DNA of 32,817 nucleotides. Source: DHVE2 group archaeon (GTDB lineage Archaea; Thermoplasmatota; Thermoplasmata; Thermoplasmatales; Aciduliprofundaceae). The position numbers were made by a program, and so were the translations under genes. Below are positions 1-32,817 of this stretch, one piece after another. The stretch is taken from NCBI GenBank assembly GCA_015521465.1, contig WAOD01000006.1:1-32817 (forward strand), in the 5' to 3' direction. The notes under the pieces are model-generated. The model did no database searches, was not told the origin of the DNA, and worked only from the letters and a program-made list of their open reading frames with translations. Position 1 is the first letter of the stretch. Every line of letters starts with the position of its first letter.

Positions 1-1019
1 TCGCCATTGTTATCGTTTGTAGCATTATTTTCCGCCCAGTCAAACCAGTAGTTTCCTATTCCAGTTGTGGAGTTCCACCAATTATTGTCCCCATCATCAC
101 GAGCCTGAAAAAGCGTGCTGTTATACGTGCTCCCTGTGTTGTTATTGTAATAAAGAAAATTCCCATAAATTGTGTTATTGTTTGCTCCGCCAAACAAGTA
201 TATACCGTAATAACTTTCATTATATATCTTATTAAATTTTACCAGGTTTTCGTTGGCATTGTTTATTTCTATACCATACCCACTTACGTTATATACAACG
301 TTATCTGATAGAAAACTATCCTTTGAATTGTCAATAAAAATACCGTAATTTGAAACACCACCAGTTACGTTTATTATAGTATTGTTGACAATCTTAACCC
401 CATATCCCTGAAGAACCATTATCCCCCCAGCAGAGCCGCTGTGTCCTGAATCATCTAACACATTGCCCTCAATCAATATATTATACGAGCTATAGGTATA
501 GTAAACGCTAATACCCTTGCTGTAATCATAAAAAGTATTGTTTACGATGGATATATAGTCTGTACCCGCCGAATTGAGGTCTATACCCTCGCTACCTGTT
601 GCATCAATAGTGTTATTTTTAAATTCACCATTTATAACTTCATACAGAGTAATTGTCGCACCTGCGTACTCGCTGCCAATAACAGAGGAAACATTGTGAA
701 GGTAGCAGTTCTCAACAACGAAATACACCGTGGTATTGCCTATATATATAGCATACCCGTACCCGTTGGCATCTATGTCGTATCCGGATATGATATATGG
801 ATTATCCTGCGTTCCGTTTCCTGGCCAACCCTCTTCCTGAGCTAACTGGGCAAAATCACTGTTGTTATCTATTTTGATTATCCCATGAGAAACGTATCCC
901 CTTACACCAGTCGCATAAGGTATTTCTTCTTTAATTTGTTCGTACCCATTATGTATTGTGGGAATAGAGCCCATAAGCAGTGCGATTAGAATTCCAAATA
1001 TAATTAACCTGCGGCTCAT
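1..1019 (-). CDS. Secreted right-handed beta-helix (NosD-like) surface protein, C-terminus cut by window edge
   Basis: An open frame runs without a stop from ATG 1019 to the left edge, giving about 339 residues. It opens with a signal peptide (MSRRLIIFGILIALLMG), then a conserved lead-in (NSDFAQLAQEEGWPGNGTQ, then NPYIISGYDIDANGYG). Many short repeats of the NNTF/GNxL/NNxI type follow, as in parallel beta-helix (NosD/PbH1) proteins. Asn, Tyr, Gly and Thr are abundant and there are many N-x-S/T sites, as expected of a glycosylated extracellular archaeal protein. An NNWWN motif near residues 317-321 resembles the carbohydrate-binding/sugar-hydrolysis (CASH) repeats. Similar proteins in Aciduliprofundum often end in PKD domains and a membrane anchor, but that part lies outside. 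A TATA box about 27 nt upstream suggests a leaderless transcript. The substrate or ligand is unknown. Confidence 0.85.
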   Translation of the reverse strand, partial: MSRRLIIFGILIALLMGSIPTIHNGYEQIKEEIPYATGVRGYVSHGIIKIDNNSDFAQLAQEEGWPGNGTQDNPYIISGYDIDANGYGYAIYIGNTTVYFVVENCYLHNVSSVIGSEYAGATITLYEVINGEFKNNTIDATGSEGIDLNSAGTDYISIVNNTFYDYSKGISVYYTYSSYNILIEGNVLDDSGHSGSAGGIMVLQGYGVKIVNNTIINVTGGVSNYGIFIDNSKDSFLSDNVVYNVSGYGIEINNANENLVKFNKIYNESYYGIYLFGGANNNTIYGNFLYYNNNTGSTYNSTLFQARDDGDNNWWNSTTGIGNYWFDWAENNATNDNNG

Positions 1020-1042
1020 TAACAGGAGTATGAGCGAAAAGA

Positions 1043-1050
1043 GTATAAAA
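1043..1050 (-). promoter_or_regulatory. TATA box of the beta-helix surface protein gene
   Basis: The minus strand reads TTTTATAC, centred about 27 nt before ATG 1019. No Shine-Dalgarno sequence precedes that ATG, so transcription probably starts at or next to it. Confidence 0.5.
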
Positions 1051-1126
1051 GATTTGCCATATGATTACTCATCGTTAACTTGCAATCTTTTAAGTACTAA
1101 TTTTCAATTGGATAATAAAGTAATAA

Positions 1127-1144
1127 TTTATAAAGATTTAAATT
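1127..1144 (+). promoter_or_regulatory. Promoter of gcvPA-gcvPB
   Basis: Two candidate TATA elements lie close together, TTTATAAA (1127-1134) and TTTAAATT (1137-1144). They predict start sites near 1157 or 1167 and a leader of 15-25 nt. The ribosome site before ATG 1182 is weak. No riboswitch-like structure is visible in this short leader, so glycine-responsive RNA control is unlikely here. Confidence 0.45.
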
Positions 1145-1181
1145 ATGAAAAGGTTTAAGATGAGTTTACAGATTACCCGGT

Positions 1182-2498
1182 ATGAATGAATTTGATGATA
1201 TGCTCAAATATCTCAGGATGAACTCCTGGGAAGAGCTTTTCAGCGACATCCCAAAGGAAGTGTGGAAAAAAGGAATTGATATTGAGGCAATGGATGAAAT
1301 TTCCGTGTACCGATACGCCAAAGAGCTGGCAGCGAAGAACAAAGATATCTTCGATATGCCGAATTTTTTAGGTGCGGGAATTTATACCCATTACATACCT
1401 CCGGCGGTGCTGGAAATCGTAGGCCGCTCAGAATTCTACACCTCTTACACCCCATACCAGCCTGAAATTTCGCAGGGAATGCTTCAGGTGCAGTTCGAGT
1501 ACCAGAGCGTCATCGCCGAATTAACGGGAATGGACGTTGCCAATTCATCGATGTACGATGCCCACACATCATTGGGTGAAGCTGCAAGAATGGCGTACAG
1601 GATAAACAAGAGAAAAGAAGTTTTAGTTCCGGAAAATCTATACTGGGAGAAGGAGAGCGTTTTGAAGAATTACATCGCAGGATTGGGGATGAGCGTTAAA
1701 AAATACCCGCTTAACGAGCGCGGGATGGTCGCTCTGGATAAATTGCAGGAATTGGTGAACGAGGACACAGCGATGGTTTACGTTGAGAATCCAAATTTCT
1801 TCGGCGTGATCGATGAAGGCGTCGATGAGATAAAAGAGATGCTGGGCAAGGCAATATACACCGTTGGAGTTAATCCTCTCAGCTTAGCAGTTCTCAAGCC
1901 CCCGGCTGATTACGGCGCGGATATAGTTATTGGCGAAGGGCAAATTTTGGGCAATCCCATAAGCTTCGGCGGACCTCTTTTAGGAATATTCGCCACTCGC
2001 AAGCAGTACGTTAGAAAGATGCCCGGCAGATTAATAGGGGAAACTGTGGATGCTGATGGAAGGAGAGCCTTCGTCATGACCCTGCAAACGAGGGAGCAGC
2101 ACATAAGAAGGGGTAAAGCGACGAGCAATATCTGTTCCAACGAGGCTCTTTGCGCGGTGTTCAGCGTTGCATTCGTCGCATATTACGGCGCGAACGGATT
2201 GAAGGAATTGGCGAAGAGGAACATGGACAACGCCCGTATGCTCATGGAGAAATTGAGAAGTGCGGGATTCAACGCACCCATTTTCGATGCAAAGCACTTC
2301 AACGAATTCTTAGTTGAGTTGCCGAAGAATCCTCACGAGATTTCAAAGGAATTGCTTAAGCATGGCGTGCACGGCGGCTTGCCAATCAACGCCGGATGTT
2401 ATCGCAACGTTCCCAATTCCATGCTTCTGGCAACCACCGAAATGATACGCGAGGAGGATATGGATAAATTAGTTAGCGCATTGAAGGAGGTGTCCTAA
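1182..2498 (+). CDS. gcvPA: Glycine dehydrogenase (decarboxylating) subunit 1, P-protein alpha chain
   Basis: This is the N-terminal half of the split P-protein of the glycine cleavage system. Together with GcvPB it decarboxylates glycine on PLP and passes the aminomethyl group to lipoylated H-protein. The 438 aa length is normal for archaeal and Gram-positive split forms. Typical blocks are visible: FLGAGIYTHYIPPAV near residues 62-76, YTPYQPEISQGMLQ near 89-102, and the DAHTSLGEAARMA region near 125-137. The PLP lysine is not expected in this chain; it sits in GcvPB. The stop codon directly abuts the ATG of gcvPB, and both must be made from one mRNA. Genes for T-, H- and L-proteins are not in the window. 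Confidence 0.97.
   Translation: MNEFDDMLKYLRMNSWEELFSDIPKEVWKKGIDIEAMDEISVYRYAKELAAKNKDIFDMPNFLGAGIYTHYIPPAVLEIVGRSEFYTSYTPYQPEISQGMLQVQFEYQSVIAELTGMDVANSSMYDAHTSLGEAARMAYRINKRKEVLVPENLYWEKESVLKNYIAGLGMSVKKYPLNERGMVALDKLQELVNEDTAMVYVENPNFFGVIDEGVDEIKEMLGKAIYTVGVNPLSLAVLKPPADYGADIVIGEGQILGNPISFGGPLLGIFATRKQYVRKMPGRLIGETVDADGRRAFVMTLQTREQHIRRGKATSNICSNEALCAVFSVAFVAYYGANGLKELAKRNMDNARMLMEKLRSAGFNAPIFDAKHFNEFLVELPKNPHEISKELLKHGVHGGLPINAGCYRNVPNSMLLATTEMIREEDMDKLVSALKEVS
2484..2492 (+). promoter_or_regulatory. Strong ribosome binding site of gcvPB
   Basis: AAGGAGGTG lies inside the last codons of gcvPA, 6 nt before ATG 2499. It allows independent initiation on subunit 2 and suggests balanced production of the two chains. 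Confidence 0.7.
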
Positions 2499-3914
2499 AT
2501 GTACCAGCAGGCGAAGTACAACGAGCCCCTTTTGAACGAGATAAAGGGTGAGGAAGAGAAAGAAATCAGCGTGGATGTTCCAGATAAATTAAAAAGAAAA
2601 TCTTTGAATATTCCGAATCTGGAAGAATGGCAGGTTGTGAGGCATTACACCCGGCTATCGCAGATGAACTACGGGGTGGATATAAACACCTATCCACTCG
2701 GCTCATGCACCATGAAGTACAACCCAAAGCTCAACGAGGAGATAGCAAAATGGTTCTCGTACCTGCATCCATATCAAGAGGAAAGCACCGTGCAGGGGGC
2801 TTTGCAAATAATGTACGAATTGCAGGAGATGCTTAAGAAAATCACGGACATGGACGGTTTCACTCTTCAGCCAGCGGCGGGAGCGCACGGCGAGTTTACA
2901 GGCATGCTGCTGGTGCGCGCATACCACGAGTACAAGGGCGAATTGGAAAAGAGGAGAAATGTCCTGCTTCCCGATTCCGCACATGGTACCAATCCCGCAA
3001 GCGCGGCGATGGCGGGATTCAATGTCATCGAAATACCATCGAATGAGAAGGGTATGGTAGATTTGGAAGCTCTGGAAGCGGCAACGGACGATACAACTGC
3101 TGCGTTCATGATTACAAATCCAAACACACTGGGCATATTCGAAGAAGAGATTTTGGAGATTGCAAAGATAATGCACAAAAATGGTGCTCTGTTATATTAC
3201 GACGGCGCAAATCTCAATGCGATAATGGGCATCACCTCGCCGGGAATAATGGGATTTGACATCGTTCATTTGAATCTTCACAAGACATTCTCCACTCCGC
3301 ACGGCGGCGGTGGGCCCGGTTCCGGACCTGTAGGGGTTCGCGGAGAGTTAGTTGATTTCCTGCCCGTGCCGATTGTGCGCCACGACGGAGAGAAATACTA
3401 TTTGGATTACAACGTAAAACACACAATCGGAAAGGTGCGCTCTTTCTACGGGAACTTCGGCGTGATGGTGAAAGCATGGGCATACATAAAGCGCTTAGGC
3501 GGCGAGGGATTGAAAAACGCCACGATAAGGGCAGTGCTTAACTCCAACTACCTGAAGGAGAGGATTAAGGGATATTACGAGTTGCCCCACAAAGACCTTA
3601 GGAAGCATGAATTTGTGGTGAAGCCGAAGAACGCTCGCGCACTGGATGTGGCAAAGCGCCTGTTAGATTTCGGCGTGCACGCGCCCACAATATACTTCCC
3701 TCTAATCGTCCACGAAGCGCTGATGATTGAGCCCACCGAGAGCGAGAACAAAGAGACGTTGGATAAATTTGCGGAGATAATGCTCCAAATAGCAAAAGAG
3801 GCGGAAGAAAATCCAGAAATTCTGAAAGAGGCCCCTCACAACACGGCGTTTAAGAGAGTGGATGAAGTTCTTGCAGCGCGCAAGCCCGTGCTAACATGGA
3901 AGGACAAAAGATAA
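2499..3914 (+). CDS. gcvPB: Glycine dehydrogenase (decarboxylating) subunit 2, P-protein beta chain
   Basis: This is the C-terminal half of the P-protein and carries the cofactor. The motif [16 protein letters not shown] holds Lys262, which should form the Schiff base with PLP. Other family blocks are [12 protein letters not shown] near residues 65-76, QPAAGAHGE near 123-131, [12 protein letters not shown] near 159-170, and [12 protein letters not shown]. The 471 aa length is usual. Start ATG 2499 is fixed by the gcvPA stop and the strong GGAGG site. The enzyme works in the cytoplasm as an alpha2beta2 complex with H-protein, supplying methylene-tetrahydropterin-type C1 units and CO2/NH3, or running in reverse. 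The gene ends 4 nt from the convergent MFS gene. Confidence 0.97.
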
Positions 3915-3918
3915 TCCC

Positions 3919-5106
3919 CTATTTTTCCAATTTTTTGGTGGGCAAGAAAAAGAGGAAAATAAAGATGACGATTATTCCGAAGGCAAAAAATATCGTTTTC
4001 GTGTCCACAAAAGTCATCAACACACCTGCGGTGATTATTGATATTAGCTGAGCAGATTTAGTCACTGTTGTTGTTAATCCAAGAGTCGGTTTTAGAATTT
4101 TTGGCGGGGTGTATTCCATCAATATTGCCTGAAATTGCGGAGAGATTAGGCCATCGCCTATTCCCAAAATTACGGCGGAGGAGAATAAGATGAGGGAATT
4201 CACCAAAATACCCATCATAAGATAAAAAGAAGCTAAGAAGATGGAAGAATAGAGAACCATTGAGTACGGCTTATCTATTTTGATTTTTTTGAATGTTATG
4301 GGAATCATTATTGCCATCATGCCCACCGCCACCAAGGTTGCACGGAGCCCGTAGTAAAGGTAATAATGTGCCGGAAAATAAGAGTGGATGTATCCGACGA
4401 TCAGAAGCTTATTCGCCCCGCCCAAAAACATGAGCATATTTGCGAAGAGCAAAGCATATAGAACTATTTTCGCGTCCCTTCTCAAAGCGGAAAAACTTCC
4501 CCGTAATCCGCTAAGAAATCCCTGTTTTTTCTCTTCACCTTTTTCTTCTATGGCCGCGGGAGCGGAGATGAAATACACGGCCAGAGCTTCTAAGAAATAA
4601 GTTGCCAAATCGACCAAGAATGGAAAAAGAGGGGAAAGGGAGAGAAAATACGCCGCAATGAACGGAGAGATGGCACCGATTACCAAATACGAGAGAAATA
4701 TTGTGTTGTTGGCCCAGCCCAACTCTTCGGGTTTCACTATTTTGGGAAGAAGCGCACCTTTTGATACCATGACGAATATGCTATTTGTGCTCACCACAAG
4801 GTTGAGAAGAAAAAGGGAGTAAATGTTGAAAAATAAAACGACGAAAAGCTCGAAAAATCCGGAGATGAGCGCCATTGTTAGCCACACCTTTCTGCTATCC
4901 TTTCCCTGAAGATATTGCCCTGCGAGCATGCCCAATGCGATTGGAGGAGAAACAGAAGCTAATTCGAAGAAGGAGAGAATAAGTCCCGAAGTGGTCCATT
5001 GATAAACAAGGAGGAGAATTGCAATTGATGATAGTAAAGAACCGAATGCCGTTATGACTGTGGCGAGTAGGTACACCGAAAAATTGCTGTTTTTGAGTGC
5101 TGTCAC
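3919..5106 (-). CDS. Major facilitator superfamily permease
   Basis: This 395 aa protein has about 12 predicted membrane segments and a central basic loop after residue 185 (IEEKGEEKKQG), the usual split between two six-helix halves. The overall pattern fits MFS carriers of the drug/macrolide-efflux (MefA-like) type, but the substrate cannot be read from sequence. The start is GTG 5106, supported by a TATA box at 5127-5134 centred 26 nt upstream, which predicts a leaderless mRNA. The gene faces gcvPB tail to tail and is divergent from the winged-helix gene at 5261. That gene is a possible local regulator, though only position suggests this. Confidence 0.85.
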   Translation of the reverse strand: MTALKNSNFSVYLLATVITAFGSLLSSIAILLLVYQWTTSGLILSFFELASVSPPIALGMLAGQYLQGKDSRKVWLTMALISGFFELFVVLFFNIYSLFLLNLVVSTNSIFVMVSKGALLPKIVKPEELGWANNTIFLSYLVIGAISPFIAAYFLSLSPLFPFLVDLATYFLEALAVYFISAPAAIEEKGEEKKQGFLSGLRGSFSALRRDAKIVLYALLFANMLMFLGGANKLLIVGYIHSYFPAHYYLYYGLRATLVAVGMMAIMIPITFKKIKIDKPYSMVLYSSIFLASFYLMMGILVNSLILFSSAVILGIGDGLISPQFQAILMEYTPPKILKPTLGLTTTVTKSAQLISIITAGVLMTFVDTKTIFFAFGIIVIFIFLFFLPTKKLEK

Positions 5107-5126
5107 AATTCATATATTGATTAATT

Positions 5127-5134
5127 TTATATAA
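5127..5134 (-). promoter_or_regulatory. TATA box of the MFS gene
   Basis: The minus strand reads TTATATAA, centred 25-26 nt before GTG 5106. This spacing decides for the GTG start and against the nearby out-of-frame ATG at 5113. Confidence 0.55.
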
Positions 5135-5153
5135 TTTTTGTGTTTACTATTGT

Positions 5154-5184
5154 TAAGAGTAGGCAACCTGGTGTCTCACTCTTA
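5154..5184. repeat. Inverted repeat between divergent MFS and winged-helix genes
   Basis: TAAGAGT (5154-5160) and ACTCTTA (5178-5184) are perfect inverted copies separated by 17 nt. The pair lies upstream of both divergent promoters. It could be a regulator binding site. Seven-base arms in AT-rich DNA can also arise by chance. Confidence 0.3.
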
Positions 5185-5260
5185 TTTACAGCCGTTTGAG
5201 GAAACTAAACTGGCATAACATATCACAACATACAAATACTGTGACCAGCATGCTAAAATT

Positions 5261-5686
5261 GTGGATGATGAGCTCCGCAGGAGAATAGAGAAAATCGAAG
5301 AGTTGCTTAATAGATACTTTGAAACTGAATACATGAGATACACTCGCAGAATTCTCTCCACTTACTTGCAGCTCATAGATATTTATATAGAGCACGGGAG
5401 GATAAGCCCCTCTGTTATATTTCCCAACGTGAAAGACCCCATATCCAGAGAGATTCTCGAAACTGTTTTTTATTATGGGAAGCTCAACACATCACGCATC
5501 ACTGAAGAGTTAAGAAAAACGAGAGGAAAAGCGTCCAGAAGAATCGTACGTGAAAAGCTGGAGAAGTTAGTGGAGATGGGGCTCATAGAATGTGAAGAAA
5601 AGACGAATGAGAAAATCTACTTTGTTTCGGATTATGCTTTAAAGAAGTGGTTAAAAGTGCTCGGCATCGATATAAAGGGTGATTGA
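5261..5686 (+). CDS. Winged-helix DNA-binding protein, putative regulator
   Basis: A 141 aa soluble, charged protein. Residues 1-30 form a probable coiled helix (DDELRRRIEKIEELLNRYF). Residues 60-125 look like a winged helix-turn-helix: DPISREILETVFYYGKL, a turn, SRITEELRKTRGKASRRIV as recognition region, then EKLVEMGLIECEEK leading into the wing. It begins at GTG 5261, with a TATA-like element (CATACAAAT) centred about 26 nt upstream. It is first of three closely packed genes (to 6339) and divergent from the MFS gene, so it may control itself, the cluster or the carrier. Exact family not recognised. Confidence 0.75.
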   Translation: MDDELRRRIEKIEELLNRYFETEYMRYTRRILSTYLQLIDIYIEHGRISPSVIFPNVKDPISREILETVFYYGKLNTSRITEELRKTRGKASRRIVREKLEKLVEMGLIECEEKTNEKIYFVSDYALKKWLKVLGIDIKGD

Positions 5687-5711
5687 TATATAGTAATAAG
5701 AGGTGATAAAA

Positions 5712-6101
5712 ATGGATGAAAAAAAGAAAAGTAGTGCAGAGGATGAAGATGTGAGAGAATTCAAAGAAGTAATGAATACATTAAAGGAGACAGTGCCTGA
5801 GATAATTAAAGGCATTGTGGACGCCATATATTCTGGAACAAATGCGGAAGAATTTGGAAAGCAAGTTGCAAATTTCTACAAATCCATGGTAGATGTGGGA
5901 ATGGATAAAGGAGATGCATACGAACTAACAAGGAAATTTATGGAAAGCAGAGATATATCAGGTATCATAAAGAAAATCTTATCTGAAGGAAACTGGGGTA
6001 ACTGGAAAGGAGATAAGGTGGATAGCGAGAAAGTCACGAGCATAATAAAGGAAAAAGTGAATGATGAGATAAAAAAGAGTATGGAGGATACAGATGAATA
6101 A
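5712..6101 (+). CDS. Hypothetical helical acidic/basic cytoplasmic protein
   Basis: A 129 aa protein with no signal or membrane segment, predicted almost wholly helical and very rich in Lys, Glu and Asp. The start is set at ATG 5712 because GAGGTGA (5700-5706) is an ideal ribosome site 5 nt upstream; the longer reading from GTG 5703 would use the ribosome site itself as a codon. The motif GMDKGDAYELTRKF sits near residues 78-91, followed by a GNWGNWKG turn near 109-116. The motif recurs in the next gene product as GVDRKIARQLSSNI. The gene overlaps the next one by 8 nt. Function unknown; not recognised beyond being conserved-looking in archaeal small helical proteins. Confidence 0.75.
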   Translation: MDEKKKSSAEDEDVREFKEVMNTLKETVPEIIKGIVDAIYSGTNAEEFGKQVANFYKSMVDVGMDKGDAYELTRKFMESRDISGIIKKILSEGNWGNWKGDKVDSEKVTSIIKEKVNDEIKKSMEDTDE

Positions 6102-6339
6102 AAGCACAATATACTTAATATCATATGTGCTCCTTATCATCATTACCATCATTTTTTCTTATTTGAAATACAAAAGAAAAGTAAAAAAATATACAAAAAT
6201 GTTCAGAAAAACGCTTATTAAAGAAGGAGTTGACAGGAAAATAGCCAGGCAACTCTCCTCCAACATCAAAATTCTGAATATAAGAGAAATAATGACTTTG
6301 AATGGGAGTCAATATCAAAAGAAGATTTATTTAAAATAA
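6094..6339 (+). CDS. Small single-span membrane protein
   Basis: 81 aa: one membrane helix near residues 5-22 (TIYLISYVLLIIITIIFSYL), then a strongly basic cytoplasmic stretch (KYKRKVKKYTK) and a helical tail. ATG 6094 lies 6 nt after a GGAGG site and overlaps the stop of the preceding gene by 8 nt, so the two are translationally coupled. The tail carries GVDRKIARQL, in register with GMDKGDAYEL of the neighbour. A simple guess is that this protein anchors the cytoplasmic partner to the membrane through related helices. No known family recognised. Confidence 0.7.
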   Translation: MNKSTIYLISYVLLIIITIIFSYLKYKRKVKKYTKMFRKTLIKEGVDRKIARQLSSNIKILNIREIMTLNGSQYQKKIYLK

Positions 6340-6353
6340 ACCTTCAAGAGAAT

Positions 6354-6363
6354 ATTTATATAT
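6354..6363 (+). promoter_or_regulatory. TATA box of the secreted/membrane protein at 6384
   Basis: ATTTATATAT is centred 26 nt before ATG 6384. It predicts a leaderless mRNA separate from the preceding three-gene unit. Confidence 0.55.
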
Positions 6364-6383
6364 CTTAAAAAACATTCATTAGT

Positions 6384-7346
6384 ATGAAATACCTCGCTTT
6401 GTTTGTTCTAACCCTGCTCTTGCTCTCATTTTCCTTTTCTACGTATATCATAAGTGTGGAGGGATATCAAAACAACGTAAACAAAATCGAAATGAGCAGC
6501 GACCTACAAATACTTGATGTTAGTGACATATTTGGCGGGCACATAACATGGGTAATTGAAGGGGAGATTGCAAAGGAGTTGAGAGAGGCAATAGGGGTAA
6601 AATATAATGTAAACACAATAGATTTGGGTACGGCATCGCATTATTTCAAAGGTGACCTTGAGAAAGTCGTTGAAAATAACAAGTTTGGGTGCGGATACAT
6701 AGGCACCATAAGAATAACAAGGGCAGACCCACTTCACGGGGACACACAGGGAATTCTTAACAGAGTGGAGGATGTAGAGGGGCTTGTGGGAAGCGTTAAT
6801 TCCACCAAGCCAATTACCTTGAAGATGCTCATTCGTGGAGAGCCAGCAGGTGAAAAAATGCCTGTGACATCAAAAAATATTACCCTTGCTCCTTTTTACG
6901 CTCTTGTAAATAATGCCTCTGCAATGAAAAAATTCTCCCTCCAAAACGTGAAAATTGAAGTAAAGCACATGGAAACACTTGCTGGATTGGGCAATTTTGA
7001 ATTATCCCCAGGAACATTCACTCTTAGACTTGTACTGGGACAATTTTTCATGGCAAGCAGCGGCTATGTAGAGTACCGCACATTTGACCCTATTAACTCG
7101 CCACTCGTGCTTTTTATAGTGTATCTTGCTGCAGTGATTTTAATAACCGCTTTCAACAAAAAATTAAAAGTAGGAAAAGAAAACACCCTGTTTTCAAAGA
7201 AGGCAAAGAGATTCAGTACCGCGACTAAAGTAGCGCTTTTCTTCGTATATCTTGCACTTCCATTGAGCGGTATTTGGTTTATGCTGATTACGGCGGTAAC
7301 GGTAGTGATAGCAGTACTCCTTCTCAAAAAAATTTACTCGGTATAA
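6384..7346 (+). CDS. Hypothetical exported protein with C-terminal membrane segments
   Basis: 320 aa. A signal peptide or anchor (residues 1-22, YLALFVLTLLLLSFSFSTY) leads to an extracellular domain of about 215 residues. Then come a membrane helix at 239-257, a basic loop (KKLKVGKENTLFSKKAKRF), and two more helices near 283-316. The ectodomain has a single Cys (103), an HGD near 118-120, and a beta-rich second half. Nothing points to an enzyme I recognise. It has its own promoter but follows the 5261-6339 genes in the same direction with 44 nt between, so it may share their role. Its 3' end overlaps the convergent ubiX by 13 nt. Confidence 0.75.
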   Translation: MKYLALFVLTLLLLSFSFSTYIISVEGYQNNVNKIEMSSDLQILDVSDIFGGHITWVIEGEIAKELREAIGVKYNVNTIDLGTASHYFKGDLEKVVENNKFGCGYIGTIRITRADPLHGDTQGILNRVEDVEGLVGSVNSTKPITLKMLIRGEPAGEKMPVTSKNITLAPFYALVNNASAMKKFSLQNVKIEVKHMETLAGLGNFELSPGTFTLRLVLGQFFMASSGYVEYRTFDPINSPLVLFIVYLAAVILITAFNKKLKVGKENTLFSKKAKRFSTATKVALFFVYLALPLSGIWFMLITAVTVVIAVLLLKKIYSV

Positions 7347-7879
7347 GGCTCATAAAGGGAATGCTCCAAACCCAAGTGGTCCATTATCTTGCCAACCAAA
7401 TAGTTTACAATCTCATCAACAGACTTGGGCTTGAGATAAAATGCAGGAACGGGAGGCATAATCACGGCTCCCATTAACGAAAGCTCGTACATTCTTTTTA
7501 AAACCACCGGGCTTAGTGGAGTCTCCCTGGGAACTATTATCAGCTTTCTTCTTTCTTTCAACGCAACCGAAGCGACCCTAGTTATCAAATTATCTCCAAT
7601 GCCACACGCAATTTTAGATAGTGTGCTTGTTGAACACGGTGCAATCACCACAGCGTCAAATTTACTCGTGCCTGATGCAATCTCTGCGCTTAAGTTATTA
7701 TTATCATATACCTTAGAGGGGACATCTGCAAGCGCCTCATAAGAGTAAGAGGTCTCGTATTCAATTATATCCTTTGCATTTTTAGATGCAATTAACACGG
7801 CATTCTTTCCAAGTACTTCAAGAAGCCGAATTCCTATAATTGCCCCGGATGCCCCGGACATCGCCACTATGACTTTCAT
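7334..7879 (-). CDS. ubiX: Flavin prenyltransferase (UbiX/Pad1 family)
   Basis: 181 aa, normal for the family. UbiX joins dimethylallyl phosphate to FMN, giving prenylated FMN, the cofactor of UbiD-type decarboxylases. Visible motifs are the N-terminal MSGASGA FMN loop (residues 7-13), VIAPCSTSTLSKIACGIGDNL near 98-118, KLIIVPRETPLSP near 132-144, and MPPVPAFY near 160-167. ATG 7879 has a TATA box (7900-7908) centred about 26 nt upstream, so it is probably leaderless. No ubiD is in the window. In archaea without ubiquinone the partner may act in menaquinone or mevalonate-type isoprenoid synthesis; that is inference. Confidence 0.95.
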   Translation of the reverse strand: MKVIVAMSGASGAIIGIRLLEVLGKNAVLIASKNAKDIIEYETSYSYEALADVPSKVYDNNNLSAEIASGTSKFDAVVIAPCSTSTLSKIACGIGDNLITRVASVALKERRKLIIVPRETPLSPVVLKRMYELSLMGAVIMPPVPAFYLKPKSVDEIVNYLVGKIMDHLGLEHSLYEPYTE

Positions 7880-7899
7880 ATTTCCACATATATTGCAGG

Positions 7900-7908
7900 A
7901 TTAATAAT
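7900..7908 (-). promoter_or_regulatory. TATA box of ubiX
   Basis: An ATTATTAAT-type element on the minus strand is centred about 26 nt before ATG 7879. Confidence 0.45.
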
Positions 7909-7968
7909 CTTTGCGCCTTTTCATAACATCTATATACGCACACAATATTTCCCCCTGCGGTGATTTAA

Positions 7969-9255
7969 ATGAACCTTGACATCGAGCTTGTATTACACTC
8001 TACTGTAAACGTTGTAGCTTTTGCAGTGCTCATAGTGCTTATACTTGGGATTACTGCCCTTTTAATAAGTAGAAGAACCAACATATCATACATACCCATC
8101 CTCATAATATTTGGAATAATAGTTGGTCCTCTGCTCGGAATAATCAACAGGAATGTGGCCTTAGGAATGTTTGAATATGTTAGAGTGTTCGGGCTATTCA
8201 TCATATTATTTGCCGAGGGTTATCATCTCTGGCGCTCGCTTCTTGCAAAGCACTTTACGACCATCGCACTTTTAGACACTGTAGGAATGGTAGCAACCGC
8301 TCTTCTCACGGGATTTGCATTTTCTCTCCTGTTTCACGCACCATTCACAGTAGGATTCTTATTTGGCTCCATTGTGGCTGCTACAGATCCTGCAACTCTC
8401 ATTCCCCTGTTCAAACAGCACAGAGTAGATAGGGACATAGAAACCGTAATCGTCACTGAATCCATATTCAATGACCCCCTTGGAATCGTATTAACATCCA
8501 TCGCTCTGATATTCCTTATGCCAAACATCCCAAACGGCCATCTGATAGGGACCCTGGCAAATTATGTAACCCTTTACCCTGCAGCAGTTATTTATTTTAT
8601 ATATCAAATAGGTATGTCCGTGGCCATAGGTGCCCTTGTGGCTTATCTGGGATACGAAGGCATAACAAAAATAAAATTGAGAAAATCCCCATACGTGGAA
8701 ATTTTGGCCCTTACTCTTGCGTTTGGGGGTTTTGTTCTGGGGGAAGTGGTTCAGGCATCTGGATTTCTGGTAACCACGACAATAGGCATACTGCTGGGAA
8801 ACCACGATGACTTTTTCCACGACAGAACTCCCCAAGTAACCCATGCAATAAGGTGGCACATGCACTTTAACGATATACTTTCTACATTAAGCACAATATT
8901 CATATTCGTGCTCCTGGGCGCCAGCATGAACATATACACAATAACCCCAATGGCTCTTCTGTACGGGACCCTAATCGCACTGTTCATAATATTTGTGGCG
9001 AGACCGATTGCCACGCTGATAATCCTTCCAAAGTGGTCATTTAAAAAGTATCTCTTCATATCCTTAGAAGGACCAAGGGGAGTGGTGCCTTCGGCTCTGG
9101 CAAGCTTACCACTCATGCTTGGAATAGCCTATAACAATCATCAGCTAATATACTGGGGGGACATAATACTCAGCGCCACTGTGGTAACAGTGCTGGTAAC
9201 AGTAATCGTGGAAACTACGTGGGTTCCATACTTGAAGAAAAAATTGCTTTCTTGA
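7969..9255 (+). CDS. CPA1-family Na+(K+)/H+ antiporter (NhaP-like)
   Basis: 428 aa with 12-13 predicted membrane helices. The CPA1 signatures are present: ATDPAT at residues 138-143 in the unwound helix, and ESIFNDP at 164-170 with the ND pair N168-D169 that marks electroneutral antiporters. EGPRGVVPSALA lies near 364-375. It should exchange cytoplasmic Na+ or K+ for external protons. GGTGAT (7959-7964) precedes ATG 7969 at 4 nt, and a TATA-like CTATATACG sits at 7930-7938. The gene stands alone, followed by a T-rich stretch. A second antiporter of the other (CPA2, DD) type is at 24731. Confidence 0.92.
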   Translation: MNLDIELVLHSTVNVVAFAVLIVLILGITALLISRRTNISYIPILIIFGIIVGPLLGIINRNVALGMFEYVRVFGLFIILFAEGYHLWRSLLAKHFTTIALLDTVGMVATALLTGFAFSLLFHAPFTVGFLFGSIVAATDPATLIPLFKQHRVDRDIETVIVTESIFNDPLGIVLTSIALIFLMPNIPNGHLIGTLANYVTLYPAAVIYFIYQIGMSVAIGALVAYLGYEGITKIKLRKSPYVEILALTLAFGGFVLGEVVQASGFLVTTTIGILLGNHDDFFHDRTPQVTHAIRWHMHFNDILSTLSTIFIFVLLGASMNIYTITPMALLYGTLIALFIIFVARPIATLIILPKWSFKKYLFISLEGPRGVVPSALASLPLMLGIAYNNHQLIYWGDIILSATVVTVLVTVIVETTWVPYLKKKLLS

Positions 9256-9298
9256 TTTTTCTCTATTCTTTTTTCCACTTACCACTTTTTTTAATTTT
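9256..9298 (+). terminator. T-rich termination region after the CPA1 antiporter gene
   Basis: Several runs of T on the plus strand (9256-9261, 9270-9275, 9286-9292) follow the stop codon. Archaeal RNA polymerase stops at such oligo-T tracts without needing a hairpin. Confidence 0.5.
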
Positions 9299-9307
9299 GT
9301 ACAAAAT
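9294..9307. repeat. 14-bp perfect palindrome ATTTTGTACAAAAT
   Basis: The sequence equals its own reverse complement. It lies at the end of the T-rich terminator and about 90 nt upstream of the next promoter. It may be a dimeric regulator site or part of the terminator. Function not established. Confidence 0.35.
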
Positions 9308-9361
9308 CAATTTGCTGAAAACACGGTATTTTAGCCGTTCTTGCAGGCATAAACAGAGTTT

Positions 9362-9381
9362 GTTACATACTGCAGTGTAAC
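9362..9381. promoter_or_regulatory. Inverted repeat GTTACA-N8-TGTAAC, possible operator
   Basis: Perfect 6-bp arms at 9362-9367 and 9376-9381 flank TACTGCAG. The repeat ends 13 nt before the TATA element at 9395-9404 of the secreted protein gene. That is where archaeal activators, or repressors near the BRE, bind. No regulator for it can be named. Confidence 0.4.
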
Positions 9382-9394
9382 AACTCACGTAAAG

Positions 9395-9404
9395 TTTAAA
9401 TATT
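9395..9404 (+). promoter_or_regulatory. TATA box of the secreted protein gene at 9437
   Basis: TTTAAATATT, centred 38 nt before ATG 9437, predicts transcription from about 9425, exactly where the GAGGTG ribosome site begins. Confidence 0.5.
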
Positions 9405-9436
9405 AAAAAAATATACACGGATGTGAGGTGAAAATC

Positions 9437-10198
9437 ATGAAAGGGAGCATAATTGCAATAACGGTCATAGTGCTGCTATTCGCAGGCGTGTACGGGGCGA
9501 TGATGGTGCACGGGGGAGATGCAAAGGTAAGCACCAACGTATATATATTGAAAAATAACGAGAAGGTCACAACTGTGATGCCCGGGGATAGCGTGAAGAT
9601 AGCAGTGGAAGTTAAAAATGTAGGGGGCACGGCATTCACGCTAAGCGGCCATGTGCCGGTTTTCGCATATGCGAACATCTACGAAGATACGGGAGTTCTT
9701 AAAAAAGTTGAGAGCGTGAAATATACTACAAAATACGTGACATGGCATGCAGTGTATCTCAATCCTGGAGAGAACTACACCGCTTATATAGATTGGAACG
9801 TGCCTGAAAACCTGAGCGGTAAGGTGGTAATACAGGCATGGGCAGGAGGAGCGCCAAAAGCAAACACCACAATATACGTGGGTAACTCCCAAGCAAGCAC
9901 CACCTCTGGAAGCGCGGATGTTGAGATAATTACTGACGATGTTATGTATTACAGTGGAAATGTGGTGCAAATAACCATTATCAACTACGGAAACAGCATA
10001 GCAACATTCCCCGGTGGATTTGAGGTTGTGGACGAGGACGGCAATATGGTATACACAAGCATTGGAACATCATACATAACCCTCCAACCCGGAGAGAGTG
10101 TTACATACACATGGACAATACCTGACGGCATTAGCTCCGGCTGGTACTACATATATAGCGGTGCAAACGGGAACTACGCACAGATATACATTTACTAA
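9437..10198 (+). CDS. Membrane-anchored extracellular protein with two beta-sandwich domains
   Basis: 253 aa. An N-terminal hydrophobic helix (residues 3-21, SIIAITVIVLLFAGVYGAM) is followed by two Ig-like domains. The first (about 28-145) contains VMPGDSVKIAVEVKNVG, typical of CARDB/NEW1-like adhesion modules. The second (about 155-253) contains LQPGESVTYTWTIPDG, like BsuPI-type or CARDB repeats. There is no cytoplasmic domain, so the first helix probably anchors it with the domains outside. The start is ATG 9437 because GAGGTG (9425-9430) is the ribosome site; GTG 9428 is part of that site. Likely an envelope or adhesion component; binding partner unknown. Confidence 0.8.
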   Translation: MKGSIIAITVIVLLFAGVYGAMMVHGGDAKVSTNVYILKNNEKVTTVMPGDSVKIAVEVKNVGGTAFTLSGHVPVFAYANIYEDTGVLKKVESVKYTTKYVTWHAVYLNPGENYTAYIDWNVPENLSGKVVIQAWAGGAPKANTTIYVGNSQASTTSGSADVEIITDDVMYYSGNVVQITIINYGNSIATFPGGFEVVDEDGNMVYTSIGTSYITLQPGESVTYTWTIPDGISSGWYYIYSGANGNYAQIYIY

Positions 10199-10209
10199 CT
10201 TATTTTTTC
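10199..10209 (+). terminator. Short T-rich stop region after the beta-sandwich protein
   Basis: CTTATTTTTTC directly follows the stop codon of the plus-strand gene, before the convergent nuclease gene ends at 10237. Confidence 0.35.
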
Positions 10210-10236
10210 ACGATGACGCACACCCTCCCCACACAC

Positions 10237-11853
10237 TTAATAAACCAGCTTTTCTCCATTTTTCAAAACTTTTGCATTTTCAAAATTGGATGAAAACCAC
10301 CCGGAATTCTCTGTATGCACTGGAATTACAAGCTCTGGAGATATAGTTTCTACAAGGTCAATTATATCCTCTTGAGAAGCATGTCCAGAGGCGTGAAAGC
10401 CATGCTGGACGCTAACCGAGCTCCCATCCAGAGAGAGACCAACTACCTCAAAATTATACCTGGACAGCCAGTTGAGAAGTACCTGAACGTCCAAACGCAT
10501 ATCCTCGTTAAAAGCCTCTGTGGAAGAATATAGGAAAAGCCCACCATCCGGCTTTATGTCCATCAAATTAGGCATGTCAAACAGGGAAAATGCAAGTAGA
10601 TAGTTTTTGGGAGAGCTACGAATTTCAAGGGGGCTTACCCATTTATCATCCCATTCCCCACTCATAACGTATTTCATCCACCAGCCATGGGATTCCCTGG
10701 GTTTCATGTATATGCACATGTTGTTCGAAGATATATCGTTGCCAGCTGCTCTCAACCCCTGTATGGCATATGCATCTCTGGCAGATATAACCAAGCACTT
10801 TCCTGTGTCACTGGCAATTCTGGAAAATGCGCTCAATCTCTCAAAATTGCTTGAAGAAAAATCGGCAATTACTAACCCACGAGCGTTGGAAACCGCCTCA
10901 ACTGAATTTTCAAGAACATCTCTCTCCGAGACTGCATCGTGAGATGATCCGGAAACACGGGTACCCTCCACAACAAGCAAATCACATCCCCTGGCTGCCG
11001 TAGAGAACTCTCGTGTTTTATTACCCCTATCCCCGTGCATCCTGAAATCACCGGTGTAAGCCACACATACATCCTCATTCCCATTCTGAACACGAACAGT
11101 ATACGCGGTGGCCCCGTAAACGGAATGGTCCACAGGATAAGCATCGACCTTAAATGGTAAGTCATCGAGTGTGCTATGATTCATTGAATCTCGCACATAA
11201 TCACTCTTCTTTTGAGAACTCTGCCTTGTCAAAAACTCGAGCAAATCATCACCAATACTATCGTGTGATTTTATATTACGAACAAGCAGGTTCTTCTTTA
11301 TATTCTCCTTGCTGCCCATGCTCCTTCCGGAGCTTCGGAGAATATCAACCATTTTAAAACTGTCATGATATCCATTTTTCCAGTGCTTACCGGAAGTTTC
11401 GCGAGATGCAGAGAACCGCATTGCATCGTAAAGCACAGATGTGGCAATATTTGATTGGCCAGTATCCTGAAAAGATTTAATGAGAGCAAGGGTCTCCGCC
11501 GATGCAACAACCGGCACAGAAAAATCAATATAACCAGCCATTCCAAAATGATCTAAATGCGCGTGGGTAATCAGAATGGCATCTAATGGTAATAATGGTA
11601 ACTTATTAAAAGATTCGATGCGCATATCCTCCGGAATCAAATCCCTGCGGTATATATCCAAGCGAGGGAGTAAACCCATTTCTATAGGATCATGCACCCC
11701 TCTTATCGCCCTCATACTGATATATTCTCTGAAATATCTCGCCTCGTGAACAAAATTCTTTCCAAAATCTAAAAAAAAACCGTGTTTCCCATCTCCCAAA
11801 TAAATCTTGTTTCCACCAATGGTATTTGCACCATCGTATATCACAAGCTCCAT
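10237..11853 (-). CDS. Metallo-beta-lactamase/beta-CASP ribonuclease-like protein
   Basis: 538 aa. The MBL core has HAHLDH (residues 97-102) as motif 2, PVDHSVYGA with His243 as motif 3, and TGDFRMHG with Asp269 as motif 4, the expected two-zinc ligands. C-terminal beta-CASP signatures are HASGHAS and PVHTENS near the end. This set is typical of RNase J and the CPSF73 family, so RNA (5'-3' exo or endo) is the likely substrate. It lacks the N-terminal KH domains of archaeal CPSF1 and is not a close copy of standard RNase J. An unusual polar insertion of about 80 residues (near 148-228) sits between motifs 2 and 3. TATA at 11871-11881 predicts a leaderless start at ATG 11853. Confidence 0.85.
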   Translation of the reverse strand: MELVIYDGANTIGGNKIYLGDGKHGFFLDFGKNFVHEARYFREYISMRAIRGVHDPIEMGLLPRLDIYRRDLIPEDMRIESFNKLPLLPLDAILITHAHLDHFGMAGYIDFSVPVVASAETLALIKSFQDTGQSNIATSVLYDAMRFSASRETSGKHWKNGYHDSFKMVDILRSSGRSMGSKENIKKNLLVRNIKSHDSIGDDLLEFLTRQSSQKKSDYVRDSMNHSTLDDLPFKVDAYPVDHSVYGATAYTVRVQNGNEDVCVAYTGDFRMHGDRGNKTREFSTAARGCDLLVVEGTRVSGSSHDAVSERDVLENSVEAVSNARGLVIADFSSSNFERLSAFSRIASDTGKCLVISARDAYAIQGLRAAGNDISSNNMCIYMKPRESHGWWMKYVMSGEWDDKWVSPLEIRSSPKNYLLAFSLFDMPNLMDIKPDGGLFLYSSTEAFNEDMRLDVQVLLNWLSRYNFEVVGLSLDGSSVSVQHGFHASGHASQEDIIDLVETISPELVIPVHTENSGWFSSNFENAKVLKNGEKLVY

Positions 11854-11870
11854 GCTCGGGAATTCTTGAC

Positions 11871-11881
11871 ATTTTATTTAA
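11871..11881 (-). promoter_or_regulatory. TATA box of the beta-CASP nuclease gene
   Basis: The minus strand reads TTAAATAAAAT, centred about 23-27 nt before ATG 11853. It fits leaderless initiation. Confidence 0.5.
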
Positions 11882-11938
11882 CCTTTGTAGGTTTGGGGGA
11901 TGCGAAAAAAAGATATGGTATCTCTCAATTAGGCAACC

Positions 11939-12229
11939 ATGCGCCTTTACGATTTTAAAAGAGGACATAAGAAAAGCATTGACGATATTGAGAGCATAAT
12001 GGAAGAAATGTTCCACAACGTTAAAAGAGAAGGAGACAGACTTCATGCAGAATACAAAGGTCTGGAGAGCATAGAGGTGTGGATGGAAGGAAAGAAACTT
12101 GCCGCTGAAACGAAATCAAGGGATGTGAGTAACGAGAAGGCTATGGACACACTAAAAGTGTGGAACGACTTTCTCTACAGGGTTACTGGCTACACTGCAA
12201 AAGAAAGAAAAAAGAAAATGTCAAAATAA
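11939..12229 (+). CDS. Small conserved archaeal protein, DUF5611-like
   Basis: 96 aa, no signal peptide. It opens with MRLYDFKRGH and ends with NDFLYRVTGYTAKERKKKMSK. This pattern matches, from memory, the Thermoplasmata DUF5611 family with a solved small alpha/beta fold. The middle (LESIEVWMEGKKLAAETKS) suggests beta strands. The very basic tail (KERKKKMSK) could contact nucleic acid. It is divergent from the beta-CASP nuclease, with 85 nt between start codons, and a weak TATA (11911-11918) centred 26 nt upstream points to a leaderless start. Biochemical role unknown. Confidence 0.75.
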   Translation: MRLYDFKRGHKKSIDDIESIMEEMFHNVKREGDRLHAEYKGLESIEVWMEGKKLAAETKSRDVSNEKAMDTLKVWNDFLYRVTGYTAKERKKKMSK

Positions 12230-12260
12230 ACTCTTTTTAAAATTAGTTTATAACCCAAGA

Positions 12261-12268
12261 TTTAAATC
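12261..12268 (+). promoter_or_regulatory. TATA box of the TPR protein gene
   Basis: TTTAAATC is centred 26 nt before ATG 12290. It shows that the in-frame TTG at 12275 is not the start. Confidence 0.55.
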
Positions 12269-12289
12269 CTATAATTGAGATACACATAT

Positions 12290-13063
12290 ATGGATGAAGA
12301 AGACGCAATGCGCTACTTTAACCGGGAGGATTATCCTCACGCTCTTGAAATATACCTTCAAATGCTGGAAGATGCAGAAGCAGAGGGAAAACGTGAGAAA
12401 ATCGCTTACAACGCAAATTTAGCTGGGTTGTGCCTGTACTTCATGCGCAAGCACAAAGATGCTATAGATTATTTTCAAAAAGCCCTTGAAAACACAGAAG
12501 GAGAAGACGAGATTAAGGTAAGAAAGAACATAGGAGAGGTAGAAAGGTTCGTTTCAAGAATAGAAAAAGACATAGAGGAGATAAACGAGAGATTAAACGT
12601 GGAAGAGGACAAGATGAACAGAGGTATACTCCTGAGCAATTTGGGAATACTGCAGCATCTTTTAGGCAAAAATGAAGAGGCTGAAAAATCATTTAAAAAG
12701 GCAGAAAACATATTTCACATTATAGGCGATAAAATTGCTCTTGGTGCCATATACTCAAACCTGGCTATGATTTATGAAGATATGAGAAAACTTGATTATC
12801 TGTACCTCGCGTTGGATATATTCATAGAAGAGGGCCACATTAAAGGTCAGGCAGACACATATCACGCCCTATCCCTGTATTACCTTCACCAAGACAGAGC
12901 AGAAGAGGCGTATTACTTTCTAAAAAAAGAAATAGAAATTCTAAAGAACTCAAACGAGACTGAAGCAAAAAGACGCGCTTACGAGCTGGCTGCCGAACTT
13001 GCCATGGAAATGGGAAACGTGGATGAAGGAATGAAATTCACAGAACTTGCTTCGGGAGCGTGA
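12290..13063 (+). CDS. Tetratricopeptide-repeat protein
   Basis: 257 aa, soluble and wholly helical. Repeats of the TPR kind are visible: residues 5-40 (AMRYFNREDYPHALEIYLQML), 42-70 (AYNANLAGLCLYFMRKHKDAIDYF), 108-142 (LSNLGILQHLLGKNEEAEKSF), 147-180 (GAIYSNLAMIYEDM) and 185-220 (ADTYHALSLYYLHQDRAEEAYYFL). A charged spacer (VERFVSRIEKDIEEIN) separates the first pair from the rest. It likely acts as a protein-binding scaffold; the client is unknown. Start ATG 12290 is set by the TATA spacing. The 3' end overlaps the convergent gene at 13038 by 26 nt. Confidence 0.88.
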   Translation: MDEEDAMRYFNREDYPHALEIYLQMLEDAEAEGKREKIAYNANLAGLCLYFMRKHKDAIDYFQKALENTEGEDEIKVRKNIGEVERFVSRIEKDIEEINERLNVEEDKMNRGILLSNLGILQHLLGKNEEAEKSFKKAENIFHIIGDKIALGAIYSNLAMIYEDMRKLDYLYLALDIFIEEGHIKGQADTYHALSLYYLHQDRAEEAYYFLKKEIEILKNSNETEAKRRAYELAAELAMEMGNVDEGMKFTELASGA

Positions 13064-13850
13064 CCCTATAAACTCCAGCCCCTTCGTCCACTTCTACAAC
13101 ACCGTGTTTTATTAACACGCCCACATTATTATGTACCATACTTTCTGACACATTAAATATCATGGATAAAATTTCATCATCCATGCTATCCGATTCAAAT
13201 ATGGCCTCTAAAAACTTGCGAGGAAAATGGCCCACGGGAATTGACGAATACACCTTATCGAAAATCAGGTACTCGTGCACCCCGCGCCGGTTATAGATTC
13301 TCGGAGGTATTTTGTTCCACCTGAAATCGGAAATTACCTCGTTAGTTACAAGATTTACATCCACCTTGTACCTCCTATCTTTGGTGTAGGCAACAACCCG
13401 AATGACGTAGGGAATTATTCCCTGAGTTACCAGATCAAAAAATTGTTCGGGGGTTAGCAATCCAAAATGGCCTCTCGTGTAAGAACGCTCCAATATGAAC
13501 CTCACCATGGCCTTCTTAAAGGACGGTTTCTCAAGGAGCCAGCGCTGCGGATTAATTTCACCCTTCAATACCTGAATAGAAGATAAACCGTTTGGAAGAA
13601 TTCTCAGTTCTTTAACAGGGTCATTGAAATGCCACTCGCCCCATTTTTTAGGAGACGTAAATACCAGTTCAAGTGCCTTCATTTTTCTATCCATTATCTC
13701 GTAAAAAGAGTTGTGAGGTCTTCCGTTAAATTTTATCATCAACTCCATCAAGGGATTGTACTTCATTTGCTTTATTTTAAGGTACTCTTGATGGTACCCC
13801 TCATCGCTCAGCCCCAACCTATTAATGAGCTCTTCAAACTCATCCATCAT
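13038..13850 (-). CDS. Hypothetical protein with C-terminal winged-helix-like segment
   Basis: 270 aa, soluble. The N-terminal half is helical (EELINRLGLSDEGYHQEYLKIKQMKYNPLME split by turns). The middle (residues 75-190) is beta-rich with several Trp (WGEWHF, RWLLE). The last 60 residues (DEILSMIFNVSESMVHNNVG, then VLIKHGVVEVDEGAGVYRV) look like a winged helix with a beta wing. It is the last gene of a tight minus-strand operon: its ATG 13850 overlaps the DUF2240 stop (ATGA), with GGTGGT just upstream. The family is not recognised. DNA or RNA binding is suggested by the C-terminus only. Confidence 0.75.
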   Translation of the reverse strand: MMDEFEELINRLGLSDEGYHQEYLKIKQMKYNPLMELMIKFNGRPHNSFYEIMDRKMKALELVFTSPKKWGEWHFNDPVKELRILPNGLSSIQVLKGEINPQRWLLEKPSFKKAMVRFILERSYTRGHFGLLTPEQFFDLVTQGIIPYVIRVVAYTKDRRYKVDVNLVTNEVISDFRWNKIPPRIYNRRGVHEYLIFDKVYSSIPVGHFPRKFLEAIFESDSMDDEILSMIFNVSESMVHNNVGVLIKHGVVEVDEGAGVYRVTLPKQVL

Positions 13851-14314
13851 ACCACCAGCCTTCTTTCCACCATATCGTAATACTCAGAACAATCCACGTT
13901 GTTCACCTTACAAAATATTAAAGTAGCAACTTCTATATTAATATATCTGGCATCTTTCTTGATTTTATTTATATTCATAAGCGCTTCCCTCCTGCCCATC
14001 CTGCGAACCCTGCAGAGTTTATCAAGCATGAGCGTGAAAATCTCTCCCTGGACCGTGTATTTATCCACCGTTTTCTCGTCAATTCTAAAATCCAGTGGTA
14101 TAGTCCCAGAAAATTCAAATGTGGGCACGTAAGAGTCCCCATCTTTCTTTAAAAGTCCAGAATCCACGCATATCTTGAAAAGCTTTCTGGAATATGCCGG
14201 AGAAATCCAGTTTTTGGTATATGAAAAATAACGCACAAAAGAATCTTCATTTAATCGCTTCCCCATGCTTCTGACCACGGACATTACCGCAAGCCTCAAC
14301 GTTTCCAAGGACAT
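13847..14314 (-). CDS. DUF2240 family protein
   Basis: 155 aa. The pattern of conserved-looking segments (FVRYFSYTKNWISPAYSRKLF, then CVDSGLLKKDGDSYVPTFEF, then IPLDFR) matches my memory of archaeal DUF2240 proteins. There an N-terminal winged-helix-like domain precedes a helical half; here that half contains MGRREALMNINKIKKDARY and ends EVATLIFCKVNNVD. The start is ambiguous: ATG 14314 lies only 1 nt after a perfect AAGGAGG. A TTG two codons later (14308) has the better 7-nt spacing. It overlaps the upstream gene by 19 nt and the downstream gene by 4 nt. Function unknown; possibly nucleic acid-binding. Confidence 0.75.
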   Translation of the reverse strand: MSLETLRLAVMSVVRSMGKRLNEDSFVRYFSYTKNWISPAYSRKLFKICVDSGLLKKDGDSYVPTFEFSGTIPLDFRIDEKTVDKYTVQGEIFTLMLDKLCRVRRMGRREALMNINKIKKDARYINIEVATLIFCKVNNVDCSEYYDMVERRLVV

Positions 14315-14751
14315 ACCTCCTTACCACTCATAACGTACCTGTCCAAATTTTCATATTTATCCGCCATATTTCGAGGCAATATAACCAATTTTCCTCCTGC
14401 TTCCATAAAATTAATTATGTGCTTCTCAAATATACTCTTCATAGCAACGTTATCGGAAAGCTCAACCAAATCATCAAGAGAATCCCAGAAATACACACCG
14501 GTAATGACTGCAACATCTGCATCGGAGATGAGAACGTCCATAACATCTTCTATCTTTCTTGGGGAAGAATCGAGCCACAAGTCAAAGATTCCAGATAATT
14601 CTCTATATACTTTAAAATTCATCTCGCGCCCAAAGTAAGTATCCACGTCTATGAGATAAAGCTTAGATGCTTCACATTCTTCCACAAAATCATCAATTTT
14701 CTTACCATCAATTCTCTTTCTCCGAACGGTATGCACCTCTAAACAGCTCAC
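14296..14751 (-). CDS. Hypothetical protein, possibly a divergent HisA-like half barrel
   Basis: 151 aa, soluble alpha/beta. The segments LYLIDVDTYFGREMNFKVY, ELSGIFDLWLDSSPRKIED and DADVAVITGVYF resemble the first strands of HisA/HisF-related proteins of methanogens. There an Asp-rich strand is followed by a strand reading LWVDAGPR. The usual barrel is about 220-240 residues, so this would be a short or degenerate form, and the phosphate-binding loops are not obvious. GTG 14751 is supported by a TATA element at 14771-14780 centred about 26 nt upstream, inside the tail of the preceding gene. First gene of the operon with DUF2240 and the winged-helix protein. Confidence 0.6.
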   Translation of the reverse strand: MSCLEVHTVRRKRIDGKKIDDFVEECEASKLYLIDVDTYFGREMNFKVYRELSGIFDLWLDSSPRKIEDVMDVLISDADVAVITGVYFWDSLDDLVELSDNVAMKSIFEKHIINFMEAGGKLVILPRNMADKYENLDRYVMSGKEVCPWKR

Positions 14752-14769
14752 ACGGGGGTAATGATTACT

Positions 14770-15903
14770 CTATTTAATATTTTTATCATCTTTCATTTCA
14801 TTGGCTTCATAGACATCATTGATGGACCCATCTTCAAAATCCAAATTATCCCCTACATACCTGAGCCAGTAACCGCAGTTTGGGCAGTAGTTCCACTCAG
14901 AATCCACTGGATAATTACAGTTGGGACACCTTTTTGGCTCACGCAGGTATGCGTATATGAACACAGGTATGAAAACGAAGATTATTATGGCTACCAAAAC
15001 AGCGTACCATGGAAAAACATTCTCAGCTGGTTTATCTTTAACATAAATATAATCTGGACGATACCCATGATACGTGCTGTCACGATAGGGCACTATACCT
15101 ATCTTTTCAATAACATAACCTGCTTCTTCGGGAGATACACCTACGTAATAAAATATCACACCTCCAAGAAAGAAACTCATATTAGCGGTGGTCTCCATGT
15201 AATAATATTTTTTACCGCGATAAACGTAATAATCCCTCAAATACTGGGCAAAGAAATTGCCGTGATTCACCTTATTAAAATGCACACCCACGGCCACATG
15301 GCCCGAGGTAGAGCCAAGAGAAGTCACGTTGAGCACGAACAGCACCACATCGTATCCAAGATCGTGTGCAATGGTTGCCAAAAGAAGCGACTTGTCCTCG
15401 CAATCACCGCCGCCTTCAACGAGAGTTTCCAAAGGGAACTTGTAATAATCGTAAAAACCAGTATAAGTCTGGTCATCGTAATAATTTATGGCTTTCTGTA
15501 CAAAGGACAGGAGAAAATTCATCCTTGTGAGATTATCAAAATCACTAACCTCTGAAATATATCCTAAATCATAAGCCAGCTCTCTTATGAAAAAATCACG
15601 TGAAGTCATGAAAAACTGCAAATAAGTGAAATTAAAAGCGTACCTGTATCCTCCGGGATATCTTTTATAGTAAGAGTAATTAGACTCAGGAACGCTCATA
15701 TATATGTACCACTCACCATTTCTTTTTGATACTGAATTACCGGACTCTCCTGAAGTTATGTTTAGAATTAGATGGTATGTTTCACCCATGAAATCCCAGT
15801 GATAAACCTTGACTTCTTGTTCTTGGTTAGATGCATGTGTAGATGGTAAATTAAAAACAATTAAAAAAATGAATAAAAACACAAAGATTGCTTTATTGTT
15901 CAT
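14770..15903 (-). CDS. Exported transglutaminase-like hydrolase with membrane helix and zinc ribbon
   Basis: 377 aa. A signal peptide (residues 2-25) is followed by an extracellular domain holding a transglutaminase/cysteine-protease core. The core has EGGGDCEDKS with Cys168, SGHVAVGV with His202, and YYYMETT with Glu237 as the third catalytic position. GGxCxDxS with a downstream GHV is typical of archaeal predicted transglutaminase-like proteases. A membrane helix near 299-319 ends at basic residues. A cytoplasmic zinc ribbon (CPNC at 326-329, CPNC at 340-343) precedes an acidic tail. Start ATG 15903 is chosen because GGGTG lies 6 nt upstream; GTG 15912 belongs to that ribosome site. It overlaps the partner gene upstream by 11 nt. 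Target unknown. Confidence 0.85.
   Translation of the reverse strand: MNNKAIFVFLFIFLIVFNLPSTHASNQEQEVKVYHWDFMGETYHLILNITSGESGNSVSKRNGEWYIYMSVPESNYSYYKRYPGGYRYAFNFTYLQFFMTSRDFFIRELAYDLGYISEVSDFDNLTRMNFLLSFVQKAINYYDDQTYTGFYDYYKFPLETLVEGGGDCEDKSLLLATIAHDLGYDVVLFVLNVTSLGSTSGHVAVGVHFNKVNHGNFFAQYLRDYYVYRGKKYYYMETTANMSFFLGGVIFYYVGVSPEEAGYVIEKIGIVPYRDSTYHGYRPDYIYVKDKPAENVFPWYAVLVAIIIFVFIPVFIYAYLREPKRCPNCNYPVDSEWNYCPNCGYWLRYVGDNLDFEDGSINDVYEANEMKDDKNIK
14771..14780 (-). promoter_or_regulatory. TATA box of the 14751-13038 operon
   Basis: ATATTAAATA on the minus strand is centred about 25 nt before GTG 14751, suggesting a leaderless mRNA from a GTG start. It lies within the last codons of the transglutaminase-like gene. 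Confidence 0.45.
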
Positions 15904-16471
15904 CGTCATCACCCTTCAAAATGTACCTGCAATTTGGACAGTAATGCCAGCTTTTGCTAACTTTAGTACCACAATTGGGGCAGACAGTATCAAAACTTAC
16001 TGGCTCTTGCTTGAAATTTAAAATGTCATAAACCAAAACCAAAATAGAGGCAACGAATAGCAAAACTCCGGATATCAGAAGGTACATGCCATTATGACTC
16101 CCGTAATCAACGCTTACCTGCAAAAATCCAGGAGTGTTCACGTTTGCAATTACAAGATAATACACCCCAGAGCCGGGAGCGGTAAAGACAAGCGATTCGT
16201 CAGAGGTCGTATTTACATACAAACTCCCTGTGAAATTTCCATTTTCTATGCTATTGTACTTGCTCTCGTTCATTATGTAAAATGTGAACGTGTCCGTGCC
16301 CTTCAACGTTATGCTCTCGCTCTCCCCTGCCCTCAAATTCAACGCCACGGACTTTATCTCGCCCCTTGAAAAAGTCATAACGTAATTGTGAGGATTGTAA
16401 GTTCCTGAAAGCACGATCAAGCTAATGGATATCAGTACCATTAGCAAAGATAGTATCTTACTAACACTCAT
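15893..16471 (-). CDS. Membrane protein with extracellular beta domain and cytoplasmic zinc ribbon
   Basis: 192 aa. A signal anchor (residues 5-22) leads to a beta-rich outer domain of about 105 residues with several N-x-S/T sites. The segment LVFTAPGSGVYYLVIANVN resembles PPC/GOLD-type sandwiches. A membrane helix near 131-150 precedes a zinc ribbon (CPNC, 14 residues, CPNC) and an acidic end. The same outside-membrane-ribbon plan is found in the overlapping downstream transglutaminase-like protein, so the two probably act as a pair. ATG 16471 lies 26 nt from the centre of a perfect ATTTAAAT TATA element and is preferred over ATG 16489. Confidence 0.8.
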   Translation of the reverse strand: MSVSKILSLLMVLISISLIVLSGTYNPHNYVMTFSRGEIKSVALNLRAGESESITLKGTDTFTFYIMNESKYNSIENGNFTGSLYVNTTSDESLVFTAPGSGVYYLVIANVNTPGFLQVSVDYGSHNGMYLLISGVLLFVASILVLVYDILNFKQEPVSFDTVCPNCGTKVSKSWHYCPNCRYILKGDDDEQ

Positions 16472-16491
16472 AAAATACCATACGTGCATAC

Positions 16492-16499
16492 ATTTAAAT
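16492..16499 (-). promoter_or_regulatory. TATA box of the zinc-ribbon membrane protein pair
   Basis: ATTTAAAT is centred 25-26 nt before ATG 16471. It sits in the 22-nt gap after nadC and separates this pair from the NAD operon. Confidence 0.55.
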
Positions 16500-17300
16500 C
16501 TTTTCCATTCTCATGGACAAATTCACCGAGTGGGCCGAGTGGGTCAAATAACCCATTGAAATTATGTCCACCTCCGGACACTTAGCATACTGTAGCACGT
16601 TCTCAGGGGTTATCCCACCGGAAAATTCCACAAGCACATTCGCAACATCTTTAATTTTTCCCGCGATCCTGCAAGCGTCCTCTGGAGAAAAGTTATCCAG
16701 CAAGATAATATCCGCTCCACTCTCCGCAGCAATCAAAGCCTGTTCCTCCGTGTCAGCCTCCATTTCCACCTTCTTTGTGAAACTCGCTGATTTAAGCGAA
16801 GAATACACATAATCAAGACCAACTAAGGCAATGTGATTATCCTTAACCATAATCATGTCCCCTAAATTCCACCGATGCGGGTCGCCGCCCCCTATCATCA
16901 CTGCAAGCTTGTCAAGACGTCCCCATAACGTCTTTCGCGTGGCAGCAATTCGCACGTGAGAGTTCATTTCTCTAACCATACTCACAATTTTCCTCGTTTC
17001 AGTGGCTATACCACATAATCTCGATAGAATGTTTAAAACCGTTCTCTCCACACTTAAAAGTTTCCTTGCGTTACCTCTCATGGTTAATATAACCTCACCC
17101 GAATTAACAAAAGTGCCGTCACTCAAGCCATCCACTTCAATACTCATACGCTCCAATTCTCCCCGAAGGTAAGATGCCCCAGCCACAACACACGGCTCTT
17201 GCGCCACTATCTCCCCCACCGCGTTCATATCGGGGGGAATCACTAACTCGGAAGTTACATCTCCGTACCTAACATCATCCTCATAAAGAATCCTGAACAT
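16494..17300 (-). CDS. nadC: Nicotinate-nucleotide pyrophosphorylase (quinolinate phosphoribosyltransferase)
   Basis: 268 aa. It converts quinolinate and PRPP into nicotinate mononucleotide, CO2 and PPi, the last dedicated step of de novo NAD synthesis. Family motifs: YGDVTSELV near residues 12-20, ERTVLNILSRLCGIAT near 82-97, AATRKT near 117-122, GGGDPHRWNLGDMIMVKDNHI near 137-157, and VEFSGGITPENV near 222-233. The usual TRKTxPGxR stretch reads TRKTLWGRLDK here, a small departure. ATG 17300 overlaps the nadA stop (TGATG) and lies 7 nt after GGAGG. Cytoplasmic; last gene of nadX-nadA-nadC. Confidence 0.96.
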   Translation of the reverse strand: MFRILYEDDVRYGDVTSELVIPPDMNAVGEIVAQEPCVVAGASYLRGELERMSIEVDGLSDGTFVNSGEVILTMRGNARKLLSVERTVLNILSRLCGIATETRKIVSMVREMNSHVRIAATRKTLWGRLDKLAVMIGGGDPHRWNLGDMIMVKDNHIALVGLDYVYSSLKSASFTKKVEMEADTEEQALIAAESGADIILLDNFSPEDACRIAGKIKDVANVLVEFSGGITPENVLQYAKCPEVDIISMGYLTHSAHSVNLSMRMEKI

Positions 17301-18187
17301 CACGAAACCTCCAGCATACGCTCTATGGCACGTCTGGCTTTAGAGGCAATGTCATCAGGAACTTTTACCAGGTATTTCTCGTTTTTCAGGCTCTCATAAA
17401 CACCCTTCAAAGTAATCTGCTTCATTCCGAGACATATGGCATTTTCCCAAGCGGGTACGAATTCCCTGTCAGGAAATTCCATCTTCAAGCGCTCAACCAT
17501 GTCCCTCTCCGTTGCAACTACAAATCTCTTCGCATCGCTGTTACGAACGTACTTTATCATTCCTCCAGTACTCGCAATCACATCTGCAATTTTCTGCAAA
17601 TCTGGGGAGCATTCGGGATGTACCATCAGTACCCCATCCCTGCGCACGTTTTCCGCACCCAAATTGGTATGCACGTAGCAATGCCCGTTTGGAGGCATGG
17701 GCACTATTTTCTTGTCAGTTCTCTGAGACACGTAATATGCCAAATTGGCATCAGGACCGAAAAGCACAACATCAGAATCCAGAGAGTTCACAACCTTTAC
17801 AGCGTTAGCAGAGGTACATGTTATATCCGCAAGGGCTTTACATGCTGCAGTGGAATTTACGTACAGCACCACTTGCGCATTAGGGTACTCTTCCCTGTAC
17901 TTCTTTATAATTTCCGGTGTGAGAAATCTTGCCATCTCACAGCTGGCAATTTGAGAGGGGATAAGCACCTCCTTGTCTGGGTTTAAAATAGCAGCTGTTT
18001 CTGCCATGAAATCCACACCTGCAAAGACGATAACATCAGAGTCTATTTGAGTGGCTTTTCTTGCCAGCTCCAGAGAATCACCCACAAAATCAGCTATTCT
18101 CTGAATCTCCCCACTCTGGTAATTGTGTGCCAGGATAACGGCGTTCTTCTCTTTTTTGAGCCTGCTTATTTCTTCTTTCATATTCAC
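17300..18187 (-). CDS. nadA: Quinolinate synthase
   Basis: 295 aa, the compact archaeal form. It condenses iminoaspartate with dihydroxyacetone phosphate to quinolinate using a [4Fe-4S] cluster. By alignment from memory with Pyrococcus NadA (C83, C170, C256), the ligands should be Cys83 (IASCEMA), Cys170 (NGHCYVH) and Cys252 (NAICLGMK). Other family blocks are VILAHNYQ near 17-24, GDSLELA near 36-42, [10 protein letters not shown] near 109-118, TSANAVKVV near 125-133, and HPECSP near 190-195. The start is GTG 18187 or ATG 18181, following a GGAGCGTGAT site. It lies 4 nt after nadX and overlaps nadC by 1 nt. The cluster makes the enzyme oxygen-sensitive, fitting an anaerobe. Confidence 0.97.
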
Positions 18188-18191
18188 AATA

Positions 18192-18926
18192 TCACGCTCC
18201 TATCCTCACATTAGATTCTAAAGAATCAAGAAGGGCAACAGGAGAAAGGGCAGCAAGGTAGCTTGTTTTCGGGTTCATCTCCGAGGGCCTGTTTCTCACC
18301 TCAATTGTTGCCGTTCCAAATTCTCCCTCCAAGTAGATACTATGCACGTTTTCATGCACTTCCGGATCAGCGTAAACTTCAACCTCTACATCCAGACCTG
18401 TTGCGATCATAACAAGCACGGTTACATTGGTGCTTTTTGGAAACTTTTTTATAGCTTCCTCGGCACTTCCTTTGAAAACAAGAGTTCTGGACTCGCATTC
18501 AACCCCTAAGGTTTTGCAATTTTTGGTGGTGGTGATTCTTGCTCTGCTAAGCCCTGCAATTTTAGCAGCCCTAATTATGTCCAGACCGCCAACTGCCCCG
18601 GAAGGTATGTATATCTTTGCACCATTCCTCTCACTTAAATTGAAAAGTTCCTCACGAAAATCTCTATCTACAAGTCCTCCAACACTCATGATAAGCATGT
18701 CCTTTCCATTACCTATGACCTTCATGGCATAATCTCTGACCGCTTTTGGAGAGGCTGCTTCTACGACTAAATCCACAGCGCTTAGAAATTCATCCAAAGA
18801 GGGATAGCAGGGAACATCAAAATTTCTGCACCTGTCCGGTTCAATATCGTAAAGGGCAACCACATCGCTTCTCCTGGTGACTATTTCGCGGGCTATCGCA
18901 CCGCATCCGATTATACCTATTTTCAT
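18192..18926 (-). CDS. nadX: L-aspartate dehydrogenase
   Basis: 244 aa. It oxidises aspartate with NAD(P)+ to iminoaspartate, the substrate of NadA, and replaces the oxygen-dependent oxidase NadB. A Rossmann start [13 protein letters not shown] (residues 2-14) is followed by [12 protein letters not shown] near 51-62, [12 protein letters not shown] near 104-115, and [17 protein letters not shown] near 160-176, all AspDH hallmarks. ATG 18926 is chosen because AAGGTGG (18932-18938) gives 5-nt spacing; ATG 18941 would overlap this site. First gene of the NAD operon, with an imperfect inverted repeat over its promoter. Using AspDH rather than NadB is typical of anaerobic archaea. Confidence 0.95.
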
Positions 18927-18971
18927 AAGTGCCACCTTCATTTAGTTCTTCAGGGGATATTGCGAGATTGA

Positions 18972-18979
18972 ATTTTAAA
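18972..18979 (-). promoter_or_regulatory. TATA box of the nadX-nadA-nadC operon
   Basis: TTTAAAAT on the minus strand predicts transcription from about 18949, a 23-nt leader before ATG 18926. It is partly covered by the inverted repeat at 18973-19004. Confidence 0.5.
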
Positions 18980-19004
18980 CTTCCGACAATTTAAAAGTTT
19001 GAAA
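18973..19004. promoter_or_regulatory. Imperfect inverted repeat over the NAD operon promoter, candidate operator
   Basis: TTTTAAACTT (18973-18982) and AAGTTTGAAA (18995-19004) are inverted copies with 9 of 10 matches and a 12-nt spacer. The left arm overlaps the TATA box, so a bound protein would block TBP/TFB. Control of NAD synthesis is inferred from position alone. Confidence 0.4.
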
Positions 19005-19167
19005 GACGTTCCAAAAAAGATTTGGGGGTGATACAGTATCTATTTAACTTTTAACATTTAAGATTATTTTTTATTAATTTAGTAGTTATTTACTCAAATA
19101 CAAATTTTTAAATAGTTAATATTGACGAAAAGAATAAATAGAGAATGAAAGATTATTACATGGGTGT

Positions 19168-20061
19168 ATGTTAATGAAATGGGAATTCCTTGCAATATTC
19201 CTTGCAGTGTTTGCATTACTATCGGCTGGCTTTGTTAGTGCACAAACGCTGAACTTCGATAAAACGGTAGTTTCAACATGGACAGACCCTGGATTACCAG
19301 GATATATAAAAATTGTAAAGATAGGGGGATATTCCAGCAATAACTGGCAATATTTTTACTTGGAAACAAAAGATACTGGAATTGCTGAACCACCTGCCAA
19401 CTCTTCAACGGAAGTTAGCATATCAGTAGAGGCAGACGTTAGCGGGCACGATATCGCGCAGTACATATACATTTATCTAACATGGACCAATAATAAAAAC
19501 AACATAAGCTTTTTAGGATACTACAAAGTGGGAGGATTAAGTGATGAGAACTTAGCGCTACACTCATACAATCAAAAAGACATAGCAATTTCTGGAAACA
19601 GAATAACGGTAAAAATTCCGGCCATGGTACTTCAAAATGTCAATGTGTTCAACGTGGAATTTGACACTATGTATGATAACTCCGAGAGTGGATACACACT
19701 GCACTCGGACTCGGCAACGTATTACGCGGATACTGGCTCCCTAGGAGACTCCGGCAATGGCAGAGAAAATGAGAGCGTGCCACAGAGCAGCGAATTCTCA
19801 AATCTCATAAATTTTGGAAGCATAATCGTCGTATCCGTGTGCATCGTACTGCCAGTAATAATATGGTTGTTGGTTTCAGTATGGGTTTACAAAGATGCAA
19901 AGAAAAAATGCAATGAACATCCTCTTCTCTGGTTCTTCGTGGTACTGCTACTTACCCTCATTGGCCTGATAATATACCTCGTTGCTGTAAAAAACGAATG
20001 CAATAACAAGCAGTACGGCCCCAGTGGATACTACCAAGCACCGCCACCACCTCCCGAGTGA
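19168..20061 (+). CDS. Exported protein with beta ectodomain and PLDc_N-like double membrane hairpin
   Basis: 297 aa. A signal peptide (residues 5-25, ending VSA) leads to a beta-rich outer domain of about 180 residues, somewhat like DOMON/CBM9-type sandwiches in its alternating pattern. After a linker (199-210) come two membrane helices, 218-240 and 253-274. The loop WVYKDAKKKCNEHPLLW and the end LLLTLIGLIIYLVAVK recall the small PLDc_N (phospholipase D nuclease N-terminal) helical hairpin. The tail is Tyr/Gly/Pro-rich and ends PPPPPE. Start is ATG 19168 or 19174: TATA AATAAATA at 19133-19140 favours the first, GGGTG at 19161-19165 the second. Role unknown. Confidence 0.78.
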   Translation: MLMKWEFLAIFLAVFALLSAGFVSAQTLNFDKTVVSTWTDPGLPGYIKIVKIGGYSSNNWQYFYLETKDTGIAEPPANSSTEVSISVEADVSGHDIAQYIYIYLTWTNNKNNISFLGYYKVGGLSDENLALHSYNQKDIAISGNRITVKIPAMVLQNVNVFNVEFDTMYDNSESGYTLHSDSATYYADTGSLGDSGNGRENESVPQSSEFSNLINFGSIIVVSVCIVLPVIIWLLVSVWVYKDAKKKCNEHPLLWFFVVLLLTLIGLIIYLVAVKNECNNKQYGPSGYYQAPPPPPE

Positions 20062-20097
20062 AAAAATATTTTTATTTTTAACTATTATTTTTTGTAA
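20062..20097. terminator. A/T-run region between convergent genes
   Basis: T runs on the plus strand (20069-20073, 20075-20079 and 20088-20093) follow the membrane protein gene. They overlap the end of the Lrp-type gene. The T tracts should stop plus-strand transcription. Confidence 0.4.
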
Positions 20098-20974
20098 GTT
20101 TTGTATGAGTATCGCAAAATCCAAGTTTGCAAGAGACATAATTCAAGTATTCCGGATTGAACTTCTCCTCTACAATTATCTCGTAATGAACTTTATTAAC
20201 TCCTTTCATACACACAATGCGCTCCATCGTATAGTCAATTTCCCTTACAAACTGAGCAAAAAACACTCCGTAAACAATCTTGGGTTTCTCAAATATGGAT
20301 GTGCGCCATATGTTGTCCATCTTCTTGATTTTACCTTCAAGGGCAATGTCATCAACCTCTATAAAAAGAGAGAACCACAATATATCCTTGCTGAACGGCC
20401 TATTAACTATGGGATATGCTTTCACAACATCCTCGGAGACAAGTCGCTCCCACCTTTTGGATATCGTTTTTGCGCTTACCCCTATAATTTTAGAAAGCTT
20501 GGAAAAAGGAATTCTTGCGTCATCTCGCATAGCAAGGAGTATTTTCCAGTCTACCATATCTATTTTCTTTTTCCCAGCATTTCTATGATAAAATATATCT
20601 TCAGAATATGAATCCGTGAGTTCCTTGAAAAGCATGAGCTTCTCCCTCAACTCCATCTTATCTGAATACCAGAACTCACCGTAGTACCTGCCTCCCAAAC
20701 ATCCAACAAAATGCATAACACCGGGAATTTTAGATATCCGCTCAAATATGCGCTCTCTCCGCTTTTTAGCATGTATTGATATTACTGCGCTGTTAAGAAC
20801 ATAATCCGAATTTAAAAGAATTGAAAATCCCAACAACTCCCCCCTTTTCATCATAGCATTTATTCTCTTGTCCACGGCCGCACCGGATATGCCAAGATTC
20901 TCAGCTATTCTATAAATGGGCATTCTCCCATCATTCCATAGCAAACGAAGAATTTTTACATCCAAGAGGTCCAT
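20078..20974 (-). CDS. Double Lrp/AsnC-type transcription regulator
   Basis: 298 aa with two tandem Lrp-like units. Residues 1-45 (DLLDVKILRLLWNDGRMP, then NLGISGAAVDKRINAM) form a helix-turn-helix, followed by a ligand-type beta domain to about 135. Residues 138-185 repeat the pattern (DMVDWKILLAMRDDARIPFSKL, then IIGVSAKTISKRWERL), followed by a second beta domain to about 280. Single-unit Lrp proteins are about 150 aa, so this is a duplication or fusion in one chain. The effector and targets are unknown. Upstream lies a 169-nt gap shared with the divergent microgene at 21144, a candidate target. Confidence 0.85.
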   Translation of the reverse strand: MDLLDVKILRLLWNDGRMPIYRIAENLGISGAAVDKRINAMMKRGELLGFSILLNSDYVLNSAVISIHAKKRRERIFERISKIPGVMHFVGCLGGRYYGEFWYSDKMELREKLMLFKELTDSYSEDIFYHRNAGKKKIDMVDWKILLAMRDDARIPFSKLSKIIGVSAKTISKRWERLVSEDVVKAYPIVNRPFSKDILWFSLFIEVDDIALEGKIKKMDNIWRTSIFEKPKIVYGVFFAQFVREIDYTMERIVCMKGVNKVHYEIIVEEKFNPEYLNYVSCKLGFCDTHTKLTKNNS

Positions 20975-21087
20975 GATTTACAAATCATATTCAATTACTT
21001 AAGTTTTTCTAACTTTAAAACTTATAGTAGCACAAATGGAAATAAACAGCAATAATATTCCAAAATATTTCCATTTTTTAAACAACA

Positions 21088-21096
21088 TCTTATATA
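21088..21096 (+). promoter_or_regulatory. TATA box upstream of the 20-codon microgene
   Basis: TCTTATATAC-type element centred about 52 nt before ATG 21144. It predicts a leader of roughly 27 nt that includes the GGAGGTGA ribosome site. Confidence 0.4.
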
Positions 21097-21129
21097 CTTG
21101 GTGATAATAATGGAAATTAGAAAGCACCT

Positions 21130-21137
21130 GGAGGTGA
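21130..21137 (+). promoter_or_regulatory. Perfect ribosome binding site of the microgene
   Basis: GGAGGTGA lies 6 nt before ATG 21144. It is one of the strongest ribosome sites in the window and is the main reason for calling the microgene. Confidence 0.55.
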
Positions 21138-21143
21138 TGCAAC

Positions 21144-21206
21144 ATGATAGAAATTATGCTAATGATAGCAAAAAGTAAGGCTGAGGAGTACAGAAGGAAG
21201 AGGTAA
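21144..21206 (+). CDS. Candidate 20-residue microprotein
   Basis: ATG 21144 to TAA 21206 encodes MIEIMLMIAKSKAEEYRRKR: a hydrophobic start and a strongly basic, helical end, amphipathic overall. A TATA box and a perfect GGAGGTGA at ideal spacing precede it, and no other gene explains these signals. A second short frame, 21110-21178 (22 codons, start after GGTGAT), overlaps it in another frame. It may be a leader or simply chance. The microgene ends 9 nt before the convergent nth gene ends. It could be a small membrane-surface peptide or a regulatory leader. Needs conservation evidence. Confidence 0.45.
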   Translation: MIEIMLMIAKSKAEEYRRKR

Positions 21207-21214
21207 AAGCATAA

Positions 21215-21865
21215 TCAGGATGACCCCACCAATCCTTTCTTTTTATTTTTATAGTAATCGCAGTAATCTTTTACGGGACACTCATCGCATTTTGGAGATA
21301 CCGGTTTGCAAATGGTGCGTCCAAACATGACAAGAAGGGTGTTTATTTCAAGCCAGTATTTTTTAGGCAAAAGTTCCATTAACTTTTTCTCAGTCTCTTC
21401 TGGCTTTGAAGTCTTCACCCATCCAAGCCTGTTTGCAATTCTATGCACATGGACATCTACAGCAATGGCCATCTTCCCATAACCACGAGACAGAACTATG
21501 TTTGCAGTTTTTCTACCTACTCCGGGAAGTTTTAGCAATTCCTCTAAACTGTCAGGCACCCTGCCACCGTACTCTTCATCAATTATTCTTGCAACCTCCT
21601 TTATTTTTCCTGCCTTTTGTCTATAAAAACCAGCAGGATATATTAACATAGCAATTTCCTCAACATCAGCATTTTTTAAATCACCCGGGCGGGGATACTT
21701 CGCAAATAATCTGTTTGCAACGGTGTATGTAACCTCATCCTTTGTTCTCTGGGAAATTATTGTGGCAATTAGTATATGAAAAGGGTTCTTGGATTTGTAA
21801 GGGTGCTCTGGAACAACACCTTTCAAAATCTCAATGGTTTTAACAATATCTTCAGCACTGCGCAT
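21215..21865 (-). CDS. nth: Endonuclease III (DNA glycosylase/AP lyase)
   Basis: 216 aa, standard length. It removes oxidised pyrimidines and nicks at abasic sites in base excision repair. The helix-hairpin-helix LPGVGRKTANIVLS holds catalytic Lys119, and VDVHVHRIANRLGW holds Asp137. The [4Fe-4S] loop has Cys186, Cys193, Cys196 and Cys202 in the canonical C-x6-C-x2-C-x5-C spacing. It is divergent from the DUF6015-like gene; the start codons are 105 nt apart. ATG 21865 follows GAGGTGA at 6 nt. The terminal KNKKKGLVGSS is short and basic. Confidence 0.97.
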   Translation of the reverse strand: MRSAEDIVKTIEILKGVVPEHPYKSKNPFHILIATIISQRTKDEVTYTVANRLFAKYPRPGDLKNADVEEIAMLIYPAGFYRQKAGKIKEVARIIDEEYGGRVPDSLEELLKLPGVGRKTANIVLSRGYGKMAIAVDVHVHRIANRLGWVKTSKPEETEKKLMELLPKKYWLEINTLLVMFGRTICKPVSPKCDECPVKDYCDYYKNKKKGLVGSS

Positions 21866-21940
21866 CGAACACTCACCTCTTTACGATATGCTCTCAATAT
21901 ATATGATTTTGTGCATGGTGTATATTACCGTTGCGAAATA

Positions 21941-21952
21941 TTTTTAATAAAT
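21941..21952 (+). promoter_or_regulatory. TATA box of the DUF6015-like gene
   Basis: TTTTTAATAAAT is centred 25 nt before ATG 21971. It fixes that start and predicts a leaderless mRNA. Confidence 0.55.
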
Positions 21953-21970
21953 ACGCCCATATCGTGGCAA

Positions 21971-22327
21971 ATGGATATAATCACCTACGACATTTTATTC
22001 AATGTCCTCAAAAAGCTACTCACGAAGAGGGGAATGAAAGTAGATGAAATAAAAGAGTTAACTTACTACGTGATAAATTTCTTCGGATATGGAGACCAGG
22101 TCGTGGATAACATATTAACTCCAGCAGATAGGCATGTGTTCAACATCCTTGAAGAATTAGGAGTGCTTAAAACAAGAATGGAAGAAATTAATGTAGCACG
22201 TGGAAAGCTGTGGAGAATTCACTACTGGGTTTATAGAAAGGAGAATATTGAAAAACTTTTGAAGGAGAAAGATGAGGAAGAAGAGAATAACTTAGAGGAA
22301 CTGTACAAAAAACTGTTTGAGGAATAG
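21971..22327 (+). CDS. DUF6015-like archaeal protein (winged-helix-like)
   Basis: 118 aa, soluble. The sequence order matches, from memory, the archaeal DUF6015 family: an N-terminal helical part (DIITYDILFNVLKKLLTKRGM), NFFGYGDQVVDNIL, TPADRHVFNILEELGVLKTR, then LWRIHYWVYRKENIEKLL. The ADRHVFNILEELGVL segment followed by a beta hairpin (GKLWRIHYWVY) looks like a winged helix. The C-terminus is a highly charged helix (KEKDEEEENNLEELY). ATG 21971 is set by the TATA box; the longer frame that extends back into nth is not real. The family is widespread and uncharacterised; a DNA-binding role is only a guess. Confidence 0.78.
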   Translation: MDIITYDILFNVLKKLLTKRGMKVDEIKELTYYVINFFGYGDQVVDNILTPADRHVFNILEELGVLKTRMEEINVARGKLWRIHYWVYRKENIEKLLKEKDEEEENNLEELYKKLFEE

Positions 22328-22768
22328 AAGTAACCTAAAAATCTAATAAGGAAAAAATATGAAGAGTCACAAACAGGCTAAATGATATACACCTAAAACA
22401 TGGCCGTGCCGGTGTACAGGGCACCTTAACAGTCGGAGAAACATGCAAATGCGATACCAGAATTGAGCAGGTTAGTTTGACCGAACTTCCAGCATATTTT
22501 CACAAAATTAACTGAAAACATATCTCCTTGAACTTCTGAAAGTGCCATCAAAGAGAGAAGGGAGAATCAGAGTGCTGTATTTCTATTTGTGCCTTCAGTT
22601 AAAAAAAATAAAGACGAAAAGATTGCAATAGGGTGAGGATAATAAAAGAAAAATATGAGAACAAAATATGCAAGTGAAAACGCACAAATAAAATTTAAAA
22701 GTACTCATGCCAACAAAGTTTTCCTATCTTGCAGGCTGCAAATCTCTCATTTTTAATAAAGAAAGTAG
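22328..22768. other. 441-nt gap without a recognised gene
   Basis: No frame of note on either strand. The part from about 22395 to 22500 is richer in G+C than its surroundings. It contains TACACC (22388-22393) and GGTGTA (22411-22416) as inverted arms around a GGC-CGT-GCC mini-hairpin (22402-22410). The rest is AT-rich, with A runs at 22611-22617. An unannotated small RNA is possible. I see no box C/D, H/ACA, SRP or RNase P pattern. Confidence 0.4.
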
Positions 22769-22841
22769 CAGCCCCGGGCAGATTCGAACTGCCGTCGCGG
22801 GATCCAGAGTCCCGCATGCTTGACCACTACACCACGGGGCT
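22769..22841 (-). tRNA. tRNA-Gln (anticodon CTG)
   Basis: The acceptor arms AGCCCCG and CGGGGCT pair perfectly over 7 bp. The anticodon arm CGGGA-CTCTGGA-TCCCG shows CTG at loop positions 3-5, and the T arm is GGCAG-TTCGAAT-CTGCC. No intron and no encoded CCA. CTG reads CAG codons only; the TTG isoacceptor must lie elsewhere. A TATA box at 22864-22871 is centred 26 nt from the mature 5' end, so little or no 5' leader is expected. Confidence 0.95.
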
Positions 22842-22863
22842 ATATGTGGAGAAATAAAGAACA

Positions 22864-22871
22864 GGTATATG
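22864..22871 (-). promoter_or_regulatory. TATA box of tRNA-Gln
   Basis: CATATACC on the minus strand is centred 26 nt before the first base of the tRNA at 22841. Confidence 0.5.
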
Positions 22872-23068
22872 AGGTTTATGGAAACCCACAGAAAAGATGC
22901 GTGCTGCAAAAATACAAGATAAAGATGACACACCCATAGAAACTTACACTAAAAACATCCTCCAGATAACAAATAATAAATATAAATTCACACATTACAA
23001 TCAAAAACAATCAACCTGTTCACACCCCTAAATTTCTATTTACTTACTGTGGATTTCATATGCGATAG

Positions 23069-23078
23069 TTTAATATAT
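23069..23078 (+). promoter_or_regulatory. TATA box of the aIF1A operon
   Basis: TTTAATATAT is centred 26-27 nt before ATG 23100. No ribosome site is visible, so the mRNA should be leaderless. The preceding 220 nt back to the tRNA are AT-rich and hold nothing I recognise. Confidence 0.6.
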
Positions 23079-23099
23079 GTGCTTCCCAATACGTAGCCA

Positions 23100-23417
23100 A
23101 TGGTAGAAGAAGGTGAAGAAATAATCAGGGTCCCGCTACCCGATAGAAACAAAGGCGAAATGTTTGCAATAGTGGATAAAATACTGGGTGGTGGCCACAT
23201 GATGGTCATGTGCGCTGATGGGAAATCGCGCATGGCTCGCATACCCGGAAAAATCAAGAGGAGAATGTGGATAAGGGAGGGAGACCTCATAGTAATAAGG
23301 CCATGGGATTTTCAGAACGATAAGGCAGATGTTGTTTACAGGTATACCAGAAACCAGGCTGCTCACCTGAGCAAGAGCAGAAAACTTCCCGAAATTTTGG
23401 ATGTGTTTGGGAAATGA
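23100..23417 (+). CDS. eif1A: Translation initiation factor aIF1A
   Basis: 105 aa with an S1/OB-fold core. aIF1A sits in the ribosomal A site and helps Met-tRNAi binding and start selection. Family features: an acidic then basic N-terminus (VEEGEEIIRVPLPDRNKGEM), GGHMMVMCADGKSRMARIPGK near residues 31-51, MWIREGDLIVIRPWDFQ near 56-72, and DVVYRYTRNQ near 77-86. Length and order are standard for archaea. It heads a four-gene operon and overlaps rio1 by 4 nt (ATGA). Linkage to rio1 and a KH protein is a known archaeal arrangement. Confidence 0.97.
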   Translation: MVEEGEEIIRVPLPDRNKGEMFAIVDKILGGGHMMVMCADGKSRMARIPGKIKRRMWIREGDLIVIRPWDFQNDKADVVYRYTRNQAAHLSKSRKLPEILDVFGK

Positions 23418-24175
23418 ATGATGAGGAATTCGAAGAGGTGCTTGACAGATTTATACCGTATAGAGAGAGCAAGGATAAAGGAGTTGAATATAGGAAAACA
23501 TACGGGGACGTTTTTGACAGAAGAACGCTTTTAGCATTTTACAAGCTGTTGAAGAGGTCGATAGAATACGTAGAATTTCCGATATCAACTGGAAAGGAGG
23601 CAATGGTTTTTCGAGCAAGGGGCAAGGGCAATGAGCTGTTCGCCGTAAAGGTTTACCGCATAACGAGATTGAACTACAAAGGGCTTTCAAAATTCATAGA
23701 CGGCGATGAAAGATTTGACAGAGTGCACAAAACAAGGGATAACATAGTATTCATATGGGCAAGAAAAGAGCATAGAAATCTCAAAACATTTTACGAGAAA
23801 GGAGTCATTGTTCCAAAACCGATAGACCTCTGGAAAAATATAGTTGTCATGGAATACGTGGGGGACGAGAAAAGCCCCGCGCCATTAATGAAAGACGTCA
23901 TGGAAAATCTTAAAAAAGATATTTTATTTGAGATTATTGATGAGATGAAAAAGATGTTGCAATCTGGACTGGTTCATGGAGACCTGAGCGAGTACAACAT
24001 ACTGATATGGGAGGACAAACCGTGGATAATCGACGTGGGTCAGGCAGTACCTCCAAGTCACCCTCTTGCACAACAGCTACTTGCGAGAGATGTTAAAAAC
24101 GTGATCAATATTGCAAGAAAAATGGACATAAACATAGATAGAGATTATGTTCTCCGGGAGTTAGAGGTGATATGA
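23414..24175 (+). CDS. rio1: Rio1-type serine protein kinase
   Basis: 253 aa, the full archaeal Rio1 core. It is an atypical kinase/ATPase acting in late small-subunit ribosome maturation. STGKEAMVFRA (residues 58-68) replaces the P-loop, and Lys79 in FAVKVYR binds ATP. HGDLSEYNIL gives catalytic Asp190 and Asn195, and IIDVGQAV gives metal-binding Asp207. The extra N-terminal helices before residue 55 are the RIO-specific part. The kinase gene overlaps aIF1A by 4 nt and touches the KH-protein gene, whose ribosome site is in its last codons. The context supports a ribosome-assembly role. Confidence 0.96.
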   Translation: MNDEEFEEVLDRFIPYRESKDKGVEYRKTYGDVFDRRTLLAFYKLLKRSIEYVEFPISTGKEAMVFRARGKGNELFAVKVYRITRLNYKGLSKFIDGDERFDRVHKTRDNIVFIWARKEHRNLKTFYEKGVIVPKPIDLWKNIVVMEYVGDEKSPAPLMKDVMENLKKDILFEIIDEMKKMLQSGLVHGDLSEYNILIWEDKPWIIDVGQAVPPSHPLAQQLLARDVKNVINIARKMDINIDRDYVLRELEVI

Positions 24176-24724
24176 ATGATTTACGTCAAGGTTCCAAAAT
24201 CCAGGGTAGGCGCTTTAATAGGAAAACATGGAGAAGTAAAGAAAAGAATAGAGGAAAAAGCTGGGGTAAAGATTAATATAGATTCCACTTACGGGGACGT
24301 GTCCATTGACGATAGAGATGCAGATAGTTATTTAGCCATGAAAGCGGAGCTATTCGTGGAGGCTGTGGGCGATGGCTTTTCACCTGACAGGGCATGGAGA
24401 GTATTTAAGGATGACGTGTATTTTGAAGAGATAGATATAAAGGAGTTCATAGGCAAGCGAGAAAACAGGATAAGGCAATTAAAAGGCAGGATTATAGGTA
24501 AAGATGGGAAAACAAGAAAAATAATAGAAGAGCTAAGCGGAGCAGACATATCCGTATATGGAAATACTGTGGCAATAATTGGGGAGTACTATCAATTAGA
24601 AACCGCAAAGCATGCCATAGAGATGCTCCTCCGGGGAAGCAAGCACGCTACCATATACAACTACCTTGAGAAAAGAAGGAGGGATTTAAAGTACATATCC
24701 ATGGATTACTACTATATCCAGTGA
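24176..24724 (+). CDS. KH-domain RNA-processing protein (Pno1/Dim2 type)
   Basis: 182 aa with two KH domains. KH1 (residues 2-75) holds the GxxG loop as LIGKHGEVKKRIEEKAGVKI. KH2 (about 85-160) holds RIIGKDGKTRKIIEELSG near 103-120. The tail GSKHATIYNYLEKRRRDLKY is diagnostic of the Pno1/Dim2 family, which binds the 3' end of 16S/18S rRNA precursors with Nob1 and Rio kinases. ATG 24176 lies 5 nt after GAGGTGA within rio1, which it follows without a gap. Archaeal aDim2 also contacts aIF2alpha; this link to initiation fits the operon. Confidence 0.95.
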   Translation: MIYVKVPKSRVGALIGKHGEVKKRIEEKAGVKINIDSTYGDVSIDDRDADSYLAMKAELFVEAVGDGFSPDRAWRVFKDDVYFEEIDIKEFIGKRENRIRQLKGRIIGKDGKTRKIIEELSGADISVYGNTVAIIGEYYQLETAKHAIEMLLRGSKHATIYNYLEKRRRDLKYISMDYYYIQ

Positions 24725-24730
24725 TGTGAA

Positions 24731-25951
24731 TTGCCTCTGGAAAACTTCCTGCTTACATTACTTCTTCTTATCCTTCTTGCACGCACCTTGGGTTTGCTCC
24801 TGGGAAAAATAGGTATTCAAAGCTTGGTGGGAGAGGTCCTGGGAGGTGTGATTCTAAGCCCAATTTTACTAAATTTAGTGGTGCCTTCAGAAGTTTTGAA
24901 AATGTTTAGCCAGTTCGGAATCATAATGCTCATGCTTCTCTCAGGTCTTTTAACGGATTTTAGGGCATTTCAAGAATACAAATTCAAGAGCCTGATTGTC
25001 GGCGTTCTTGGTGTGCTCGTTTCCATGGCACTTATTTTCGGCACCATGTACGTAATGGGCTTTTCATGGATAACTTCCCTGTTCATAAGCGTAATACTTT
25101 CCAACACTGCCGTTGAGGTTTGCGCCAGAATACTGATGGGAAAAAGCAGCAACAAGATAGTAAACGCAATAGTAATGGGAGCAAGCTTTGTGGATGACAT
25201 CGTGGCAGTGTTCCTAATTGGTGTAGTGGGCTCCATTGCACTTAATCAGACCGTTACACTAAATTACATGATTTTCATATCTTCCAAAGTAATACTTTTC
25301 ATCATCATATCCCTTATTTTGGTTCCTTATTTTATGGAAAGATACAACATAATAGACCATCTTATAGGCACAGGGCCGCAGAGGGAAAAAGTTCTTCTCA
25401 CATTTACCGTTCTATTTGCACTCCTATTTGCAATAATAGCACAGTACTCTGGACTGCAGGGTATCATAGGTGCTTACATAGCTGGACTAATCATCGGAAA
25501 GTGGGGTTCGAAGGTAGGACCTCTCCTAAAAAGGCGCATTGCCTACGATGACTTAGTAGATGATATAGAGCCAATATCCCACGCGCTTTTCACCCCTCTT
25601 TTCTTCGGCTACGTGGGACTCCAGCTTGGAACAATACTGACATCATTAAAAATAACTGGATTCGTGCTCCTTTTAGTAACCCTGTTATCAACAATGGCCA
25701 TATTGGGAAAAATTATTGGTTGTGGAGGTGGCGCGCTACTTTCAAAGGTTCCTGCCAGAGAGGCAGGATATATTGGCGTGGCGATGGGGGGGAGAGGCGC
25801 ATTAGAACTTGTGCTACTAAGTATCGCATACGATAGAGGAATAATAAACGGGGAAGTATTCGCTTCGGTCATAGTAGTAACCCTTATCACGGTAATTGTA
25901 ACCCCACTCTTGCTTATACTTTACGAGAAAAAGCTCATGGCTTCCCGGTAG
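24731..25951 (+). CDS. CPA2-family Na+/H+ antiporter (NapA/Kef type)
   Basis: 406 aa with about 12-13 membrane helices. It starts at TTG 24731, 6 nt after the KH gene; the N-terminus LLLLILLARTLGLLLGKIG is typical. SNTAVEVCARIL near residues 124-135 forms the unwound-helix motif. ASFVDDIVAV carries Asp155-Asp156, the DD pair of electrogenic CPA2 exchangers such as NapA. YIAGLIIGK near 249-257 and GRGALELVLL near 356-365 are further marks. No RCK/TrkA nucleotide domain follows, unlike KefB/KefC. Its place in a translation operon is unusual. The 3' end overlaps the convergent DUF99 gene by 17 nt. Confidence 0.92.
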   Translation: MPLENFLLTLLLLILLARTLGLLLGKIGIQSLVGEVLGGVILSPILLNLVVPSEVLKMFSQFGIIMLMLLSGLLTDFRAFQEYKFKSLIVGVLGVLVSMALIFGTMYVMGFSWITSLFISVILSNTAVEVCARILMGKSSNKIVNAIVMGASFVDDIVAVFLIGVVGSIALNQTVTLNYMIFISSKVILFIIISLILVPYFMERYNIIDHLIGTGPQREKVLLTFTVLFALLFAIIAQYSGLQGIIGAYIAGLIIGKWGSKVGPLLKRRIAYDDLVDDIEPISHALFTPLFFGYVGLQLGTILTSLKITGFVLLLVTLLSTMAILGKIIGCGGGALLSKVPAREAGYIGVAMGGRGALELVLLSIAYDRGIINGEVFASVIVVTLITVIVTPLLLILYEKKLMASR

Positions 25952-26504
25952 ATTCGCCATAATATAATGCAGAGGCAACTAAATGCGCAACTCTCACCGG
26001 CTCGGGAATGGCACCTCTGAACGTGATTTTACGTATCACGGATTTTGCTTCATCAATATCGATGCCCGCCCTCTGGATATACAATGTGTATTCTCCATTA
26101 GAAACAGGTTCAACAGGTATTTTGCTTATTATCTTCCATCGCCTATCCCAGTCATGAAAATTAGAAATTAACGCTTTCTTTATACTTTTCATATCTGGCT
26201 TTTTTCTGGATATTGATATGACTTTTTTACCCGTAATATTGTATATTTTTTCAAGGTCAATAACATTGAATCCCCCCACAGTTATTCCCTGCGTCATCAC
26301 AACCTTGATATCTCTCCCATACTTTGAGGAAATCATATCAATTATCTTATCCGTGGAATCCAATCCATCAATTTCCACACTCCTTTTTAAAAAACCGTCT
26401 ATGTATCCCGATAGCCGCATAACCACACCCACAAGATCCACGCTGCCATTTGAATGAGGCTCAAAATGAGAATCGTCTATGCCCAGTACACGTATATTCT
26501 TCAT
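25935..26504 (-). CDS. DUF99 family protein
   Basis: 189 aa. The N-terminus VLGIDDSHFEPHSNGSVDLVGVVMR and later IKVVMTQGITVGGFNVIDL match archaeal DUF99 (UPF0215). The end FRGAIPEPVRVAHLVASALYYGES is the usual C-terminal block. The family has been compared with endonuclease V, with the early GIDDS acidic pair as a possible metal site; activity is unproven. ATG 26504 overlaps the pth2 stop (ATGA). Third gene of the 27371-25935 operon. Cytoplasmic. Confidence 0.88.
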   Translation of the reverse strand: MKNIRVLGIDDSHFEPHSNGSVDLVGVVMRLSGYIDGFLKRSVEIDGLDSTDKIIDMISSKYGRDIKVVMTQGITVGGFNVIDLEKIYNITGKKVISISRKKPDMKSIKKALISNFHDWDRRWKIISKIPVEPVSNGEYTLYIQRAGIDIDEAKSVIRKITFRGAIPEPVRVAHLVASALYYGESTGKP

Positions 26505-26854
26505 AGTAAAGGCAAACTACCTGTAACTTTATTTATAATTTCCTCCTTGCCAGGGCCTATTCCCAGGCAGGTCACAGTACCCGGGGGAATCTCGGTAAGA
26601 CCAGCATCCTTTATAATAGAAGTAGTGAGTCCGAGACCCCTGGCTTTGAATTCCAGCTGATAAATATCCTGAAGCGTTTTTGCACGAACAACAACCTTTT
26701 TTTGTCCTTCTCTGAGCCACTCTTTTAATTCTGGCTTTTTTTCATGCTCTGCTTTTCTCACACATTCAACAGCAGCGTGAGCAACCTGCACCGCAAGCTT
26801 TCCGCAGGAGAGTTTAAGGTCATCTCTTACCACAATAACCATTTTATATTTCAT
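26501..26854 (-). CDS. pth2: Peptidyl-tRNA hydrolase, archaeal/eukaryotic Pth2 type
   Basis: 117 aa, standard length. Pth2 cleaves peptidyl-tRNA released from stalled ribosomes and recycles the tRNA. Blocks: MVIVVRDDLKLSCGKLAVQ then VAHAAVECV near the N-terminus, KVVVRAKTLQDIYQLE in the middle, DAGLTEIPPGTVTCLGIGP near 82-100, and a C-terminal VTGSLPLL. ATG 26854 follows GGGTG at 6 nt; GTG 26863 is part of that site. It overlaps the upstream membrane-protein gene by 11 nt and DUF99 by 4 nt. Confidence 0.97.
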   Translation of the reverse strand: MKYKMVIVVRDDLKLSCGKLAVQVAHAAVECVRKAEHEKKPELKEWLREGQKKVVVRAKTLQDIYQLEFKARGLGLTTSIIKDAGLTEIPPGTVTCLGIGPGKEEIINKVTGSLPLL

Positions 26855-27371
26855 CCAGAACACCCTTTAATTTCTCTATCCTATCATCAATATCCCTTAT
26901 CTCACCCAAAACTTTTTTCCGTTCTTCCTCCCACTTAGACCTGCTTTTGCTCTTGGGATTGATTCTAATAAGCCTTTCCAGTTCCCCCAGCTTTTTAATT
27001 TTCTCCTTTCTAACACGCAGCAAATCTTCTAAAAGAATGAGTTTGTCATGCCTATCCTCTTTTTCAAGGCCAAGCCAGCGTCTTATGGTTGGATAACCCC
27101 CTCTCACAAATCCAACTATGAAAAAAAGTATTGTGAGGTTGAGCAGTGCAAGCCAGATATATATTGCGTAGAACAAAGCAAGGTACCCCAAAACATAACC
27201 TGTAAGAATGGCAATTACTATGCTCATACCCATGCCAAGACCTATTCTGTAAAGCTGGTCGTACTCTAAATCCAACTCTCCTCTTTTTGGAAAAAGCATG
27301 TTTATAAATGTGTAACCGGGCAGGAAAAACAGAACGAATACAGCCGCAAGAACCTGCAGTACATTGCTCAT
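26844..27371 (-). CDS. DUF1616-like membrane protein with coiled-coil tail
   Basis: 175 aa. The first part has three or four membrane helices (residues 5-23, 44-66 and 67-92). The opening LFFLPGYTFINMLFPKRGELD and YRIGLGMGMSIVIAILTGYVLG resemble the N-terminal region of archaeal DUF1616 proteins, which are longer. From residue 100 a charged coiled coil (LEDLLRVRKEKIKKLGELER, later WEEERKKVLGEIRDIDDRIEKL) should lie in the cytoplasm. TATA TTTATTTTA at 27393-27401 is centred 26 nt before ATG 27371. First gene of the operon with pth2 and DUF99. Function unknown. Confidence 0.78.
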   Translation of the reverse strand: MSNVLQVLAAVFVLFFLPGYTFINMLFPKRGELDLEYDQLYRIGLGMGMSIVIAILTGYVLGYLALFYAIYIWLALLNLTILFFIVGFVRGGYPTIRRWLGLEKEDRHDKLILLEDLLRVRKEKIKKLGELERLIRINPKSKSRSKWEEERKKVLGEIRDIDDRIEKLKGVLDEI

Positions 27372-27434
27372 TTAATCACGCAAAGAGTAACATTTATTTT
27401 AAGCTTTACCAGAAAGATTATCAAATGTGATGGA

Positions 27435-28598
27435 TTATATAGAATCACATATGAAGCAAGAGTATATGTCCGCAAGATTGGAACCTGTAGCACCGGTGAT
27501 TATTGTATCCCCAGAAATATTTAGGGCAGTGTATGAATCATGTCTATTCATCGCGTATTTCCACCTATCTTCACCAATTAAATCGTAAGTTCTGCCATCT
27601 ACAATGGCCCCAGTCGCGGGTGAATTTCCATCTTTACCATCTGTTCCTATCGCCACAAAAACCTTTTTTGTTCCGCGAATGTGCTTGGACAGAAACAGTG
27701 ACAGTTCCTCATTTCTCCCTCCAATACCAATATCATCTCCCAATTTCACGGTAACTTCACCGCCCATAACAACATTCATGCTACAATTATTATAAATTAT
27801 GAAATCGGCGGCTTCTTTTAAATCAAAGGTTATGTCCCGATTAGATAAGAATATAGGCATGCCTGCCAATTCATTAACATGCGCGAATTTTTTTCTTGCA
27901 TACATGTTGTCTGCAATAACCACATTTCTATCCAGATATCTTGAATTGTATGTCGGTCCAGAGCCAACATATTTTGGATTACCAAGAACATCTGACATGA
28001 TAATTGAAATCCATGGGGCATTTACGTATTTCAATAGCTTGCCCCCTTTCACAAGGGAGAGTTTTGTCCTTATTTTATTAATCTTCTCGATTCCTTTGCC
28101 ACTTTTCAACGCTTTACCCACCTCTTTTCTATAGTATCCAAGGGGCACCGAAGGAACCTCAAATAGTGATGACGCACCTCCGGTCACTAAAAATATTATA
28201 AATTCATTTTCATTCACAGCGCCAATTGCCTCCAAGATTTCTTTTGAGTATTCCACCGTCTGCGTGTCCGGAAGTGGATGACTTGCAATATTTACCTTAA
28301 CTTTGGGTATCTCTACCTCATGGTCGGTGTTTATTATACCACCCTTTAATCTTGAACCTAAAAGTCTGGAGAGTCCCACTGCCATCTCACCTGCAGCCTT
28401 TCCAAACCCAAAAACGAAAACATCATCCGCTATGTCATACTTCCTATCTTTAACGAATAACTCATTTCCTGATAGTTTTATGTTCTCAAACACAACCCGA
28501 TCTCCCCTTATTTCTTTGAGAAAAACGTCTATCACATTTAATATTCGCTCCCTGCAACAATCTTTACGAATCACATCTATGTTCCTAATTCCAAGCAC
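27435..28598 (-). CDS. Glycerate 2-kinase (DUF4147/MOFRL family)
   Basis: About 387 aa. It phosphorylates glycerate to 2-phosphoglycerate, the entry to lower glycolysis in the non-phosphorylating Entner-Doudoroff route of Thermoplasmata. Motifs in order: VFGFGKAAGEMA, ASHPLPD, FLVTGGASSL, INKIRTKLSLVKGGKL, ISIIMSDVLG and VGSGPT. The MOFRL domain follows with GGEVTVKLG, GGRNEEL, AIGTDGKDGNSPATGA, and a final GATGSNLADI. The start is uncertain: GTG 28598 has a TATA-like element (28622-28629) at the standard distance, while GTG 28619 would add seven hydrophobic residues. The window has no other gene of this pathway. Confidence 0.93.
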   Translation of the reverse strand: MLGIRNIDVIRKDCCRERILNVIDVFLKEIRGDRVVFENIKLSGNELFVKDRKYDIADDVFVFGFGKAAGEMAVGLSRLLGSRLKGGIINTDHEVEIPKVKVNIASHPLPDTQTVEYSKEILEAIGAVNENEFIIFLVTGGASSLFEVPSVPLGYYRKEVGKALKSGKGIEKINKIRTKLSLVKGGKLLKYVNAPWISIIMSDVLGNPKYVGSGPTYNSRYLDRNVVIADNMYARKKFAHVNELAGMPIFLSNRDITFDLKEAADFIIYNNCSMNVVMGGEVTVKLGDDIGIGGRNEELSLFLSKHIRGTKKVFVAIGTDGKDGNSPATGAIVDGRTYDLIGEDRWKYAMNRHDSYTALNISGDTIITGATGSNLADIYSCFICDSI

Positions 28599-28646
28599 AA
28601 AAATAAAGTAAATAAACACAGCATATTAACATTATCCCCTGAAACC

Positions 28647-28985
28647 CTACGATTTAAGCTCCTTTTTTACCGTTTCAAGTGCCTTTTCAAGCTCCTTAGT
28701 TTTAGTGAAAATTACCTTTTTGCTCGTGTTCTCCCTTATTCTCAGGAAATTTGGACCCATTCTAAAAGCGGCAAGAACATCTACATCTTCAAGCTGGGAA
28801 ATCACCGCCTTGAACTTTTTTACGTCTCCATGTGCTTCCTCGTCCACACTTGCAGCTTTGTTCTCTCTCTTCTCCAAAAGCCGGAATTTTTCACCATCAA
28901 ATTCGTAAATAAGAAAATAATTTGAATCGCCGTAATGTCCATCAGTAAGGTTTTTATCGTCTTCCATTCCGAACGCTACCTTCAT
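28647..28985 (-). CDS. NifX/NifB-like (dinitrogenase iron-molybdenum cofactor) domain protein
   Basis: 112 aa. The N-terminus MKVAFGMEDDKNLTDGHYGDSNYFLIYEFDGE and FRLLEKREN follow the pattern of small RNase H-like proteins of the NifX/NafY/MTH1175 group. ALEDVDVLAAFRMGP-like text (residues 66-78) matches the usual DVVI.GGMGP strand, here without the expected double Gly. No nif genes are near, so a role in nitrogen fixation is unlikely; relatives are proposed to carry metal clusters. SD AAAGGTGATG precedes ATG 28985. The leader overlaps a 16-bp palindrome that may regulate it. Confidence 0.83.
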   Translation of the reverse strand: MKVAFGMEDDKNLTDGHYGDSNYFLIYEFDGEKFRLLEKRENKAASVDEEAHGDVKKFKAVISQLEDVDVLAAFRMGPNFLRIRENTSKKVIFTKTKELEKALETVKKELKS

Positions 28986-28994
28986 AACATCACC

Positions 28995-29010
28995 TTTAGG
29001 TGCACCTAAA
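28995..29010. promoter_or_regulatory. 16-bp perfect palindrome at the NifX-like gene start
   Basis: TTTAGGTGCACCTAAA equals its own reverse complement. It covers the predicted transcription start (about 28998) and touches the ribosome site. A dimeric regulator bound here would block transcription. In the RNA, CACC-UAAA-GGUG could also fold over the ribosome site. Confidence 0.5.
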
Positions 29011-29020
29011 AAGCAATCAA

Positions 29021-29029
29021 ATATTTAAA
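29021..29029 (-). promoter_or_regulatory. TATA box of the NifX-like gene
   Basis: TTTAAATAT on the minus strand is centred 40 nt before ATG 28985. It predicts a leader of about 14 nt that includes the ribosome site. Confidence 0.5.
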
Positions 29030-29043
29030 CATTTAACAGAGAA

Positions 29044-29769
29044 TCATGTTTCGCCCTGCAACGCAATCATGGTATAAGCACCACCCATTGAAGCAAGAAT
29101 GTAAGAGTAAATAAGCAAGGGAATCTTAGAATAATAAATATTGTTCATTGTATAACCCATCATATACGCAACTGGCATTATAAGAAGCCCCAGCGAAAAA
29201 AACAGTAAAGCAGTATCCTTAATTAGCAGAGAATTTAGCCTCCTTATTTTGAGTAGGAAGTTTAAAATACCGTAGATTGCAGCAGAACTCACGAGAGTTA
29301 GGAGGACAAAGTAGGAGAAGATTGCATTTTCTAAGGAAGAAGACACGGGCAATGTTATAAATCCAAGGAAAATACTTAATATTGAAAGAAAAGCCCCGAT
29401 GCTAAAAGCGTGTAGCCTTTCAGAAAGCAGTTCATCAGGGGAATAATGAGTATTTCTAACAAATTCCCCAACGCAATAAAGAATATATCCGTATATGTAA
29501 ACAGAAATTAAAAGGAGAACCGATGGAATCACACCACAACTATCATAAGATAAAATACTTGTAAAGAACAGAATCCATAGGAAGATGTACCAGATGAGGA
29601 TGACAAAATAACCCAAAAACTTCCTAAAAAAGTAAAGTGTAGGAAAGATTAGTGTAAATGGAAGAAAAACCAAAGCTTTTTCATTCATACCATAAGTTAT
29701 CCAAACAAGTAGAGAGGAAAATATTAAGAGCCAACCCCTCTTCCTTTCTCCCTCTTGATATTCACCCAT
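29044..29769 (-). CDS. Hypothetical polytopic membrane protein
   Basis: 241 aa. A short charged start (MGEYQEGERKRG) leads to about seven or eight hydrophobic helices: LLIFSSLLVWITYGM, ALVFLPFTLIFPTLYFF, FVILIWYIFLWILFFTSIL, VIPSVLLLISVYIYGYIL and FSIGAFLSILSIFLGFI are clear, with three more before the C-terminus. The only sizeable soluble part is a loop near YSPDELLSERLH. No transporter or enzyme motif recognised. ATG 29769 is set by TATAAATA at 29791-29798, 26 nt upstream. A longer frame to 29841 would run into the tRNA-Glu promoter. Stands alone. Confidence 0.75.
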   Translation of the reverse strand: MGEYQEGERKRGWLLIFSSLLVWITYGMNEKALVFLPFTLIFPTLYFFRKFLGYFVILIWYIFLWILFFTSILSYDSCGVIPSVLLLISVYIYGYILYCVGEFVRNTHYSPDELLSERLHAFSIGAFLSILSIFLGFITLPVSSSLENAIFSYFVLLTLVSSAAIYGILNFLLKIRRLNSLLIKDTALLFFSLGLLIMPVAYMMGYTMNNIYYSKIPLLIYSYILASMGGAYTMIALQGET

Positions 29770-29790
29770 AATGAATTTATAATGATAAAC

Positions 29791-29798
29791 TATAAATA
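29791..29798 (-). promoter_or_regulatory. TATA box of the polytopic membrane protein gene
   Basis: TATTTATA on the minus strand (TATAAATA on plus) is centred 26 nt before ATG 29769, marking a leaderless start. Confidence 0.5.
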
Positions 29799-29822
29799 GA
29801 TTTAGCTCCCATGGCTGTAATC

Positions 29823-29830
29823 TTTTTATA
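29823..29830 (+). promoter_or_regulatory. TATA box of tRNA-Glu
   Basis: TTTTTATA is centred about 39 nt before the tRNA. Transcription from about 29853 would give a 13-nt 5' leader for RNase P to remove. Confidence 0.4.
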
Positions 29831-29865
29831 CTCAAACCCAATTACCGTCTTGTTTTCCCAGAGAT

Positions 29866-29940
29866 GCTCCGGTGGTGTAGCACGGCCAAGCATTAGGGGC
29901 TCTCAACCCCTCGACCCGGGTTCAAATCCCGGCCGGAGCA
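29866..29940 (+). tRNA. tRNA-Glu (anticodon CTC)
   Basis: The acceptor stem GCTCCGG pairs with CCGGAGC, with discriminator A at 29940. The anticodon arm is AGGGG-CTCTCAA-CCCCT, with CTC at loop positions 3-5. The T arm CCGGG-TTCAAAT-CCCGG is perfect. No intron and no encoded CCA. CTC reads GAG only, so a TTC tRNA-Glu should exist elsewhere. Confidence 0.95.
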
Positions 29941-29997
29941 CTTTTCAGAATTAAAGTTAAGAGTTCAAATACCTTTCAAAAATAAATATTAAATTTA

Positions 29998-30049
29998 GCC
30001 CACCTTGTGGGTCCTCCCTCATAGCTCAGGAGGGGCATGGCGGGTGGGC
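29998..30049 (+). ncRNA. GC-rich double hairpin, candidate small RNA
   Basis: GCCCACC (29998-30004) pairs perfectly with GGTGGGC (30043-30049). Inside, CCTCC (30013-30017) pairs with GGAGG (30029-30033) around an 11-nt loop. The whole is a 52-nt nested stem rich in G+C between AT-rich flanks, with AT-rich AATATTAAATTT just before it. In an AT-leaning archaeal genome such islands often mark structured RNA. It resembles no family I can name; a D-arm-like TAGCTCAGG lies in the loop, but no tRNA can be completed. It ends 50 nt before the next gene. Confidence 0.4.
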
Positions 30050-30069
30050 ATAATCCAGTAGTAAAAAAC

Positions 30070-30077
30070 AATATATA
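30070..30077 (+). promoter_or_regulatory. TATA box of the small membrane protein gene at 30099
   Basis: AATATATA is centred 26 nt before ATG 30099. This decides against the in-frame TTG at 30084. Confidence 0.5.
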
Positions 30078-30098
30078 TCACTTTTGCAATTCTTTAAT

Positions 30099-30467
30099 AT
30101 GAATGATGAGCTTGTTGGCATATTACTGCTTCTGATTTTATTCATATTCTTTGGAGCAATGGTATATCTAATATTCTCACTAACTTCTTCAAAGATAAAA
30201 ATGAAAACTGAAATCAAGAGGATGTTCAACACAAAGGAAAGCGGAAACGACCTTCTGTTCAAGTACAGAGGTTACGACATAATTGCCACGTTTAGACCAC
30301 ATGTAAAAATTAGCATAGTACATAACAGAGACGTGGAAGGTATTAAGGCTCCGAAAGGGGCAACCCTAACTCCCATGTACCTGATTTTCAAAGTCAAAAA
30401 AACAGGAGATTTGCCAACAATGCTGGACACGTACATAGATTTCCTGAACTCTATTCCCACTCGATAG
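30099..30467 (+). CDS. Small single-span membrane protein
   Basis: 122 aa. One membrane helix (residues 6-28, [20 protein letters not shown]) is followed by a cytoplasmic domain of about 90 residues. That domain is alpha/beta in pattern: [23 protein letters not shown], then [21 protein letters not shown], then [13 protein letters not shown]. No motif recognised. The 3' end overlaps the convergent guaAB gene by 17 nt. Leaderless start from the TATA spacing. Confidence 0.75.
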
Positions 30468-31389
30468 TCCCGGGCGGTTTGTTGGTTATATCGTACACAA
30501 CTCTATTAACATTCTTTACTTCCGTCGTTATTCTGTTGGCAATTCTATCCAGAAGCGCGTAGTCTGGCCTGAAATAAGCGGCGGTCATACCATCAAGGCT
30601 CTCTACCATGCGAATTGCTATCGTGTATCCATATGCTCTTTTATCCCCGTGGACCCCCACACTACGAACGGGCAAAATAACCGCAAAGTACTGCCATGGC
30701 CTAGATTCAAAATCGTAATAATTTTCTACCTCTTCTTCCACTATGGCATTTGCCTCTCTTACAATTTCAATCTTTTCCTCGCTAATCTCTCCAATTATCC
30801 TTATAGCAAGACCCGGTCCAGGAAAGGGCTGCCTTTCCATAACCTCAAGACCGAGATACTTCGCTATATTCCTAACTTCGTCCTTGTAAAGATCCCTAAG
30901 GGGCTCCACCAATTCCAAGCTCATGTTTTCAGGAAGACCCCCTACGTTATGATGAGATTTTATGGTGTCCCTCAATCCACCTCCACTCTCAATCCAGTCA
31001 GGAGCTATTGTTCCCTGCACCAGGTAATCGGCGTTAAAATCTCTCGCTATCTTTTCAAAAACCTCGATGAACTTTGCACCGATAATCTTCCTTTTATTCT
31101 CAGGATCACTCACATTTTTCAATGACTCTATGAACTCTCTGGATGCATCAACAATTACATAGTTGAACCCTGCCCTTTTGAACACCTCTTCCACCTCTTT
31201 AGCCTCGTTCTTTCTCATGAACCCGGTATCAACAAACACCACAAGCAATCTATCATGAATTGCCATCTCCACTATCTTGGCGGCAACCGTGCTGTCTACA
31301 CCACCAGAGCAGGCAATTATTGCCTTTCCCTTTACCGTGTTTTTTATCTCTTCTACTTTTTCATTCACAAAACGCTCAGGATCGAACAT
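30451..31389 (-). CDS. guaAB: GMP synthase (glutamine-hydrolysing) subunit B, ATP-pyrophosphatase
   Basis: 312 aa. It activates XMP with ATP and aminates it to GMP, using ammonia from a separate glutaminase subunit A, as in archaea. The PP-loop [13 protein letters not shown] (residues 27-39), the [12 protein letters not shown] segment, [26 protein letters not shown] and the terminal [12 protein letters not shown] are family hallmarks. ATG 31389 is chosen because AAGGAGG precedes it at a workable distance; ATG 31410 would put that site inside the gene. It overlaps the end of purE by 14 nt. Subunit A (guaAA) is not in the window. Confidence 0.96.
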
Positions 31390-31852
31390 ACTCACGAACC
31401 TCCTTATCATCAGCTATAACTTTATCTCTCATTTTGTTTCGGAATTCTTTTATTTTCTCCACCAAGTTAGTATATTTTAAAGAGAGTATTTCAATGCACA
31501 TTAACGCACCGTTTACAACGTTATCCACGCCGACCACGGCAATTGGCACCCCTTTCGGCATCTGCACCATACTGAGAAGAGAATCAAAAGGCACGTTACT
31601 TGAAATGGGCACACCTATTACTGGCCTTTCTGTTAAAGATGCAACAAACCCGGGAAGTGCGGCGGATAAGCCAGCAAAAATCAAAAAAACCTCGTGCTTG
31701 CATCCCTTCACGATTTTCTCCACGTGCTCCGGAGTTCTGTGCGCAGAAGCCACGTGAATTTCGTAATCTACGGAGAAATCATTCAGTACATCCAGCGCCC
31801 TTTTTGCTTTTTCAAAATCCGACTTGCTGCCTAAAATCACGCATACTCCCAT
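31376..31852 (-). CDS. purE: N5-carboxyaminoimidazole ribonucleotide mutase / AIR carboxylase
   Basis: 158 aa. It acts in purine synthesis, producing CAIR. The substrate-binding loops are visible: [15 protein letters not shown] near residues 4-18, VASAHRTPE near 36-44, [26 protein letters not shown] near 60-85, and [18 protein letters not shown] near 93-110. Which of the two known PurE activities it has (NCAIR mutase or direct AIR carboxylase) cannot be settled without an alignment. No purK is near. ATG 31852 lies 26 nt from a TATA element (31871-31880), so it is probably leaderless. Cotranscribed with guaAB. Confidence 0.96.
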
Positions 31853-31870
31853 GGGCAAGGATATGAAAAA

Positions 31871-31880
31871 GATATAAAAA
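31871..31880 (-). promoter_or_regulatory. TATA box of purE-guaAB
   Basis: TTTTTATATC on the minus strand is centred 24-26 nt before ATG 31852. Confidence 0.5.
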
Positions 31881-31883
31881 AAT

Positions 31884-32204
31884 TTAGGTTTTCATTATGA
31901 TTCCCAGAAATGCCAGGAACCCCACTATCAAGCCCACCAGGGCACCACCCACGTAAATCAGGCCGGGCAACAGCAAAGCATTAGTAAAATGCCCAGGTTC
32001 GTGCATCCATATGGCAAAATACAGTATCAATGGAATTATTATTCCCACCACCAAGAGAGAGGCACCTGCTGCCCTGCTCTTGCCGCTGCCAAAGTAAGCA
32101 GTCAGGATCCCAAGTACTATGAAAGTCAGAGAAAGCACTAAAAGCAATATCTCCACGAAGATCGTCCCCGCTCCCGCCGCTGACATCGCTGCCCAAACAT
32201 TCAT
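31884..32204 (-). CDS. Small membrane protein with three hydrophobic helices
   Basis: 106 aa. Helices near residues 10-37 (FVEILLLVLSLTFIVLGILTAYF), 44-63 (GASLLVVGIIIPLILYFAIW) and 76-103 (LPGLIYVGGALVGLIVGFLAFLGI), with Gly- and Ala-rich turns. ATG 32204 follows GAGGTG at 6 nt; the GTG inside that site is not the start. It comes directly after the RAM-domain gene, whose stop overlaps the ribosome site, so the two form an operon. No family recognised. Confidence 0.75.
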   Translation of the reverse strand: MNVWAAMSAAGAGTIFVEILLLVLSLTFIVLGILTAYFGSGKSRAAGASLLVVGIIIPLILYFAIWMHEPGHFTNALLLPGLIYVGGALVGLIVGFLAFLGIIMKT

Positions 32205-32214
32205 CTTGAACACC

Positions 32215-32448
32215 TCAGAACTTTATACCCGTTAGGGTTTTCGTATCAATTATACCATCAATCATTCTTATTTTCTCAACTACTATTCTTCCCAGTTCAT
32301 TGTAATCTTTAGTTTCCAACTTTGCAATTAGGTCGAACTCACCGAAGAGAGGATGTAACTCAACGATCTCCGGAAGAGATTTCAGTTCCTCGTAAACTTC
32401 ATGCTCTTTACCTGGTGCAGTACTTATCAACACAAAGCCCACTGCCAT
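32215..32448 (-). CDS. Stand-alone Lrp/AsnC ligand-binding (RAM) domain protein
   Basis: 77 aa. VGFVLISTAPGKEHEVYEEL, then LHPLFGEFDLIAKLETKDYN and MIDGIIDTKTLTGIKF, give the beta-alpha-beta-beta-alpha-beta order of the RAM domain. No DNA-binding part is present. Such single-domain proteins form rings that bind amino acids and can mix with full Lrp regulators. ATG 32448 follows GGTGAT at 3 nt; TATA (32480-32486) gives a short leader. Cotranscribed with the small membrane protein downstream. Confidence 0.93.
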   Translation of the reverse strand: MAVGFVLISTAPGKEHEVYEELKSLPEIVELHPLFGEFDLIAKLETKDYNELGRIVVEKIRMIDGIIDTKTLTGIKF

Positions 32449-32619
32449 TTAAATCACCAAAGTAGGTATGTATTACACATATAAAATTTTTCTTGCATTG
32501 AAGAGAACCGTGCAGAATAAAAAGCAAGTTGGCATGGCCCCTAAAAACACATTACAAACAACATAAAACAATAAAATTATTTAAATATTCATTGGTTCAC
32601 ACGCTGTATTTACCGTATC
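32449..32619. other. AT-rich spacer with the RAM-gene promoter
   Basis: It holds TATAAAA (32480-32486) for the minus-strand RAM gene, then about 130 nt of AT-rich DNA. A TTTAAATA at 32580-32587 has no obvious gene. No structure is evident. Confidence 0.3.
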
Positions 32620-32817
32620 TCAACCCTGTATCTTCCTCAAAGCGTCCTCCACCGCAGTTATCGTGGCAAGTGATGTGGGAGGGGGCGTAAGCAAAGGATG
32701 CGTGCCAACCTGCAAGTTCATGTATCTATCTGCCGTGTATCCACTTTCGATTGCAAGGCCAACAATATTAACTATCTCTCCAACGGTATCTCCTCCTGCA
32801 ACCTGACCACCAAGGAA
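32620..32817 (-). CDS. C-terminus of an FAD/NAD-dependent disulfide-reductase-type oxidoreductase, start outside window
   Basis: The last 65 residues are present, ending at TGA 32622-32620. LGGQVAGGDTVGEIVNIVGL, then AIESGYTADRYMNLQVGTHPLLTPPPTS, matches the dimerisation domain of archaeal NADH oxidases / CoA-disulfide reductases of the pyridine nucleotide-disulfide oxidoreductase class. The catalytic and FAD/NAD parts lie beyond the right edge, so the substrate cannot be set. The frame is open to the edge. Confidence 0.85.
   Translation of the reverse strand, partial: FLGGQVAGGDTVGEIVNIVGLAIESGYTADRYMNLQVGTHPLLTPPPTSLATITAVEDALRKIQG

Follow-up and report, generated by a model that had tools for sequence, protein, structure and literature searches.

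The stretch of DNA analysed here (the window; 32,817 nucleotides) belongs to the 1.5-Mb genome of a DHVE2-group, Aciduliprofundum-like member of the Thermoplasmatota, whose closest named relatives, traced through an Lrp protein that it encodes, are DHVE2-group MAGs, and carries on its forward strand, at positions 21144–21206, an open reading frame of only 20 codons that we refer to as the microgene. Its ATG (21144), its TAA stop (21204–21206) and its product, MIEIMLMIAKSKAEEYRRKR, can be read directly from the sequence. Five nucleotides 5' of the ATG lies a nine-base Shine–Dalgarno (SD) sequence, GGAGGTGAT (21130–21138, forward strand), which matches the archaeal anti-SD, situated at the 3' end of the 16S rRNA, and further upstream is a TATA box, TTATATA (21090–21096, forward strand), which would place the start of the microgene transcript at about 21117–21121.

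Both neighbouring genes lie on the reverse strand. Divergent from the microgene is a gene for a fused double Lrp/AsnC-type regulator (20078–20974; hereafter double Lrp), a single chain with two helix–turn–helix (HTH) and two RAM-like modules, and between the two starts lies a putative divergent control region of 169 bp that is common to both genes (20975–21143). Convergent with the microgene is nth, encoding endonuclease III (21215–21865), whose score of 205.9 bits is slightly below the 211.7-bit cut-off of the NCBIfam model TIGR01083. The TATA box, the perfect SD and the position between double Lrp and nth, all claimed in the first-pass annotation, are thus seen in the sequence itself.

Distribution and coding of the microgene

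We found 18 copies of the microgene in 17 genomes, namely in 16 of the 18 genomes of the home family and in one genome (G021) of a second family (f5). Within the home family the profile matches range from E 1e-11 to 5e-6, with one copy per genome except in G017, which has two. The latter genome holds two diverged Lrp–microgene–nth regions on separate contigs (L025, L049) and is probably a mixed bin (4% contamination). The two family genomes that appear to lack the microgene (G005, 70% complete; G014, 85% complete) also lack an nth match and a strong double-Lrp match, and because these genes are missing too and the genomes are incomplete, the locus is probably unassembled in both. Every DHVE2-group genome whose assembly covers the locus keeps the microgene. 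The copy in G021 is an SD-led frame, MMEVLYIGKIRMLEMLKRRRTK, found by looking divergent from its double Lrp; its score of 5.5e-7 was obtained after this frame had been added to the profile and is therefore not an independent value.

Beyond these genomes the microgene appears to be restricted. The peptide profile gave no match outside the home family at E below 0.04 among 117 genomes of the order, a profile search revealed no convincing microgene elsewhere among 400 genomes of the class, and the home genome contains no convincing paralogue (next match, E 0.2). Where inspected, weak matches outside the two families (E 0.01–1) turned out to be pieces of other frames or to have no SD-led short ORF, and in family f6 no microORF next to nth resembles the microgene peptide.

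All 18 copies share a GAGGTGAT SD, an ATG, 20–23 sense codons without internal stops and a conserved stop codon, and they differ in length by whole codons only. The coding test used a 17-codon core from 17 copies, against which sequences were simulated along a fitted tree without coding constraint. The mean pairwise BLOSUM62 score of the microgene was 2.58, compared with 0.68 ± 0.26 in the simulations (maximum 1.51), and the observed score was reached in none of 1000 simulations, three of which were stop-free; these margins are approximate, as base frequencies and kappa were rounded, the window sequence served as root and the core was positioned manually, using the [AG]K motif. Third positions account for 47% of the observed differences versus 34% of the simulated ones, and the remaining five frames scored 0.29–1.77, with stops in every one. 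In pairwise tests, amino-acid similarity was significant in all 11 pairs (BLOSUM P 0.01 or lower), and a plain count of amino-acid changes was not significant in four of them. The pair G017b/G015, for example, differs at eight nucleotides but encodes identical amino acids, and G009/G012 has 10 nucleotide and two amino-acid changes. Alignment of the relatives hence revealed what the first-pass annotation had expected of a coding gene, namely conserved amino acids with synonymous changes, while the frameshifts and stop codons that it had named as counterevidence occur in no copy. We conclude that 21144–21206 is almost certainly a genuine protein-coding gene. It is difficult to demonstrate that a gene of 20 codons is real; here the comparison of two families provides clear support for a gene that has apparently been overlooked until now.

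A second, overlapping frame of 22 codons (21110–21178), shifted by two bases relative to the microgene frame, had been pointed out as well. It exists in the window but is not conserved: many relatives have stops in it, and there is neither a conserved ATG nor protein conservation. In addition, its first codon precedes the point at which transcription is expected to start, judging by the position of the TATA box.

The GAGGTGAT element stands at -12 or -13 in 18 of 18 copies, and the pattern GGAGGTGATN{2,6}ATG occurs once in the window versus 0.01 times expected from shuffles. A TATA column, TTTAAATA/TTATATA, is common to the 15 aligned family genomes, and G016 and G021 have TATA-like stretches at different positions. 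The 3' end of the unit, with a probable terminator, lies at 21207–21260 (forward strand), where a short gap between the convergent stops is followed by a pyrimidine/U-rich tract in the 3' end of nth. Most relatives likewise have a U-rich tract 3' of the microgene, G010 has a hairpin followed by a T run and G021 has a GC hairpin, and in these two genomes nth is not adjacent. Such sequences suggest that transcription may end directly after the microgene ORF. A terminator hairpin shared by all copies was considered and rejected, the z-scores being weak, also in the window itself.

The microprotein is 20–23 residues long, with a hydrophobic N-terminal and a basic C-terminal half. Within the home family its net charge is +3 to +5 and most members have an acidic residue at position 3, and the alignment shows an invariant lysine after the central [AG]. 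The peptide had been described as amphipathic and basic. Basic it is; as for amphipathicity, its helical hydrophobic moment (0.11–0.31) is never significantly above that of shuffled sequences. Searches with the peptide gave no match in Pfam or NCBIfam and no significant match among the solved chains of the PDB.

Linkage to the double Lrp

Fifteen family genomes have a divergent double Lrp whose start is 165–172 bp upstream of the microgene. The arrangement recurs in G021, in the other family, where the double Lrp is 45% identical and the microgene 156 bp away, so that all 16 genomes with a double Lrp carry the microgene head-to-head. Among the 400 class genomes, the double Lrp occurs in 14, from two families, and all 14 also hold the microgene, a co-occurrence that, within two related families, is confounded by shared ancestry; no convincing double Lrp was found elsewhere among those 400, and G021 gave the only strong match outside the home family. 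Adjacency to the regulator is not absolute, given that G016 (75% complete) has a serpin gene in the Lrp position and retains the microgene and nth. As for nth, it is convergent to the microgene wherever the two are adjacent in the family, lies on another contig in G010 and was not seen beside the microgene in G021; the module does not require it, and its adjacency is dispensable. The link to Lrp is older than that to nth, because every genome with a double Lrp, including one of another family, has the microgene alongside. The microgene survives without either neighbour, Lrp or nth. The stand-alone, SD-led, single-copy microgene and the fused double Lrp form a conserved divergent two-gene module, near-strict in its linkage. 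Synteny and co-occurrence support the link with the divergent Lrp that the first-pass annotation had suspected.

We assume that the double Lrp is a DNA-binding regulator, although its fold also resembles that of an enzyme. The window protein contains the AsnC-type HTH twice, both above the Pfam cut-off, with no RAM match listed by Pfam, and its AlphaFold model (pLDDT 91.7; 13 sequences) predicts that a single chain contains the HTH plus RAM-like module twice, each time complete. A Foldseek search with this model returned the fused siroheme decarboxylase NirDL as the closest fold in the PDB, followed by many Lrp/AsnC regulators. On the one hand, the neighbour therefore shares the double Lrp-like fold of NirDL and AhbA–AhbB; on the other hand, it scores far below the cut-offs for siroheme decarboxylases (AhbA, 18.7 of 140 bits; AhbB, 13.9 of 125 bits), while its HTH domains score well as AsnC-type. 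Because the sequence scores are so far below the curated cut-offs, a regulator is likelier than a siroheme decarboxylase. A dyad-symmetry test revealed no significant palindromic operator in the intergenic region, and self-complementarity that initially hinted at a palindromic Lrp operator was not consistently above shuffles.

A candidate regulatory pair and its alternatives

Taken as a whole, the locus is in our judgement probably best explained as a translated microprotein gene in a divergent module with the double Lrp, regulated from the intergenic region between them, and the two genes are probably a small regulatory pair. Autoregulation is found in most Lrp regulators of archaea, and targets in divergent orientation have also been described (PMC2995911). 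By analogy with these regulators (PMC2995911), the double Lrp would bind the short intergenic region common to both genes and control its own gene as well as the microgene, the microprotein being its dedicated output; we lean slightly towards such control of the microgene. The microprotein, in turn, would most likely bind a larger partner, possibly the double Lrp itself, via its invariant lysine and basic tail. A further step, which we put forward as distinctly unlikely, is that the microprotein feeds back on the pseudo-dimeric double Lrp, such that the regulator would drive the microgene and the peptide would bind back and alter the regulator's activity. If so, a peptide encoded by its own gene would take the place of the usual amino-acid effector of Lrp. 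If the pairing is functional, it would be an example of a transcription factor whose partner, or dedicated local target, is only 20 residues long. The microgene, whose partner is a lineage-specific fused Lrp, offers a concrete test case, and its group includes cultured members.

Small proteins are already known from archaea as a kind, and smORFs have been catalogued (GMSC; PMC11364881); what appears to be new here is this particular peptide, which has an unusual partner in the double Lrp. A literature search for DHVE2 together with small open reading frames returned nothing. The zinc-finger micro-proteins of Haloferax (PMC10716476), which are archaeal and under 70 amino acids, are likewise very short and independently encoded, but the microgene peptide has neither cysteines nor a zinc motif, is 20–23 amino acids long and lineage-restricted, and has a fixed divergent Lrp partner. 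Closer in size is sORF_154 of sRNA154 in Methanosarcina mazei (PMC11456600), also a clade-conserved archaeal peptide of 20 amino acids tied to regulation. However, sORF_154 is translated from a regulatory sRNA and is leaderless, whereas the microgene is preceded by a perfect SD and shows no indication of acting as an RNA. Finally, archaeal regulators of the Lrp/AsnC type that autoregulate or have divergent targets (PMC2995911) resemble the module in having an Lrp-type gene head-to-head with another across a short common control region; here, by contrast, the Lrp is a fused double protein, its partner is a 20-codon gene and the regulation is presumptive.

Rather than being an output of the double Lrp, the microprotein could have a constitutive house-keeping role, perhaps as a small basic peptide associated with the ribosome or another complex, with the Lrp position being inherited synteny of no regulatory meaning. 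The perfect SD and strong TATA box suggest high expression, the tail of the peptide is basic, and the gene is kept in all family genomes holding the locus and even in G016 without an adjacent Lrp. Nevertheless we consider this fairly unlikely: unlike core ribosomal parts, the microgene was not detected in the remainder of the class, the peptide has no match among solved chains, and it is the Lrp linkage, not the nth adjacency, that persists in the second family.

It is very improbable that the locus encodes instead a small non-coding or dual-function RNA in which sequence constraint mimics an ORF. Conserved flanks might be expected of such an RNA, and there are two, a 5' UTR block (GGAAATTAGAAAGCACC in the window) and an ATCACG(A/C)TGAC block after the stop, but the latter consists at least partly of C-terminal codons of nth. 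Moreover, the constraint follows codons and the indels are whole-codon, the predicted structures of the copies have no common fold, and Rfam has nothing near threshold (best match at chance level, E 0.39). A C/D-box RNA was rejected since G000, G001 and G006, inspected by eye, do not conserve the CTGA that would serve as D box 3' of the stop. The ATCACG(A/C)TGAC block itself lies directly 3' of the microgene stop in most family genomes (window 21207–21230; relatives L022–L036). In some genomes it encodes the C-terminal residues of the nth product (GSA or GSS), and in others it lies between the two stops, and in view of the latter, nth coding leaves part of its conservation unexplained.

Just as doubtful as an RNA is a toxin-like or membrane-active peptide held in check by the Lrp gene. 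A hydrophobic N-terminal half, a basic C-terminal half and a linked regulator gene are what one might look for in such a peptide, and a membrane-active role had been proposed for it. Yet its hydrophobic run, of only some six to eight residues and usually interrupted by an acidic one at position 3, is not long enough to form a transmembrane helix, and it lacks amphipathicity, the helical moment not exceeding that of shuffles. Toxin modules do not typically show the strong purifying selection, the single copy and the vertical inheritance seen here.

Least probable is a leader peptide that would sense an amino acid and control a downstream gene, a leader role having also been entertained in the first-pass annotation. 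The ORF is short, its SD is strong and an Lrp-type regulator is close by, as might suit a leader. Against it, the downstream neighbour, nth, is convergent, the next co-directional gene in G010 lies about 300 bp on, beyond the hairpin and T run and so in its own unit, G021 has no close co-directional gene downstream, and no single amino acid that might be sensed is repeated in a run within the peptide.

Two minor features upstream of the microgene deserve mention. In many family genomes the TATA box is flanked by two possible half-sites, TTTCC and GGAAA, which lie about 75 and about 32 nt, respectively, 5' of the ATG (window 21020–21143); we make no claim for them. In G016 (L037), the frame directly upstream of the microgene ends in EEKKRLKVLGINIKSGDDNY, which resembles the C-terminus KKWLKVLGIDIKGD of the window protein encoded at 5261–5686; it looks like the scar of a rearrangement, which is also the source of a TATA-like stretch.
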